From: an uncultured Paracoccaceae bacterium | Lineage (GTDB): Bacteria > Pseudomonadota > Alphaproteobacteria > Rhodobacterales > Rhodobacteraceae | DNA: 64,000 bases | Assembly: GCA_947495295.1 (NCBI GenBank) | Contig: CANLYJ010000001.1 | Span: 1,054,001-1,118,000 of the forward strand | Reading direction: 5' to 3' | Shown here: positions 1 to 64,000 of the stretch, piece after piece | How positions within the stretch are numbered: position 1 is the first letter of the stretch | How the letters are laid out: each line of letters begins with the position of its first letter | Program-made: the position numbers and the translations under genes | Notes under the pieces: generated by a model | The model's database searches: none | Told to the model about the DNA's origin: nothing | What the model saw: the letters and a program-made list of their open reading frames with translations, nothing else

Positions 1-55
1 CACTGGTCGCTATCTGAAAGAGATGTTGAACACGCGAAAAGTCGCCGCCGAATAG
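1..55 (+). CDS. uvrA: UvrA C-terminal end (partial)
   Basis: Only the last 17 codons are in the window, read in the frame that begins at base 2 and stops with TAG at 53-55. The peptide begins TGRYLKEML, which is the conserved extreme C-terminus of excinuclease ABC subunit A, the damage-recognition ATPase of nucleotide excision repair. The rest of the gene lies upstream of the window. The identification rests on a short motif, so it is probable rather than certain. Confidence 0.65.
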   Translation, partial: TGRYLKEMLNTRKVAAE

Positions 56-151
56 TTGCTGTTGCAACATGCCTGTCGTGCATGTGAATTGCTTTGGTGT
101 GGCGGCTTCGCTATCGCCAAGACAGTGCTTTGCCGCGAAATGGGTTTGCGA

Positions 152-769
152 ATGAAGAATGTGATAGCTGGGCTTTTGATCGGGATGCTGTCTGCCGGTA
201 AGGTGTTTGCCGCGCCGGAAACCTATGACGTCGGTGTGTTTCGCGCGATTGAAGTGCAGCAGGATGTCCGTCTTGATGTGTCGATTGCTGAAGCCCAGTC
301 GGTATCAGCCGTCGCCATTGACGGTGATGTTTCCAAGCTGCGCATTCGCGAGTTTTTGCCCTGGATTGTGTTTGATCGAAATACCCGTTGGTTCATCTTT
401 CCCAAATGGCGCGAGGATCTTTTGAAGGTTTCCGTTGAAACGCCAGTTTTGAATGGATTGAAGGCCTTTGATGGCGCTCAAGCCACGTTTTCAGGTGATG
501 CCGATGAGCGCCTCTGGGTTGAGACGGGCCATGGCGGCCTGATCACGCTGCCGAATGTAAGGGTGGATGAGCTGACGTTGGTGGCTCGTGAGGGCGGTAC
601 AATTGTTGCCGCGGGCCGCTGCGACCGGCTGACCATTCGAAACGAAGGCGTATTGGTTGATGCCAGCGGCATGGATTGCGCCAGTTTTGTTGTGCGTGGT
701 GACCCGACAGACGTGACTTTGCCCGGCGGTGCCGTTGTTGTGGAGGCGCATCCAGAGGTGAGAGGTTAG
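152..769 (+). CDS. GIN-domain (DUF2807-like) exported protein
   Basis: About 205 residues. The N-terminus MKNVIAGLLIGMLSAGKVFA is a clear Sec signal peptide, so the protein should be exported. The mature part is a run of short beta-strand-like segments (FRAIEVQQDVRLDVS near the start), the pattern of GIN/DUF2807 putative adhesin-head domains that form a right-handed beta solenoid. No catalytic motif is visible and the function is unknown. I start at the ATG at 152 because it opens the signal peptide; an in-frame ATG at 140 is the alternative. The gene ends convergently with mmsB, overlapping it by four bases. Confidence 0.6.
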   Translation: MKNVIAGLLIGMLSAGKVFAAPETYDVGVFRAIEVQQDVRLDVSIAEAQSVSAVAIDGDVSKLRIREFLPWIVFDRNTRWFIFPKWREDLLKVSVETPVLNGLKAFDGAQATFSGDADERLWVETGHGGLITLPNVRVDELTLVAREGGTIVAAGRCDRLTIRNEGVLVDASGMDCASFVVRGDPTDVTLPGGAVVVEAHPEVRG

Positions 770-1632
770 CCCCGTCTGCGGCTTTCGAAACGGAGCAGCA
801 TGGCAGAGAAATCCTTGCCTTTGCCGTCCTCGCTTTCAACAAACTGCTGATAGAGCGCGGTGGCCGCTTGCCCCATCGGGGTATCGGCGTCAGCCGCCTC
901 GGCCGCCATCTGGCTTAGGTTGAGGTCCTTGAGCATCAATTCCGCGGCAAAACCGGGCTGGTAGTTGTTATCGGCAGGGCTTTGCGGCCCGACCCCCGGC
1001 GCAGGGCAATAGGCGTTCATTGTCCAGCTATAGCCGGATGAGGTGCTGACTACATCGAACATTGCCCGTCGGTCGAGCCCCAGTTTGTCCGCCAACACAA
1101 ACGCTTCGCAAGTGGCGATCATTGTCACCCCGAGGATCATATTATTGCAGATTTTTGCGGCTTGCCCGTTGCCTGCCGCGCCGCAATGCACTGCCTTTTG
1201 GCCCATGATATCAAAGAGCGGCTTGACCTTGGCAAAGGCCGCATCGGGTCCACCGGCCATGAAGGTCAGGGTGCCGTTGGTGGCGCCGCCGATTCCGCCG
1301 GAGACGGGGGCGTCAATGGCAGCGAGGCGATGGGTTTCGGCCTGTGTGGCCACCGCGCGGGCGCTTTGGACATCCACGGTTGAGCAATCCAGGTGGATCG
1401 CGCCGGGTTTCATCGCTGGATGGATTTCATCCGCAACTGCGCGGAGTATATCCCCATTGGGCAGCATGGTGATTACCACGTCCGCGTCCTTGGCCGCTGC
1501 GGCGGCATTCGGGGCCATGGCGATGCCGTCAGGTTGGGCGATTGTGTCAAAGCCGGTGATGTCGTGATCCTTGGCAAGGTTGATCGCCATCGGCGCGCCC
1601 ATGTTCCCCAACCCGATAAAGCCGATTTTCAT
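766..1632 (-). CDS. mmsB: 3-hydroxyisobutyrate dehydrogenase
   Basis: About 288 residues, the normal family length. It oxidises 3-hydroxyisobutyrate to methylmalonate semialdehyde with NAD in valine degradation. The Rossmann motif GFIGLGNMGAPMA is at the N-terminus, followed by the substrate-binding DAPVSGG and the GNGQAAKICNN segment, which carries the family catalytic lysine. I start at MKIGFIG (1632), which has GGAGGAAAC in front of it, rather than at the longer reading frame. The start overlaps the stop of the hydrolase gene by four bases (ATGA), so translation is probably coupled. It is the last gene of the minus-strand valine operon. Confidence 0.93.
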   Translation of the reverse strand: MKIGFIGLGNMGAPMAINLAKDHDITGFDTIAQPDGIAMAPNAAAAAKDADVVITMLPNGDILRAVADEIHPAMKPGAIHLDCSTVDVQSARAVATQAETHRLAAIDAPVSGGIGGATNGTLTFMAGGPDAAFAKVKPLFDIMGQKAVHCGAAGNGQAAKICNNMILGVTMIATCEAFVLADKLGLDRRAMFDVVSTSSGYSWTMNAYCPAPGVGPQSPADNNYQPGFAAELMLKDLNLSQMAAEAADADTPMGQAATALYQQFVESEDGKGKDFSAMLLRFESRRRG

Positions 1633-2666
1633 GATGTTTCCTCCCATTGCAGGGCGTCTTTGCCCAAAGGCTGCGTCATGCGCAGAACCTCTGATGCGGG
1701 AACGTTGGCCCAGCTTTTGTGTTTCCATTGCGGGTTTCGGTCCCGGTCGATAATCGCGGCCCTGATCCCCTCGATAAAATCGCCTTGTGCGGCACAGCGA
1801 TACGTATACCGAAATTCCTGATCCAGCGCGTTTTCGATCCGCTGCCCGTTACGGACTCGGTGGATGATCTCGGTTGCGACTGACATCGCCAGCGGTGCAT
1901 TCCGCTCCATCAGCTTAGTTGCATGGCTGACGGCAGGGCCGGGATCCACAGGCATGGCGCGATAAATATCGCCGAGCTTCTCGCCCGCGAATGTTGCATC
2001 AATTTCGGACTGCCAATCAGCCAGCCGGCTATCCGGGGCAGGGTGCGCGACTATGGCATCGGTGTTGCCGGTTGCAATAAGCTCGGACTTCAAACTGTCC
2101 CAGTCGGTTTCGGGGATGTAGCTGTCGGCGAAGCCTGTGTAGATCGCGTCGCCCGCATCCATCCGGTCGCCCGTCAGCCCCAGGAATTCGCCGCAGCGCC
2201 CCGGTGCCTGTGCGAGGATCAGCGACCCGCCGACATCGGGCACAAGACCGATGGAACATTCAGGCATGGCAATCCGGCTACTATCGCAGACGATCCGGTG
2301 CGATCCATGACAGCCGACACCGACCCCCCCGCCCATGGTGAAACCTTGCAGGAAGGTGACGATAGGCTTGGTATACTTGTAGATTTTAGCATTCAGCCGG
2401 TATTCGTCGCGCCAGAACCGTTGCCCGTAATCATAATCGCCGCGCCCGGCCGTGGCGTACATTTCGGCAATGTCACCGCCAGAGCAGAAGGCGCGGTCAC
2501 CTGCGCCGTCAATCAGGATCAGGGCGACATCCGCGTCGTTGCGCCATTCGTCAAGCGCACCTTCGATCGCCAGGCACATATCCCAGGTCAGGGCATTCAG
2601 CGCCTTGGGTCGGTTCAGCGTGATGTGGCCTGCTTTGCCGGCCTTGCGAATGATAATGTCGGTCAT
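1629..2666 (-). CDS. 3-hydroxyisobutyryl-CoA hydrolase (crotonase superfamily)
   Basis: About 345 residues, longer than a plain enoyl-CoA hydratase and matching the 3-hydroxyisobutyryl-CoA hydrolase subgroup. It would release 3-hydroxyisobutyrate from its CoA ester in valine catabolism. Visible motifs are the N-terminal ITLNRPKALNAL, the oxyanion-hole segments AFCSGGDIAEMY and GGGVGVG, and MPECSIGLVPDVGGS. Family members are often annotated as enoyl-CoA hydratases, but the length and the position between the acyl-CoA dehydrogenase and mmsB favour the hydrolase. I start at MTDIIIRK (2666). Confidence 0.88.
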   Translation of the reverse strand: MTDIIIRKAGKAGHITLNRPKALNALTWDMCLAIEGALDEWRNDADVALILIDGAGDRAFCSGGDIAEMYATAGRGDYDYGQRFWRDEYRLNAKIYKYTKPIVTFLQGFTMGGGVGVGCHGSHRIVCDSSRIAMPECSIGLVPDVGGSLILAQAPGRCGEFLGLTGDRMDAGDAIYTGFADSYIPETDWDSLKSELIATGNTDAIVAHPAPDSRLADWQSEIDATFAGEKLGDIYRAMPVDPGPAVSHATKLMERNAPLAMSVATEIIHRVRNGQRIENALDQEFRYTYRCAAQGDFIEGIRAAIIDRDRNPQWKHKSWANVPASEVLRMTQPLGKDALQWEETS

Positions 2667-2711
2667 GATTGGCCTGACGTGGAGGTCCCGGGTCAAGCCC
2701 GGGACGGGCGT

Positions 2712-3848
2712 TTACTGGATCATATGCCGCGCTGTAATCAGCCGCATGATTTCATTGGTGCCTTCAAGGATCTGATGTACCCGCAGGTCCCGCACGATCT
2801 TTTCGATCCCATAATCGGCGAGGTAGCCATATCCGCCATGCAGTTGCAGGCATTGGTCAGCGACCCTTGATCCCACCTCGGTACATAGTTTCTTAGCCAT
2901 GGCGCAGAATTTCGTGGCATCGGGTGCGCTATCGTCCAGCTTCCATGCGGCCTGCCGCAGGAAGGTACGGGCGGATTGCAGTTCAATCTCCATATCGGCC
3001 AGCCGGAATTGCAGCCCCTGAAACTGGTCGATGGGTTTGCCGAAAGCCTTGCGTTCTTTCATATAGGCCAGCGTCTGGTCGAGCGCGGACTGGGCCGCAC
3101 CCAGCGAGCAGGCCGCGATATTCAGCCGCCCCCCATCCAACCCCGCCATTGCGTATTTGAACCCGTGCCCTTCTTCGCCAAGCAGATTGTCTGCCGCTGT
3201 CTGGCAGTCATCCATCTGCACCTGCCGTGTGGGTTGCGACCGCCACCCCATCTTATCCTCTAACCCGCCATAGCTTAGCCCGTTTGCGCCGTCTTCGATC
3301 AGGATCGCGCTGATCCCCCTAGGTCCATCATCGCCGGTGCGCGCCATGACGATGTAAGCGTCGGAATAGCCACCGCCAGAGATGAAAGCCTTGGTCCCGG
3401 TCAGCCTGTAACCTTCGTTGGTGCGGTCCGCCTTGGTCTTTAACGCAGCCGCGTCAGAGCCGGAGCCGGGTTCGGTCAGGCAGTAGGACAGAATGGTGTC
3501 CATGCTTACGGCCTTGGGCAGCATTCGATCCTTGAGGCTGTCGGATCCGTAGGCGTCAATCATCTTGGCGCACATATTATGGATGGACAGAAAGGCCGAG
3601 ACTGATGCGCAGGACCCCGCGAGCGCCTCGAACACCAGTGTTGCATCAAGCCGCGAGAGGTCAGAACCGCCGCGATCTTCGCTGACATAAAGCCCGCCGA
3701 ACCCAAGCTCTGCCAGTTTCGGCCAAAGCGTTTTTGGGATCGTGCCTTCCGCTTCCCAAGCCCGGGCATGGGGCGCGATATGCTCGGCCCCAAATGCCTG
3801 CGCCATGTCGAAAATAGCGGATTGTTCCTCGGTCAGGGCAAAGTCCAT
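2712..3848 (-). CDS. isobutyryl-CoA dehydrogenase (acyl-CoA dehydrogenase family)
   Basis: About 378 residues. It is an FAD-dependent acyl-CoA dehydrogenase that, from context, should convert isobutyryl-CoA to methacrylyl-CoA. The sequence starts MDFALTEEQ, has the signature CLTEPGSGSDAAAL, and ends with ILEGTNEIMRLITARHM; the nearby IEKIVRD segment is conserved in the family. A GGGGGGC-like stretch before the ATG at 3848 is a weak ribosome-binding site. The enzyme preceding it in the pathway (branched-chain 2-oxo acid dehydrogenase) is not in the window. Substrate assignment is by neighbourhood; the family assignment is firm. Confidence 0.88.
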   Translation of the reverse strand: MDFALTEEQSAIFDMAQAFGAEHIAPHARAWEAEGTIPKTLWPKLAELGFGGLYVSEDRGGSDLSRLDATLVFEALAGSCASVSAFLSIHNMCAKMIDAYGSDSLKDRMLPKAVSMDTILSYCLTEPGSGSDAAALKTKADRTNEGYRLTGTKAFISGGGYSDAYIVMARTGDDGPRGISAILIEDGANGLSYGGLEDKMGWRSQPTRQVQMDDCQTAADNLLGEEGHGFKYAMAGLDGGRLNIAACSLGAAQSALDQTLAYMKERKAFGKPIDQFQGLQFRLADMEIELQSARTFLRQAAWKLDDSAPDATKFCAMAKKLCTEVGSRVADQCLQLHGGYGYLADYGIEKIVRDLRVHQILEGTNEIMRLITARHMIQ

Positions 3849-3938
3849 GATGCCTCCCCAGCATGAATTGAACGCTTGTTTAATTATTGCGCCGGTTTGC
3901 GGGATTGGCAAGGCCGCGACAGCGACCTTGCCTGCTGA

Positions 3939-5438
3939 TTACTCCATGACCGGGATAGAGAACTCGCCGCCTTCTTTGATCCCTGAGGGCCAGCGCGAGG
4001 TGACCGTCTTGGTCCGGGTGTAGAATTTGAACGCGTCCGGTCCGTGCTGGTTCAGGTCGCCAAACATTGATTTCTTCCAGCCGCCAAAGGTGTGATAGGC
4101 CAGCGGCACCGGGATCGGGACGTTCACCCCAACCATGCCGATATTGATCCGGTTGGCAAAGTCGCGGGCGGTGTCGCCGTCGCGAGTGTAGATCGCGGTG
4201 CCGTTGCCGTATTCATGATCCATGGCCAGCCCGATCGCTTCTTCATAGCTTTGCGCGCGAACGGTGGACAGGACAGGGCCGAAGATTTCGGTTTTGTAGA
4301 TGTCCATATCCTTGGTCACGTTGTCGAACAGATGCGCGCCAACAAAGAACCCGTCTTCATAGCCCTGCAGATTGAAATTGCGCCCATCGACGACCAGCTT
4401 GGCCCCCTGGTCGATACCCGTCTGAACAAGCCGTCCAATATTCTGTTTGGCCGCCGCCGTTACAACCGGCCCATAATCCACGTCATTACCAGCGGTGTAT
4501 GGCCCGACCTTAAGCGCCTCGACCCGTGGCACTAGCTTTTCGATCAACCGGTCGGCGGTTTCATCGCCCACCGGCACAGCGACCGAGATTGCCATGCAGC
4601 GTTCGCCAGCCGCGCCGTAGCCCGCACCCACCAGCGCATCAGCGGCCTGATCCATGTCCGCGTCGGGCATGATGATCATGTGGTTCTTGGCCCCGCCGAA
4701 ACACTGCACGCGCTTACCCTGCGCGCAGCCAGTGCCATAGATGTATTCGGCGATGGGGGTGGACCCGACAAAGCCGACCGACTGGATCGTATCGTTGTAA
4801 AGGATCGCATCAACGGCCTCTTTGTCGCCATTGACGACCTGCAGGATGCCTTTGGGCAAACCGGCCTCCTCCATCAACTCGGCCAGCATCAGCGGCACGG
4901 ATGGATCACGCTCAGATGGTTTCAGGATGAAGGCGTTGCCGCAAACGACGGCGGGAGCGAACATCCACATCGGGATCATGGCGGGGAAGTTGAAGGGCGT
5001 GATGCCTGCCGTCACCCCAAGGGCCTGTTTCATCGAATACATATCGATGCCGGGGCCTGCGGCATCTGTGAATTCACCTTTCAGCATTTGTGGCGCGCCG
5101 ATGCAGTATTCCACCACCTCAAGGCCGCGTTGCACGTCGCCTTTGGCGTCGGGCAGGGTTTTGCCATGCTCGCGCGACAATGCTTCGACAAGCTTGTCCA
5201 TGTCACGGTTCAACAGTCCGACAAATGCCATCATCACCCGTGCGCGCCGCTGGGGATTGGTTGCAGCCCAGGCTGGCTGTGCTGCGGCAGCAATTTCAAC
5301 GGCCTGTGCCATCTCATCTGCGTTGGCAAGCGGAACCTTTGCCTGCACTTCGCCGGTTGCGGGGTTGTAGACATCGGCAAAGCGCCCAGAGGTGCCTTTG
5401 ACATGTGTGCCGTCGATGTAATGCGTGAGTTCTTGCAT
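3939..5438 (-). CDS. mmsA: CoA-acylating methylmalonate-semialdehyde dehydrogenase
   Basis: About 499 residues, the usual length. It oxidatively decarboxylates methylmalonate semialdehyde to propionyl-CoA, the last step of the distal valine pathway. The active-site region reads GAAGERCMAIS with the nucleophilic cysteine, preceded by FGGAKNHMIIMPDAD, which is diagnostic for MmsA among aldehyde dehydrogenases. I start at MQELTHYIDG (5438), which is preceded by GGAGGCACAG; the longer open frame runs through the promoter. It is the first gene of the operon and is divergent from a LysR regulator. Confidence 0.94.
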   Translation of the reverse strand: MQELTHYIDGTHVKGTSGRFADVYNPATGEVQAKVPLANADEMAQAVEIAAAAQPAWAATNPQRRARVMMAFVGLLNRDMDKLVEALSREHGKTLPDAKGDVQRGLEVVEYCIGAPQMLKGEFTDAAGPGIDMYSMKQALGVTAGITPFNFPAMIPMWMFAPAVVCGNAFILKPSERDPSVPLMLAELMEEAGLPKGILQVVNGDKEAVDAILYNDTIQSVGFVGSTPIAEYIYGTGCAQGKRVQCFGGAKNHMIIMPDADMDQAADALVGAGYGAAGERCMAISVAVPVGDETADRLIEKLVPRVEALKVGPYTAGNDVDYGPVVTAAAKQNIGRLVQTGIDQGAKLVVDGRNFNLQGYEDGFFVGAHLFDNVTKDMDIYKTEIFGPVLSTVRAQSYEEAIGLAMDHEYGNGTAIYTRDGDTARDFANRINIGMVGVNVPIPVPLAYHTFGGWKKSMFGDLNQHGPDAFKFYTRTKTVTSRWPSGIKEGGEFSIPVME

Positions 5439-5511
5439 CTGTGCCTCCATTTCGGTTGCCGCCACTATAGGCTTGCACTTTTGGCCGTAAAAGAAACAAT
5501 CTGCCAAAATC

Positions 5512-5529
5512 ATTTTGCAAAAATGCAAG
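5512..5529. promoter_or_regulatory. palindromic operator between mmsA and its LysR regulator
   Basis: The AT-rich 97-bp gap holds the self-complementary TTTTGCAAAA (5513-5522) overlapping the inverted repeat TTGCA-N4-TGCAA (5516-5529). It lies directly before the LysR start and about 75 bp before the mmsA start, where an autoregulatory LysR site is expected. The function is inferred from position and symmetry only. Confidence 0.45.
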
Positions 5530-5535
5530 GATGCG

Positions 5536-6438
5536 ATGGATAACTGGGATGACATCAGGGTGTTTTTGGCGGTTGCCCGGGCCGAAAGCCTGTCAAGTGC
5601 GGCCCCAATCCTAAAGATGGATCCGGCGACACTGGGCCGCCGCATTGCCCGGTTGGAAAGGTCATTGGGCGCGGCCTTGTTCGTGAAGTCGCCCCAAGGC
5701 TACGCACTGACCGATCTGGGCGAACGGATACGCGCCCGCGCGGCAGAGGCTGAGGCGCAGCTATCGCTGGCCTTTGACGAAGGGCAGGGCGCGTCATCGG
5801 CATTGACCGGACAAATCCGCATTGGCGCACCTGACGGGGTCGCCAATTTCCTGTTGCCGCAGGTATGTGCCGCAATTCAGGCTGACAACCCGGAGCTGGA
5901 GGTGCAAGTGCTTGCCCTGCCGCGTGTGGTCAACCTGTCGCGCCGCGAGGCGGATATGGCCGTGACCGTAAGCCCGCCTGCGGCCAGCCGGTTGACAGTG
6001 CAAAAGATCACCGATTATCACCTGCACCTTGCCACACGCGCCGATGCAGCCCCGGTTACGACCCGTGATGATCTGCAGGGGCGTCCGGTTGTGGGTTACA
6101 TTCCCGACATGATCTTTGATAAGGAACTGGATTATTTAGGCGATCTGGGGGCCGGGGGTGTGCAACTGGCCTCCAACTCGGTTGCGGTGCAATTACAGAT
6201 GTTGCGCCAGAACGGGGTGGGGTTTGTGCATGATTTTATCCTGCCATTTGCACCGGAATTGCAGATTGTCCTGCCGGACCAGATTTCATTGCGCCGATCA
6301 TTTTATCTGGTGCGCCACAGGTCGGACCGACAGTCGGACCGATTGACCCGGTTTGCGCAGGCCCTGACCGCTGGTTTGCAGGCCGAGGTTGCACGGTTAG
6401 AGCAAATGGCACGCTTGACAGGTAGGCCCCGGATTTGA
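5536..6438 (+). CDS. LysR-family transcriptional regulator, probable regulator of the valine operon
   Basis: About 300 residues. The N-terminal winged helix begins MDNWDDIRVFLAVARAESLS, with the recognition-helix region GRRIARLERSLGAALF, followed by the usual substrate-binding domain. I start at the ATG at 5536, which has AAGGATGCG before it; another ATG at 5515 adds seven residues. It is transcribed away from mmsA across a short AT-rich gap, so it probably controls mmsA and the genes behind it. The inducer is unknown; valine-derived metabolites are a guess from context. Confidence 0.85.
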   Translation: MDNWDDIRVFLAVARAESLSSAAPILKMDPATLGRRIARLERSLGAALFVKSPQGYALTDLGERIRARAAEAEAQLSLAFDEGQGASSALTGQIRIGAPDGVANFLLPQVCAAIQADNPELEVQVLALPRVVNLSRREADMAVTVSPPAASRLTVQKITDYHLHLATRADAAPVTTRDDLQGRPVVGYIPDMIFDKELDYLGDLGAGGVQLASNSVAVQLQMLRQNGVGFVHDFILPFAPELQIVLPDQISLRRSFYLVRHRSDRQSDRLTRFAQALTAGLQAEVARLEQMARLTGRPRI

Positions 6439-6467
6439 CACGCTAAAAATTAACAGAGGAGTAGATT

Positions 6468-6902
6468 ATGATCGTATCCCAAATCCTGAAATCCAAAGCT
6501 GAACTTGGCGTCATCTCGGTCCGACCGACCGATATGGTTGATGATGCCGTCAAGCTTTTGTCGGAAAAGCGGATTGGTACGGTTGTTGTGTCATCAGATG
6601 GTGAGGCGCTGGATGGCATCTTGTCGGAACGCGATATTGTCCGCGAGATGGGCAAGCGGGGTACAGCCTGCCTTTCTGAACCCGTCAGTAACCTGATGAC
6701 AGCCAAATTGGTGACCTGCAAACCGTCTGATACGGCCCTTGAAGTGCTTGAAATGATGACAACAGGCCGTTTCCGCCACATCCCCGTTATGGACGATGGC
6801 AAGATGATCGGCCTGATTTCCATTGGTGATACGGTCAAGGCGCGCCTTGCCGAGCTCGCCATGGAAAAGGATGCCCTTGAAGGCATGATCATGGGGCACT
6901 AG
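6468..6902 (+). CDS. two-CBS-domain protein
   Basis: 144 residues made almost wholly of two CBS motifs (about residues 10-65 and 75-135), with typical segments GTVVVSSDGEALDGILSERD and FRHIPVMDDGKMIGLIS. Stand-alone CBS pairs bind adenine nucleotides and sense energy state, but no partner enzyme is identifiable here. The start has AGAGGAG upstream. It lies between the LysR gene and coaD on the same strand, with a 63-bp gap to coaD. Confidence 0.85.
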   Translation: MIVSQILKSKAELGVISVRPTDMVDDAVKLLSEKRIGTVVVSSDGEALDGILSERDIVREMGKRGTACLSEPVSNLMTAKLVTCKPSDTALEVLEMMTTGRFRHIPVMDDGKMIGLISIGDTVKARLAELAMEKDALEGMIMGH

Positions 6903-6965
6903 CCCTTGCATTTGCCAGCGCAATAATGTTGCGTGCCCCCGAATGATACCAAGACGAGGTACACA

Positions 6966-7460
6966 ATGCGCATAGGGCTCTATCCCGGGACGTTCGACCC
7001 GATCACGCTTGGCCATATTGATATCATCCGCCGTGCATGTTCGCTGGTCGATCGGTTGGTCATCGGCGTGGCCATCAATCGCGATAAGGGGCCGCTATTT
7101 GGCCTGGAAGAGCGCGTAGCCATGGTTGAGGCGGAGTTTGCGCCGCTAAGTGCGGGCACAGGATGCGAGATTGTGGCCCATCCGTTTGAAAACCTATTGA
7201 TCGATTGCGCCCGCGATGTGGATGCATCTGTCATTATCCGTGGGCTGCGCGCTGTAGCTGATTTTGAATATGAATATCAGATGGTTGGCATGAACCGCGC
7301 TCTGGATAACAGTATTGAGACGGTGTTTTTGATGGCCGAGGCGCAGCATCAGGCGATTGCATCAAAGCTGGTCAAGGAAATCGCCCGTTTGGGGGGCGAT
7401 GTGTCAAAGTTTGTGACACCAGCGGTCAACGAGGCGTTGCTGGCCCGGTTCGCCGGTTGA
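6966..7460 (+). CDS. coaD: phosphopantetheine adenylyltransferase
   Basis: 164 residues. It transfers AMP to 4'-phosphopantetheine in coenzyme A synthesis. The nucleotidyltransferase motif YPGTFDPITLGH is at the N-terminus and the ISSKxxKEIA-type segment appears as IASKLVKEIARLGGD near the C-terminus. I start at MRIGLYPG (6966) rather than twelve codons upstream because homologues begin there and GACGAGG precedes it. Its stop overlaps the start of the following hydrolase gene. Confidence 0.95.
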   Translation: MRIGLYPGTFDPITLGHIDIIRRACSLVDRLVIGVAINRDKGPLFGLEERVAMVEAEFAPLSAGTGCEIVAHPFENLLIDCARDVDASVIIRGLRAVADFEYEYQMVGMNRALDNSIETVFLMAEAQHQAIASKLVKEIARLGGDVSKFVTPAVNEALLARFAG

Positions 7461-8230
7461 AGCTGATCTGGATGCTGGCGAGCCTTTACCTTGCCTATGG
7501 CGTCGTCATGGTCTGGCTGCACCCGCAGTTTATCTATCCCTTTGGACCTGATCGGTTCGATGCACCCGGCTGGACCCAGTCATTTGTCACTGACCGCAAT
7601 GTCGCGATGGCGATTGCGGAAGGGGATGATCAGGCTGCTGTTCTGTTCTTTATGGGCAATGGCGGCGCGCTGGCTTATTTTACCTATACGCTGAATGCCC
7701 ATGTGAGTGCCGGGCGCACAATTGCTGCGATGGAATATCCCGGTGGCGGCGGTATTCCGGGCAAACCGTCTGAAACCCGTCTGAAAGCCGATGCGCTCGC
7801 CGCTTATGATTGGTTGGAAACCCGCCATGATGGTCCGATCATTGTGCATGGCTACTCGATGGGTACGGGGTTGGCGCAGCATGTGGCAGCGCAACGCGAT
7901 GTGGCGGCGATCATTCTTGATGCACCCTATGTGAAGATGTGCGAATTGATGACCCGGCGGTCCCTGTTACCGGCCTGTTTCTTGCCAGGCGTGCAGAAAT
8001 GGAACTTAGCGACCGCTATTCCACAATTGCAGGCACCCGTTCTGGTGCAGCACGGCACGGCAGATCAGTTGATCCCGATGGCAAATGGGGAACGTCTGAC
8101 CAGGTTGATGCAGGCCGCTGGATTGCAGGTGACCTTTCATGCGGTTGAAGGGGCGACGCATAACAATCTTGCTGGCCAGCCCGGTTATCGGGAACGGATT
8201 GATACATTTCTTGACACTGCCCTGAAATGA
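7457..8230 (+). CDS. alpha/beta hydrolase with N-terminal membrane anchor
   Basis: About 257 residues. The first 20 residues (LIWMLASLYLAYGVVMVWLH) form a membrane anchor or uncleaved signal. The fold is alpha/beta hydrolase: oxyanion region FFMGNGGA, nucleophile elbow GYSMGTG (serine near residue 135), probable aspartate in HGTADQLIP and histidine in GATHNNL. It resembles BEM46/ABHD13-type hydrolases; the substrate is unknown. The start is TTG at 7457, overlapping the coaD stop by four bases; an ATG at 7472 is a possible alternative. Confidence 0.8.
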   Translation: MKLIWMLASLYLAYGVVMVWLHPQFIYPFGPDRFDAPGWTQSFVTDRNVAMAIAEGDDQAAVLFFMGNGGALAYFTYTLNAHVSAGRTIAAMEYPGGGGIPGKPSETRLKADALAAYDWLETRHDGPIIVHGYSMGTGLAQHVAAQRDVAAIILDAPYVKMCELMTRRSLLPACFLPGVQKWNLATAIPQLQAPVLVQHGTADQLIPMANGERLTRLMQAAGLQVTFHAVEGATHNNLAGQPGYRERIDTFLDTALK

Positions 8231-8231
8231 C

Positions 8232-8255
8232 AAAAGCCGCCCCCGTGGGACGGCT
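8232..8255 (-). terminator. rho-independent terminator of the DUF1127 gene
   Basis: On the minus strand, AGCCGTCCC and GGGGGCGGCT form a GC-rich stem with one internal mismatch, followed by TTTTG. It lies 24 bp past the DUF1127 stop. It also sits right after the stop of the plus-strand hydrolase and could act for both, but the T-run favours the minus strand. Confidence 0.65.
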
Positions 8256-8278
8256 GAATATCAAATATTTCCAGTGAT

Positions 8279-8437
8279 TTAGCCGTAAACGACCTTGGCT
8301 GCGGTTTTGGCCGCGTCTTCACGGAACATGCCAAGATCGATAGCGACCTCCAGCGGCATGTTTTGCAATTCGCGCTTGAGTCGGCTATAGGCCACGCGCT
8401 TTTCGATGGCAGTGCGAACGGTGTTCAAAGTTGTCAT
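8279..8437 (-). CDS. DUF1127 microprotein
   Basis: 52 residues, MTTLNTVRTAIEKRVAYSRL at the N-terminus, with the DUF1127 core RELQNMPLEVAIDLGMFRED and the C-terminal VVYG that is common in Rhodobacterales members. An excellent AAAAGGAGC ribosome-binding site precedes the ATG. DUF1127 proteins are small basic proteins; some bind RNA and influence small-RNA maturation or turnover (CcaF1 in Rhodobacter sphaeroides), others affect phosphate or carbon metabolism. This one is monocistronic, with its own promoter and terminator. Confidence 0.85.
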   Translation of the reverse strand: MTTLNTVRTAIEKRVAYSRLKRELQNMPLEVAIDLGMFREDAAKTAAKVVYG

Positions 8438-8482
8438 TTGCGTGCTCCTTTTAAGTCATCGCGTTTGGTTGGTCTTGATCCT

Positions 8483-8510
8483 CATTTAGCGATGCTGCAG
8501 CGCAGAACAA
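8483..8510 (-). promoter_or_regulatory. candidate promoter of the DUF1127 gene
   Basis: On the minus strand TTGTTC (8510-8505), a 16-bp spacer and TAAATG (8488-8483) stand about 46 bp before the DUF1127 start codon. It is a fair housekeeping-type match; no start-site evidence is available. Confidence 0.35.
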
Positions 8511-8569
8511 GACGCGCAAAATGCAGGGCGGCATGCAGGTTCTGCATGACGGAATCATGTTTTGGTCAC

Positions 8570-8590
8570 AAAAAAGCCAACCCGGGTTGG
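8570..8590 (-). terminator. rho-independent terminator of gap1
   Basis: The perfect 14-bp palindrome CCAACCCGGGTTGG (8577-8590) can fold as a five-base-pair stem with a CCGG loop, followed on the minus strand by CTTTTTT. It lies 32 bp downstream of the gap1 stop. Confidence 0.75.
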
Positions 8591-8621
8591 ATCGGCTTAT
8601 CGATTAGGCAGACGGCTGATT

Positions 8622-9623
8622 CTAAATCAGTTTTCCCATCGCGACGGCGGTATCGGCCATCCGGTTCGAGAATCCCCATTCATTGTCATACCATGTCAGG
8701 ATACGCACCATGTTCCCATCCAGCACCTTGGTTTGATCAAGATGGAAAATCGACGAATGCGGATCATGGTTGAAATCGGAACTCACCATTGGCAGGTCGG
8801 TATAGCCCAGAACACCTTTCAAAGGACCGTCAGCCGCGGCGATGATCGCGTCATTGACCTCTTCCACCGTTGTTGCTTTGGCGGCTTCAAACGTCAGATC
8901 CACGACTGATACATTCGGGGTGGGCACCCGGATGGCAACACCATCCAGCTTGCCGTTGAGTTCCGGCAAAACCAGACCAACGGCTTTTGCAGCCCCGGTT
9001 GAGGTGGGGATCATCGACAGCGCCGCCGCGCGGGCGCGGTAGAGGTCCTTGTGCATCGTATCCAGTGTTGGCTGATCGCCGGTGTAGCTGTGGATTGTGG
9101 TCATGAACCCTTTGGTGATGCCGATGGCATCATTCAGCACCTTGGCCACAGGCGACAGGCAGTTAGTGGTGCAAGAGGCGTTTGAGACGACGACATCGTC
9201 CGAGGTCAGCACATTGTCGTTCACGCCATAGACAATTGTTTTGTCGGCATTTTTGCCAGGGGCAGAGATCAGAACACGGCTGGAGCCGTTATCCAGATGT
9301 GCCTGGCAGGCTTCTTTACTGGTAAAGATACCGGTGCATTCCAGCACCACATCGACATCGGCCCATGGCAGATCGGCGGGATTACGGATCGCCGTCACTT
9401 CCATTGGACCGCGACCAACATCGATTGTGGTTTCGGTTGTGGTCACGGTTGCAGGAAAACGGCCATGCACGGAATCAAACCGCAACAGATGCGCATTGGT
9501 TTCCACAGGGCCAAGATCGTTGATTGCTACGACCTCAATATCAGTGCGTCCGCTTTCGATGATCGCGCGCAGTACGTTGCGGCCAATCCGGCCAAATCCG
9601 TTGATTGCTACTTTGACGGCCAT
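8622..9623 (-). CDS. gap: glyceraldehyde-3-phosphate dehydrogenase, type I (NAD-type signature)
   Basis: 333 residues. It interconverts glyceraldehyde 3-phosphate and 1,3-bisphosphoglycerate. The Rossmann segment [11 protein letters not shown] and the active-site SNASCTTNC with the nucleophilic cysteine are intact. After the second strand it reads VVAINDLGP: the aspartate here is the residue that binds the NAD ribose in NAD-dependent enzymes, so NAD use is expected. CCTCAGGAGGACAGG upstream gives a strong ribosome-binding site. A LacI-type palindrome stands 21 bp before the start. The second paralogue lies just upstream on the same strand. Confidence 0.95.
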
Positions 9624-9643
9624 TGCCTGTCCTCCTGAGCGAT

Positions 9644-9661
9644 AATGTTGGCGCTAACATT
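9644..9661. promoter_or_regulatory. LacI-type palindromic operator upstream of gap1
   Basis: AATGTTGGCGCTAACATT is an 18-bp palindrome with one mismatched pair and a central CG, the shape of LacI-family operators. It is close in form to the TGTTAGCGCTAACA-type sites I recall for global carbon regulators (CceR-like) in Rhodobacterales. It lies 21 bp before the start codon, suggesting repression or roadblock control of gap1. The assignment to a particular regulator is inference. Confidence 0.55.
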
Positions 9662-9703
9662 GCGATTTATGGCAAAAGGTCAAGCGGTCTGGCAGCGAAG
9701 TGA

Positions 9704-9847
9704 TCAGCGCCAGAAGGCCAGATATTCGATAAATGTCGTCAGTTTGCGCATAAGAAAGACGGGTACTTCCCAATGCAGCACAAAATGATCAAGGGCGAAA
9801 AAGCCGATAATCAGCACACCAAGGAAAACTGCGATACCGTTCGTCAT
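9704..9847 (-). CDS. small single-pass membrane protein in the gap cluster
   Basis: 47 residues: MTNGIAVFLGVLIIGFFALD at the N-terminus is a hydrophobic transmembrane segment, and the C-terminal half is amphipathic, ending EYLAFWR. The hydrophobic-then-charged layout and codon use look like a real gene between the two GAPDH genes. I recall similar 45-50 residue proteins next to gap in other roseobacters but cannot verify this here. The ribosome-binding site (GGGCAC) is weak. Function unknown. Confidence 0.6.
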   Translation of the reverse strand: MTNGIAVFLGVLIIGFFALDHFVLHWEVPVFLMRKLTTFIEYLAFWR

Positions 9848-9934
9848 GTGCCCGGTCTAACCGGACAGGGCAGGTTTGGCAAAACCAGACTGGCTGCGAT
9901 CAGCAGATTTGCGAGCAGGGCGAAGAAACTGACG

Positions 9935-10936
9935 CTAATGCAGCCGCCCCATGGCGCCCGCCACATCGGCCATTCGCGCAGAGAAGCCCCATTCATTGTC
10001 ATACCATGCCAGCACACGCACGGTTTTGTTGCCCACAACCTTGGTCTGGTCGGGCGCAAAAATGCAGCTTTGCGTGGTATGGTTGAAATCAATGCTGACT
10101 TTGGCTTCCGCGTCATAGGCCATAACCATGCCCATATAGCCTGCGGCGGCCTCGGCCATAATCGCGTTGACATCGTCAACGGTGACGGATTTTCCAGCCT
10201 CGAATGTCAAATCAACGGCGCTGACATTGGGGGTGGGCACCCGGATTGCGGTGCCGTCGAGCTTGCCTGCCAATTCGGGTAGCACTTCGCCCAATGCTTT
10301 CGCCGCACCGGTTGAGGTCGGGATCATCGCCATCGCAGCGGCCCTTGCGCGGTAAAGGTCACTATGCCGCCGGTCCAGCGTTGGCTGGTCGCCGGTGTAG
10401 CTGTGGATGGTTGTCATGATGCCACGTTCAATACCAATCGCATCATGCAGCACCTTGGCCAGTGGGGCGAGGCAATTGGTCGTGCAGGATCCATTTGACA
10501 CCATGCGTTCGGTTACGATCAGGTCGCGATGGTTCACGCCGTAAACAACAGTGCGATCCACGTTCTTGGCGGGGGCCGAGATCAGGACCTTTTTGGCGCC
10601 GCGTTCAAGATGGATGTTTGATTCGGTGCCGTCATTGAATTTGCCGGTGCATTCCAAAACGACATCAACACCGTCCCAATCCAGCTCGGTCGGGTCATAG
10701 GTCGACATCACGTCAATCGGGCCACGCCCCAGATCCAGCGTGTTGTCTTTTACAGTCACGGGGCTGCCAAAGCGGCCATGGATACTGTCATATTTCAGCA
10801 GATGGGCGTTTGTCTCGATCGGGCCGGTGGCGTTCAGCTTGACGACCTGCACATCATTGCGGGCGGCTTCGGTGATATGGGCAAGGGTACAGCGCCCGAT
10901 CCGGCCAAAGCCATTGATACCGATGGTGACTGTCAT
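9935..10936 (-). CDS. glyceraldehyde-3-phosphate dehydrogenase paralogue, probably NADP-accepting
   Basis: 333 residues, with intact [10 protein letters not shown], active-site [20 protein letters not shown] and WYDNEWGFS. It differs from the neighbouring paralogue where the cofactor ribose binds: it reads VVKLNATGP instead of VVAINDLGP, so the NAD-specific aspartate is replaced by alanine. Bacillus subtilis GapB, an NADP-dependent gluconeogenic enzyme, has a similar change (INAS). I infer NADP use and a gluconeogenic or anabolic role. Three CGCTAAC half-sites lie upstream. The two copies are diverged, so the duplication is old. Confidence 0.93.
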   Translation of the reverse strand: MTVTIGINGFGRIGRCTLAHITEAARNDVQVVKLNATGPIETNAHLLKYDSIHGRFGSPVTVKDNTLDLGRGPIDVMSTYDPTELDWDGVDVVLECTGKFNDGTESNIHLERGAKKVLISAPAKNVDRTVVYGVNHRDLIVTERMVSNGSCTTNCLAPLAKVLHDAIGIERGIMTTIHSYTGDQPTLDRRHSDLYRARAAAMAMIPTSTGAAKALGEVLPELAGKLDGTAIRVPTPNVSAVDLTFEAGKSVTVDDVNAIMAEAAAGYMGMVMAYDAEAKVSIDFNHTTQSCIFAPDQTKVVGNKTVRVLAWYDNEWGFSARMADVAGAMGRLH

Positions 10937-11022
10937 ACCCGTTACCTCACACCTTGATTTGTTGCTTTTCTATAGGTGTGGGAATGATAGGATGCCAAGT
11001 GAAAAACAACGCAATCCCAATA

Positions 11023-11069
11023 TGTTAGCGATAAACACGACTGATTGCGCTAACTGTTTTCGCTAACGG
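11023..11069. promoter_or_regulatory. cluster of CGCTAAC half-sites upstream of gap2
   Basis: TGTTAGCGATAAACA (11023-11037), GCGCTAAC (11047-11054) and TCGCTAAC (11060-11067) share the GTTAGCG/CGCTAAC half-site seen in the palindrome before gap1. They sit about 90-130 bp from the gap2 start and abut the end of the DUF4329 gene. Probably they bind the same regulator as the gap1 operator. Confidence 0.4.
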
Positions 11070-11071
11070 TT

Positions 11072-11647
11072 TCAGCCTTGCAGTTCTTCCAGCTCGCGCA
11101 GCGTAAAGTCATCTTTGCCCTGAATGCGCGGGTTGGGCCGGTAGAGCGGATCATCGGTTAGGCAGCCGCGACCGCATAAGGTCTCGGATTTTCCGGTCTC
11201 TCCATCGATGCGCCACAGACGGCCACCTGGGGTGCTGACGTAGTCATCAAGGACGACATCAATGGCGCTGCGGACATCATCCACCGAGGGAACTTCGTTG
11301 AAATATCTGGGCAAGTAGCCGCCGTGCGTGTGATAGCTGGCGATGGCGTTTTGCGGGATGAACCCTGCGATACAGCTGTCCGGTGTGCCGGCGCGTGGCG
11401 GCGTGCCTTGTATTCTGCCATCGGGCATGCGCACGAAGAAGCCGCAATATTCCCGCGATTCCGCGATTGAGACCGGTTGGATCCCGTTCAGAAAATCGCG
11501 TGCATATGTGTCGATATCCTCGGGTGGTGCAGGTGCCACATCAGCCGGTACTGCGATCACCTGTGGTGGCGCAACACTGTTACAGCTGGCCAGCACTGTC
11601 AGCATAAGTGCAAAGCCAGAGATGTTGCGTTTTTGCGATTTGCTCAT
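11072..11647 (-). CDS. DUF4329-type lipoprotein
   Basis: 191 residues. The N-terminus has a basic stretch, a hydrophobic core and the lipobox LASC (cysteine 22), so it is a predicted lipoprotein. The C-terminal part contains SYHTHGGYLPRY and a downstream aspartate-rich VPSVDDVRSA, matching the DUF4329 family, whose HTHG pattern resembles JAB/Mov34-type zinc sites. Enzymatic activity is not established. It reads on the same strand as the gap genes, just before gap2, but with 135 bp between. Confidence 0.65.
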   Translation of the reverse strand: MSKSQKRNISGFALMLTVLASCNSVAPPQVIAVPADVAPAPPEDIDTYARDFLNGIQPVSIAESREYCGFFVRMPDGRIQGTPPRAGTPDSCIAGFIPQNAIASYHTHGGYLPRYFNEVPSVDDVRSAIDVVLDDYVSTPGGRLWRIDGETGKSETLCGRGCLTDDPLYRPNPRIQGKDDFTLRELEELQG

Positions 11648-11829
11648 GCCTGTTATCTCTCTGCGAGATTTGTTTTGTGCGATTCTCGCGGAGTTTGCGC
11701 AGGAGGGACAGAAGTATTTTTGCGCGATTCCGCATCGGCGGTGTTACGCCGATGGCATGATCCGATTGCCGGGTCGACGCCTTTTTCGTATGCATCGCAA
11801 TATCAAAAACTGATTGATTGGGCCAACTG

Positions 11830-12624
11830 ATGCATCCGTTGATTTCACAAGACCATATCGATGCCTATGCCCGCGACGGCACCGTATTGATAAAGGGGCT
11901 GTTCGCCGATCATGTCGCGGCACTCCGGGCCGGTGTCGCCCGTAACATGGCAGAGCCGGGTCCTTATGCCGCCGAAAACCTGAAGGAAGGCGAGGGTGGT
12001 CGGTTCTTTGACGACTATTGCAACTGGACCCGTATCCCGGAATTTGAAGATGTCATCAGGCAATCGCCCGCATCCGAGGTTGCGGCCGATCTGATGCAAT
12101 CATCCACCGTCCAGTTGTTTCATGATCATGTGCTGGTCAAGGAACCGGGCACCTCCAAACCCACGCCATGGCATCAGGATGGTCCGTATTACTTTGTCGA
12201 GGGGCAACAGAATGTCAGCTTCTGGTCACCGCTTGATCCGGTGACTGATGCATCGTTGCGCTGTGTCGCGGGGTCGCATTTGTGGGACCGCCCCGTGCTG
12301 CCGACCCGTTGGTTAGCGGAAGATAGCTTTTATCCCGATGACGCAGCATTCATACCTGTCCCTGACCCGGATGCAGAAGGCATGCGCGTGCTGGAGTGGG
12401 CGTTGGAGCCAGGCGATGCCGTCGCGTTTCATTTTCGCTGCCTCCATGGCGCGCGCGGCAATGAAACAACGGCGCGCAGGCGTGCATTCTCGCTGCGCCT
12501 TGTGGGTGATGATGCCCGTTATGTCGAACGCCCCGGGCGTACTTCGCCGCCATTTCCGGGCCATGACATGGTGCCCGGGCAGCGCCTGCGCGAGGATTGG
12601 TTCCCCGTGCTATTGCAGCGCTAG
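11830..12624 (+). CDS. phytanoyl-CoA dioxygenase (PhyH) family protein
   Basis: About 264 residues. It is an Fe(II)/2-oxoglutarate oxygenase of the PhyH family: the metal-binding HxD is in TPWHQDGPYYF and the distal histidine in HFRCLHGARGN, followed by the arginine-rich RRRAFSLRL that binds 2-oxoglutarate. The substrate is unknown; bacterial members act on varied small molecules. The extended frame begins with TTG at 11818, but the ATG at 11830 is more likely. It stands alone between convergent or divergent neighbours. Confidence 0.8.
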   Translation: MHPLISQDHIDAYARDGTVLIKGLFADHVAALRAGVARNMAEPGPYAAENLKEGEGGRFFDDYCNWTRIPEFEDVIRQSPASEVAADLMQSSTVQLFHDHVLVKEPGTSKPTPWHQDGPYYFVEGQQNVSFWSPLDPVTDASLRCVAGSHLWDRPVLPTRWLAEDSFYPDDAAFIPVPDPDAEGMRVLEWALEPGDAVAFHFRCLHGARGNETTARRRAFSLRLVGDDARYVERPGRTSPPFPGHDMVPGQRLREDWFPVLLQR

Positions 12625-12628
12625 TTAG

Positions 12629-12671
12629 CGTGGGTTTCACCCACCCTACGCGTCGTCGCGCTCAGGGTGGG
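12629..12671. repeat. intergenic GTGGGTTTCACCCAC hairpin element
   Basis: Two overlapping inverted repeats fill the gap between the PhyH and tkt stops: GTGGGT/ACCCAC with a TTC loop (12630-12644) and CCCACCCT (12640-12647) pairing with AGGGTGGG (12664-12671). The GTGGGTTTCACCCACCCTAC core is one I recall as dispersed between genes in many Rhodobacterales genomes. It could serve as a bidirectional terminator for the convergent genes. Confidence 0.5.
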
Positions 12672-12682
12672 CGAGGTTCGTA

Positions 12683-14701
12683 TCACTTGATCAGTGATTT
12701 GACTTTGTCTGCCGTATCCTGCGCGGTGATTCCGAATTCCTGGTAGAGTTTATCCGCAGGGGCAGAAGCGCCGAAACCATGCATCCCGATAAAGCCCGCT
12801 TTTTCACGCTTGCCACGTTCGCCAAAGAGCCAGCGATCCCAACCAAACCGAATGCCTGCTTCAATCGCGACGCGCACGGGCCCACCTGGCAGAACCCGCT
12901 TGCGATAGCTTTCTTCCTGCTCTTCAAACAGCTCCCAACAAGGCATGGACACAACGCGTGTTCCGATCCCTTCAGCCTGCAGCAGGTCGCGGGCGGCCAA
13001 TGCGATGGATACTTCGGACCCGGTCGCCATCAGGATGGCCTGCCGTTTGCCTTCCGCATCTGCCAGCACATAGGCGCCCTGGGCTGTCAGGTTCTTGGCC
13101 TTATGTTCGGTGCGCACAGTGGGCAGACCCTGACGCGTCAGGCTAAGCACCGTTGGCGTTTTCTGCGATGTCAGCGCCAGTTCCCAGGCTTCGGCGGTTT
13201 CAACCGTATCAGCGGGCCGGATGACGTTCATGTTGGGGGTGGCCCGCAACATGGCAAGATGTTCAACCGGCTGGTGGGTTGGCCCATCTTCGCCAAGCCC
13301 GATGCTGTCATGGGTCATCACATAGGTTGCAGGCACGCCCATCAGCGCAGACAGGCGCATGGCCCCGCGCGCATAATCCGTAAAGCACATGAAGGTGCCG
13401 CCATAAGGCTTTGCCCCGCCATGTAGCGCCATGCCGTTCATCGCCGCTGCCATCCCGTGTTCACGCACGCCGTAATAGACATAGCGACCCTTGCGATTGT
13501 CGGGGTTAAAAACGCCAAGATCAGAGGTCTTGGTATTGTTGGACCCGGTCAGGTCGGCAGAGCCGCCGATGGTTTCGCCCATGATCGGGTTGATGACCTC
13601 AAGCGTCATTTCCGATGATTTACGTGTCGCAACCTTGGGCTGGCCTTCGGTGATCTGCTTTTTCAGGGCGCGGATTGTGGCGGCCAGTTTCTTGGGCGCT
13701 TCACCTGCGTAGATCCGGTTGAATTCAGCCTGTTTGTTGTTGGACAGCGTCGCGAAACGGGTTTCCCATTCCTTGCGGGTCGCCTCACCACGGGCGCCGA
13801 TGGCCTCCCATTGTTTCTTGACCTCTGGATCGACTTCGAAATCGCCCATCGGTGCGCCGTAAGCTTCCTTGGCGGCTTGCAGTTGCGCGGCATCCGTTAG
13901 GGCGCCGTGGCCTTTGGAGGTGTCCTGTGCGGCATGGCCCAGCGCGATGTGGGTCTTGCAGGCGATCATGGAAGGGCGGTTGGTCTTTTTGGCCGCTATG
14001 ATGGCCGCGTCAATCGCCTCTGGGTCGTGCCCATCGATGGATTGCACATGCCAGCCTGCCGCCTCGAACCGCTTGGGCTGGTTGGTGATGTCGGCCATAT
14101 CAACGGTGCCGTCGATTGTGATGTTGTTATCATCAAAGAAAACAATCAGATGACCCAGCTTTTGCATACCCGCCAGACCGATGGCCTCGTGGCTGATACC
14201 TTCCATCAGGCAACCGTCACCTGCCATGACATAGGTGTAGTGATCAACGATCTTCTTGCCCCAGGTCGCGCGCTGGATTTCCTCGGCGATGGCGAAGCCG
14301 ACGGAATTGGCGATACCTTGGCCAAGCGGGCCGGTTGTGGTTTCGATCCCGCGGGCATGGCCAAACTCAGGATGCCCTGCGGTTTTTGCACCCCATTGGC
14401 GGAAATCCTTGATCTGCTGCAGCGTGATGTCCTCATAACCGGTCAGATACATCAGGGAATAAAGCAGCATCGAGCCGTGACCTGCCGACAGGATGAACCG
14501 GTCGCGGTCCGGCCATTCAGGCGTCTTCGGATCGAACTTCAGGTGTTTTTCGAACAGAACTGTCGCCACATCCGCCATCCCCATGGGCATGCCGGAATGG
14601 CCGGAATTCGCAGCTGTGACCGCATCCAACGTCAGGGTCCGAATTGCGGTGGCTTTTTTCCAATGTGCGGGGTGGGCGGTGCGCAGGGCTGCAATATCCA
14701 A
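12683..14701 (-). CDS. tkt: transketolase
   Basis: About 672 residues. A thiamine-diphosphate enzyme of the pentose phosphate pathway. Motifs include the N-terminal [16 protein letters not shown], the ThDP-binding [13 protein letters not shown] with DDNNITIDG, and the C-terminal [19 protein letters not shown]. The open frame extends to 15073, but homologues begin at DIAALR...HW; the best start is TTG at 14701 with AGGACTTGATCAC upstream. An ATG at 14749 would add 16 residues. It is divergent from the coiled-coil/zapA pair with 271 bp between. Confidence 0.93.
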
Positions 14702-14972
14702 GTGATCAAGTCCTATATACGATGGTGAACATTCGCTTGGTTGCCTCATATCAGGGTCGCCCCCAAGATCAAGCATACAGCCTAACATGTTCATTTTCTT
14801 CACCTGCTGCGGTTTGCTGGCATCTGACGGATCGCTTAGGCTGGAGGGTACGAGGCACGATTCGCAAAAAAGCGCCGGGAAATGGCGGTCGGGCGGATTG
14901 GATTCGACATGGTGGGCCCTTTGCCTGTCATGCTGTGACGACCCCATCTTGGGGACCTGAAAGGACAGGCGG

Positions 14973-15434
14973 ATGAGTGAGATTAGTGCGTTGGAAGGCC
15001 GGATCACGGCAGCGTTGGACAGGATCAGGCGTGGGGTTGAAGCGCAAGGTGGTCCCGACCCGGAACTGGCCACGGCGCTGGAGCAAGAACGCGCGGCAAA
15101 GGACGAATTGGCCGGACAATTGCAAGCCTATCACGGCCAGCAGGAGGCAAAGGTGGCAGAGCTGTCTGCCGCTATAGAGGCGCAACAGGCCCAGATGCAA
15201 AAACTGGATGCAGAACTGCAGCGTTTGCGGGCATCCAACGCGCAAATGCGCGAGATGAACACCCAACTACGCGAGGCGGTGACCGAAGGGCTGGCACCGG
15301 AATTGTTGGATCAGGCCGTTGCTGCCGAACTGGCTGCATTGCAGGCACAACGATCAGCGGATGCTGCTGAACTTGAGGCTATTCTGGCCGCGCTGAAACC
15401 CGTCATCGAGGAGGGCTCCCATGCCGCAGGTTGA
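14973..15434 (+). CDS. coiled-coil protein upstream of zapA
   Basis: 153 residues, almost wholly heptad-like and rich in Ala, Glu, Gln and Leu (for example [16 protein letters not shown]), so it is predicted to be a long coiled coil with no transmembrane part. Its last codons overlap the start of zapA by 14 bases, indicating an operon. By analogy with the ZapA-ZapB pair it may bind ZapA at the Z-ring, but no sequence signature proves this. The start has GACAGGCGG before the ATG. Confidence 0.7.
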
Positions 15435-15807
15435 GATTGCTATTGGTGGCCGCACGTTTGAGGTGGCCTGTCAGGAAGGCGAGGAGCATTTTTTGCATTC
15501 TGCTGCTGCGATGCTGAATACCGAAGCGTCGCATCTGTCCGAACAGATCGGGCGCATGCCTGAGGCGCGGATGCTGTTGATGGCGGGCCTGATGCTGGCC
15601 GATAAGACCGCAAATCTGGAAGATAAGCTGCGCGAGGCAGAGACCGAAACCGCCCGGATGCGTGCAGAGATTGAGACATTGCAATCGCGTCCGGCACCGG
15701 CCCCTGAACGGGTCGAGGTGCCGGTTGTCCCCGCCGCAGTGACAGAAGCATTGGCCGAAATCGCGGCCCGCGCCGAAGCGCTGGCCGATCAGGTTGACCC
15801 GGTTTAA
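15421..15807 (+). CDS. zapA: cell division protein ZapA
   Basis: 128 residues. The N-terminal half ([19 protein letters not shown], then LLMAGLMLADKTANLEDKL) is the ZapA fold that bundles FtsZ filaments at midcell. The C-terminal third is a proline-rich and alanine-rich tail. The start lies inside the end of the upstream coiled-coil gene, with GAGGAGGGCTCCC directly upstream. The gene ends convergently with the glutaredoxin gene, overlapping it by four bases. Confidence 0.85.
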   Translation: MPQVEIAIGGRTFEVACQEGEEHFLHSAAAMLNTEASHLSEQIGRMPEARMLLMAGLMLADKTANLEDKLREAETETARMRAEIETLQSRPAPAPERVEVPVVPAAVTEALAEIAARAEALADQVDPV

Positions 15808-16163
15808 GCGTTTGCTTCGCGAATCTTGTCAGCGGCGTCCTTGTCGAAAGCGACGCCGTTTTCTGCAAACAAGGTATCGAGTTCACCGCTGAGTGTCATT
15901 TCAGTGATGATGTCGCAGCCACCCACAAATTCGCCTTTGACATAAAGCTGCGGGATCGTGGGCCAGTCGGAATAGTCCTTGATTCCCTGCCGGATTTCTT
16001 CGTCGGCCAAAACGTTTACGTCGTTGAAATCAACGCCCATGAAGTTCAGCACGCCCGCCACGCGGGATGAAAAACCGCATTGCGGCATGGATTTGGTACC
16101 TTTCATGAAAAGCACCACGTCATTGCTTGTGACGGTTTCTTTGATCTGATCTTGGGCGGTCAT
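15804..16163 (-). CDS. grxD: monothiol glutaredoxin (Grx4/GrxD family)
   Basis: 119 residues. The active site CGFS occurs in SMPQCGFSSRV, with TIPQLYVKGEFVGGCD following, the glutathione and [2Fe-2S] ligand region. Such CGFS glutaredoxins carry iron-sulfur clusters and pair with BolA proteins. A bolA gene lies immediately upstream on the same strand (75-bp gap), supporting a Grx4-BolA cluster-transfer pair. Confidence 0.94.
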   Translation of the reverse strand: MTAQDQIKETVTSNDVVLFMKGTKSMPQCGFSSRVAGVLNFMGVDFNDVNVLADEEIRQGIKDYSDWPTIPQLYVKGEFVGGCDIITEMTLSGELDTLFAENGVAFDKDAADKIREANA

Positions 16164-16237
16164 TTGTGATGTCCTTTGTTTTGTAACCCAAAGTCTGGCA
16201 CAGACTTTGTAGCAAATTTTGTGCCAAAATTTGGCGC

Positions 16238-16468
16238 CTAGTCGGGGGCTTTTGTTGTCAGTCCGAGGGCGTGTATTTCGCCACTATCGACCTTTGGTTT
16301 GATAACCGCCATCACGGCGCGTTGTTGCTGGATCCGGTTCATGCCACGGAAGCTTTCATCGATCACCAACCCCTGAAAATGCACGCCGTCAGCACCTTCG
16401 ATCTGGATGGTCGCGTCGGGGAATTTTTCGCGCAGTAGCGTTTCAATGTCTTGTGCGGTGATAGGCAT
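16238..16468 (-). CDS. BolA-family protein
   Basis: 76 residues. The BolA/IbaG fold is recognisable from IEGADGVHFQGLVIDESFRG, where the histidine is a cluster ligand in BolA-Grx complexes, and from the C-terminal IHALGLTTKAPD. It lies between purL and grxD on one strand. It probably acts with the monothiol glutaredoxin in iron-sulfur trafficking or iron sensing. Confidence 0.92.
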   Translation of the reverse strand: MPITAQDIETLLREKFPDATIQIEGADGVHFQGLVIDESFRGMNRIQQQRAVMAVIKPKVDSGEIHALGLTTKAPD

Positions 16469-16531
16469 TTGGGGTCCTTTGATCGGTTGCCCTTAACTTA
16501 GGCGCGGAAGGCGGGCCGAACAAGTGATGGT

Positions 16532-18691
16532 TCAGGCGACAGCGTTGGCAAAGGCGGACCGGAAGGTTGTGGTCAACGCGCCCAACTCCGCAGTTTCGCT
16601 GCCAAATGTGACCTGATCGCCGCCCACCTTTCCAACTGTGGCCAGCGTCACCTCTGCCCTGTTGGCAGCAATCATCAGCGCCTCTGCCTGATCGAAATTG
16701 CAGGCAATCAGATAGCGCGCCTGATCTTCACCAAAAAGCGTGGCCATATCATCGCTATCCAATGTGATGCCGATGCCTGCCTCTTCGGCCAGCTCGAAAG
16801 CGGCAAGGGCCAGCCCGCCATCGCTGAGATCGGTGCAGGCTTTGATATATGCATGATTGGCGCGGATGAAGTTGCCGTTCTTTTTCTCGACCGCAAGATC
16901 GACAGGGGGCGCGTTGCCTTCGGCTCGCCCGTAAACCTCTGCCAACAAAGCGGATTGTCCCAGATGTCCGGTCGTTTCACCGACCAGTAGCAGCACATGA
17001 CCTTCGCGGATCTGACCACCGATCACATGGTCGGGATGATCGATCAACCCCACAGCACCGATTGTTGGCGTGGGCAGGATGCCGGTCCCGTCGGTTTCGT
17101 TATAAAGCGAGACGTTGCCCGACACGATAGGCATGTCGAGCGCTTTCACCGCTTCACCGATGCCTTGGATTGCGCCGACAAATTGTCCCATGATTTCAGG
17201 CTTTTCGGGGTTGCCGAAATTCATATTGTCGGTGGTCGCAAGGGGCCGCGCGCCTACGGCTGTCAGGTTGCGATAAGCCTCTGCCACGGCCTGCTTGCCG
17301 CCTTCAACAGGGTTCGCCTTGACATAGCGGGGGGTGACATCGCTGGTAAAGGCCAGCGCCTTCTGAGTGCCATGCACCCGGACGATCCCGGCACCCCAGC
17401 CCGGTGTGCGCGCCGTGTCACCCATGACCTGTTGATCGTACTGTTCGTAAACCCATTGTTTACCAGCGTAATTCGGACTGTTTATCAATGCCTCAAGCCC
17501 GTCCATCGCGCCCACCGCAGGAATATCGCCAAGTGGTGCCGCGGTTGGCGTCGGTTCCCATGGCCGGTCATATTCGGGAGCCGAGCCAGAGAGGGTGGCC
17601 AGTGGCAGGTCGGCCATGACCTTGCCATCATGTTCGACGATGAACCGGTCTTCGGCGATGGTTTCGCCGACGATGGCAAAATCGAGATCCCATTTCTCGA
17701 AAACGGCGCGGGCCGCGTCCTCCAATTCGGGTTTCAGCACCATCAGCATCCGTTCCTGGGATTCCGACAGCATCATTTCATAGGCGGTCATGTTGTCTTC
17801 GCGTTGTGGGACGGCGTTGAGGTTGAGCCGCACGCCCAGCCCGCCCTTGTCCCCCATTTCGACGGCGGAACATGTCAGGCCAGCCGCGCCCATATCCTGG
17901 ATCGAGATGACGGCACCGGTGGCCATCAATTCCAGTGTCGCTTCCATCAGTCGCTTTTCGGTAAATGGATCGCCCACTTGTACTGTTGGCCGCTTTTCTT
18001 CGATTGTGTCATCAAATTCGGCGCTTGCCATGGTGGCGCCGCCAACCCCATCACGCCCGGTTTTTGCGCCCAGATAGACAACCGGCATGCCGATGCCGGA
18101 GGCGGCGGAATAGAAAATCTTGTCCGCGTCCGCGAGGCCGGCGGCGAAGGCGTTGACCAAGCAGTTGCCATTATAAGCCGGGTCAAAACGTACTTCGCCC
18201 CCGACGGTGGGCACGCCGAAACAATTGCCGTAGCCGCCAACACCGGCCACGACGCCATTGACGAGTTGTTTGGTTTTGGGGTGGCTGGGCTCGCCGAAGG
18301 AGAGCGAGTTCATCGCCGCAATTGGCCGCGCACCCATTGTGAAAACGTCGCGCAAAATACCGCCAACGCCGGTTGCCGCCCCCTGATAGGGTTCGATGTA
18401 GCTGGGGTGGTTATGGCTTTCCATTTTGAAAACAACGGCTTGCCCATCACCAATATCAACGACACCGGCGTTTTCGCCGGGGCCGCAGATGACCTGTGGT
18501 CCTTCGGTGGGCAGGGTGCGTAGCCATTTCTTGGAAGATTTGTAGGAGCAATGTTCGTTCCACATCGCTGAAAAGATGCCAAGTTCGGTGAAGCTGGGTT
18601 CGCGCCCGATGATCTGCAGGATCTGCTTGTACTCATTCGGGCTAAGCCCATGGGCGGCGATCAGGTCTTCGGTGATTGCTGGCTCTTGCAT
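16532..18691 (-). CDS. purL: phosphoribosylformylglycinamidine synthase subunit PurL
   Basis: 719 residues, the short PurL type that works with separate PurS and PurQ (not in the window). It converts FGAR to FGAM with ATP in purine synthesis. Motifs include [35 protein letters not shown] and [25 protein letters not shown] precedes the ATG. Its leader contains the candidate small RNA described separately; a terminator lies about 70 bp before the start codon. Confidence 0.95.
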
Positions 18692-18759
18692 CTTGTCCCC
18701 TTCGGCAGTTGCGGCCTTTTAGCGGGGCCAGCCCCGGGGGGAAAGCGTGATTTGCAAAG

Positions 18760-18838
18760 AAAAAAGCCGGGCACAAGGCCCGGCGAAGTCCAACAGGGAG
18801 GTGAGGGTGATGAGCGCTTAAGCATCATCGCCCTCGAT
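18760..18838 (-). ncRNA. candidate CcsR/cuckoo-type small RNA upstream of purL
   Basis: On the minus strand a hairpin (18833-18805, GGGCGATGA pairing with TCATCACCC around TTAA) is followed by a single-stranded stretch with the anti-Shine-Dalgarno motif CACCTCCC (18803-18796). A terminator closes it: GCCGGGC/GCCCGGC (18784-18766) and TTTTTT. The predicted RNA is about 75-80 nt. Hairpin, CCUCC motif, terminator, and an RpoH-like promoter match the layout I know for the CcsR or cuckoo family of Rhodobacter. An alternative reading is an attenuator in the purL leader. Confidence 0.55.
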
Positions 18839-18843
18839 AGATG

Positions 18844-18872
18844 AGATAGGGTGCGATATTTGACCATTCAAG
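18844..18872 (-). promoter_or_regulatory. RpoH-type promoter for the candidate sRNA
   Basis: On the minus strand CTTGAA (18872-18867), 15 bp, then CCCTATCT (18851-18844) resembles the heat-shock sigma consensus CTTGAA / CCCCATNT. It would start transcription about seven bases before the first hairpin. An overlapping housekeeping-type pair TTGTCT (18885-18880), 17 bp, CAAATA (18862-18857) would start the RNA slightly earlier. Confidence 0.45.
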
Positions 18873-19026
18873 AAAAAACAGACAATTAAGATTGCAAGGC
18901 CGATATGCGTGTGGTGCATAGCTTTTGATCACCGCACGTTTGGGTTGAGGCGGGCACTGTGCGGTGCGATTGACCAAACCGGCACCGAATCAATGTTTAA
19001 GGTCTTATTTTTATAGAAAATACGTT

Positions 19027-19064
19027 GTCGGCAAAGCGTCGGCCAAACGTCGGACTTGCGTCGG
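19027..19064. repeat. four GTCGG units at exact 11-bp spacing (intergenic)
   Basis: GTCGG occurs at 19027, 19038, 19049 and 19060, each separated by six bases, in the 459-bp gap between purL and the 689-residue gene. The remainder of that gap is AT-rich (18880-19025) with no credible open frame. An array of the same unit and spacing occurs inside the DUF1697 gene at 61141. The 11-bp period places each unit on the same face of the helix, as for a multimeric protein-binding site. Confidence 0.55.
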
Positions 19065-19150
19065 ACCCCACCGTAGGTTGCCCCCCCGGATGAACGGAGC
19101 GCGCGGTGTAGTGTGAATTTTGGGTTAAGCGCGCCCTTGTCCGATACGGC

Positions 19151-21220
19151 CTATCTGTTGGCAAAAATCTCGACCGCGCGTTCCTGGAATTTCTTTTCCT
19201 CAAACGGGTTGTCCTGCCCATAGATTTCGACCCAACCCGCAGCGTGGGATTGAACGTCGCCACCGCTGAACCGTGCAGGCTGGTCAAGGTAGAACCCGCC
19301 CGTGCCGATCAGGCAATTGCCGTATTCCGCGCGCAGCTGATCGCAGATGCGTTTCAGTTCCACCAGGAACGCGCGGCGTTCTTCGGGCGTTTGATGGGTG
19401 CGGGTTTCAACATCGTCCGGCAGGAAGGCTGACAGGAAGTCGCCGCCTTTCTGGCGTTCGACATCACCAATTGTGTAATTTGGGACATAGGCAAAATTGG
19501 CACGGATCTGAAATTCGCCTTCGCCTGAATCGCGAACGGTTACGCCGATGATTTTACATTTGGTTGCAATTTCGACGAGCGTATCGGCGCAATAGGGGGC
19601 CATTTCGCGCGGTGCCCGCATCATTGCGTAGCTGTGATGCTGTTCTTCGGGTGGCATTGCCTCGCCATTTTGCAGCAGGTCATCCAATGTCAGCCGCGTT
19701 GAAAAGCTGACCCGCCGTTCGCGGTTCAGGTCTGTCTGGCTGACCTTGCTTGCAATGTCATTGGTATCCATGATCAGATCGCCGAAACTGCGCCTTCCGC
19801 CGGAGATTTTGGAGGGTGCGGCGGTGGTTGTTTCAGCTTCTGACAGGATCATCGTTTCGGGCAGAATAGCGCGGTAGTCACCACCGGACGCGGCTGCGAC
19901 AATATCGGTGTAGATCTTGACGATTTCGGCTTCGCGCGCCTCTGGTGTGCCTGTCAGGATGATGTCATGCGCTGGCACATGGATATTTGTCACCTTTGAT
20001 GGTGCGTCGAACGGCGTTGCCGGAATATCGCCGACCAAAACGGCACTGGCGGCCCGTGCCGTGATCAGGTTTGTGTCGGCGCTGACCCCCAGGGTTTCCT
20101 TGAACCAAGTGTCAAACCGGTCGAAACCTTTATCCTGTCCAAAGAGCAGATTGCCGTCGAGCGTATTACCGCCCTTCGCCCCATCCCATGCGGCCCAGCT
20201 TTCGTCGGGTTTGCGAAAGGGCGTGGTGTTGCATTCGAAGCGGGTTCTTTCCCCGTCAATTATCACCTCTTGGCGTTGGTTTTCGTAACCTTGCACTGCC
20301 TCGAAACTCGCGGTGCCGATATTGCCTGTCAGGGCGGGGGCGCTGCTGCCGATCATCGCGATGTGGGCAATGTTCACATCGGGACCAGCGTGGATATGCC
20401 ACATCATGCGCGCGCTGCGGCTTTGTAGTGTCAGGTAAAGCGGCGCGCTGGTATCAGTGACAATGACGTCGATCACCCGCATCGTGCCACGGTGGATTTT
20501 CATCATGCCGATGCCGTGCCCGTCTTCGAGCGCTTCTTCGGTATGGTCTTCGATAGTTTTATAAATCGCGGCGTTGTCGATGATCTGGATTGGCGCATTG
20601 GCGTGGCCGGTATCGACATTGACGCTGATCAGCTTTTCATCCGCCCCGGCGGGGCGCAGCTGACAGGTTTCGTTCATGTCATAGTTATCGATGTCCCAAT
20701 GGCTGCTGTTGGGGCCGCTGGGTTGGAAACCTGCAAGGATGGTGTCGATGGCAACCGGTGTGCCGCTTTGCGTGGCGGCATGCCCGGCACCGACAATGGT
20801 TCCCATCCGGTCCATGTTGATGGGCGCGGTCGGCGCGGCGGGTCTTGCATCAAGTGGGGCGACCAGGTTTGCCTTTCGTGCGGCCTCAGCCTCGGCCAGG
20901 GTGATTTCGTGCCGATCCTCCTGGGCTTCGATCGCGGAGCCGAGCATGATGTCGTAGCCAATCCCGGATGGAATGAGTTCGCCATCGGAGATTTTTGTTG
21001 TGATTGATGCGATTTTTTCGCCGACACTGCCAAGCAGGTCGGATTTTGCCAAACCGATAGCGCCAACGCTGAGCAACATCGCCAGCCCACCGAAGAATAC
21101 GCAGCCAGCAATCAGTTTGCTGTTTCCGCCGGACTGGATTGGGCCGTCATCCTGTTGCGGCGCACCTCTTTGGCCTTCGATCCGTTTGAGACGCTCCGCG
21201 AAATCGCCGCCCTTGTTCAT
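19151..21220 (-). CDS. large single-pass membrane protein of unknown function
   Basis: 689 residues. A short charged N-terminus is followed by one transmembrane helix at about residues 36-58 (LIAGCVFFGGLAMLLSVG), and the remaining 630 residues should face the periplasm. I recognise no domain, catalytic motif or repeat. Cysteines are few and scattered (for example near MAPYCADTLVEIATKCK), which might form disulfides. The reading frame is intact and codon use matches its neighbours. It is a lone gene between purL and a LysR gene, with no shared operon evidence. Likely a lineage-specific conserved hypothetical. Confidence 0.75.
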   Translation of the reverse strand: MNKGGDFAERLKRIEGQRGAPQQDDGPIQSGGNSKLIAGCVFFGGLAMLLSVGAIGLAKSDLLGSVGEKIASITTKISDGELIPSGIGYDIMLGSAIEAQEDRHEITLAEAEAARKANLVAPLDARPAAPTAPINMDRMGTIVGAGHAATQSGTPVAIDTILAGFQPSGPNSSHWDIDNYDMNETCQLRPAGADEKLISVNVDTGHANAPIQIIDNAAIYKTIEDHTEEALEDGHGIGMMKIHRGTMRVIDVIVTDTSAPLYLTLQSRSARMMWHIHAGPDVNIAHIAMIGSSAPALTGNIGTASFEAVQGYENQRQEVIIDGERTRFECNTTPFRKPDESWAAWDGAKGGNTLDGNLLFGQDKGFDRFDTWFKETLGVSADTNLITARAASAVLVGDIPATPFDAPSKVTNIHVPAHDIILTGTPEAREAEIVKIYTDIVAAASGGDYRAILPETMILSEAETTTAAPSKISGGRRSFGDLIMDTNDIASKVSQTDLNRERRVSFSTRLTLDDLLQNGEAMPPEEQHHSYAMMRAPREMAPYCADTLVEIATKCKIIGVTVRDSGEGEFQIRANFAYVPNYTIGDVERQKGGDFLSAFLPDDVETRTHQTPEERRAFLVELKRICDQLRAEYGNCLIGTGGFYLDQPARFSGGDVQSHAAGWVEIYGQDNPFEEKKFQERAVEIFANR

Positions 21221-21328
21221 TCTTGGTTACCCCTGGTTGTGTTTGTTTGGACCTAGGTATCCAATCGGACAAAAATATGAACATTTTGCGGAATCTGTGG
21301 ATGCCGCCGGGGCAGGTTCCCCGTCACA

Positions 21329-22234
21329 TCACGGCAGGGTTGTTTCCCTGATCTTGCGCCTGTGGGCAAAGATTTCTTCTTGCACGAAATCCCGGAACGC
21401 GCTGATCCGTTTGGATTGCCGCAATTCTTCGGGATAGGCGAGGAAAACGGGGACTTCGCCGGATTCCAGGTCCGGCAGGATGCGCACCAGATCCGGAAAA
21501 TCCTCGGTCACGTAGTCGGGCAGGACGCCGACGCCGATATTGTTCAGGATGCCCTGTAGCACGCCAAAGTAGTTGTTGACCGTGAACAGGTTCGGGATGT
21601 CATAGGTCATCAGGTGCTGTACCAGTGTCGCCCCGGCGGCAACCTGGATCGAATTGAGGCTTTGGCAGATCAGCCGGTGATTGCTGATTTCTTCGATATC
21701 GTTGATCTGTCCGTTTTTTTGCAAGTATTCGCGGGACGCATAAAGCCGCATCCGCACCGACATCAGCCGTTTGCGGATCAGGTCGGCCTGTGACGGTTCT
21801 TTCATACGGATTGCGACATCTGCCTCGCGCATGGGCAGGTCCAGCACCCGTTCTTCGAGCATCAGATCGATTTTCAGGTCCGGATATTGTTCGTAAAGCT
21901 TGGGCAGTCGCGGGGCGAGCCAGAGCGTGCCGAAACCGGTGGTCGTGGTGACGCGCAATTCGCCGAACACTTCCTCTTCACTGTCGCGAATGCGGGCGGA
22001 GGCAGCCTCTAGCCGTTTGTTCATGGATTTGGTGGCATCGAACAGCAACTCGCCCTGTTCGGTCAGGATCAGCCCGCGCGCGTGTCTGTGAAACAGCGTG
22101 GTGTTCAGTGATTCTTCGAGTGCCCGGATTTGCCGTGACACAGCAGATTGCGACAAATGCAGCGTGTCACCTGCATGGGTGAGCGATCCGGCGTCAGCGA
22201 CGGCGTGAAATATTCTTAGTTTGTCCCAGTCCAT
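21329..22234 (-). CDS. LysR-family transcriptional regulator
   Basis: 301 residues with the winged helix MDWDKLRIFHAVADAGSLTH and HLSQSAVSRQIRALEESLNT, followed by the effector domain. The start is the ATG at 22234. It is divergent from the IorAB fusion gene, whose 160-bp upstream region holds two inverted repeats, so autoregulation and control of ior are possible. The sequence belongs to a subgroup common in Rhodobacterales beside varied genes, so the regulatory target is not certain. Confidence 0.85.
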   Translation of the reverse strand: MDWDKLRIFHAVADAGSLTHAGDTLHLSQSAVSRQIRALEESLNTTLFHRHARGLILTEQGELLFDATKSMNKRLEAASARIRDSEEEVFGELRVTTTTGFGTLWLAPRLPKLYEQYPDLKIDLMLEERVLDLPMREADVAIRMKEPSQADLIRKRLMSVRMRLYASREYLQKNGQINDIEEISNHRLICQSLNSIQVAAGATLVQHLMTYDIPNLFTVNNYFGVLQGILNNIGVGVLPDYVTEDFPDLVRILPDLESGEVPVFLAYPEELRQSKRISAFRDFVQEEIFAHRRKIRETTLP

Positions 22235-22333
22235 AAGTCCCTGCCGCCGTCGTTGTTATCGCTCACATTAGCAGATCATTACGCGATGTCGCCATTTGCT
22301 TGCAAACAGGATGCGCGACAAATTTCCACTTTG

Positions 22334-22377
22334 TAGGTCAGTATTTTTGACCTATAGTTACGTCAAGTGATTTGACG
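22334..22377. promoter_or_regulatory. two inverted repeats upstream of the IorAB gene
   Basis: TAGGTCA-N7-TGACCTA (22334-22354) is a perfect seven-base inverted repeat. CGTCAA-N5-TTGACG (22361-22377) is a perfect six-base one. They lie 16-60 bp before the IorAB start codon and share the GTCA core. This is consistent with tandem dimer sites of a regulator; the adjacent LysR protein is one candidate. Confidence 0.45.
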
Positions 22378-22393
22378 CGCGGGGAGGTGCGAG

Positions 22394-25300
22394 ATGACCC
22401 ATCAAGATGTATCCCTAAACGACCGGTATGACCTTGAGAAATCGCCTGTTTTGCTGAATGGCACGCAGGCGCTGGTCCGGTTGATGCTGATGCAGCGCGC
22501 GCGGGATGCAAAGGCAGGGCTGAATACCGGCGGCTATGTCACGGGTTATCGCGGGTCCCCTTTGGGCGCTGTCGACCAGCAGATGACCCGCGCCAAGGAT
22601 GTTTTGGACCCCGCGCAGGTCCAGTTTCAACTGGGATTGAACGAGGATCTCGCGGCGACTGCCCTGTGGGGATCGCAGCAGGCCGAATTGCGCGGTGAGG
22701 GCAAGTATGACGGTGTCTTTGGCCTGTGGTATGGCAAGGGCCCCGGCGTCGACCGCACCGGTGATGTCATGCGCCATGCCAATATGGCAGGCACCAGCCC
22801 GCATGGCGGGGTGATCATGGCGATGGGCGATGATCATACCGGCGAAAGTTCTACCACATTGCACCAGTCTGATTGGGCCATGGTCGATGCCTATATGCCG
22901 ATCGTGTCGCCGGCCGGTGTGCAAGAGATTTTGGATTACGGCCTATATGCCTGGGAATTGTCGCGCTACGCAGGCGTCTGGGTTGGGCTGAAGACGATGA
23001 AGGACACGATTGAGGTCACATCAGTCGTTGATGGTGATCCGCATCGATTGTCATTTGTGAAGCCCGATATGGAATTGCCCGAGGGTGGATTGAACATTCG
23101 TCTGGTTGATACGCCGCAGCTGCAGGAAGCGCGGATGATTGACCATAAACGCTTTGCCGCTGAGGCGTTTTCGCGCGCCAACAAGATGGATCACCGCAAA
23201 TGGGGCAAGCCGGGGGCCAAAGTGGGTTTTGTCGCCGCTGGCAAGAACTGGCTGGATTTGCAGCATGCCCTGTCGCTGTTGAATATTGATGCGACTGAGG
23301 CGGAGCGGTTGGGCATCACTACCTATAAGGTAGGCCAGGTTTGGCCGCTGGACATGATGTCATTCCATGAATGGGCGGAAGGGCTGGACCTGATTGTTGT
23401 CGTTGAGGAAAAGCGCAAGCTGATCGAGGTGCAGGTCAAAGAAGCGATCTTTGATGATCGTCGTGGTCGCCGTGTTTATGGGTGGCATAAGGGCGATGAG
23501 CATTCTGAAGGCCGCCGGGAGGAGGTATTTCCGACCAAGGCCGCCCTTGACCCGATCTGGATTGCCGAAAAGGTTGGCGGGATTTTGGTGGAAGAGGGCT
23601 GCGCATCCGATGGTGTGCAGGCCGGGCTGGTCGCATTGTCAGAAGCGCGCCGCGCCGACAATGCGCCCGAGATCGCGGCGCGTTTGCCCTATTTCTGTTC
23701 AGGCTGTCCGCATAATTCATCAACCAAAGTGCCAGAAGGGTCCCGCGCCTATGCCGGGATCGGCTGCCATTACATGGTGCAGTGGATGGATCGGGACACG
23801 GTTGGCTTTACCCAGATGGGTGGCGAGGGGGCCAATTGGGTCGGCGAGGCCCCGTTTTCTACCCGCGACCATGTGTTTCAGAACTTGGGCGATGGCACCT
23901 ACAACCATTCCGGCGTGCAGGCCATTCGGTTCGCGCTGATGGCAGGCACGAATATCACCTACAAAATCCTGTATAATGACGCGGTCGCGATGACCGGCGG
24001 GCAGGGCAATGATGGGGGCCTAACCGCTGATCAGATTTGCCGCGAGTTGCAGGCCATGGGCGTGCGCAATGTCGCACTTGTCTATGATGAGAAGGAAGAT
24101 GTTGATCTGGCCCGGTTCCCGAAGGGATTGGATGTGCATGAGCGGGCAGACATGCCTGCGGTGCAGGAGAAATTCAGCAAATACAAAGGCGTGTCAGCCA
24201 TTGTGTATGTGCAGACCTGTGCGGCTGAAAAGCGTCGTCGCCGTAAACGCGGCCAGTTTCCTGATCCTGACAAGCGCGTCTTTATCAACACGGATGTCTG
24301 TGAAGGCTGCGGCGATTGCGGTGTGCAGTCGAACTGCGTGTCGATTGTCCCGGTTGAAACGGAACTGGGCCGCAAGCGGGCGATTGATCAATCGTCCTGC
24401 AACAAGGATTTTTCCTGTGTGAACGGGTTCTGCCCGTCATTTGTCACGATTGAGGGGGCGCAAATCCGCAAGGAGGCGACGGCGGATGTCGACCTACCGG
24501 ATATGCCGGACCCGGAACTGCCGGTGATTGAGGGCACGCATAACGTGGTGATCACCGGCGTCGGTGGCACGGGTGTTGTAACGATTGGTGCCGTGATGGC
24601 GATGGCCGCCCATATGGATGGCAAAGGTGCGGGCATGATGGAGATGGCCGGGCTGGCCCAAAAGGGTGGCGCAGTGCATATCCATTGCCGGATTGCGGAG
24701 GAGCCGGGTGATATCAGCGCGATCCGGGTTGCGACCGGTGAATGTGATGCGCTGATTGGTGGTGATCTGGTTGTCAGCGCTGGGGCCAAGACGATCGGGC
24801 TGATGAAAACCGGGCGCACGAAAGGTGTTGTGAATAGCCACGAGATTATCACCGGTGATTTCACCCGGAATACCGAGTTCAAGCTGCCGAGCGATCAGTT
24901 GCAGGTGGCCTTGCAGGCGCGTCTGGGTGAGGGGCTTGCGCTTTTTGATGCCTCTGATCTGGCCAAGGCGCTGCTGGGCGACAGTATTTATTCCAACATG
25001 ATGATCTTTGGCGCGGTTTGGCAGATGGGGGCGATCCCGCTGAGCTATGAAGCGATTATTGGCGCGATTGAGCTGAATGGCGCTGCTGTGAACCGCAATA
25101 TTCGCGCGTTCGAATTGGGGCGGTGGGCGTATCTGCACCCCAAGGATGCAGCCGCACTTTTGACCCCGAATGTGGTGCAATTGCCCAAATCGCTGGATGA
25201 GAAGATCGCGTTTCGTGAGGCGCGATTGGTGGATTATCAGGGCAAGCGATTGGCCAAACGCTATCGCAAGCTGGTCGATCAGTTTCAGGATGCACCTTTG

Positions 25301-25810
25301 CGCGAGGCCGTGGCCAAGGGATATCATAAGTTACTGGCCTATAAGGATGAATACGAGGTTGCGCGCCTGCTGAGTGAGACGCAGGAAAAAGCCGCGGCGG
25401 AGTTTGATGGCGATCTGAAACTGACCTATCATCTGGCCCCGCCGATGCTGTCCAAAACTGGCCCGGATGGTCGTCCGATGAAAAAGCAATACGGTGCGCG
25501 GATGGCGGGAATGTTCCCGAAACTCGCGAAACTGAAATTCCTGCGCGGCACCCCGTTTGATCCGTTTGGGCGCACTACAGAACGCCGGATGGAGCGGGCG
25601 CTGATCCGTGAATACGAGAGCGATATGGCGGAATTACAGCAGATCATTCGCCCCGAGACGCGAGATGCGGCTGTGGCGCTGGCGGCGCTGCCCCTGGACA
25701 TTCGCGGGTTCGGCCCTGTGAAGGATGCCAATGCCCGCAAGGCGGCCAAACGGCGCGAGGAATTGCTGGCCGTGCTGCGCGCCGCGCCCATGCAACAGGC
25801 CGCAGAGTGA
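22394..25810 (+). CDS. indolepyruvate ferredoxin oxidoreductase, fused alpha-beta form
   Basis: 1138 residues. It oxidatively decarboxylates aryl pyruvates, from transamination of aromatic amino acids, to acyl-CoA with ferredoxin as acceptor. Order of parts: N-terminal pyrimidine-binding domain (GGYVTGYRGSPLGAVD near residue 45), FCSGCPHNSS and the ThDP region (GQGNDGGLTADQIC), a ferredoxin-like segment CEGCGDCGVQSNC about residue 637, then the gamma-type domain GVGGTGVVTIGAVMA, as in IorB. The fusion of both subunits is the usual alphaproteobacterial form. GGGGAGGTGCGAG precedes the ATG. Confidence 0.93.
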   Translation: MTHQDVSLNDRYDLEKSPVLLNGTQALVRLMLMQRARDAKAGLNTGGYVTGYRGSPLGAVDQQMTRAKDVLDPAQVQFQLGLNEDLAATALWGSQQAELRGEGKYDGVFGLWYGKGPGVDRTGDVMRHANMAGTSPHGGVIMAMGDDHTGESSTTLHQSDWAMVDAYMPIVSPAGVQEILDYGLYAWELSRYAGVWVGLKTMKDTIEVTSVVDGDPHRLSFVKPDMELPEGGLNIRLVDTPQLQEARMIDHKRFAAEAFSRANKMDHRKWGKPGAKVGFVAAGKNWLDLQHALSLLNIDATEAERLGITTYKVGQVWPLDMMSFHEWAEGLDLIVVVEEKRKLIEVQVKEAIFDDRRGRRVYGWHKGDEHSEGRREEVFPTKAALDPIWIAEKVGGILVEEGCASDGVQAGLVALSEARRADNAPEIAARLPYFCSGCPHNSSTKVPEGSRAYAGIGCHYMVQWMDRDTVGFTQMGGEGANWVGEAPFSTRDHVFQNLGDGTYNHSGVQAIRFALMAGTNITYKILYNDAVAMTGGQGNDGGLTADQICRELQAMGVRNVALVYDEKEDVDLARFPKGLDVHERADMPAVQEKFSKYKGVSAIVYVQTCAAEKRRRRKRGQFPDPDKRVFINTDVCEGCGDCGVQSNCVSIVPVETELGRKRAIDQSSCNKDFSCVNGFCPSFVTIEGAQIRKEATADVDLPDMPDPELPVIEGTHNVVITGVGGTGVVTIGAVMAMAAHMDGKGAGMMEMAGLAQKGGAVHIHCRIAEEPGDISAIRVATGECDALIGGDLVVSAGAKTIGLMKTGRTKGVVNSHEIITGDFTRNTEFKLPSDQLQVALQARLGEGLALFDASDLAKALLGDSIYSNMMIFGAVWQMGAIPLSYEAIIGAIELNGAAVNRNIRAFELGRWAYLHPKDAAALLTPNVVQLPKSLDEKIAFREARLVDYQGKRLAKRYRKLVDQFQDAPLREAVAKGYHKLLAYKDEYEVARLLSETQEKAAAEFDGDLKLTYHLAPPMLSKTGPDGRPMKKQYGARMAGMFPKLAKLKFLRGTPFDPFGRTTERRMERALIREYESDMAELQQIIRPETRDAAVALAALPLDIRGFGPVKDANARKAAKRREELLAVLRAAPMQQAAE

Positions 25811-25882
25811 CACAGGATTGTCATTAGATTGTCGTTTGTCCGCGATAGGCACACGCAACTTTGACAATTCAGGCCGCTTTTC

Positions 25883-26791
25883 ATGCCGATGAAAGACCGC
25901 GACGTCGCCCGCGATATTACCTATGCCAGTGCCGCGAAAGGTCGCGGCGGGCGTGCCATGATCCGTGTTTTGGAGAATGCCACGGGCCGGTTGCGCCTGA
26001 TCCGCAAGGCGCGCGGCTACGATCTGGCGGTCGCGGCGGGGCAGGATTTTTGGGAAGTGATTGCAGACCGTTATGGTTTGAGGCTGGATGTGGTTGGCGG
26101 ATCGCTGGAGAACATTCCGCGCGATGGCCCGCTGATAGTTGTGTCGAACCATCCTTATGGCATTTTGGATGGGCTGATGATGGGGCGGATATTGTCCGCA
26201 CGGCGCGATGGCGAATTTCGCGTGCTGGCGCATCGGATTTTTCAACGCGCGCCTGATCTGGAACGGGTCATCCTGCCGATATCCTTTGACGAAACCAAGG
26301 CGGCGGCGAAGCTGAACCTTGAAACCCGGGCAGAGGCGGTCCGCTATCTGAAAGATGGTGGCGCGATTGGTATTTTTCCGGGCGGCACGGTTTCAACATC
26401 CGCCAGGCCGTTTTCGCAACCGATGGACCCGGGTTGGCGTACCTTTACCGCCAAGATGATCGCCAAATCCGGGGCGACCGTGGTGCCGGTGTTTTTTGAT
26501 GGCCGCAACAGCCGCCTGTTCCAACTGGCCAGCCATATTCACAGCACCTTGCGCACGGGCATGTTCATTCGTGAGTTCAAGACACGGATCAACAAACCCG
26601 TGCGGATTGTGGTCGGCGCGCCGATCCCTGCGGCGCAATTGGTCGCGTTCAAAAAAGACCCCAAAGGGTGCATGGATTTCCTGCGCAAAGCCACGTATGA
26701 GTTGAGCCCGAGCCCGATCGATACAAACCGGTTGGGCCACGAGTTTGAAGCGAAATACAAGGTGCGAGATGGCGGTCGGCATATTCGATAG
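25883..26791 (+). CDS. lysophospholipid acyltransferase family protein
   Basis: About 302 residues. The PlsC-like motif I appears as [10 protein letters not shown] and the second acyl-acceptor motif as IFPGGTVS, the variant seen in hemolysin/ornithine-lipid-type acyltransferases rather than in classical PlsC (NHxxxxD, FPEGTR). It should transfer an acyl chain to a lysolipid at the inner membrane, though no strong transmembrane helix is evident. A second ATG two codons inside (25889) is equally possible. Its end overlaps murI by 23 bases. Confidence 0.8.
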
Positions 26792-27581
26792 CGGGTTGGG
26801 TGGATTGACGGTGCTGGACGCCGTTGCCAAGCGCCTGCCTGATGTGCCGCTGGTCTATTACGGTGACAGCGCCCATGCCCCTTATGGCGTGCGTACCCCT
26901 GATGATATTTACGACCTGACCACCAAAGCCACGCAGCGCCTGTTTGATGCAGGCTGTGATCTGGTGATCTTGGCTTGCAATACGGCCAGTGCCGCGGCGC
27001 TCCGCCGTATGCAGGAGGGCTGGGTGCCCGAAGGCAAGCGTGTGCTGGGTGTGTTTGTGCCGTTGATTGAGGCGCTGACCGAACGGCAATGGGGTGACAA
27101 TTCACCCCCGCGCGAGGTGAATGCCAAACATGTGGCCCTGTTTGCAACGCCCGCAACCGTATCAAGCCGTGCGTTTCAACGCGAATTGGCGTTCCGCGCC
27201 ATCGGTGTCGACGTGGAGGCGCAGGCCTGTGGCGGCGTTGTGGATGCCATTGAGGATGGCGACATGATTCTGGCAGAGGCGCTGGTGCGGTCCCATGTTG
27301 ATGCGCTCAGGCGCAAGATGCCGGATCCTGATGCCGCCGTGCTGGGCTGTACCCACTACCCGTTGATGGAAAAGGAATTTCAGGCCGCTTTGGGCCCGGA
27401 TGTGAAAGTGTTTAGCCAGGCCAATCTGGTCGCTGAAAGCCTTGCCGATTATCTGGACAGACGCCCAGAGATGATTGGGCCGGGCACGCAAAGTGTCTTT
27501 CTGACCTCGGGCGATCCGGGGCAGGTATCGTCCCGTGCGACCCAGTTTTTGCGACGACAAATCACGTTTGACGCTGCATAA
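26769..27581 (+). CDS. murI: glutamate racemase
   Basis: About 270 residues. It makes D-glutamate for peptidoglycan. Both catalytic cysteine motifs are present: [11 protein letters not shown] near residue 70 and [12 protein letters not shown] near residue 193. The N-terminal [16 protein letters not shown] is typical. I start at MAVGIFDSG (26769) with GGTGCGAG before it; the longer frame gives eight unlikely residues. It overlaps the acyltransferase gene by 23 bases, so the two are probably cotranscribed. Confidence 0.94.
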
Positions 27582-27620
27582 CCCATTTTTCAAAGACTTC
27601 ATCCCAAAGGGATATCGATC

Positions 27621-28649
27621 ATGACCCATAATGTCGCCATTCTTGGCGCTTCTGGCTATACCGGGGCAGAGCTTGTCCGGTTGATTGCCACACACCCCAG
27701 CCTGAACATCGTCGGGCTTTCTGGAAATTCAAAGGCCGGGATGGCTATGGCGGACGTATTTCCGCATCTGCGTCATCTGGATCTGCCACGCCTGACCACG
27801 ATTGAAGAGATGTCGTTTGACGATGTGGAGATCGTGTTTTGCGGCTTACCGCATGCGACATCGCAAAAGGTGATTGCGGGACTGCCCGATCATGTGCGGA
27901 TCATTGATATGTCCGCTGATTTCCGGCTGCGTGATCCGGCGGATTACGAAAAATGGTATGGCAAGCCGCATTCCGCGCCAGAGCTGCAAAAGACGGCTGT
28001 TTACGGGTTGACCGAGTTCTATCGTGATCAGATTAGGGACGCCCGGCTGGTGGCGGGCACCGGCTGCAATGCCGCCACGGGCCAATATGCGCTGCGTCCG
28101 TTGATTGCGGCCGGTGTGATTGATCTTGATCATATCATCATGGACCTGAAAGCGGCAGTATCTGGGGCAGGGCGCGCCTTGAAGGAGAACCTGTTGCACG
28201 CGGAATTGTCAGAAGGCGCACATGCCTATGCCGCCGGTGGTACCCATAGGCATCTGGGCGAGTTTGATCAGGAGTTTTCGCTGATTGCTGGCCGCCCGGT
28301 GCATGTGCAGCTGACCCCACATCTGATCCCCGCCAATCGCGGGATTTTGATGACAAATTATGTGCATGGTGACCCGGCGGCCATATATGACACTTTGGTC
28401 GCGGCTTACGCGACCGAGCCGTTTGTAGAGGTTTTGCCCATGGGACAGCACCCGTCGATCAAACATATTCGCGCCAGCAATTTCTGCCATGTTGGCGTTG
28501 TTGCTGACCGCGTGCCGGGTCGGGCCATTGTCATCGCCGCTTTGGATAACCTGACCAAAGGGTCAAGCGGGCAGGCGTTGCAGAATGCCAACCTGATGCT
28601 GGGCCTGCCGGAAACCGACGGTCTGATGCTGGCCCCGGTGTTCCCATGA
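27621..28649 (+). CDS. argC: N-acetyl-gamma-glutamyl-phosphate reductase
   Basis: 342 residues, the long bacterial ArgC type. It reduces N-acetylglutamyl phosphate with NADPH in arginine synthesis. Motifs are [15 protein letters not shown] at the N-terminus, the catalytic cysteine in [14 protein letters not shown], and [10 protein letters not shown] near the end. It overlaps ccmE by four bases (ATGA), although the two act in different pathways. Confidence 0.95.
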
Positions 28650-29113
28650 GCGGTTTGAAATCCCTTAAGAAACGCCGTCGCATTCAGGTGATTTCCATTG
28701 CGGGTGTCTGTATTGCGTTGGTGTTGGTCATTCTGGCGTTTCTGCCCGATGACAGTTTCCAGTTCTTCCGATCCCCGTCCGAAGTGGCCGAAGCGCCGCC
28801 CGCACCAAATGAACGGTTCCGCATTGGCGGGCTGGTTGAGGATGGCACATTGGTGCGTGGTCAGGGCGAGCAAGTGAGCTTTGCCGTGACAGATGGCGGC
28901 GCATCAGTCACCGTCGTTTACACTGGCATTCTGCCTGATCTTTTTGAAGAAGGTCAGGGCATGGTGGCGCAGGGGAATTACATCAATGGCCGCTTTGAAG
29001 CTGTTGAAATACTTGCCAAACATGACGAAACATATATGCCTGCCGAGGTTGTGGACGCCCTGAAGGAGCAGGGCGTTTACCAAGCACCGGACGGTGCCAC
29101 CGTCACCAATTAA
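28646..29113 (+). CDS. ccmE: cytochrome c-type biogenesis protein CcmE
   Basis: 155 residues. This haem chaperone holds haem covalently before delivery to apocytochrome c. An N-terminal basic stretch and one transmembrane helix ([19 protein letters not shown]) anchor it, with the beta-barrel domain in the periplasm. The haem-binding histidine is in [11 protein letters not shown], and this motif is intact. It starts inside the argC stop and precedes the GTA lysis genes; ccmF and ccmH follow them. Confidence 0.93.
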
Positions 29114-29157
29114 CCTTTTGCCTGCAGTCTTTGTGTCGTTGGACATGAGGGCTGCAA

Positions 29158-29769
29158 ATGCAAACCGTTACCGAAATAGCATCAGAAATCGTTGCCCGTG
29201 AGGGCGGCTATGTGAATGATCCCGATGATCCTGGTGGGGTCACCAAATATGGTGTCACGATTCACACCATGCGTCGTCTGGGCCTTGATCTGGATGGTGA
29301 TGGCGATGTTGATGCGGCAGACGTTAAGACGCTGAGCAAGGTCAAAGCGGTTTCCATTTTCGTGGAACATTATTTCCGGCGTCCCCGCATCAATCAACTG
29401 CCCGAGGTGCTGCACCCGACCGTGTTTGATATGTATGTCAATGCCGGTGCCAATGCGGTGAAGATCCTGCAACGCCTATTAGGCGATATGCGCATTCAGG
29501 TGAAAGTCGATGGTCTGATCGGCCCGAGAACGATTGCCGCCACCAAGAAGGCCCTGGAGGCCGCCCCGAAGCATTTTGTCGATGCTTACGGGATCGCCCG
29601 CCGCAACTATTACTATGATCTGGCTGACCGTCGGGTGAATAGCCGCAAATATGCCCGCCGCCGCGATGGCGGCAAGGGCGGGTGGATCTTGCGCGCTGAG
29701 GAATTCATTGACCCGCGTTACCACCTGACGGACACGCAGCATCGCGAAAGGACCGCAAGATGGGACTGA
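29158..29769 (+). CDS. GH108-type N-acetylmuramidase, probable gene-transfer-agent endolysin
   Basis: 203 residues. The N-terminal motif REGGYVNDPDDPGGVTKYG is the glycoside hydrolase 108 signature with the catalytic glutamate, and a peptidoglycan-binding-like C-terminal part follows (VDGLIGPRTIAATKKAL). No signal peptide is present, so it needs a holin to reach the wall. In Rhodobacter capsulatus a related endolysin-holin pair releases gene transfer agent particles. Its last ten bases overlap the holin gene. It is embedded in a ccm cluster, an arrangement I recall for other roseobacters. Confidence 0.88.
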   Translation: MQTVTEIASEIVAREGGYVNDPDDPGGVTKYGVTIHTMRRLGLDLDGDGDVDAADVKTLSKVKAVSIFVEHYFRRPRINQLPEVLHPTVFDMYVNAGANAVKILQRLLGDMRIQVKVDGLIGPRTIAATKKALEAAPKHFVDAYGIARRNYYYDLADRRVNSRKYARRRDGGKGGWILRAEEFIDPRYHLTDTQHRERTARWD

Positions 29770-30278
29770 TTGGTGGTTTGATGACGTTTCTGTTTGGGGA
29801 TGGCCGCAATGTCGTTGCCCAGACAGCCGAAGTGTTTCGCGAAAACGCCGAAAAAGGTGCCGTCCGCGATGCAGATGCCAAGAGCGAAAGCCTGCAACAG
29901 TTTGCCGCAGAGTTCATGCATCCGCGCCGTGGTGTCTTTGACCGGTTGGTTGACGCGATGAACCGCCTGCCGCGCCCGTTTCTGGCGCTTGGCACGATCT
30001 GGTTATTCGTGACGGCAATGCAGAACCCCGAAACATTCATGCAAGGTATGGAAGGCATCGCGCTGGTGCCTGAGCCGCTATGGTGGCTGATGGGCGCGAT
30101 TGTCAGTTTCTATTTTGGTGCGCGTCATCAGGCAAAAGGCCAGGATTTTCAACGCTCTGTCGCGCGTAGCTTGATCATGGCGCAGGCCATGAGGCCCCCC
30201 AAAGCGCCTGAGTATCGCCCCGATGCGCCATCGGCCCCGAATGCGGCCCTTATGGATTGGCAGGGCAAGGATGAATAA
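29760..30278 (+). CDS. GTA-type 3TM holin
   Basis: 172 residues. The middle has two clear hydrophobic segments (FLALGTIWLFVTAMQ and LWWLMGAIVSFYFGA) and the N-terminus a third weaker one, matching the three-helix holin family linked to gene transfer agent release (GTA_holin_3TM). The C-terminal tail is charged. It overlaps both neighbours by 8-10 bases, so the three lysis genes are translationally linked. Confidence 0.85.
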   Translation: MGLIGGLMTFLFGDGRNVVAQTAEVFRENAEKGAVRDADAKSESLQQFAAEFMHPRRGVFDRLVDAMNRLPRPFLALGTIWLFVTAMQNPETFMQGMEGIALVPEPLWWLMGAIVSFYFGARHQAKGQDFQRSVARSLIMAQAMRPPKAPEYRPDAPSAPNAALMDWQGKDE

Positions 30279-30474
30279 TGACTGGATCAACGATGTCGAG
30301 CGACGACTGGGCGCGATCGAGACCCGCAATGCGGTAGATGAGGTGCACCGGGTCAATGTCTCGGGTCGGTTGGCCGCCATTGAAGATATATTGAAGTGGC
30401 TGGTCCGTCTGATCATTGGCGGGTTGCTCATGGCCGCCCTGACCTATGCGATGCAAGGGGGCCTTGTGAAGTAA
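30271..30474 (+). CDS. small XhlA-like coiled-coil/TM protein
   Basis: 67 residues. An N-terminal helix with heptad spacing (INDVERRLGAIETRNAV) is followed by one transmembrane helix (LVRLIIGGLLMAALTYAM). This is the layout of XhlA-type hemolysin or holin accessory proteins of phages. The start at 30271 overlaps the holin end by eight bases. The name is by architecture and context; no residue motif is decisive. Confidence 0.7.
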   Translation: MNNDWINDVERRLGAIETRNAVDEVHRVNVSGRLAAIEDILKWLVRLIIGGLLMAALTYAMQGGLVK

Positions 30475-30592
30475 CCCGGGTTCTGGCCACTCAGGCGGCG
30501 ATGGTAAGGTATTTCCCAGAAGCGGCAATTTGTATCAATGATGTGACCGGGTATCTATGTTGCCCGGTTTTGAATTGCGCTATGTCTGGCGC

Positions 30593-32563
30593 ATGTTGAT
30601 CGAACTTGGACATTTCGCCCTGATTCTGGCCTTTGGAGTGGCCATTGTGCAAATGATTGTGCCGATGATTGGTGCCCATCGCGGCAATGCCGGATGGATG
30701 GCGGTGGCAGAACCTGCCGCCACCACACAGTTTCTGCTGGTGGCGTTTTCATTTGCAGTGCTGACCTGGGCATTCGTCACGTCGGATTTCTCGCTCCAGC
30801 TTGTTTATGCCAATTCCCATACGGCCAAACCGATGATCTACAAGATCAGCGGTGTCTGGGGGAACCATGAAGGGTCGATGCTGCTTTGGCTGCTGATCCT
30901 GACATTGTTTGGCGCCTCTGCTGCGTGGTTTGGTGGCGGTTTGCCCGCCCGGTTGCGCGCCCGTGTTCTGGCGGTGCAGGCATCCATCGGGGTCGCGTTT
31001 TTCGCCTTTATCCTGTTTACATCCAACCCGTTTTTACGTCTTGCCGTGCCGCCGTTGAATGGCCGCGACCTGAACCCCCTTTTGCAAGACCCGGGTTTGG
31101 CGTTCCATCCGCCGTTTTTATATCTGGGCTATGTGGGCCTGAGCATGTCGTTTTCCTTTGCCGTGGCCGCCCTGATCGAAGGTCGGGTGGATGCCGCATG
31201 GGGCCGCTGGGTCCGGCCATGGACGCTGGCGGCGTGGATGTTTCTGACGGTTGGTATCGCGCTGGGGTCCTGGTGGGCCTATTATGAATTGGGCTGGGGT
31301 GGTTTCTGGTTCTGGGATCCGGTTGAAAACGCATCATTCATGCCGTGGTTGATCGCCGCCGCTTTGCTGCATTCCGCCATCGTCGTGGAAAAGCGCGAAG
31401 CGTTAAAAAGCTGGACGATTCTGTTGGCCATCCTTGCCTTTGGCTTTTCGCTGCTGGGGGCGTTTATTGTCCGGTCCGGCGTGCTGACATCGGTACATGC
31501 CTTTGCCAATGATCCTGAGCGTGGGATGTTGATCCTGATTATCCTTGCCATTTTCCTTGGCGGCGCGCTGACCCTTTTTGCTGCCCGTGCGGGTGCGATG
31601 GAGGCCAAGGGCGTATTTTCGGTGGTCAGCCGGGAGAGCGCGTTGATCCTGAACAATATCCTGCTTGCCGTGAGCTGTTTCGTGGTGTTCATCGGGACGA
31701 TCTGGCCGCTGGTCGCCGAGATGTTGTTTGACCGCACTTTGTCTGTCGGCCCGCCGTTTTTCGATGCGGCCTTCACCCCGTTCATGGTGGCGTTGGCGGT
31801 GGCCTTGCCGCTGGGATCTGTCATCGCCTGGAAGCGCGGATCATTGGCCCGGGTCAAATCCTCGCTCGTGGCCTTGCTGGGGGTTTCGCTGGCCTTTGGC
31901 GCGCTTGCCTTTGCTATTCAGACTGGTCGGTCGGCGCTTGGCCCTGTTGGTGTGATGCTGGGCGTCTGGGTTGTCGGTGGTTCGCTGTTGGATCTTTGGT
32001 TGCGGTCAGGGCGTGATAGTCTGGCTGTGCGATTTGGCCGTTTGCGCCGTTTGCCCCGTGCTGATTGGGGTAAGGCGGTTGCCCATATTGGCATGGGTGC
32101 CACGATTTTTGGCATTGCCGCGATGCTGGCCTGGGAAAAAGAGGACATCCGCGTAGCACAGATCGGTGATCGTTGGGACGTGGGGCAGTTCGCCTTTACC
32201 CTGGATGATGTGCGCGAGTTTGAGGGGCCTAACTATCTGACCACAATGGCGGATATGGGTGTTTGGCGGGGCGAAAAACAGCTGGGGTTATTGCAGCCTG
32301 AAAAACGGTTCTATCCGGTGGCCAACATGCCCACGACTGAAGCCGCCATTCGCAACGGTGTGCTGCGCGATATTTATGTGGTCGTCGGTGATGCGCAGGA
32401 TAGCGGCGGTTACGCCGTGCGCGTCTATATCAAGCCGTTTGCCAACTGGATTTGGGGCGGCGCCATCCTGATGGCGTTGGGTGGTGTTCTGTCCTTGTCA
32501 GATCGTCGCTTGCGCGTCGGTGCGGCCGCGGCGAAGATGCCCAAACCGGTGCCCGCGGAATGA
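30593..32563 (+). CDS. ccmF: haem lyase CcmF
   Basis: 656 residues with about 14 transmembrane segments. It attaches haem to apocytochrome c together with CcmH. The WWD-like haem-handling segment appears as GGFWFWDPVENASFMPW, preceded by GSWWAYYELGW. I start at MLIELGHFALILAF (30593), which opens the first membrane helix; twelve upstream codons in frame are unlikely. It overlaps ccmH by four bases. Confidence 0.93.
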   Translation: MLIELGHFALILAFGVAIVQMIVPMIGAHRGNAGWMAVAEPAATTQFLLVAFSFAVLTWAFVTSDFSLQLVYANSHTAKPMIYKISGVWGNHEGSMLLWLLILTLFGASAAWFGGGLPARLRARVLAVQASIGVAFFAFILFTSNPFLRLAVPPLNGRDLNPLLQDPGLAFHPPFLYLGYVGLSMSFSFAVAALIEGRVDAAWGRWVRPWTLAAWMFLTVGIALGSWWAYYELGWGGFWFWDPVENASFMPWLIAAALLHSAIVVEKREALKSWTILLAILAFGFSLLGAFIVRSGVLTSVHAFANDPERGMLILIILAIFLGGALTLFAARAGAMEAKGVFSVVSRESALILNNILLAVSCFVVFIGTIWPLVAEMLFDRTLSVGPPFFDAAFTPFMVALAVALPLGSVIAWKRGSLARVKSSLVALLGVSLAFGALAFAIQTGRSALGPVGVMLGVWVVGGSLLDLWLRSGRDSLAVRFGRLRRLPRADWGKAVAHIGMGATIFGIAAMLAWEKEDIRVAQIGDRWDVGQFAFTLDDVREFEGPNYLTTMADMGVWRGEKQLGLLQPEKRFYPVANMPTTEAAIRNGVLRDIYVVVGDAQDSGGYAVRVYIKPFANWIWGGAILMALGGVLSLSDRRLRVGAAAAKMPKPVPAE

Positions 32564-33000
32564 AGCGCCTCGTCCTTGCCCTGCTGCTATGCGCCGCCCC
32601 TTTATGGGCGGTGGAGCCTGGCGAGATGCTGGACGATCCGGTGTTGGAAGACCGCGCGCGCGCGCTGTCACAAGGGCTGCGCTGCCCGGTTTGCCGCAAT
32701 GAAAGCATTGATGAAAGCAACGCCAACTTGGCCAAGGAGTTGCGGTTGGTGCTGCGGGAACGGCTGGTGGCGGGTGATACTGATCAGCAGGCCGTGGATT
32801 ATATGGTCGCCCGATATGGCGAATTTGTCCTGCTGCGCCCTGATGCCAGCGGCGCAAACCTGATCCTGTGGCTGGCAGCCCCCGGACTGCTGCTGGTCGC
32901 GCTTGGTATTGGTTGGGTCACCATTCGGCGTCGTGGGCCTGTCGATGACAAGCTGAGCGCCGATGAAAAGGCGGAATTGGATAAAATATTACGGTCGTGA
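32560..33000 (+). CDS. ccmH: cytochrome c maturation protein CcmH
   Basis: 146 residues. It has a signal peptide (MKRLVLALLLCAAPLWA), the redox motif LRCPVCRNESI (CxxC) that reduces the apocytochrome thiols, and a C-terminal transmembrane helix. The start at 32560 overlaps the ccmF stop (ATGA). ccmI, the usual third partner, is not adjacent. Confidence 0.93.
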   Translation: MKRLVLALLLCAAPLWAVEPGEMLDDPVLEDRARALSQGLRCPVCRNESIDESNANLAKELRLVLRERLVAGDTDQQAVDYMVARYGEFVLLRPDASGANLILWLAAPGLLLVALGIGWVTIRRRGPVDDKLSADEKAELDKILRS

Positions 33001-33018
33001 CGCCCCGTTGCCCTTTCC

Positions 33019-33034
33019 TGAACTGATGAGTTCA
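33019..33034. promoter_or_regulatory. inverted repeat before the enoyl-CoA hydratase gene
   Basis: TGAACT-GATG-AGTTCA is a perfect six-base inverted repeat with a TTGAAC half-copy at 33040. It lies 40 bp before the start of the hydratase gene. It could be a TetR-type operator or a weak hairpin after ccmH. Confidence 0.35.
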
Positions 33035-33073
33035 CTAAGTTGAACGTAACGCATCAATAGGGAAAGAACGCAT

Positions 33074-33850
33074 ATGGACTATCAGGCCATTACACTTGTC
33101 ATCCGCAATTCGGTGGGGGTGATCACGCTGAACCGCCCCGAACTGATGAATGCCCTTAACACGCAGATGCGCGCCGAGATTACGCATGCCGTCAAAGCAG
33201 CCGAAAAGGACGCACGTGTGTTGATCATCACCGGTGCGGGCAAGGCGTTTTGTTCCGGTCAGGACCTGGGCGATGCCGGGTCGGCAGCGACGCTGGATCT
33301 GGAGCGCACCTTGCGTGATGAATATGTGCCGATGCTGAAGGCGATATTTGACTGCCGCATCCCGACGATTTGCGCTGTGAATGGTCCTGCGGCCGGGGCA
33401 GGGGCCAATCTGGCGCTGGCCGCTGACGTGGTGATCGCGTCCGAAGACGCCTATTTCGTGCAGGCCTTTACCCGGATCGGCCTGATCCCTGATGCGGGCG
33501 GCACCTATTGGTTGCCGCGTCAGATGGGGGCCGCAAAGGCGATGGGGGCTGCCTTGTTTGGTGACAAGATTTCAGCGACGGATGCCGCCGCATGGGGGAT
33601 GATCTATGAAACCGCCCCTGCGCTGAGTTTTCTTGAGCATGTGCAGTCGCGTGCGGCGCATCTGGCGCAAGGCCCTACCGTCGCTTATCGGCAGTTGAAA
33701 AAGGCCATCCGCGGGTCATTTGAAAACACGCTGGATGGCCAATTGGCGCTGGAGGCGAAATTGCAGGGCCGTTGTGGCAAGACGCGCGATTTTCAGGAAG
33801 GTGTGATTGCCTTTCTTGAAAAACGCCCGGCCCATTACGAAGGGCGCTGA
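33074..33850 (+). CDS. enoyl-CoA hydratase/isomerase (PaaG-like)
   Basis: 258 residues of the crotonase superfamily: ITLNRPELMNALN, oxyanion hole GAGKAFCSGQDLGD and AGAGANLALAADVVIAS, and RIGLIPDAGGTYWLPRQ. The SGQDLGD variant and PDAGGTYWLPR are frequent in PaaG (1,2-epoxyphenylacetyl-CoA isomerase) sequences. No other paa genes are nearby, so the exact role is uncertain. AGGGAAAG precedes the ATG. Its end overlaps the DUF2087 gene convergently by 16 bases. Confidence 0.82.
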   Translation: MDYQAITLVIRNSVGVITLNRPELMNALNTQMRAEITHAVKAAEKDARVLIITGAGKAFCSGQDLGDAGSAATLDLERTLRDEYVPMLKAIFDCRIPTICAVNGPAAGAGANLALAADVVIASEDAYFVQAFTRIGLIPDAGGTYWLPRQMGAAKAMGAALFGDKISATDAAAWGMIYETAPALSFLEHVQSRAAHLAQGPTVAYRQLKKAIRGSFENTLDGQLALEAKLQGRCGKTRDFQEGVIAFLEKRPAHYEGR

Positions 33851-34344
33851 ACCGCCCCGATCAGTGCTATCGCATCAGGCGGTGGCGCTTGTTCGATCCG
33901 GCGGTAGGTTTTGCCATCCGTGGTTCGTTTGACCAGCCGGTGGTCGATCAGCGACCGCCGCAGCAGCGCGTGATCGCCAAAACTGTGCCCGGCCTTGAGG
34001 ATGGCGTTAACCTGCGCCTCTGACATGTCGCTGCGGGCGGGCAGGGCGGCCCAGAACGCCCAGAGGCACAGCCCCTGAATATTGGTCTGCTTTGGCCACC
34101 GGGTCATGATCCCGTCTCGAAACACCCGCAAGGCCCGGTCGCGTCTTTTGTTGGTTGCGGGTTTCGCGGTTGCCGGTCTGGCGGCCTTCAGGTGTTGGTA
34201 ATTGTCATATCCGGCGGCTTTGGCGACCATCGTCAGCATGGTCGCATGGCTGGGTGCTGTGTCGCGTTTTTCCAGCGCCTGGCGCAGTGATTTGGTGAAA
34301 CCGGACAGGTCGTTGATGGTGATCGAGATTGCCTCGCGTGGCAT
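33835..34344 (-). CDS. DUF2087-domain protein
   Basis: 169 residues. The first part (KRDTAPSHATMLTMVAKAAGY) resembles the helical glyoxalase-related domain, and the C-terminal half (MSEAQVNAILKAGHS ... LLRRSLIDHRLVKRTTDG) is a DUF2087 winged-helix-like module often linked to DNA-binding regulators. A regulatory role is possible. It is convergent with the hydratase gene. The 160-bp gap upstream of it shows nothing I can name. Confidence 0.7.
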   Translation of the reverse strand: MPREAISITINDLSGFTKSLRQALEKRDTAPSHATMLTMVAKAAGYDNYQHLKAARPATAKPATNKRRDRALRVFRDGIMTRWPKQTNIQGLCLWAFWAALPARSDMSEAQVNAILKAGHSFGDHALLRRSLIDHRLVKRTTDGKTYRRIEQAPPPDAIALIGAVQRPS

Positions 34345-34504
34345 GGTCTGGCCTTTCGTTAGGTGTGCCGGACCCGCTGATCGGGGTGATGGTCGCCCTT
34401 GTCGTCCGGCTGAAAAAGGTCAGCTTTCCGGATTTGCCAATGTCAGGTTTAGCGTGACCCATTGGGGCCGACGACGCCTTGGTGAACTGATGACCAGAGG
34501 CTGC

Positions 34505-35011
34505 TTAGCGCGAAGCAGCGGGCCGTGGCAAGGCAAAGTAGACGCTGTCGGACCAGACACCGTTGATGCAGAACGTGTTCTTGGCGCGGTGGGTTTCGTG
34601 AAAACCCAATTTACGGAGAAGTCCGCAGGAAGCGGCATTGTTCGGATCAGCATCGGCCATCAAGTGATCATGCCCCATTGCGCGCCAGAGATAGGGAATG
34701 ATCGCCGTCATCGCTTCGGTCAGAATACCTTGCCGCCAGTAGTCGGGATGCAGCATGAACCCGATTTCGTTATCCCGGAAATTGCCAGCATTGCCGATGT
34801 AGCGATCGTCAATCGTGATCTGGAAATTTATCGGGCTGGTCGTCCAATGCGCCATGCGGCGATCCAACAGATCCACGGCCTGTTGTCGGTCTTCATAAGG
34901 CGCACAGGACCAATAGCGCATCGCCAGTGGATCGCTGTAGACAGCGAACATCGCGTCCAGATCGTGCGGCTTCGGTCCGCGCAGGATTAACCGGTCTGTT
35001 TTCAGCATCAT
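34505..35011 (-). CDS. GNAT N-acetyltransferase
   Basis: About 168 residues of the RimJ/RimL-like acetyltransferase group: LKTDRLILRGP at the N-terminus and an acetyl-CoA-binding stretch LHPDYWRQGILTEAM, then ADPNNAASCGLLRKLGF. The start is at one of two adjacent ATGs (35011 or 35008). The gltA terminator stands only eight bases before this start, so the gene is expected to be expressed from readthrough or a promoter inside gltA. Substrate unknown. Confidence 0.8.
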   Translation of the reverse strand: MMLKTDRLILRGPKPHDLDAMFAVYSDPLAMRYWSCAPYEDRQQAVDLLDRRMAHWTTSPINFQITIDDRYIGNAGNFRDNEIGFMLHPDYWRQGILTEAMTAIIPYLWRAMGHDHLMADADPNNAASCGLLRKLGFHETHRAKNTFCINGVWSDSVYFALPRPAASR

Positions 35012-35018
35012 CGGATGA

Positions 35019-35040
35019 GAAAGGCCGCCCGAAGGCGGCC
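35019..35040 (-). terminator. rho-independent terminator of gltA
   Basis: On the minus strand GGCCGCC-TTCG-GGCGGCC forms a perfect seven-base stem with a UUCG loop, followed by TTTC. It begins six bases past the gltA stop. Confidence 0.85.
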
Positions 35041-35045
35041 AATTT

Positions 35046-36341
35046 TCAGCGCTTTTCGATATCAACATAATCGCGGGCCATTTCGCCCAGATAAAGCTGG
35101 CGTGGACGCCCGATTTTCAGCTGTGGATCGGCAAGCTGTTCTTTCCATTGCGAAATCCAGCCCACGGTCCGTGCCAGCGCAAAGATCGGCGTGAACATGG
35201 ATGTGGGGAAACCCATCGCCTCTAGAATGATGCCGGAGTAGAAATCCACATTCGGGAACAGTTTCTTTTCGGCAAAATATGGGTCGGCCAATGCTTGTTT
35301 TTCAAGCTCTTTGGCGACCTGCAGGATCGGGTTGTTCTCAACGCCAAGCAGGTCCAGCACCTCGTCCGCGCTTTCCTTCATCACGGTCGCGCGTGGGTCG
35401 AAGTTTTTGTAGACCCGGTGCCCAAAGCCCATCAGGCGGTAGCTGTCATTCTTGTCCTTGGCACGGGCGATAAATTCAGGAATCCGGTCTACCGTGCCGA
35501 TTTCCTTGAGCATCTCCAGACAAGCCTGATTTGCGCCACCATGGGCGGGGCCCCAGAGGCAAGCGATGCCAGCAGCGATACAGGCAAACGGGTTTGCCCC
35601 GGAGGAGGACGCCAGACGCACGGTGGATGTCGAGGCGTTTTGTTCGTGATCTGCGTGCAATGTGAAAATCCGGTCCATCGCGCGGGACAGAATCGGGTTC
35701 ACGTTGTATTCTTCGGCAGGCACCGAGAAGCACATATGCAGGAAATTGGCCGCATAATCGAGGTCATTGCGCGGATAGACGAACGGTTGCCCAACCGAAT
35801 ATTTATACGCCATCGCCGCGATTGTGGGCATCTTGGCGATCAGACGGATTGATGCGACCTCGCGCTGATGCGCGTCGGTGATGTCGGTTGAGTCGTGGTA
35901 GAACGCAGACATTGCCCCAATGACGCCAACCATGGTTGCCATTGGATGTGCATCACGCCGGAACCCCCGAAAGAAGTTATGCATCTGTTCGTGGATCATC
36001 GTGTGATTGGTCACGAGCCGTTCGAATGTTTCCAGCTCATCCGCGGAAGGCAACTCACCATAAAGCAGCAGGTAGCATACTTCGAGGTAATGCGATTTGC
36101 TGGCCAGTTGATCGATTGGGTAGCCACGGTGCAGCAATTCGCCCTTGTCACCATCGATATAGGTGATTGTGCTGTCGCACGCTGCCGTCGAGGTGAAGCC
36201 GGGGTCGTAAGTGAACACATCGGCCTGCCCGTAAAGCTTGCGAATGTCGATCACATCTGGGCCGCCGGATGGGGAATGCACGGGCAACTCATAGGTCTTG
36301 CCCTTGATTGTCAGCGTCGCGGTATCGGTGTTTTCAGCCAT
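35046..36341 (-). CDS. gltA: citrate synthase
   Basis: 431 residues, the hexameric type. It condenses acetyl-CoA and oxaloacetate in the TCA cycle. Catalytic histidines are in [11 protein letters not shown] and [14 protein letters not shown], and the aspartate is in [12 protein letters not shown] start at [10 protein letters not shown] (36341), with GGGGAAGAGAT before it, instead of nine codons upstream. It is followed by a strong terminator. Confidence 0.95.
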
Positions 36342-36434
36342 ATCTCTTCCCCTTCTGGGCCCGTGCAAAATGACTGCACCGGCGCGGCCTGCGTCGTTGT
36401 TGCCCAGTTACTGACAATTCGTAACGAATTGGTT

Positions 36435-37829
36435 TCAGTTGCTGGCGTCCTTGATCCGGGCGATCGTTTCGTCCGGTCCGAGGACCAACATCATGTCAAA
36501 GACACTCGGGGTAATGGCACGTCCTGACAAGGCGGCGCGCAGCGGTCCTGCAAGCTTGCCCATCTTGATGTCATGCGCTTCGGCAACGGACGTAACGACC
36601 CCTTCAAGAGCGTCACGTGACCAGCTAGCATTTTGCAACTGCGGCGTCAATTCCGACAGTATACCACGGGATACATCGTCAAGGTTTTTCGCAGCTTTGT
36701 CATCTGGCATAATTGGCCGTTCCGTCATAATAAAGTGTGCCTTTTCAATAAGTTCTGGGAATGTTTTGGCCCGCTCCTTGAGGCAATACATTCCTTTCAC
36801 CATGCCGTCAGCCTGTGTTTCAGTCAGCATGTCTTGCCCTGTTGCCGCGAGGTAATTCTGCAATTCTTGCAGCAGCGCAGCATCATCAGAGGCCGCGATA
36901 TGCTGGCCGCAGATGTTTTCAAGCTTTTTAAAGTCGAACCGTGCGGGCGACTTGCCGATGCCGCTGAGGTTGAACCATTCCCTTGCCTGCGCATCGGTGA
37001 AGAATTCATCATCGCCATGGCTCCATCCCAGCCGCGTCAGGTAGTTGCGCATGCCTGCCGCCGGGTAGCCCATTGCCTGATACTCCGCAGCGCCGGTGGC
37101 CCCGTGCCGTTTCGACAGTTTCTTGCCGTCCGGCCCAAAGATCAGGGGGATATGCGCCAGTGTGGGCTTGTCCCACCCCATGGCGTCGTAGATCATGTTT
37201 TGCCGGAATGCGTTGGCAAGGTGGTCATCGCCCCGGATCACATGGGTGACCCCCATGTCGTGATCATCCACCACAACGGCCAGCATGTAGACCGGTGTTC
37301 CGTCGGATCGCAGCAGGATCATGTCGTCAAGTTGATCATTGGCCCATGTCACATCGCCCTGCACTTGGTCATGCAGGGTTGTTTCGCCTTCTCTGGGGGC
37401 CTTGATCCGGATCACAAAGGGCGCGTCTGGGTGATCGGCCGCATCCACCTCCCGCCACGGCGAACGGAACAGCGTGGAGGTTTTTTCTGCCCGCGCTTTT
37501 TCCCGGAAAGCTTCGATTTCTTCCTGGGTGCTGAAGCATTTATAGGCTTTGCCCATGGCGAGCAGGTCATGTGCCACCTCGGCGTGCCGTGCAGCATTTG
37601 CCGCCTGGCTGGATGGTTCCCCGTCCCAATCAAGGCCAAGCCATGTCAGCCCGGCAAGGATGGCTTGCTTGTTTTCATCTGTTGAACGCGCCTTGTCGGT
37701 GTCTTCGATCCGCAAAAGGAACTTGCCACCCTGACCGCGCGCATAAAGCCAATTGAATAGCGCGGTCCGCGCCCCCCCGATATGTAAAGCGCCGGTTGGG
37801 GATGGGGCAAAACGGGTGACGACAGACAT
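36435..37829 (-). CDS. gltX: glutamate--tRNA ligase
   Basis: 464 residues. The class I signatures are present: HIGH-type [14 protein letters not shown] near residue 15 and KMSKS-type [11 protein letters not shown] near residue 238. It may charge tRNA-Glu only or also tRNA-Gln; that cannot be read here. It is divergent from comEC. Confidence 0.94.
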
Positions 37830-37911
37830 GATGAGTTAACCTTTCGCTAACCAGTTTTCCCCACTCTATGGGCTTGTGGCGGGGGATACTAAGCAGAGGG
37901 GCGAAGGACAA

Positions 37912-40047
37912 GTGCGTGCGGTCATCCAAGACGCGCTTCTGGCGCAGAGAGGGGCGCTGATCGGCTGGGTGCCGGTCTGCCTTGCCTGCGGGATCGGTGG
38001 CTATTTTGCATTGCCCGAAGAACCCGGCATTCTGATTTTTGTCGGCCTTGCGATTTGCGCTTTGTTGCTATGGGCTGCGTCCCGTCTGGTGCATGTGGCC
38101 TATGCCCCGCTGATCATCGGGCTGATGCTGATCCTGATGGGGGCTGGTCTGGCCAAGTGGCGCACGACAGCGGTAGAGGCGCCGGTCCTTGGCTTTCGCT
38201 ACTACGGCCCGATTGAGGGGCGGGTGGTTGGTATTGACCGGTCTGCCAGCGATGCGCCACGGCTGACGCTGGATCAGGTCGTGCTGGCCGATATGGCCCC
38301 GGCGCGCACTCCCGCGCGCATCCGTGTATCGGTGCATGGCGCGCAGGTGCTGACCACGTACAGGCCCGGTGATACCCTGATCATGACCGGGCATTTGTCA
38401 CCGCCCGCAGGTCCGGCCGAACCGGGTGGTTTTGACTTTCAGCGCCATGCTTGGTTTTTGGAACTGGGGGCGGTGGGCTATACCCGGACCCCTGTTTTGC
38501 GGCTTGCGACACCGGCGCGCAGCGGCTTGGCGATGCATGTCTTTGCCATGCGGATCGCCATTTCCCGCGCGGTGCAGGATGCGATGCCGGGGGAAACCGG
38601 TGCCTTTGCCGCGGCCATCATGACTGGCGACCGTTCAGCCATGGGCAAAGAGACACTGGGTGATTTGCGCGCCTCGAACCTTGCGCATTTGCTGGCCATA
38701 TCGGGTTTGCATATGGGGCTGTTGACCGGGTTTATCTTTGCATCTGTGCGCAGCTTGCTGGCTTTGACGCGCTTGGCCCTGCATTGGCCAACCAAGAAGA
38801 TCGCGGCCATCTGCGCGCTTATTGTCGGTGCGTTCTATCTGGCCTTGTCAGGAGGCAACGTGGCCACGGAACGGGCGTTTATCATGGTGGGGGTAATGTT
38901 CGTGGCAATCCTGCTGGACAGGCGCGCATTGACATTGCGTGCGGTGGCTATCGCCGCGATCATCGTGCTGGTCTGGCAACCTGAGGCGTTGACCGGCCCG
39001 GGGTTTCAGATGTCATTTGCAGCCACAACTGCATTGGTGGCTGTGTTTGGATATCTGCGCCATATCGACATGCACCGGCTGCCGAAATGGGTGCGAGCGG
39101 TTTTGTCTGTTGTCATCTCGTCCTTTGTGGCGGGACTGGCGACCGCCCCGATTGCCGCCGCCCATTTCAACCAGATCGCCCATTACGGGTTGATTGCCAA
39201 CTTGTTAAGCGTGCCATTAATGGGCGTTCTGGTGATGCCCGCCGCCGTCCTGGCCGTATGCCTCGCGCCGTTCGGGTTATGGCAGTTGGGGCTGTGGTTC
39301 ATGGATATGGGCCTGCGCTGGATCCTGTTTGTTGCGGGCATGGTCGCGGGGCAGGATGGTGCTGTCGGTCATGTTGTGGCCCCACATTGGATCGTGCTGC
39401 CGGTGCTGGTGTTGGGTCTGCTCTTTGTTGTGTTGTGGCAAGGGCGGGTCCGGTTTGCGGGGCTGGCTTGTGTGATCATCGCCGGCCTGATCTGGCACCA
39501 AAGCAAGAGGCCGCAGATGCTGATCGCCGACAATGGCGCGTTGATTGGTGTAATGGGGCCGGAGGGCCGGGCCTTGTCAAAACCGAAAGGCAGCGGGTTC
39601 GTAGCGGGTATCTGGTTGGAGAATGATGGCGGGCCGGTTGCGCAGGATGTGGCCGCAGCCCGTGCAGGGCTGACGCGCGAGGGTCGGTTGGTCAGGGCCG
39701 ATTTGGGTGGCTGGGCCATTGCCCAAGTGTCCGGCAAGGTTGCCCTGGCTGACATGGTGGGATGTGGTGGGGCGGATGTACTGATCAGCAATCAAACGGA
39801 TGCGGGCACGCACCCTTGTCTGGTTTACGATCTGCGCGCCTTGCGGCGCAGTGGGGCACTGGCGCTTGATCTGGCCCAGAATGGTGACCTGGTGGTGACA
39901 ACCGCCCATGCGGTTGCGGGTGTCAGGCCATGGAACCGCAGGCAAGGCCCGGCAGAGCCGCCATTGCGCCTGTCATGGGCACAAAAAAGGGGCGCTGATG
40001 CGCCCCAATCCAACGGTCAATTGCAAGCGTCAATAGGTGCGGATTAG
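37912..40047 (+). CDS. comEC: ComEC/Rec2-family DNA uptake channel protein
   Basis: About 711 residues. Order: N-terminal transmembrane helices, a soluble OB-like DUF4131 domain ([18 protein letters not shown]), then the competence domain with the conserved [11 protein letters not shown] and about ten membrane segments. The C-terminal part lacks the HxHxDH metallo-beta-lactamase motif, as is common in alphaproteobacteria. ComEC is needed for uptake of gene-transfer-agent DNA in Rhodobacter. I prefer the GTG at 37912 (GAAGGACAA before it) over the GTG at 37876. It overlaps lexA convergently by 18 bases. Confidence 0.88.
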
Positions 40048-40716
40048 ACCAACCAGCTTGCCCTGCACCTTGACCTGATCGTCGCGGAAGACGCGCGTTT
40101 CATAAGCGGGGTTTGCGGCCTCGAGTGCGATGGCATTGCCGTTCTTGCGGAACCGTTTCAGCGTTGCCTCATGTCCTTCGACAAGGGCCACAACGATATC
40201 CCCATTATCGGCTGTGCTGCTTTCACGGATCACCACAACATCACCGTTATTAATGCCTGCATCGATCATCGAATCCCCTTTGACTTCAAGGGCATAATGT
40301 TCGCCTTGGCCAACCATGGATTGTGGCACATGGACATTGTGGGAAACCTGGCTGATGGCTTCGATCGGGACACCGGCGGCGATGCGGCCCATGACGGGCA
40401 GTTCGACGGACCCGGCGGCGATGGGCATCGCCTGAGCTGGGGTGCTGTCGGGTTTGTCACCATCAATTACGCGCGGGGTAAAACCGGTTTTGCCCTGCAT
40501 CGCGTCGGGGAGTTTCACAATCTCCAACGCCCGCGCCCGATGGGCCAGCCGCCGGATAAACCCGCGTTCCTCAAGCGCCGTGATCAGCCGGTGAATCCCG
40601 GATTTGGAGCGCAGATCAAGCGCCTCTTTCATTTCATCAAAGCTGGGCGGAACACCGTCGCGCTGTACGCGCTTGTGGATAAATTCCAACAGGTCGAGTT
40701 GCTTCTTGGTCAACAT
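40030..40716 (-). CDS. lexA: SOS repressor LexA
   Basis: 228 residues. The N-terminal winged helix begins [15 protein letters not shown]. The Ala-Gly cleavage site is in [12 protein letters not shown], the catalytic serine in [14 protein letters not shown] and the lysine in [16 protein letters not shown]7-GTTC box lies 30 bp upstream, so it represses itself. It lies downstream of the trp-moa operon on the same strand but with its own promoter region. Confidence 0.95.
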
Positions 40717-40745
40717 AGGCTCATTCCCTCACAGGTTTTGCTTAT

Positions 40746-40760
40746 GTTCTATCCATGTTC
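40746..40760. promoter_or_regulatory. LexA box
   Basis: GTTC-TATCCAT-GTTC is an exact match to the alphaproteobacterial SOS box, the direct repeat GTTC-N7-GTTC. It stands 30 bp before the lexA start codon, where autorepression is expected. Confidence 0.85.
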
Positions 40761-40788
40761 TTGTTTTGTGTCAAATGCCACAACGCCG

Positions 40789-41961
40789 CTATAGCGGGAT
40801 GATGTCGATCTGGTCACCTGTCGCACGTGCCGGATCGGCGATGGGTCGGACGGCCAGGCAATTGGCATCGGCCAATACTGTCAGCAGGGCGCTGTCTTGC
40901 CGTTCGAAGATAGTCACCCCATCCGCCCCAAGACGTGCGCGCATATATTGTTCGCGCGGCCCGTTGCTGCCAATGTCATGCGCCATGCTGGCTGTCTGCC
41001 GGGGCGCGGGTTTCGCACCCAACCCCAGCATCTTGCGGATCACCGGGGCCAAAAAGATGTGCCCGCAGACCATGGCAGAGACCGGGTTGCCGGGCAGCCC
41101 GATCATGGTTGCATTGCCCATGCGCCCGGCCATCAGTGGTTTGCCCGGCCGCATCGCGATTTTGTAGAATGCCCGTTCCATCCCCAACGATTGCGCCACA
41201 TCACCGACCAGATCGTGATCCCCAACCGAGGCCCCGCCGATGGTGACGATCAGATCGGCATCCTTTGCCAGATCAAAGCTGAGCTCCAACGATTTTGCGG
41301 TGTCCCGCGCAATGGGTAGCAACCGTGCCCGCGCCCCGAGGTTTTCGACAAGCCCCGCGATCCCATAGCTGTTAGAGGCGATGATCTGATCTGGTCCGGG
41401 GTCTTCGCCCGGTTGCACCAGTTCATCACCGGTGGCGATGATGGCCACCACTGGCCTGCGAGTGACGGTGATATTGGCGATATTCATCGCAGCGAGCAGG
41501 GCAATATCGGACGGGGTCAGGGCGCGCGGCGCGTCAATCCTGTCGCCCACCCGGAAATCGGCACCGGCGGGGCGCACATGTGGTTTGCTGTCCAGATTGT
41601 CGCCAAGGGTGATGATGTCGCCGTTGCGTGTCACATCCTCTTGGATGATCACCCGGTCCGTGCCGGCGGGCAGGGGGGCCCCGGTAAAGATGCGGGTGGC
41701 TTGACCATGGGTGACCGTGCCGGTGAAGGCGTGGCCAGCTGCCGCCTCGCCAATAACCTCAAACTGTGCTGCGTTTTCCACGTCGGCACTCGCGACGGCA
41801 TAACCGTCCATCGCAGAGGCCGCAAAAGGCGGCTGATCGCGCTGTGCTTTGAGTGGGGTCGCCAACACACGCCCATTGGCCTTGGCCAAAGGGACCGTCT
41901 CGGTCGGCAATGTGTCCACAAGCGCAAAGAGATGCGCAAGGGCGTCGTTGACTGAGATCAT
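40789..41961 (-). CDS. moeA: molybdopterin molybdenumtransferase MoeA
   Basis: 390 residues. It inserts molybdate into molybdopterin. Motifs include PPFAASAMDGYAV near the N-terminus, FTGAPLPAGTDRVIIQED, TGDELVQPGEDPGPDQI and GGASVGDHDLVG. Its start overlaps the stop of the GIY-YIG gene by four bases. It ends the trp-moa minus-strand operon before lexA. Confidence 0.94.
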   Translation of the reverse strand: MISVNDALAHLFALVDTLPTETVPLAKANGRVLATPLKAQRDQPPFAASAMDGYAVASADVENAAQFEVIGEAAAGHAFTGTVTHGQATRIFTGAPLPAGTDRVIIQEDVTRNGDIITLGDNLDSKPHVRPAGADFRVGDRIDAPRALTPSDIALLAAMNIANITVTRRPVVAIIATGDELVQPGEDPGPDQIIASNSYGIAGLVENLGARARLLPIARDTAKSLELSFDLAKDADLIVTIGGASVGDHDLVGDVAQSLGMERAFYKIAMRPGKPLMAGRMGNATMIGLPGNPVSAMVCGHIFLAPVIRKMLGLGAKPAPRQTASMAHDIGSNGPREQYMRARLGADGVTIFERQDSALLTVLADANCLAVRPIADPARATGDQIDIIPL

Positions 41962-42857
41962 GTCGGGCTCTCTAAGTTAGACACTTCCCAGTCCGCATAT
42001 GTTTGCCCTGTGTTAGCAACCTTCCATGCCGTGCGCCCATTCGAAGAACGACCGGAGACGACGGCGGCTGCCGCTGAGGGGCTAGAGAACGCATAATCTT
42101 GCGTCATGATACCCTCATCGCCGACGACAGCGATTGTCCCATTTGCCAAAAGTTCATCATGGAGTTTGAAGTAACTTGTTTTGTATGCGCGATCACCAAC
42201 CCAAGAAGGACGCACCTTCGAGTTTTCCAAGACGATCATCTCACCATCGCGCAATATGGCTTTCGCATCGACACCATGACGTAGAACAACGCATTCGAAG
42301 GTCGGTGCAATGATATCTGCGGGTTCGTCGGTTATTCTTGTCGATGTTTGTCGCTTCTTGTTGAGAAACGCATCGATGCGGATGGCTGGCAATACCATCA
42401 TCAAAGTGTCGATGAAGCTTTCCATGTTGGATTGCGCAGCTTCAGATAGGCTGCTGCGGGGGGGTACATTGCCGTTATCCAGATCAACTTTTCCAACGTC
42501 CTTTGCAATTTCTACCAGACGCGACTCCAAGTATTTTACGTGCGCCTTGTGCAGGTTGTTGGCGGCTGACGTCACAAGCACGGCAGTATCCCACCAGTCT
42601 TTACTTATGGCATGGTCGCGGAGACGTATGCGCATTTCCTCTGCTTCGCCGACATAAAGTGTCGTTGCGCCCTCATGATCACCAAACAACAGATAGACAC
42701 CAGTATATCCGGCTTCTGGTCGCGTCAGTGCTTCCTTGAGCTGCGTGCGTGGGGCGCGGAGGACGTGTCCGGTCCAGTTAAAAACTTCCGCAGTGAGCAT
42801 GCCGTCGGGGCGGCCATCGATGAAGAACAGTTCGAGCGATTTGCCTTTGATGTTCAT
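41958..42857 (-). CDS. GIY-YIG nuclease-like protein with C-terminal DUF4357
   Basis: 299 residues. The GIY-YIG core appears as GVYLLFG and [11 protein letters not shown] (about residues 52-71), with the catalytic-type arginine in RIRLRDH and the glutamate in [10 protein letters not shown]. The C-terminal part, [21 protein letters not shown], is the DUF4357 module. The family is known from scattered accessory genes, some near restriction or defence loci; its substrate is not known. Base composition looks lower in G+C than moaC and moeA. It fits between them with ATGA overlaps at both ends. Confidence 0.85.
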
Positions 42858-43333
42858 CGGTTTTCGAACCGTCCCGATTTGCCGCCGTCTTTGAGCGTTA
42901 GTCGGATGCTCCCGATTTCCATGTCTTTTTGTACCGCTTTGACCATGTCATAGACCGTCAGCGCGGCTGTGGACACGGCGGTGAGCGCTTCCATTTCGAC
43001 GCCGGTTTGTCCGCCGGTTTTGACGGTGGCGGTGATCCGAATGCCGGGCAGGGTGGCGTCAGCTGTCAGATCCAGCGCCACTTTGGTGATCGGCAGTGGG
43101 TGGCAAAGCGGGATCAGGTCGCTGGTTTTCTTGGCCCCGGTGATGCCTGCGATCCGGGCGATGCCCAGCACGTCGCCTTTGCCTGCGCGCCCTTCGGTGA
43201 TCAGGGCGAGCGTTTCGCGGTTCATCCGCACATGCCCCTCGGCCACGGCAATGCGGGCGGTCACGGGTTTGCCAGACACATCGACCATATGCGCCTGCCC
43301 GTCGCCGTCAAAATGGGTAAGGCCAGACATCAC
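42854..43333 (-). CDS. moaC: cyclic pyranopterin monophosphate synthase MoaC
   Basis: 159 residues. It completes formation of cyclic pyranopterin monophosphate in molybdenum cofactor synthesis. Motifs are [32 protein letters not shown] and [20 protein letters not shown]. It overlaps trpC upstream and the GIY-YIG gene downstream, each by four bases. Confidence 0.95.
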
Positions 43334-44136
43334 ATGCCCCCCTGCGGCGGATTGGCGAGCAAGTTGCGCGTTGCGGATTCGACGTCGTCCTGTCGCATCA
43401 GGCTTTCGCCTATCAGGAAGCTGCGTGCGCCATAGCGGGCCATATCGGCCAGTTCAGCTGGGGTATTTAGCCCGCTTTCGCAGACGATCATCCGGTCCGC
43501 GGGCACCATTTTCGACAGGGTCCGCGTGGTATCAAGCGTGGTTTCAAATGTCTTGAGGTTGCGATTGTTGATCCCCATCAGCGGCGATTTGAGATGGGTT
43601 GCCCGTTCCAGCTCGGTCGCGTCGTGCACCTCGATCAGGACATCCATGTTCCAGGCAAATGCGGCGTCTTCCAGCTCTTGCGCCTGGGCGTCGCTGACCG
43701 ATGCCATGATGATCAGAATACAATCGGCATGCAGCGCGCGAGCTTCGGCCACTTGATAGGTGTCGTACATGAAATCCTTACGCAGCGCAGGCAGGTCGCA
43801 GGCAGACCGGGCGGCGGTCAGATAGCTGTCATCGCCTTGAAAACTGGGTGTGTCGGTCAAAACTGACAAGCACGTCGCACCACCATCGGCATAGGCCCTG
43901 GCCAAGCTGGGCGGATCGAAATCGGCGCGGATCAACCCTTTGGATGGGCTGGCCTTCTTAATCTCGGCGATCAGCCCATAGCCTTCGCGGGCCGCATTGG
44001 ACAGGCTTTGCGCAAAACCGCGGGTTGGCGGGGCTTGCTGCGCTGCCGCCTCGACATCGGAAAGGGGCCGGGCTGCTTTGCGCGCCGCGACTTCTTCCAG
44101 CTTGTATGTTTTGATCTTGTCGAGAATATCGCTCAT
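43330..44136 (-). CDS. trpC: indole-3-glycerol phosphate synthase
   Basis: 268 residues. It closes the indole ring in tryptophan synthesis. Motifs include [32 protein letters not shown] and [15 protein letters not shown], and SESG-type CESGLN near the C-terminus. It overlaps ung upstream and moaC downstream by four bases each. Confidence 0.95.
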
Positions 44137-44774
44137 CGGTCCGCCCAGTGGATTGGTTCCTGCCCTTGATCAATAAGCCACTGGTTCACGGTTGAAAATG
44201 GGCGCGACCCGAAAAAGCCGCGATAGCATGAGAGCGGGGAAGGATGCGCGGATTTCAGGATCAGGTGATGGTCTGACAGATGTTTTTCATAGGCTTGCGC
44301 CGGGCCACCCCAAAGGATGAAGGCGCGGGGCCGGTCGTTCAGCTGGGTGAGCACCTGCGTGACGAGCGTTTCCCAGCCAAATTTGGCATGCGCCTTGGGT
44401 TTGCCCGGTGGCACGGTCAGCGCGGTGTTGAGCAAGAGTATACCTTGATCAGCCCAGTCATGCAGACTTGTTCGGCTGCGCTGTTGGCCCAAATCAGTTT
44501 CGATTTCCTTGAAAATATTGCCGAGACTATCAAGTCGCCCGCCAAATTCATCAGGGATCGAAAAGGCCAACCCATCCGCCTTGCCGGGCGTGTGGTAAGG
44601 GTCTTGTCCGATGATGACCACATTTGTGTCGCCCGGCTGGCATCGTTCAAGCGCCGCGAATGTCAATTCAGGGGGCGGCAGAAACCCATGATCCAGCTTT
44701 GCAGCTATGCCGGGCAGATCGGCATTGAAAAAAGGCAGCTCTGACCAGTTCCCAAGGCGGGAAAGGTCAAACAT
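44133..44774 (-). CDS. ung: uracil-DNA glycosylase
   Basis: 213 residues, slightly short for family 1. It removes uracil from DNA. The water-activating motif is [20 protein letters not shown] and the leucine-loop motif is [16 protein letters not shown]. The gene sits inside the trp operon between DUF3592 and trpC, overlapping both, so uracil repair is transcribed with tryptophan synthesis. Confidence 0.94.
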
Positions 44775-45225
44775 CGCTTTCCTTGCGCTTGAACAGGCTC
44801 AGAACACCCCCCATCAAAAAGACGAAGAGCCCGACGCCGCAGATGATCAGCCCGCCGATCAGTTTTGAGCGCGCCGCACCAGACAGCTGACCGGGAAAGA
44901 CTTCGTGTAATTCAGGCCGTCCGGGGGTGAACCTTACTTCAAGAACTGAACCGTCATTGACGACCCGGTGTAGCGGCACAGGTACTGGCCGTTCAAAGGC
45001 GACGTCCTCTTCGCCGGTATTGAATACGTAGCGGATGAGGTGACTTTTGTTCCGGCTTTCGCCTGCGACAATCCATTTTTGCGAGATTGTCGCCTGGGCC
45101 AATGTGCCGTCGCGTTGCAGGGTTGATGCCTCGTTCAGTTCCAAAACTGCCGTCAGCGCAAGCCATCCGCCTAGCCCAGTCGTGGCCGCGGATATCAGGG
45201 CAATAATCAACGACCTGATCTTCAT
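44767..45225 (-). CDS. DUF3592-type two-pass membrane protein
   Basis: 152 residues, with a transmembrane helix at each end (LIIALISAATTGLGGWLALT and LIICGVGLFVFLMGGVLSLF) and a beta-rich domain between them (YVFNTGEEDVAFERPVPVPL), matching DUF3592. Function unknown. It lies four bases after trpD and overlaps ung by eight bases, so it is cotranscribed with the trp genes. Confidence 0.8.
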   Translation of the reverse strand: MKIRSLIIALISAATTGLGGWLALTAVLELNEASTLQRDGTLAQATISQKWIVAGESRNKSHLIRYVFNTGEEDVAFERPVPVPLHRVVNDGSVLEVRFTPGRPELHEVFPGQLSGAARSKLIGGLIICGVGLFVFLMGGVLSLFKRKESDV

Positions 45226-45229
45226 GATC

Positions 45230-46246
45230 TCAACTTTCCTGGCTTACGCGCGCCAGATTACGTACTGCGGTTCTCGCCCGCCCAGTATTGATACTTTCCC
45301 GCGCGATTTCAACGCCTTCCGATAGTGTCCCCGCCTTTTCAACGACAACCAATGCTGCGGCTGCATTCAACAGAACCGCGTCGCGATAGGCACCTTTGGC
45401 CCCATCAAACAAGGCGTTGAGCGCATTTGCGTTCTCTTCCGGCGTTCCACCAATAATATCTGCAAATGGATGAACCGGAAGGCCGGCATCTTCGGGATGC
45501 ACTTCGAACTCTTGAATTTCGCCATCTTTGATTGCGGCAACCCAGGTCACACCGCAGATCGTCAGCTCATCCGTACCATCCGACCCATGCACAAGCCATG
45601 CCGCATCGGACCCAAGCGTTTTCAGTGTTTCGGCCATCGGTCGTATCAGATCGCGGCTGAATGCGCCGGTCAGTTGACGTTTGACGCCTGCCGGATTTGT
45701 TAATGGTCCCAATATGTTGAAGATCGTTCTTGTGCCAAGTTCCGCGCGTGTTGGCATCACATGTTTGATCGCCGGGTGGTGCATTGGTGCCATCATGAAA
45801 CCGATCCCGGCTTCTGCCAATCCCCGCTCAACGACCTTTGGCCCGACCATAACTTCGATCCCCAACTGCCCCTGCACATCGGCGGTGCCTGATTTGGATG
45901 ACAGATTGCGGTTCCCGTGTTTGGCGACCGGTACACCGGCACCTGCGACGACAAAGGCGGTTGCGGTTGAAATGTTCAGGGTATGCTTGCCGTCGCCCCC
46001 GGTGCCGACGATATCCATCGCGCCAGCAGGTGCTTTGACCGGCAGGCATTTGGCTCGCATCACCGCCGCAGCGGCTGCATATTCATCGACGGTTTCGCCC
46101 CGCGTCCGCAGCGCCATCAGAAAGCCGCCGATTTGCGATGGTGTTGCATCGCCTTCAAACAGGATGCTGAATGCGGCCTCCGCCTCTGCCCGGGTCAGGG
46201 GGCGGTCTGCGGCGGCATTGATCAGTGGTTTTAACGCGTCGCTCAT
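45230..46246 (-). CDS. trpD: anthranilate phosphoribosyltransferase
   Basis: 338 residues. It joins anthranilate and PRPP in tryptophan synthesis. The PRPP-binding motif [16 protein letters not shown] is intact, as is [16 protein letters not shown]. It overlaps trpG upstream by four bases. Confidence 0.95.
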
Positions 46247-46824
46247 GCCGGCACTTTTGCCAATCTCAGGAAATTGTCCAGCAGCTTGTGCCCATGTTCT
46301 GAGGCGATGCTTTCAGGGTGAAACTGCACCCCATGAATTGGCAGGGTTTTATGTTGCAGCCCCATGATCGTTCCGTCATCCAATTCTGCTGTGATTTCAA
46401 GGGTTTCGGGCAGCGTGGCTCGATCGACGATCAGCGAATGATATCGGGTGGCGTCAAAGGGGCTCGGCAGATCAGCAAACAGCCCCTTGCCGCCATGCTG
46501 CATCTTGCCCAGCTTGCCATGCACGATGTCCTTGCAGCGAATAACGTTTCCGCCGAAAGCCTCACCAATTGCCTGATGGCCCAGACAGACACCCATCAGG
46601 GGCATACCCGTCTCAGCAGCCGCATGGACGAGTGACAGACAGATACCTGCCTGCGCCGGGTCACATGGTCCTGGTGACAGCATGATCGCATCGGGGCGCA
46701 TCGCCATGGCCTGTTGTACATCCAGCGCATCATTGCGTTTGACGACGACATCCGCCCCCAATTCGCCCAGATAATGCACCAGATTATAGGTGAAACTGTC
46801 ATAGTTATCGATCAACAACAGCAT
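46243..46824 (-). CDS. trpG: anthranilate synthase component II (glutamine amidotransferase)
   Basis: 193 residues. It supplies ammonia from glutamine to TrpE, or to PabB if dual-function. The catalytic cysteine is in [15 protein letters not shown] and the histidine-glutamate pair is in [14 protein letters not shown]; the N-terminal [17 protein letters not shown] is typical. trpE is not upstream here, where a divergent gene begins 140 bp away. Confidence 0.94.
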
Positions 46825-46967
46825 GGAGAAATCCTGCGCAGGTGGAAATAAGGGCTACCGCACAACCTAAGCCTAGCGGTATAAGTCTGCCATACATGGG
46901 CCGGGATGCAGGGCAGCGTCAAGGTCGAAGGATGCGCAAAAGCGCGACAAGTAAGGGTATGGGCAAC

Positions 46968-48734
46968 ATGCGCGGCAGTGTTTCAGGAAGTCTGTGGGCA
47001 TTGGTCCTCGGTAGCGCGGGTCTTGGTGTGGCGTCACAGATCAGTGGCCCGCCTGCGCGGCAGGCCGTAGCTGAGGTTGAGGCCAGCAGCCCGGCCGCGC
47101 CAGTTGAGGCCCTTGTTGCGGAAGATGAGGCCAGCACCGACGCGACCGCAGCGGCAGAAGACACCAGTGCGGATGTGACCGAGCAAGCCGCACAAGCCGC
47201 AGATGTCGAAGATGAGGCGCCGGAAGTGGCGCAGGCTCCGGCACAGGAACCAGAACTGCCAGATCTTGCTGATGAGGCACCGACGGATGTTGTGATTGCA
47301 CCTGATCGCCCTGTCGTCCCGGGCGCAACCGGTGCTGCAACGCCTGTGGTGAATGCAACGGGTGAGCCTGCGCCCGCACTGCCTGAAACAACGCCCAAGC
47401 CAGATGTTGTGGCCGAAACGCCGGTTGTTCCCGCACCCGCAGCTGATACGTCAGAGGCACCTTCTGCGCCAACGCAAGACACGGACGTCGCTGTCGCTGA
47501 AGCCCCCGCCCCGTTGGAAACACCTGCCGATGACGCCGATAGATTGCCAGCACCCACCACACCTGGCTCTGGCCTGACACCGGCTGCGCAAGCTTTGCTG
47601 GATGCGATTGATGAGGAGCCTGCGCAAGTGCGATCGATGGATGATCCTGTCCAATCTGGCGCTGATGATACGCCAATTCTGGAAGACACGGCACCGGTTG
47701 TGCCTGAACTTGCCGATGAACCTGCGCCAGAAGTTGAGATTGCGACCGAAGAACCAACCGCGCCTGCGATTGAATTTGTGACCGAAGACCCGGTTGCGCC
47801 AGCAATTGAAGTTGTGACCGAGGAACCGATCGCACCTGCCGAAACGCCCGCGCCAGTTATCGAGGAGCCAGTGGTCGCCGAGGTGCCCGAGCCTGCACCG
47901 TTGGAAGAAGACGCACCGTCCGATGCTGTTGCCGAAAGCAGCAGCCTGCCCGCCACAACAACCGGTGTACGGGTGAACAGGCCAGGGGCTGAGCCAGCCG
48001 ATCAGCCGGGGCAGGAGGCTGAGCTGGTCGAAGGTGAGCAGGCGACAGAGGCCCTACCTGCGATCACCCGATTTGCGGCGGAGTTCGAGAATCCCCGGAA
48101 GCTGCCAATGCTGTCATTTGCTTTGGTTGATGACGGGTCGATAGCTGACCTTGCTGGCGAAGTGGCTAAACTGGACATGCCAGTGACCGTGATTTTGGAC
48201 CCGCTGGGCGCGGACGCACCTGCGCGGATGGCGGCACTGCGCGCAGCGGGCGTTGAAGTTGGGTTTCAGGCGTCATTGCCCGACGGTGCCACGCCAGCGG
48301 ATGTTGAAATTGCAATGGAGGCCGCGTTCGGCAGCTTGCCCGAAGCGGTCACGCTGTTTTCGGACGGGCAGGATGGTGTTCAGCAAAGCCGTGCCGTGAC
48401 CGGGCAGGTGCTTGCCGTACTTGCCGCGGAAGGGCGCGGGCTTGTCATAGCGCAAAGAGGTCTTGGCAATGCCGTTCGCAACGCCACGCAAGCCGGTGTG
48501 CCGACAGCGCAGGTCGCGCGTGATATCGACACGGCCGGACAAAGCGAGGCTGCGATCGGGCGGTCCTTGGATCAGGCGGCGTTCCGCGCCCGACAGACCG
48601 GGGCGTCGGTACTGACCGGGACGCTGAACAGTTTCAATCTGGCCGCACTGGCCGCCTGGGCATCCGGTGTCGATCAGGATCAGTTATTGCTCGCCCCGGT
48701 CACCGGGGTTCTGCGTGACCCCCCCTCGAACTAG
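46968..48734 (+). CDS. divergent polysaccharide deacetylase family protein with long acidic linker
   Basis: About 588 residues. An N-terminal membrane anchor or signal (SLWALVLGSAGLGVASQ) is followed by roughly 330 residues of low-complexity Pro/Ala/Glu/Val sequence with loose repeats such as APAIEFVTEDPVAPAIEVV, then a C-terminal divergent polysaccharide deacetylase domain (LPMLSFALVDDGSIADL, MPVTVILDPLG). Such domains are often inactive-looking and may bind glycan. The start is uncertain; ATGs at 46896, 46932 and 46959 are also in frame. Likely periplasmic and wall-spanning. Confidence 0.75.
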   Translation: MRGSVSGSLWALVLGSAGLGVASQISGPPARQAVAEVEASSPAAPVEALVAEDEASTDATAAAEDTSADVTEQAAQAADVEDEAPEVAQAPAQEPELPDLADEAPTDVVIAPDRPVVPGATGAATPVVNATGEPAPALPETTPKPDVVAETPVVPAPAADTSEAPSAPTQDTDVAVAEAPAPLETPADDADRLPAPTTPGSGLTPAAQALLDAIDEEPAQVRSMDDPVQSGADDTPILEDTAPVVPELADEPAPEVEIATEEPTAPAIEFVTEDPVAPAIEVVTEEPIAPAETPAPVIEEPVVAEVPEPAPLEEDAPSDAVAESSSLPATTTGVRVNRPGAEPADQPGQEAELVEGEQATEALPAITRFAAEFENPRKLPMLSFALVDDGSIADLAGEVAKLDMPVTVILDPLGADAPARMAALRAAGVEVGFQASLPDGATPADVEIAMEAAFGSLPEAVTLFSDGQDGVQQSRAVTGQVLAVLAAEGRGLVIAQRGLGNAVRNATQAGVPTAQVARDIDTAGQSEAAIGRSLDQAAFRARQTGASVLTGTLNSFNLAALAAWASGVDQDQLLLAPVTGVLRDPPSN

Positions 48735-48747
48735 GGTCATAACCCTA
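48732..48747. terminator. weak hairpin between convergent genes
   Basis: TAGGGT-CATA-ACCCTA forms a six-base stem right after the deacetylase stop and 23 bp before the PhzF stop. It lacks a T-run on either strand, so termination is uncertain. Confidence 0.3.
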
Positions 48748-48769
48748 AGATGATGCATTGGGTCATTTG

Positions 48770-49636
48770 TTATGCAGCGTTGACTGGCAAAGTCAGTCGC
48801 CCGGTCATTGTCTGAACTGCTTTCCCGCTGATGGTGACGCTGACCGGTTGTCCCATGACCGTCTTGACGCCGATGTTTGAGGGGCGTCCCATGTCGATCC
48901 CTTGCAGGATAGTCAGGTTGAGGTCTGACCTACCGATTTCGGTGAGAAGTGCGCCAAGGGTGGCGGCCGCGCTGCCGGTTGCGGGGTCTTCGGGAATGTT
49001 GTCGAGCGGGGCGAACATGCGGGCATGGATCGTGTCGCCGTCCTGCACGTAGGCGTAGATCGCAAAGTCCAGTCCAGCAGGGTGCAAGCTCGCCCCTTTA
49101 CGCATGGCGTCAATGGCAGGTTTCGCGGCGGATAGTGCGGATTGATCCGTCAGCTCCACAATCACAAAGGGCAGGCCAAGTGATGCCTGAATGACCGGGT
49201 GCCTGTCGGCCCGGATATTGGCCTGTGGCAGGGTCAGGCATTTGGCCACCAGCTTGATATCGGGCGTGGCGATCCGCTGCAGCTTTGCCCGTGTCGTGAA
49301 GGCGGCCATGGCCCCGTCAAAGTTGCAGGGGATCGGCCCAATCCCCAATTCAAGCGTCATTGGCCCTTCATGCCCCAGATCACGCAGGGCGATGGCCGTG
49401 CCGATGGTGGGATGCCCCGCAAACGGGATTTCCATTGTCGGCGTAAATATTCGCACCTTGGCGGTATGCGCAGGGTCCACCGGCGGGTAGACGAATGTGG
49501 TTTCTGAAAAATTGAACTCGCGCGCGATGCGCTGCAAATCATCCTCGGGCAGGGCAGTCGCATCGGGGATCACGGCCAGTTGGTTGCCGCCAAAGGCGCT
49601 GTCGGTGAAGACGTCATAGACAAGAAAATCGGTCAT
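48770..49636 (-). CDS. PhzF-family isomerase-like protein
   Basis: 288 residues of the PhzF/diaminopimelate-epimerase-fold family: YDVFTDSAFGGNQLAVI at the N-terminus, the conserved glutamate in REFNFSETTFVYP, and GRPSNIGV near the end. The genes for phenazine synthesis are absent, so the substrate is unknown. Its start overlaps the antiporter stop (ATGA). The longer open frame reads into that gene and is unlikely. Confidence 0.88.
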   Translation of the reverse strand: MTDFLVYDVFTDSAFGGNQLAVIPDATALPEDDLQRIAREFNFSETTFVYPPVDPAHTAKVRIFTPTMEIPFAGHPTIGTAIALRDLGHEGPMTLELGIGPIPCNFDGAMAAFTTRAKLQRIATPDIKLVAKCLTLPQANIRADRHPVIQASLGLPFVIVELTDQSALSAAKPAIDAMRKGASLHPAGLDFAIYAYVQDGDTIHARMFAPLDNIPEDPATGSAAATLGALLTEIGRSDLNLTILQGIDMGRPSNIGVKTVMGQPVSVTISGKAVQTMTGRLTLPVNAA

Positions 49637-50883
49637 TGTGGTAGCTCCGGTGTGCGGCCCATCCGTTCGGCAACTTTGGTCACTGTCAGCCCTTGGACGA
49701 TGATCGAGAAGATGACGACAACATAGGTGGCCGTCAGGATCAGCGGTTTCCATTCGTCATCGGGCAAAGACAGGGCAAGCGCCACCGATATCCCGCCTTT
49801 CAGCCCGCCCCATGTCATGATTGGGATCACACCGTTAGAGAACTCCCGGAACGGTTTTAACATCATGATCGGGACAGAGACGGCTGCAAGGCGTGCCACC
49901 AAGGCCAATGCAATGGCGGCGACACCGGCCATCAAGGCGTCCATGTTGAAGGCGATGGCGAAGACCTCTACCCCGATGAGCAGGAACAGGACCGCATTGA
50001 GGATTTCATCGATCAGTTTCCAGAATGCATCGACGTAACGTGCAGTTTCTTCGGACATGCCGTGTTTTGCGCCGATGTCGCCAATCAGTAGTCCCGCACA
50101 AACCGCCATGATTGGCGCAGACACATGCAGATATACCGCCAGTTCGTAGCCTCCGAATGCAAGGCCAAGTGTGATCAGAACTTCGAGTGAATAGTCATCA
50201 ATCCGCCGCATGACCCGGAAGGTGAGCCAGCCCAGAACGATACCAAGGACGGCCCCGCCCAATGCCTCTTGCACAAAGAGTTGCACCGCACCCGATAGCC
50301 CGCTGCCATGATCATCGCCATGCGGGAAGGCCAAGCCGACAAGCACCAGAAAGACCACATAGGCGACCCCGTCATTGAACAGGCTTTCGCCTGCAATCTT
50401 GGTTTCCAGCGATTTTTGTAGGTCCGCCTCGCGCAGGACCCCCAGTACCGCAACCGGGTCGGTGGGCGAAATCAGCGCCCCAAAGACCAGCGCGATCATG
50501 ATGGGCATCCCCGTCAGCCATGAAAACCCGTAGCCCACGATGACAGTCGACAGCCCGATCCCGATTGTGGCCATCAGCATGACCACAACCCATTCGCGTT
50601 TCAGGTCCTGCAATTTGACGTGCAATGCACCCGCGAAAAGCAGCAGACCCAGCATCCCCTCAAGCAATGCGTCAGAGAATTCGATTTCCAGCACCGTTTC
50701 GCGCACTGCCGCCGCCACCCCAAGCCCGGGTGCGACCAAATCCAGCAGCATGATCCCGAATGATGCCAGCAGGGCGACCACAAGGATCCCGATGGCGGAT
50801 GGCAGCCGCAGAAACAGGTAGTTGATTGACCCAAACGCGCCTGCAAGCACGATCAGAAGCGAGGTGATTTGCAGGATTGTCAT
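49633..50883 (-). CDS. CPA1-family cation:proton antiporter
   Basis: 416 residues with about 12 transmembrane helices. The ion-path motifs SPTDPVAVLG and ESLFNDGVAYVVF are those of the NhaP/CPA1 group of sodium or potassium/proton antiporters. It has no long cytoplasmic tail. It overlaps the PhzF gene by four bases. Ion preference cannot be read. Confidence 0.9.
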   Translation of the reverse strand: MTILQITSLLIVLAGAFGSINYLFLRLPSAIGILVVALLASFGIMLLDLVAPGLGVAAAVRETVLEIEFSDALLEGMLGLLLFAGALHVKLQDLKREWVVVMLMATIGIGLSTVIVGYGFSWLTGMPIMIALVFGALISPTDPVAVLGVLREADLQKSLETKIAGESLFNDGVAYVVFLVLVGLAFPHGDDHGSGLSGAVQLFVQEALGGAVLGIVLGWLTFRVMRRIDDYSLEVLITLGLAFGGYELAVYLHVSAPIMAVCAGLLIGDIGAKHGMSEETARYVDAFWKLIDEILNAVLFLLIGVEVFAIAFNMDALMAGVAAIALALVARLAAVSVPIMMLKPFREFSNGVIPIMTWGGLKGGISVALALSLPDDEWKPLILTATYVVVIFSIIVQGLTVTKVAERMGRTPELPQ

Positions 50884-50935
50884 GGATGCCCCCGGGACGC
50901 TGAATTACCCAAGGGCTAGCATGGGGTCACGCCAT

Positions 50936-51733
50936 TTAGAACCCCGGCAGCCGCAGCCATGTGCCGCCAAGCGCACGGATATCTGCGCCGCTTCCGATTT
51001 TGAACCGGGCAAGCCCTGCTGCATTTTCGGTATCGACTGTGCCAAGGTCGAGCCGCGTGCATCCTTGATCAGCGAAATGATCAGCGGCCTGCATCAGGAT
51101 TGCATGATGGGCGTTGCTGGCCCGCCCTTGATCGCTGGTCCATCCCAGATGATAGGTGGCGACGGCCCCATGTCGCAAAAACAGCATCGCGGCGACCATA
51201 TCGTGTTTCCGTTTGGCCCCGAAGACGATCACATCCTGTGGTTTGATCACGGCGTAGGCCTGCACGATACTGTGCGGCAAGGCCCGGAACCCTTTGCTGC
51301 GCTGCTGTGTCTGGTCGGCCTGCAAGAGCCATCCATGCAGCGCATTATCAAAGGTCGTGTGTTGCAGGTTTAGCCGCGATTTTTGGGCCTTGCGCCAGGC
51401 ATTGCGCCATTTGCCATGGGTTGCGTTCAGCCGTGTTTGCGGGCTGCTGCGCAAATCCAGTTCCGCCACGTGGGCCGGTGTCATGACCTGCCGAAACCCG
51501 GCCTGCTGATGGATATCGCTGGCCGTTTCAGCGTTCAGCAACCGGATCGGGCTGTCGCGCAGGGTTTGCGCATCTTCGCGTTGCCATATTGGCCCGCGCG
51601 GTGCAAAGCCGATTCCGAACCGTTTGATGATTTGCGTAGGTGCCGCGCCGGGAATATCGACCCGCTTTACCGGTGTTCCGACCAACCCCAATGCCGTGCC
51701 GAAGCTGGGATGTTGTTGCAAGGGCAATTCCAT
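50936..51733 (-). CDS. FemAB/CelD-like GNAT acyltransferase
   Basis: 265 residues. The C-terminal half has the double-GNAT look of FemAB/BioF2-like proteins: MLFLRHGAVATYHLGWTSDQ, ASNAHHAILMQAADHFADQG. The N-terminus MELPLQQHPSFGTAL is also typical. Members transfer aminoacyl or acyl groups to wall or surface polymers. Substrate unknown. It is divergent from a small gene. Confidence 0.7.
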   Translation of the reverse strand: MELPLQQHPSFGTALGLVGTPVKRVDIPGAAPTQIIKRFGIGFAPRGPIWQREDAQTLRDSPIRLLNAETASDIHQQAGFRQVMTPAHVAELDLRSSPQTRLNATHGKWRNAWRKAQKSRLNLQHTTFDNALHGWLLQADQTQQRSKGFRALPHSIVQAYAVIKPQDVIVFGAKRKHDMVAAMLFLRHGAVATYHLGWTSDQGRASNAHHAILMQAADHFADQGCTRLDLGTVDTENAAGLARFKIGSGADIRALGGTWLRLPGF

Positions 51734-51779
51734 GGCCGCAATTAAGCCATTTGAAACCTAAAACGTGGTTAATCGAGGC

Positions 51780-51923
51780 ATGAAGAATCAAAATATAAAA
51801 TCTGTGGCCGGGGTCGTGGCCCCGTCACCCCGCCCAACGCCGCTTGGGGCCGCCATTGTCGCCACGGCGATCACCTTTCCGATTGGGGTAACGCTACTTT
51901 TGATGGATCTGCTGCTGTTTTAG
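51780..51923 (+). CDS. small predicted membrane protein
   Basis: 47 residues, with one hydrophobic helix at the C-terminal half (AIVATAITFPIGVTLLLMDL) and a proline-rich N-terminus. GAGG stands very close to the ATG. It fills the gap between two acyltransferase genes and overlaps the convergent one by four bases. No family recognised; it could be spurious. Confidence 0.4.
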   Translation: MKNQNIKSVAGVVAPSPRPTPLGAAIVATAITFPIGVTLLLMDLLLF

Positions 51924-52357
51924 GGCTGTTGTTTGGTGACATGCATCGACATGCCGGCCCCGACTGTCGACGTAGGCCGTGATGTGAAGCCGATCTGCTC
52001 ATAGAAGGCTTCTTTGCCATGCACGGCGAGCAGACCGATTGTACCTTCTGACGGGATCATCTGTTTGCTTTCCATCACAAGCCGTTCGACGATTTGCCGT
52101 CCGATCCCCCGCCCTTGATAGGACGGGTGAACGATGATGTCCTGCAGATAGAAATAGATCACACCGTCGCCAACAACACGGCCACATCCGATCAAAATGT
52201 CGCCGTCGTAACAGGTGATGTTGATCAGACCGCCCGCGATCGCCCGGCGTGCCACATCCACTGGCAGTAGGCCCCAGCCGCAATCGGCCCTGAGCTGGGC
52301 AAATGCCGCAGGGGCGGGCGGCGTCCTGGTGAATGTCAGCGACCCGGTTGTGACCAT
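51920..52357 (-). CDS. GNAT N-acetyltransferase
   Basis: 145 residues. The acetyl-CoA-binding motif is HPSYQGRGIGRQIVERL and the YEQIGF segment typical of GNAT ends appears as AFYEQIGFTSRP. It starts three bases after the tyrS stop, so it is cotranscribed with tyrS. Substrate unknown. Confidence 0.85.
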   Translation of the reverse strand: MVTTGSLTFTRTPPAPAAFAQLRADCGWGLLPVDVARRAIAGGLINITCYDGDILIGCGRVVGDGVIYFYLQDIIVHPSYQGRGIGRQIVERLVMESKQMIPSEGTIGLLAVHGKEAFYEQIGFTSRPTSTVGAGMSMHVTKQQP

Positions 52358-52360
52358 TGG

Positions 52361-53611
52361 CTATCCAAGTTGCACCAGCGCGTGCCGTTTCTTGCCTGCG
52401 CTGAGCTTGAGTGGTTGGGCCAGTGCTGCCGCGTCGATCATCATGCCAGTGTCAGTCAGGGGCGCGTCGTTCAGTTTTGCCCCGTTTTCGGCGATCAGGC
52501 GCTTGGCCTCTTTGCCGGATTTGGCAAGACCGGATTTGACGATCAGTTGCACGATGGACATGCCATCGCCCAGATCATCGGTCGTGAGAGTCAGGGTTGG
52601 GAGGTCATCACCAACGCCGCCCTTTTCAAATACTTCGCGCGCTGTCGCTTCGGCGGCGGCGGCGGCCGCGGCCCCGTGCAGCAGGGTCGTTACCTCATTA
52701 GCGAGGATGATCTTGGCCTCATTAATCTCGGACCCTTGCAGCGCACCAAGGCGGTTGCATTCGTCAACGGGTAATTCGGTGAAGATCTTGAGGAACTTGC
52801 CAGTATCTGCATCCGTCGTGTTGCGCCAGAACTGCCAGAATTCATAAGGCGACAGCATCTCGCTATTCAGCCAGACCGCACCACCTTGCGACTTGCCCAT
52901 TTTGCGGCCGTCGCTGGTGGTCAGCAGGGGGGTGGTCAACCCGTAGATTTCCTGTTCGGCGACACGTCGCGTGAGGTCGATGCCGTTCACGATGTTGCCC
53001 CATTGGTCGCTGCCGCCCATTTGCAGCAGGCAACCGTAGCGCCGGTTCAGTTCAAGAAAGTCATAGGCCTGTAGGATCATGTAGTTAAATTCGAGAAAGG
53101 ACAGGGATTGTTCCCGGTCGATCCGCGATTTGACACTTTCGAATGACAGCATCCGGTTGACCGAGAAATGCCGCCCGATATCGCGCAGGAAGGAAAGGTA
53201 GTTCAGGTCATCCAGCCATTCGGCATTGTTGAGCATGATCGCATCATTCGCGCGGTTACCGTAGTTGAGGTATTTTGCAAAAACCTGCTTCATTCCGGCG
53301 ATATTGGCGTCGATGGCGGTATCATCCAGCAGAGGCCGTTCCTCGGACCGGAATGATGGATCACCCACCTTTGTCGTGCCGCCACCCATTAGGGTGATCG
53401 GCTTGTGTCCGGTTTTCTGCAGCCAGCGCAGCACCATGATGTTCATTAGATGGCCGACATGCAGCGATTTCGCTGTGGCGTCATAGCCGATATATGCGGG
53501 GACGATCCCGTTGCTCAGCGCCTCATCAAGGCCCTGATAATCCGTGCAATCGGCCAGAAAGCCGCGTTCCATCATAATAGCGATGAAGTCGGATTTGGGA
53601 TGGTAGGTCAT
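52361..53611 (-). CDS. tyrS: tyrosine--tRNA ligase
   Basis: 416 residues. HIGH-type motif is [22 protein letters not shown]-type is [10 protein letters not shown], and the C-terminal S4-like RNA-binding segment includes [20 protein letters not shown]. The open frame extends far upstream but homologues begin at MTYHPKSDF (53611). It is divergent from anmK with a 63-bp gap. Confidence 0.94.
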
Positions 53612-53674
53612 TTGATTGTTCCCATGGTTTGCGTCATGCAGTCTATAGATGGGTCGATTGCCAAGGGAAAGTGG

Positions 53675-54769
53675 ATGTTGAAAGCCGGTGTTGTGACTGC
53701 ATTGGGGACGATGTCCGGTACGTCGCTGGATGGCGTTGATGCGGCCATTTTGCAAACGGATGGTCACCATATCCATGGGTTTGGCCCGGTGGCCTATCGT
53801 GCGTATTCCGCTGAGGAACAAACCATACTGCGCGCCCATCTTGGCCGTTGGCAGTCTGACGATGTCGCGGCCGCCGCGCGTGTGGTTGAGGATGCCCATA
53901 TTGCAGTGATGCGTGGGTTCGGGGAGCAGGTCGAGATCGCGGGGTTTCATGGTCAGACATTGGCGCATGATCCCGAACGGCGCCGTACCCATCAAACAGG
54001 TGACGGCTCGCGATTGGCCACAGCACTGGGGGTGCCTGTTGTCTGGGATTTTCGAAGTCTGGATGTGCAGCAAGGCGGGCAGGGCGCGCCATTGGCCCCG
54101 TTTTATCATTTCGCCTTGGCTAAATGGATCGGGGCGGATCGGCCGGTCGCCTTTTTGAACATGGGCGGCGTGGGCAACCTGACCTGGGTTGATCCGAGGT
54201 TTGATGTACCAGAGGCGGATGGCGCATTGATCGCCTTTGACACGGGGCCAGCGAATGCCCCGATTAATGACCTTATACAAAGCCGGACGGGTGCGCCTTT
54301 TGACGTGGGCGGCGTGTTGGCGGCGCGTGGTCAGGCGCATGAAGACATCTTAGCTGAATTTGCGACAAACCCCTATTTTGACCGTGCCCCGCCAAAATCA
54401 TTGGACCGCGATGCGTTTGCGGCGCTGGTTACAGCGGTTGCCACGCTTGATGATGCGGATGCAGCGGCGACCCTGACACGTGCGGCGGTCGCAGCGGTGG
54501 CCCGTGCGATGCAGCATTGTCCGACTGCGCCTGCAACAATCTATGTCACCGGCGGTGGACGCCATAACGCTGCGATGATGGCGGGTTTGGTTGACGCGCT
54601 GAATTGTTCGGTTTTCCCGGTTGAAAAGGCGGGTCTGGATGGCGATATGCTTGAGGCGCAAGCTTTTGCGTATCTTGCAGTGCGAGTCGCGCATAGGTTG
54701 CCGACTAGCGCGCGGGGCACAACGGGAATCGCGGCCCCTGTGGGCGGCGGCACCGTCTCAAAACCTTAA
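53675..54769 (+). CDS. anmK: anhydro-N-acetylmuramic acid kinase
   Basis: 364 residues. It phosphorylates and opens 1,6-anhydroMurNAc during peptidoglycan recycling. The N-terminal ATP-binding loop [14 protein letters not shown] and the [14 protein letters not shown] motif are present. I start at [10 protein letters not shown] (53675) with AGGGAAAGTGG before it. It lies back to back with tyrS. Confidence 0.94.
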
Positions 54770-54995
54770 CGCCGTCGCCACAGAAATGCCTGATTTTTGG
54801 GCAAAATCGCGCCGATGGTCACCCAATTCACGAAGTATAACCGAATTGTTTCATGATTAGGCGGTCGATGGCCTATTTTTTGCCATAATGATTACTGGAA
54901 TCTGCCCAAGGCAATCACACAATTGTGAGGGGTATTTAACTTTCGTCTGGAGGTGCCAAGTAAGCACCACGGTAACCCGATTAACGGAGAAAAAA

Positions 54996-55625
54996 ATGAA
55001 ACCGACATTGAAAACCACTCGTGTGAGTTTGTTCGCCCTTCCTTTGGCCATCTTTGGTGGCGTGGCAACTGCGGGTGGTCTGGCCGAGCCAGTCGCGGCT
55101 CCGGCACCAGCCCCTATTCTGGCGCCTGCGCCCGTTCCAGTTGGCAGTGACTGGACAGGCTTTTACGCTGGTGGCCAGCTTGGCTATGGCCAGGTAGAGG
55201 CTGACGAATTGGACGGCGACACAGATGGTGCCACTTATGGTGTCCATGCTGGTTATCTTTATGACTTGGGTAGCGTTGTGTTGGGTGGTGAACTCGACCT
55301 CGACGGTACGAACATCGAGAACGACACAGATGGTGTTGCTGAGTTGGACACTGTGACCCGCGCAAAAGTGCGTCTTGGTTATGATGCTGGCGACTGGCTG
55401 CCATATGTGACTGCTGGTATCGCACAAGCCCGTGTGTCATCCGACGTCGACGCGATCGACGGTGACGACACAGGCGGCTTTGGTGGTTTGGGCGTGGAAT
55501 ACCGCCTGAGCGACAGCCTGCGTATCGGTGGTGAAGTTCTGCGTCACCAGTTTGACGACTTCAACGATAGCGGCATCGATCTGGAAGCTACGACTGCTTC
55601 GGCACGGGTTTCTTTCCAGTTCTAA
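54996..55625 (+). CDS. outer-membrane beta-barrel protein (Omp25/OmpW-like group)
   Basis: 209 residues. A signal peptide (about 22 residues) is followed by a short Pro/Ala-rich linker, then a barrel beginning DWTGFYAGGQLGYGQVEAD, and the sequence ends in the C-terminal phenylalanine RVSFQF, the outer-membrane sorting signal. It belongs to the OMP_b-brl opacity-porin-like group. ACGGAGA precedes the ATG. It is monocistronic with a strong terminator. The 226 bp before it is AT-rich with no other gene. Confidence 0.88.
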   Translation: MKPTLKTTRVSLFALPLAIFGGVATAGGLAEPVAAPAPAPILAPAPVPVGSDWTGFYAGGQLGYGQVEADELDGDTDGATYGVHAGYLYDLGSVVLGGELDLDGTNIENDTDGVAELDTVTRAKVRLGYDAGDWLPYVTAGIAQARVSSDVDAIDGDDTGGFGGLGVEYRLSDSLRIGGEVLRHQFDDFNDSGIDLEATTASARVSFQF

Positions 55626-55693
55626 GCAGATGACTGATGTCCGGTGGCCCGCGTCCCCTGTCCCATCTGATGGGCCAACCGGAACAGCCAGAA

Positions 55694-55726
55694 GAGCCCG
55701 CAGCGTAATGCTGCGGGCTCTTTATT
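55694..55726 (+). terminator. rho-independent terminator of the barrel gene
   Basis: GAGCCCGCAGC and GCTGCGGGCTC form an 11-base-pair perfect stem with a GTAAT loop, followed by TTTATT. It lies 69 bp past the stop and next to the convergent PEP mutase-like gene. Confidence 0.88.
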
Positions 55727-56538
55727 CAGGTATCCAGCAGGCTGTCGATGACATCGCTGCTGATGCCTGCCTTGAGCGCTGAAAAATCACCATCCTTCAA
55801 CATCGCCTGCGCCGCGTCATGCATCGCCCGGTGGGTGATCCGTGCCAGTGATGATCCCAGAGAAATCCGCCCGACGCCGATTTTGCCGAATTCGGCGAGG
55901 CTGTTTTTGGCGAAGTGCCCGGCGACAAGCGCGTTGACCGGCGCTGTTGTTGCCTGCACGATTTGGGCCAGTGCATCCATATCGGGTGGCATCGGTGCAT
56001 AAAGGCAATCTGCCCCGGCCTGCTCAAAACCCTGCAATCGCTTGATTGCTTCACCCGTGTCATATTGCCCGCGCAGGATCCCGTCGGCCCGTGCTGTCAG
56101 CACAAAATCATGCGGCAGGGTGCGGGCGGCGTCGGCTGCGGCCTTGATCCTTTCCACGGCCAGATCAAAGGGATAGGCGCTGTCGTTAGGCAACATGATG
56201 TCTTCAATACAGATACCGGCCAGCCCGACCTCTGCCGCCAGGCGTACGGTTTCGGCGCATGTTTCGGGGCTGTCCCCAAAGCCGTTTTCGAAGTCACCCT
56301 GCACGGGGATATCAACGGCGCTGATGATGTCGGCGGCGTGCGCCAATGCTTCATCCCGCGTGAGTGTCCCCCCATCGGGCCGCCCCAACGTGAATGCATG
56401 CGCAGCCGAGGAGGTCGCCAATGACGTGGCCCCCATCGCCTGCATCATCCGTGCCGATCCCCGGTCCCAGATATTGACCATGATCGCGGGGTTTCCTTTG
56501 ACATGCAGGTTGCGGAAGGTTTGGCCGAGGTCAGTCAT
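55726..56538 (-). CDS. isocitrate lyase/PEP mutase family protein
   Basis: 270 residues. The TIM-barrel family is recognised from FRNLHVKGNPAIMVNIWD, VQGDFENGFGDSPE and AGICIEDIM. The reaction cannot be assigned; relatives cleave C-C or rearrange C-P bonds. Its start at 56538 overlaps the ada stop by four bases, linking it to ada in an operon. Confidence 0.8.
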   Translation of the reverse strand: MTDLGQTFRNLHVKGNPAIMVNIWDRGSARMMQAMGATSLATSSAAHAFTLGRPDGGTLTRDEALAHAADIISAVDIPVQGDFENGFGDSPETCAETVRLAAEVGLAGICIEDIMLPNDSAYPFDLAVERIKAAADAARTLPHDFVLTARADGILRGQYDTGEAIKRLQGFEQAGADCLYAPMPPDMDALAQIVQATTAPVNALVAGHFAKNSLAEFGKIGVGRISLGSSLARITHRAMHDAAQAMLKDGDFSALKAGISSDVIDSLLDT

Positions 56539-57584
56539 GCTGTGTTCCTTTGATAGTGTTTTTCGAGGTCGATCAGTTGTCTTTTGCGCCAGAGCCCGCC
56601 GCCATAGCCTGTTAGCGATCCATCGGCCCCCAGCACCCGGTGGCACGGAATGATCAGGGCGATCTGGTTGGCCCCATTGGCCCGGGCCACGGCCCGTGTC
56701 GCTTGCGGTCTGCCAAGGATACACGCCAGATCACTGTAGCTGCGGGTTGTTCCCGCCGGGATATTGCGCAAGGCCGTCCAGACGTCTTTGGTGAATGGGC
56801 TGCCATGCAGTGTCAGGGGGATGTCGAACCGGTCGCAGTCGCCGCCAAAATAGCGTTGCAAGGCGGTTTCCACCTGATCGGTGATCCCAGACCGCCCGAT
56901 GCCAATCTGGCCTTTGGTGGCTTTGCGCAGCCGTTGTAACTCTTTGGGCAATGCCTTGCGATCCGCAAATTCCAGCAAGTGCAGGCTGCGCTGATCGCAA
57001 ACCGCGATCATCGGCCCCATTGGCGTGTTGATGTGATCGGCAAGCAGGAGCGCATCCTTGGCAAAGCTGCCGGGTGCCATGCCCATCAGTTTGGCAAAAC
57101 CCGCCCGAAACGCTGACGGGCTGTCAAAGCCCGCGTCAAGCTGCGCGTCAATCACTTTGCCGGATTTGAGCGTTGTGAACCCATGTGTCAGCCGCCGTTG
57201 CCGCGCCATTTCGAGGAATGTCATCCCGAAGCTGCGCTTGAACGCGCGTCTGATTGTCGAGGGATCATGCCCCATCGCGGTGATATCGGTTTCCGACCAG
57301 CGCCGCGTTGGCTGCTGATCCAGCGCATCAACCAAGGCCCTGATCGCAGGGTCGGGTTGCGCGAGCGGTTGGCATCGTTTGCAAGGTCTGAAACCGGCCG
57401 CAATGCATGCGCCTGCGTCTTCGAAGAACACGCAGTTTTCCTGTTTTGGTTTGCGGGCGGGGCAGGTCAGCCGACAGAACACACCGGTGGAGCGCACGCC
57501 AACATAGGCTCGCCCGTCATAGCTGGCGTCCCGTGCCAGAAGTGCTGCATAAAGCGTGGTATCGTCAGGTAGGTCAAAGAACAT
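56535..57584 (-). CDS. ada: bifunctional DNA repair methyltransferase/activator Ada
   Basis: 349 residues. The N-terminal zinc domain has four cysteines (GVFCRLTCPA, ENCVFF and FRPCKRCQP), then an AraC-type helix-turn-helix (SPSAFRAGFAKLMG), and the C-terminal O6-alkylguanine transferase with IPCHRVLGADGSLTGYGGG. It repairs methylphosphotriesters and O6-methylguanine and activates the adaptive response. I did not find a clear Ada box upstream. Confidence 0.93.
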   Translation of the reverse strand: MFFDLPDDTTLYAALLARDASYDGRAYVGVRSTGVFCRLTCPARKPKQENCVFFEDAGACIAAGFRPCKRCQPLAQPDPAIRALVDALDQQPTRRWSETDITAMGHDPSTIRRAFKRSFGMTFLEMARQRRLTHGFTTLKSGKVIDAQLDAGFDSPSAFRAGFAKLMGMAPGSFAKDALLLADHINTPMGPMIAVCDQRSLHLLEFADRKALPKELQRLRKATKGQIGIGRSGITDQVETALQRYFGGDCDRFDIPLTLHGSPFTKDVWTALRNIPAGTTRSYSDLACILGRPQATRAVARANGANQIALIIPCHRVLGADGSLTGYGGGLWRKRQLIDLEKHYQRNTA

Positions 57585-57634
57585 GACCTACCTATAGTCC
57601 GATTCTGGGGAGCGTGCCGCCGGAAATCGGGCGT

Positions 57635-58813
57635 TTATTGCAGGCTGGCCTGCTTTTTGGCGAAATTGACCAGTTTTTGCAGAGCTGACATATAGCTGTC
57701 ATCGTCAATTGTCATGGCGACCCGTACATGTCCTAGCGCACCCTGACCAAAGCTTTCGCCCGGCATGACCGCAATATGTTCGGCGTCCAGCAGCGCGTTG
57801 GCGAAGCCTTCACCACTGAGCCCGGTCGCCCGAATATCAAGCATCACATACATGGCCCCTTGAGCGGGCACTGCGCGGATGACGTTTTGATCAGCCAGTG
57901 CTTGCAATGTCAGTTCCCGGCGGCGGCGAAAGGGGGCGGCAACCACCTCTTCCGGCTCAGTACCTTGTCCGAGCGCAAATGTGGCGGCGTCCTGGATATA
58001 GCCGGGCACGCCATAGGTCGTGTGCGTGGCCAAGGTGATCAGATGGCCGATCACCTCTGCAGGCCCGCAGACCCAGCCAACCCTACTGCCGGTCATGGCG
58101 TGGCTTTTCGACATGGATCCGACGACAAGTGTTCGTTCGGCCATACCAGGTAGGCTGCGTGGGCTGATATGTGTGCCCTCCCAGACCTGGGTGTCATACA
58201 CCTCGTCCGAGATCAGCCAGAGGTCATGCGTTTGGCACGCCTCGGCGATGCCCGTGAGGACCTGTTCGGAGTAGACCGTGCCGGTCGGATTGTTGGGGCT
58301 GTTGATCAGCAGCGATTTTGCACCGGGCGCAGCCGCCTCAATCGCTGCTTTGGTCGGCTGGAAACCGGTGTCGGGCGAGGTCACGATCGGTTTCGCCACG
58401 GCCCCCACTGACCGGATCGTACCGGGGTAGGTGGCGTAGTACGGGTCGATAAAGAGTGCGGTGTCGCCTTGATCGCAAACCGCGTGATGCGCCGCAAAAA
58501 GGCCAGCCTGTCCACCGGGTGTGATCAGGATGTTTTCCGCTGTGGTCGGCACACCTGTCCGCTGGGTGATCCGTGCGGCCACCGCCGCGCGCAGTTTGGC
58601 TGTTCCGGGAACTTCGGCATAGCCGGTATGGCCGCCGATAGCGGCCTGATGCATGGCATTCAGGATTTCGGGGTTGGTCCGGATATCATGTTCACCGATG
58701 GTCAGTTCGGTTACCGCGACGCCTGCGTCGATCATCCGCCTGGCGCGATAGAACACATCCCACCCGTCAGAGCCGCCACCCGTGATGTTTGTCAGTCGAT
58801 TTGCAAGTTCCAT
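57635..58813 (-). CDS. pyridoxal-phosphate aminotransferase, class I/II
   Basis: 392 residues. The PLP lysine is in VVGSMSKSHAMTGSRVGW, with NSPNNPTGTVYSEQV upstream and the terminal arginine region LGHVRVAMTID. It belongs to the aspartate/aromatic aminotransferase superfamily; substrate unassigned. It stands alone, with soxR following on the same strand. Confidence 0.87.
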   Translation of the reverse strand: MELANRLTNITGGGSDGWDVFYRARRMIDAGVAVTELTIGEHDIRTNPEILNAMHQAAIGGHTGYAEVPGTAKLRAAVAARITQRTGVPTTAENILITPGGQAGLFAAHHAVCDQGDTALFIDPYYATYPGTIRSVGAVAKPIVTSPDTGFQPTKAAIEAAAPGAKSLLINSPNNPTGTVYSEQVLTGIAEACQTHDLWLISDEVYDTQVWEGTHISPRSLPGMAERTLVVGSMSKSHAMTGSRVGWVCGPAEVIGHLITLATHTTYGVPGYIQDAATFALGQGTEPEEVVAAPFRRRRELTLQALADQNVIRAVPAQGAMYVMLDIRATGLSGEGFANALLDAEHIAVMPGESFGQGALGHVRVAMTIDDDSYMSALQKLVNFAKKQASLQ

Positions 58814-58846
58814 GAGGCTGAGGGGAAGCTGGTTTCTGGCCGGAAG

Positions 58847-59290
58847 TCAATCAACCAAATGCGTCAGATTGCGTGGCCCGGGCCCTTCGGCGGCTTTGAC
58901 ATCCGCAGGGTTGTAAAGCGCGCAGGATTTCAGGCTCAGGCAACCGCAGCCGATACATCCGTCAAGCTTGTCGCGCAGTTCCTCCAACGCGGCGATGCGG
59001 GCGTCGATCTTGTGGCGAAACTGGCGGCTGATTCGAGTCCAATCCGCCTTGGTCGGGGCCTTGTGGTCGGGCAGGGCGCGCAGGTGATCTGCGATTTCAC
59101 CCAACGGAAACCCAAGTTTCTGTGCCGCCATGACGAAGGACAACCGCCTGATGTCATGCCCGCCGTAACGCCGGTGACCGCCCTTGTTTCGAACGGGTTT
59201 GACGATGTCATGGGTTTCGTAAAACCGGATCGCGGACACTGCCAATCCGGTCCGGTTTGCAAGATCGCCGACGGTCAGTCCCTGGGCCAT
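58847..59290 (-). CDS. soxR: redox-sensing regulator SoxR
   Basis: 147 residues of the MerR family: helix-turn-helix LTVGDLANRTGLAVSAIRFY and the [2Fe-2S] ligands CIGCGCLSLKSC, an exact C-x2-C-x-C-x5-C. I start at MAQGLTVGD (59290), eight codons inside the longest frame. A sox box lies 16 bp upstream. In non-enteric bacteria SoxR usually answers redox-cycling compounds and controls small local regulons, not SoxS. Confidence 0.93.
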   Translation of the reverse strand: MAQGLTVGDLANRTGLAVSAIRFYETHDIVKPVRNKGGHRRYGGHDIRRLSFVMAAQKLGFPLGEIADHLRALPDHKAPTKADWTRISRQFRHKIDARIAALEELRDKLDGCIGCGCLSLKSCALYNPADVKAAEGPGPRNLTHLVD

Positions 59291-59305
59291 GAAGAAAATC
59301 CTTGA

Positions 59306-59323
59306 TCTCAAGTTAACTTGAGG
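59306..59323. promoter_or_regulatory. SoxR binding site (sox box)
   Basis: TCTCAAGTTAACTTGAGG is an 18-bp near-perfect match to the enterobacterial sox box (CCTCAAGTTAACTTGAGG); only the first base differs. It lies in the soxR/VOC intergenic region with AATGAGAAA following, where the plus-strand -10 is expected. This supports direct SoxR activation of the VOC gene. Confidence 0.85.
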
Positions 59324-59533
59324 AATGAGAAAGGGATTCGTAACGGAAATCCAGAGGAAAAGCTAATGATCTACACCGCGCATCGTTTTCATGTCGTCGA
59401 CCCGTCGGTTGCGGCTGTGTTGCGCCGGGATGGGTTTGGCTGGGATGTTGATGGTGCAAGCCTGATGGTCCCGGCTGACCGCCCGCGTGGGGCGTTGGCA
59501 AGCCTTTGGGATATACTCAGAAGGAGAATACAC

Positions 59534-59923
59534 ATGAGCCGTTTGGAACACGTCAACATTACCGTCGCCGACCCCAAGAAAACTGCTGCAATGCTGTCTG
59601 AACTGTTTGGCTGGCATACCCGCTGGGAAGGATCTGCCGTGAATGGTGCGGGCTATACCGTGCATGTGGGCGATGATGACAGCTATGTTGCTGTCTATTC
59701 GGGATCGGACCCCGAACAGACCATCCTCAAGGCCGATGCCAGCTATCAGATGCGTGGCGGTTTGAACCATCTGGGTGTCGTCGTGGATGACCTTGACGCA
59801 GTGGAGGCGCGGGTGAAGTCCATGGGACTGCAAACCCATAGCCATGCCGATTATGAACCCGGTCGCCGTTTCTATTTTCATGATCATGATGGTGTGGAGA
59901 TTGAAGTTGTCAGCTATGCTTGA
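59534..59923 (+). CDS. VOC (glyoxalase/bleomycin-resistance) family protein, probable SoxR target
   Basis: 129 residues from the ATG at 59534, which has AAGGAGAATACAC before it. Features are MSRLEHVNITVADPKKTAAM, then GGLNHLGVVVDDLDAVEAR and the C-terminal YFHDHDGVEIEVVSYA with metal-ligand-like His and Glu. The frame stays open upstream to an ATG at 59366, which has its own AGAGGAAAAGCTA and a coding-like 56 residues (MIYTAHRFHVVDPSVAAVLR...). Either a longer fused protein is made or a small upstream ORF reads through. It lies downstream of the sox box. Confidence 0.75.
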   Translation: MSRLEHVNITVADPKKTAAMLSELFGWHTRWEGSAVNGAGYTVHVGDDDSYVAVYSGSDPEQTILKADASYQMRGGLNHLGVVVDDLDAVEARVKSMGLQTHSHADYEPGRRFYFHDHDGVEIEVVSYA

Positions 59924-59950
59924 CCCTCACCCAGCGTGAGGCGGCATGAC
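59920..59950 (+). promoter_or_regulatory. MerR-type operator and promoter
   Basis: TTGACC (59920-59925) and CATGAC (59945-59950) are separated by 19 bp, the long spacing that MerR-family activators correct. CCTCAC-N5-GTGAGG (59925-59941), a perfect inverted repeat, sits in this spacer. It precedes the MerR gene, so autoregulation is likely. Confidence 0.5.
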
Positions 59951-59956
59951 GGGCGT

Positions 59957-60730
59957 ATGAAGACCCGAATCAAGGAATATTCAGTGGGCGAGCTGGCCCG
60001 ATTGTCCGGCGTGACGGTGCGCACCTTGCACCATTACGACGCGATCGGGTTGCTGCGCCCGGCCCATGTCGCCCGCAATGGCTATCGCAGTTATGGGCGC
60101 GCGGAATTGCTGCGCTTGCAGGAGGTGCTGTTTTATCGCGCCTTTGGCCTTTCCCTGCGCGAGATTGCTGCGGTGCTGGCGGATGAGGCGGATGCTGTCA
60201 CCCGGTTGCGCGCGCATCGTGATCGGTTGGCGGCACAGGCAGACGAGGCCCGCCGCCTGCTGGATACCCTTGATCGGACAATTGCAACGCTGACCAAGGA
60301 AACAGATATGTCTGATCATGATCTTTATGCGCCGTTCGATGCGGCTACCCAAACTGCCTATGAGGACTGGCTGATCGGAACTTATGGCCCCGATATGGCA
60401 GCCCGGATTGCCACATCGAAAGCGGCGATTGCCGCGATGCCGGATGGCGTTGCCGGGGCAATGCAAGAACTGCAGGTGATCGAGGCGCGTCTGGTTGCAG
60501 CATTTAAGGCCAGGGTGGCGCAGGCGGAACTGCGTGCTGATCTGGACGCGCATCGCGCGTTGATGTCCCGGATCTGGGGTGAGGATTGCACGCCAGAGGC
60601 TTATGCCGGTTTGGCTGATCTGTATCTATCGCATGAAGATTTTATCACTCGTTATGAGAGGCTTGCGCCGCGCTTCTCACGTTGGTTGCCCAGGGTGATG
60701 AAGGCCTATGCCGCGCAAATTTCTGCCTGA
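59957..60730 (+). CDS. MerR-family regulator with TipAS-like effector domain
   Basis: 257 residues. The MerR helix-turn-helix reads YSVGELARLSGVTVRTLHHY, a coiled coil follows, and the C-terminal half (DWLIGTYGPDMAARIATSKA to the end) resembles the TipAS thiostrepton-recognition domain, which binds thiopeptide-like or hydrophobic ligands. The ATG at 59957 is preferred over the GTG at 59936. It ends in a 25-base convergent overlap with the YjbR gene. Confidence 0.85.
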   Translation: MKTRIKEYSVGELARLSGVTVRTLHHYDAIGLLRPAHVARNGYRSYGRAELLRLQEVLFYRAFGLSLREIAAVLADEADAVTRLRAHRDRLAAQADEARRLLDTLDRTIATLTKETDMSDHDLYAPFDAATQTAYEDWLIGTYGPDMAARIATSKAAIAAMPDGVAGAMQELQVIEARLVAAFKARVAQAELRADLDAHRALMSRIWGEDCTPEAYAGLADLYLSHEDFITRYERLAPRFSRWLPRVMKAYAAQISA

Positions 60731-61044
60731 GCCTTTTTCGCCAAGTTTTTGAAGATGATGTCGTAGGACGTTTGGATGCGATGGCGCAATTCATCTTCGC
60801 CCGCATCGAAACTGACAAGCACCCAGCTTTTATGGAAATAGGGTGCTTTGGTTGCGGCGCCTGCGTCGATCAGCATCTGGGCTGTATCGACGCTGTCGGT
60901 CTTGGTGCAGACCCCGTCGATCCGGTCCCCAAAACAGGCGAACATTTTGCCTCCGACTTTCCAGCTATCAAGCTCTGTCGTTGGATCAGCGGCGGTTGCC
61001 CCGGGCAATGCGGCACAGATTGTGTTGACCATTTCGCGCGACAT
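60706..61044 (-). CDS. MmcQ/YjbR family DNA-binding-like protein
   Basis: 112 residues. The YjbR fold is recognised from EMVNTICAALPGATAADP, WKVGGKMFACFGD and the C-terminal SYDIIFKNLAKK. The biochemical role is unknown. I start at MSREMVNTI (61044); the upstream extension overlaps the divergent DUF1697 gene. No clear ribosome-binding site. Confidence 0.82.
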   Translation of the reverse strand: MSREMVNTICAALPGATAADPTTELDSWKVGGKMFACFGDRIDGVCTKTDSVDTAQMLIDAGAATKAPYFHKSWVLVSFDAGEDELRHRIQTSYDIIFKNLAKKAQAEICAA

Positions 61045-61078
61045 GTCCTTATTGTGCCGCAAGAACGGAGGGAGAACA

Positions 61079-61609
61079 ATGCCGAAATTCGTGGCGTTTT
61101 TGCGGGGCATCAATGTGGGCGGACATCGCAAAATACCGATGTCGGATTTGCGTCGGCTCTGCGTCGGCATAACGTCGGACCCCGGCCTGCGGTCCTACAT
61201 CGCTTCTGGTAATCTTGTGTTTGCTGCAGATGGCAATGCTGATCAGCTCACTGCGGCGATTGCCGGTGGGATCAAGTCGACATTTGGTTTTGACGTGCCG
61301 GTTCTGGTTCTGGAAGAGACCTACCTGCGCGAGGCCCTGAACAACTGTCCGTTTCCGCGTAATGCGGGGAAATTGGTGCATGGCTATTTCTGCTTTGATG
61401 ATCCTGTGTTGGATGAGACCCGAGCGGACGCGCTGAAGACGCCGACAGAGGCGGTGGCCGTAGACGGTCGGACCGTTTGGCTGCATGCGCCGGGTGGCAT
61501 TGGCCGCTCCAAGCTGGCCGCCAAGATGGAGCAGCTGATTGGAGTGGATGCCACGGCCAGGAACTTGAACACCGTTATCAAGATGGTTGAGATGCTGGAT
61601 GACCGGTAG
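61079..61609 (+). CDS. DUF1697-domain protein
   Basis: 176 residues. MPKFVAFLRGINVGGHRKIP at the N-terminus and SYIASGNLVF are typical. GGAGGGAGAACA precedes the ATG. The stretch RRLCVGITSDPG (about residues 25-36) replaces the usual LxxxLGF helix and coincides with the 11-bp GTCGG array in the DNA, which changes frame at each unit. The reading frame is nevertheless intact. Function unknown. Confidence 0.82.
   Translation: MPKFVAFLRGINVGGHRKIPMSDLRRLCVGITSDPGLRSYIASGNLVFAADGNADQLTAAIAGGIKSTFGFDVPVLVLEETYLREALNNCPFPRNAGKLVHGYFCFDDPVLDETRADALKTPTEAVAVDGRTVWLHAPGGIGRSKLAAKMEQLIGVDATARNLNTVIKMVEMLDDR
61141..61178. repeat. four GTCGG units at exact 11-bp spacing (inside the DUF1697 gene)
   Basis: GTCGG begins at 61141, 61152, 61163 and 61174, with six bases between. 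The same unit number and spacing occur in the purL intergenic gap at 19027-19064, and the two share TTGCGTCGG and AACGTCGGAC-type words. In the gene it encodes about residues 22-34. Confidence 0.55.
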
Positions 61610-61733
61610 GACGTCAAATGTGACTAACGATCATCCGGCCTGGACCCGGAAGCGATCCCGGAGGGTAGATTTACCACGCGGAGAACGATCGCGACGTTGG
61701 ACTGTTGCCTTGATGTTTGGTTGGCGGACAAAT

Positions 61734-61803
61734 CAGACTTTCTCGAAAGTCTGACAACAAATCCTCTTGGAGGATTTGCCCCAATTTCTCTGAGAGAAAT
61801 TGG
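61734..61803. repeat. three tandem perfect hairpins in the gap before pobA
   Basis: Three adjacent perfect inverted repeats: CAGACTTT/AAAGTCTG (61734-61753), CAAATCCTC/GAGGATTTG (61758-61778) and CCAATTTCTC/GAGAGAAATTGG-type (61781-61803), with loops of 3-4 bases. They differ in sequence, so they are not copies of one unit. They lie in a 404-bp gene-free gap (61610-62013), whose other parts show no ORF, tRNA or clear promoter. They could be part of an RNA or a dispersed intergenic element. Confidence 0.6.
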
Positions 61804-61941
61804 TTCCTTCAGCGCCGCCTGTCGCTAATCTAAAGAACTGTAACAAGATCTGCTGAGCGTCGAAAGCCGTCATCATCATTGGAGTCCTTTCACTGGACTG
61901 GACCAGAGCAATAGCGTGACAATTGCCATCCGAAGCGTTGA

Positions 61942-63183
<1,242 letters not shown>

Positions 63184-63195
63184 TGGGGGGATGTA

Positions 63196-63576
63196 ATGTC
63201 TGACCGGTATGAAGACGGCATGGCCGTCCGCCGCGCTGTGTTGGGGGCGGCCCATGTGGATCGGGCAGAGGCTGCCAAGACCGATTTTGACGCCCCGTTT
63301 CAGGCGCTGATTACCGAAGGCGCATGGGGCACGGTTTGGGCCGATGACACGATCAGTCGGCGCGAGCGGTCCATGCTGACCCTTGCCTTGCTGGCGGCCA
63401 CGGGCAATTTCGACGAAATCCCGATGCATGTCCGCGCCTGCGCAAATACGGGGGCCAGTCAGGATGATGTGATGCAGGCCTTTATGCATGTTGCGATCTA
63501 TGCCGGTGTCCCCAAGGCCAATCATGCGATTAAACTGGCCAAGCAGACCTTTGCAGAGATGGAGGCGGAGGGATGA
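63196..63576 (+). CDS. pcaC: 4-carboxymuconolactone decarboxylase
   Basis: 126 residues. It makes beta-ketoadipate enol-lactone in protocatechuate breakdown. The AhpD-like fold motif reads [20 protein letters not shown] and [19 protein letters not shown], with the family catalytic histidine-glutamate region. GGGGGGATGTA precedes the ATG. It overlaps pcaH by four bases. Confidence 0.94.
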
Positions 63577-64000
63577 GACCCCCAGCAGAATATTATCAGC
63601 GTGACCGCGACCGGCATCCGCCAGCCTTGGCGCCCGATTACAAGACATCCGTGTCACGCAGCCCGCGTTTTGCCCCGATCAGTCTGGAACAATCGGTGAG
63701 CGAGGTTACAGGCCCGGTATTTGGTCATCAGGATGTTGGTCTGCTGGATCATGATCTGATCCGCAATTACGCCCAAACCGGCGATCCTGTGGGCGAGCGG
63801 ATTATTGTGCATGGCCGGGTGTTGGATGAGAATGCGCGTCCTGTGCCGCAGACTTTGGTTGAGATTTGGCAGGCCAATGCCGGTGGCCGTTATCGCCACA
63901 AGAAGGATACTTATCTGGCCCCGATCGATCCGAATTTCGGTGGTTGCGGGCGTACCATTACAGACGAGAGCGGTTCTTTCTTCTTTCGTACTGTCAAACC
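63573..64000 (+). CDS. pcaH: protocatechuate 3,4-dioxygenase beta subunit (partial)
   Basis: The first 142 codons are present and the frame is cut by the window end. It starts [20 protein letters not shown], with the intradiol dioxygenase segment [20 protein letters not shown] and [14 protein letters not shown]. The iron-binding tyrosines and histidines of PcaH lie beyond the part visible. The pcaC-pcaH order fits a pcaDCHGB-like operon continuing to the right. Confidence 0.9.

Follow-up and report, generated by a model that had tools for sequence, protein, structure and literature searches.

A SorY-type small RNA upstream of purL in a Paracoccaceae bacterium, with a candidate LsrB box upstream of its RpoH-type promoter

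In the window, by which we mean the whole stretch of 64,000 nucleotides of an uncultured Paracoccaceae bacterium analysed here, the minus strand carries at 18757–18837 a predicted small RNA that is the positional ortholog of SorY from Rhodobacter sphaeroides. We think it quite probable that this SorY-type RNA of ~80 nt is started by RpoH at ~18837, ends at its own terminator and has a probable second input from the regulator LsrB, with silencing of uptake through Hfq and an anti-Shine-Dalgarno (aSD) core as the expected outcome. That the SorY of R. sphaeroides would behave similarly in this organism, that LsrB would act at SorY and that the targets here would be of this kind, we infer. As an RNA the finding is modest, being an ortholog of the known SorY that is missed by the Rfam SorY model. 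What may be new is an LsrB box that links SorY to the AbcR locus, together with a promoter joining LsrB and RpoH input. The photo-oxidative stress small RNAs of Rhodobacter and the LsrB/VtlR–AbcR circuit of symbionts and related bacteria appear to occupy the same locus; SorY gains a candidate regulator, LsrB would gain a sharper box (ATGC-N7-GCAT-N3-[TG]G-N3-T), and an LsrB-linked transporter-silencing RNA is predicted for many Alphaproteobacteria in which no such RNA scored above an Rfam cut-off.

A structured RNA with a predicted promoter of its own

A preliminary description of this DNA had proposed a GATGA/TCATC hairpin, an aSD stretch and a terminator in that order on the minus strand, and this layout is indeed present. 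The 5' hairpin, with GATGA/TCATC inside it, lies at 18835–18803, as supported by the fold and by counting pairs across 30 of the 32 genus rows. It is followed directly by the aSD core ACCTCCCTGTTGGACT at 18802–18787, which contains CACCTCCC if the preceding C is counted, and then by a Rho-independent terminator at 18784–18757, made up of a hairpin (18784–18766) and a T run. Read along the minus strand, the full order is an ATGC-N7-GCAT dyad, CTTGAA, CCCTATCT, the hairpin, the core, the terminator and then purL from 18691 (16532–18691, minus strand; NCBIfam PurL, 973.6 bits). Folding, which had been suggested as a check, gave −35.7 kcal/mol for the window RNA against −21.3 ± 3.0 for 200 shuffled sequences (z = −4.76), none of which folded as well. 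When all Rfam families were searched with Infernal, the SorX model (RF02784) matched 18842–18759 on the minus strand at 54.7 bits (cut-off 46.6; E = 1.5e-10), so that a chance origin of the structured RNA can be discounted. The CCTCCCTG stretch has a mean unpaired probability of 0.75 in the window RNA and of 0.71 over 48 loci, the lowest being 0.29. Taken together, layout, fold and model score confirm the observation at 18760–18872.

The element described as a promoter just before the RNA, CTTGAA-N15, is found at 18872–18844 (minus strand): CTTGAA at 18872–18867, 15 bases, then CCCTATCT at 18851–18844. The predicted 5' end, 18837, falls 7 bases past this putative −10 element and was transferred from the published 5' end of SorY. 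The pattern CTTGA[AT]-N15-NNNTANNT is present in all but one of the 32 genus rows (31); of the 48 family rows it fits 41 and fails in seven, against 0.03 occurrences expected from mononucleotide shuffles of the family rows. In R. sphaeroides, SorY is reported to depend on RpoHI/RpoHII (PMC5036791) and to begin at its own promoter (PMC6238624). At the level of motif and conservation, then, the window locus has an RpoHI/RpoHII-type promoter of its own, and the layout and the SorX score are consistent with the proposed discrete, stress-type small RNA upstream of purL.

Conservation was followed at two depths. Among the matches listed within the genus, 32 candidate loci were fetched, of which 31 are of the window type; one (L077) is of an ompR type and was dropped, and at another (L023) the core is absent near the middle of the locus. 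Of the 31, 28 have a lysR gene within 1 kb upstream and 25 have purL no further than about 1 kb downstream. With the window included (32 rows), the core is present throughout, and the dyad is exact in 17 rows and within one mismatch in all 32. Pairing was scored on 30 of these rows, leaving out L066, which is close to L065, and the divergent L082. It is kept in 90.8% of cells over both helices and in 85.9% of those in hairpin 1, as compared with 35–46% for a slid-structure control. Five pairs have changed on both sides, a number reached by 7 of 500 shuffles. The covariation in hairpin 1 is modest, and the terminator stem is invariant in all 30 rows.

At family level, 49 loci were compared, one per genus, comprising the best-scoring LysR matches of 190 matching genomes plus the R. 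sphaeroides genome introduced below. In 46 of them, no more than 262 nt separate the LysR gene from the core downstream; the exceptions are L219 (core 1.2 kb away), L215 (none within 1.5 kb) and the window itself, where a 689-aa gene is inserted. The 48 family rows used above are the 47 loci with a core plus the window, so the core is present in 47 of 47 by selection. The start of purL is found up to 2.9 kb after lysR, or outside the stretch fetched.

The RNA is SorY by position

At E ≤ 0.001 a SorX-type match was found in 56 of 56 genus genomes (54 over the cut-off) and in 188 of 198 family genomes (157 over). The window genome (4.27 Mb in 21 contigs) has three. One, at C2:546833–546905 (76.3 bits), directly follows a gene for an ompR-type response regulator (L001), and the second is the window RNA, which is a single copy at its locus. 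The third is weaker (31.7 bits, below the cut-off) and lies at L003:1501–1560 (C1:1616838–1616897), between genes that from their sequence we name herA-like and ialB-like; it recurs in the genus, in eight fetched loci (L095–L102), all with herA and/or ialB. The aSD core is common to all three.

Which of the known RNAs the window copy represents was judged by comparison with R. sphaeroides. We take one of the genomes searched (G051) to be strain 2.4.1, since its coordinates agree with the published 5' ends of SorX and SorY, 2,598,224 and 1,632,642 respectively (PMC6238624). Its best SorX match lies at C4:2598225–2598299; its LysR ortholog is at C4:1631580–1632461 and its purL at 1632919, with the published SorY 5' end in between. 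That 5' end corresponds to L249:2143, 7 bases after the CCCTAAAT of a CTTGAA-N15-CCCTAAAT promoter. Thus the two loci share the order lysR–sRNA–purL (interrupted in the window genome by the 689-aa gene), the promoter (CTTGAA-N15-CCCTA), the core ACCTCCCTGTTGGACTT, and a hairpin and terminator. Since locus order and promoter are the same, and the published 5' end transfers to 18837, the window RNA is the positional ortholog of SorY (RSs1543; RF02651), despite its better score with the SorX model.

The two RNAs do differ in the sequence of the 5' hairpin, and the window RNA is not a SorY member by the Rfam cut-off (35.6 bits, far under the required 111), whereas the R. sphaeroides stretch scores 115 bits. 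We treat the SorY model as narrow because the RNA that follows the LysR ortholog of Paracoccus denitrificans also falls below its cut-off, at 57.7 bits. With the SorX model the R. sphaeroides SorY stretch reaches 43.6 bits, just below the cut-off, and the two models belong to no clan. SorX itself (RSs2461) resembles the window RNA in core and fold. It differs in being the 3' end of the ompR-1 mRNA, from which it is reported to be cut by RNase E (PMC6238624), and the ompR-linked copy of the window genome is a separate one. The genes upstream of the window RNA are instead the 689-aa ORF and lysR, and orthology with SorX was rejected on position, though the SorX model scores best. Similarity to MmgR (suhB, RF00519) is weak, at 21.4 bits against a cut-off of 41.

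The upstream regulator is an ortholog of LsrB/VtlR

As the preliminary description had stated, no DUF1127 gene lies directly upstream. What is found there is the 689-aa ORF (19151–21220, minus strand), for which there was no Pfam or NCBIfam match, and eight small ORFs of at least 25 aa overlapping 18860–19150, for which there was no Pfam match. The 689-aa gene separates lsrB from sorY in the window genome and in one relative (G247, L083) among the 31 genus loci. The neighbour that matters is the LysR gene beyond it, with its DNA box.

This gene (21329–22234, minus strand) encodes a protein with the Pfam domains HTH_1 and LysR_substrate. Its best PDB match is 9hh1_A (E = 1.1e-70; the next LysR protein, 8.4e-29), an entry titled only as LysR family, which we take to be LsrB because its cysteines stand where those of Agrobacterium tumefaciens LsrB are reported (PMC11975290). 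It is 38.9% identical to the Sinorhizobium meliloti LysR protein encoded at an lrp–trxB–lysR–ar15–ar15–arsR locus, and the two share the recognition-helix stretch LSQSAxSRQ of the DNA-binding domain. In the S. meliloti record the gap between lysR and arsR holds two ar15 (AbcR) RNAs, whose scores of 110.2 and 106.5 bits also served as positive control for the ar15 model; the arrangement reported for A. tumefaciens is trxB–vtlR–abcR1–abcR2–arsR (PMC7486931). Neither of the two cysteines described as conserved in LsrB occurs in any of the 50 family rows, one of which duplicates the window, and in 68 loci from elsewhere in the class the two columns hold Cys in 6 and 0 rows. Since both reported cysteines are missing, redox sensing by LsrB may not be transferable to the Rhodobacteraceae, to judge from these alignments. 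The Rhodobacteraceae proteins have a conserved cysteine of their own, Cys190, in 46 of 50 family rows.

A conserved dyad that encloses the published LsrB/VtlR box at S. meliloti abcR1

Upstream of the promoter, beginning 23 bases beyond the upstream limit of the segment first described, lies the candidate LsrB/VtlR-type box ATGC-ACCACAC-GCAT-ATC-GG-CCT-TG (18919–18895, minus strand; about −82 to −58), with a T-N11-A dyad, ATGC-ACCACAC-GCAT, at 18919–18905. The window site is the sole mismatch-free match to GCYATGC-N7-RCATANCGG in the 21 contigs of the genome. In the family the dyad is exact in 36 of 48 rows and within one mismatch in all 48, where mononucleotide shuffles predict 0.085 and 2.1 respectively.

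The box proposed for VtlR in A. tumefaciens and Brucella abortus is GCAT-N3-TG-N3-T (PMC7486931). A match to it at −61 to −49 of S. meliloti abcR1 is reported, in a promoter that LsrB binds in gel shifts, that needs LsrB, and whose activity falls more than 22-fold when the motif region is lost (PMC8844928); at nfeR1, LsrB is reported to act at −72 to −57 (PMC10746234). We find that the sequence upstream of S. meliloti abcR1 reads ATGC-GCAAACG-GCAT-GGC-TG-TCA-T, an exact dyad that encloses the published VtlR box. By sequence, therefore, the dyad and the published LsrB/VtlR box are one element, with the Rhodobacteraceae form reading GG where the published box has TG.

The association extends well beyond the family. 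From 142 genomes searched outside it, 59 of which gave no match, we took the 68 best-scoring of 81 with a LysR match. In 34 of these 68 loci the 400 nt that follow the LsrB ortholog hold an exact dyad, and in 50 they hold one with at most one mismatch, leaving 34 and 18 loci, respectively, that lack it. Control stretches of 400 nt from the lysR coding sequence gave none exact and five with one mismatch, and shuffles 0.35 and 8.35. In 29 of the 34 loci with an exact dyad, an aSD motif is found downstream, with a terminator-like hairpin and a T run no more than 85 nt after that motif.

Autoregulation of LsrB through the same box was considered and ruled out, since in all 30 loci examined the 220 nt before lysR hold no match to a strict form of the box on either strand. 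Another dyad, TAGGTCA-N7-TGACCTA, stands at 22334–22354, between lysR and a divergent gene at 22394, and upstream of lysR in most of L210–L238 and L249; it is possibly a self-regulation site or an operator of the divergent gene. The same pattern also occurs at 57570–57590 of the window.

SorY and AbcR1

The window RNA resembles AbcR1 and AbcR2 of the Rhizobiales (ar15, RF02345) in its position after an lsrB/vtlR gene with ATGC-N7-GCAT, allowing for GG in place of TG and for the gene inserted in the window genome, and as an aSD small RNA of the kind reported to act on transporter mRNAs (PMC8844928, PMC7486931). It differs in that the AbcR RNAs have two aSD motifs and the window RNA one, with none in the loop of hairpin 1. 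Furthermore, the window copy with its LsrB box also has an RpoH-type promoter, while in S. meliloti LsrB is reported to act on AbcR1 and RpoH1 on AbcR2 (PMC8844928). The ar15 family is absent among the Rfam matches of the window RNA up to E = 10. Since SorY differs in its 5' hairpin and carries a single aSD motif, we do not count it as an ar15 member.

In 38 of the 50 class loci with a dyad (at most one mismatch), the dyad is followed by CCTCCCTG, usually in the form ACGTCTCCCAGACGTGAAGCCTCCCTGTTnAACTT with a terminator behind it. In many of these RNAs the hairpin loop reads CUCCCA, which is the M1 motif reported for AbcR (PMC5461406). SorY aligns with the class RNAs through the second motif and the terminator, and its 5' hairpin differs. 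In one set of 20 class loci there was no Rfam match at the cut-off; in a second set of 20, which added 12 new loci and was read at E ≤ 0.05, the sole match above its cut-off was a tRNA, and SorX scored 25.9–42 bits. Candidate aSD small RNAs after an LsrB ortholog are thus seen in many alphaproteobacterial families (L340–L407), and among the 32 loci, out of these 68, that were compared with Rfam, no small RNA family reached its cut-off.

These results suggest, as a likely reading, that SorY and AbcR1 descend from one ancestral locus for an aSD small RNA with an LsrB box, present across much of the Alphaproteobacteria. In such a scheme a single RNA of the Rhodobacteraceae, with the box in front of its RpoH-type promoter, would join the inputs that S. 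meliloti splits between two, the aSD motif of the loop would be missing from it, the class RNAs would form a group not yet in Rfam and the SorX copies would be offshoots. Because the dyad at abcR1 contains the published box, we place SorY at the AbcR1 locus, probably under joint LsrB and RpoH input. Common descent of the SorY and AbcR loci is likely and falls short of proof, since the core is short and aSD motifs can converge. We found no relevant paper in the open-licence literature that joins SorY and AbcR.

Proposed mechanism and candidate targets

We propose that an RpoH-type sigma factor would start the SorY-type RNA near 18837, and that its own terminator would end it. The LsrB/VtlR ortholog probably binds ATGC-N7-GCAT at about −82 to −58, and metabolic or redox state would in this way act as a second input alongside stress sensed through RpoH. 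The RNA would bind Hfq, its ACCUCCCUGUUGGACU core would cover the ribosome-binding sites of transporter and metabolic mRNAs, and uptake would be lowered under stress.

In R. sphaeroides, SorY is reported to co-precipitate with Hfq, to act on takP and to limit malate import. The R. sphaeroides core pairs with the start region of takP at −25.8 kcal/mol, over a longer stretch than was used for the background. With the window core and a stretch of background length, the takP pairing is −22.8 kcal/mol, no better than the best of the background (−22.7; mean −15.2, sd 3.6), which consisted of 45 window ORFs of at least 230 aa, not all of them real genes. The first 60 residues of the takP product match PDB 2hzk (E = 7.1e-32), which was deposited as SmoM and which we take to be TakP. 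No close ortholog of takP, the known target of SorY in R. sphaeroides, was seen among the DctP-type proteins found in the window genome (best 32.6 and 34.4%).

The pattern GTCC-N1-4-AGGGAGG has nine sites in the R. sphaeroides genome, SorY included. Of the eight outside SorY, four stand 4–8 nt ahead of solute-binding protein genes (three identified through Pfam, and takP through PDB), one lies before a 261-aa ORF, and three are without an ORF of note. Since the reversed pattern gives eight matches, equal to the non-SorY sites, the sites are no more numerous than chance would give, and what is notable is solely where they lie. mRNAs of solute-binding proteins are the target class known for AbcR (PMC8844928). 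In the window genome the pattern has five sites (reversed, two), none of them before a recognised transporter gene: three are the small RNA copies and two are at no convincing start. Searching with a 16-nt complement and up to three mismatches gave no excess over the reversed sequence in either genome (21 versus 30 in the window genome; 20 versus 20 in R. sphaeroides). The broader pattern ACARGGAGG-N3-10-ATG has 11 sites in the window genome (reversed, two), two of which are small RNA copies, and 17 in R. sphaeroides (reversed, one); 5 of 9 and 2 of 17 of the proteins concerned, respectively, were compared with Pfam. The proteins typed in this way in the window genome include an NMT1-type protein (L415), a sulphur transporter (L433), an IclR regulator, a nitrate reductase beta subunit and a universal stress protein. 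Because this pattern favours Shine-Dalgarno sites in front of an ATG, we regard these sites as leads only.

Alternative explanations

The alternative that deserves most attention is that a regulator other than LsrB binds the dyad, leaving SorY as an RNA under RpoH alone. It is common for a LysR protein to act at the divergent promoter of its own gene, and the TAGGTCA-N7-TGACCTA dyad before lsrB would be a rival LsrB site. The 689-aa gene between lsrB and the box in the window genome, and the GG in place of TG, would also fit. However, the dyad tracks lsrB across the class, with an exact copy in half of the 68 loci; it encloses the published box at abcR1 of S. meliloti, in DNA reported to be bound by LsrB in gel shifts (PMC8844928); and the DNA-reading helix is conserved. 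We therefore consider the involvement of another regulator unlikely and prefer LsrB as the second input to SorY. It is very improbable that the RNA is derived from a 3' UTR, being processed out of the upstream gene's mRNA as SorX is reported to be out of that of ompR-1 (PMC6238624). Such an origin would agree with the score over the SorX cut-off and with the position of the RNA downstream of lysR in most relatives. Against it stand the conserved promoter of its own, 7 bases before the expected 5' end, the presence of the ompR-linked copy at another locus of the window genome, and the report that R. sphaeroides SorY starts at its own promoter (PMC6238624).

The position upstream of purL, seen in this genome as in 25 of the 31 genus loci, might instead point to a cis-acting leader or attenuator of that gene. 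Yet the RNA stays with lysR in 46 of 49 family loci while purL moves up to 2.9 kb away, and its core is common to the ompR-linked and third copies, which makes a purL leader very improbable indeed. The CcsR/cuckoo family was the assignment first proposed. The CcsR1–4/cuckoo RNAs carry an aSD motif, and in RpoH dependence and stress role they are like what is predicted for the window RNA. They are reported to go with a DUF1127 partner, to form an array of four and to be processed from the ccaF1 transcript (PMC8625941, PMC10253847), whereas the window RNA is a single copy at a locus that is SorY by position, there is no DUF1127 match among the upstream ORFs, and the Rfam search, read up to E = 10, brought up no CcsR/cuckoo family. 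Membership of that family was accordingly rejected, and we find it barely credible.

Another RNA element in the window

Elsewhere in the window, at 34441–34496 on the minus strand, there is a match to the Rfam COG3860 cis-regulatory RNA motif, at 58.6 bits.
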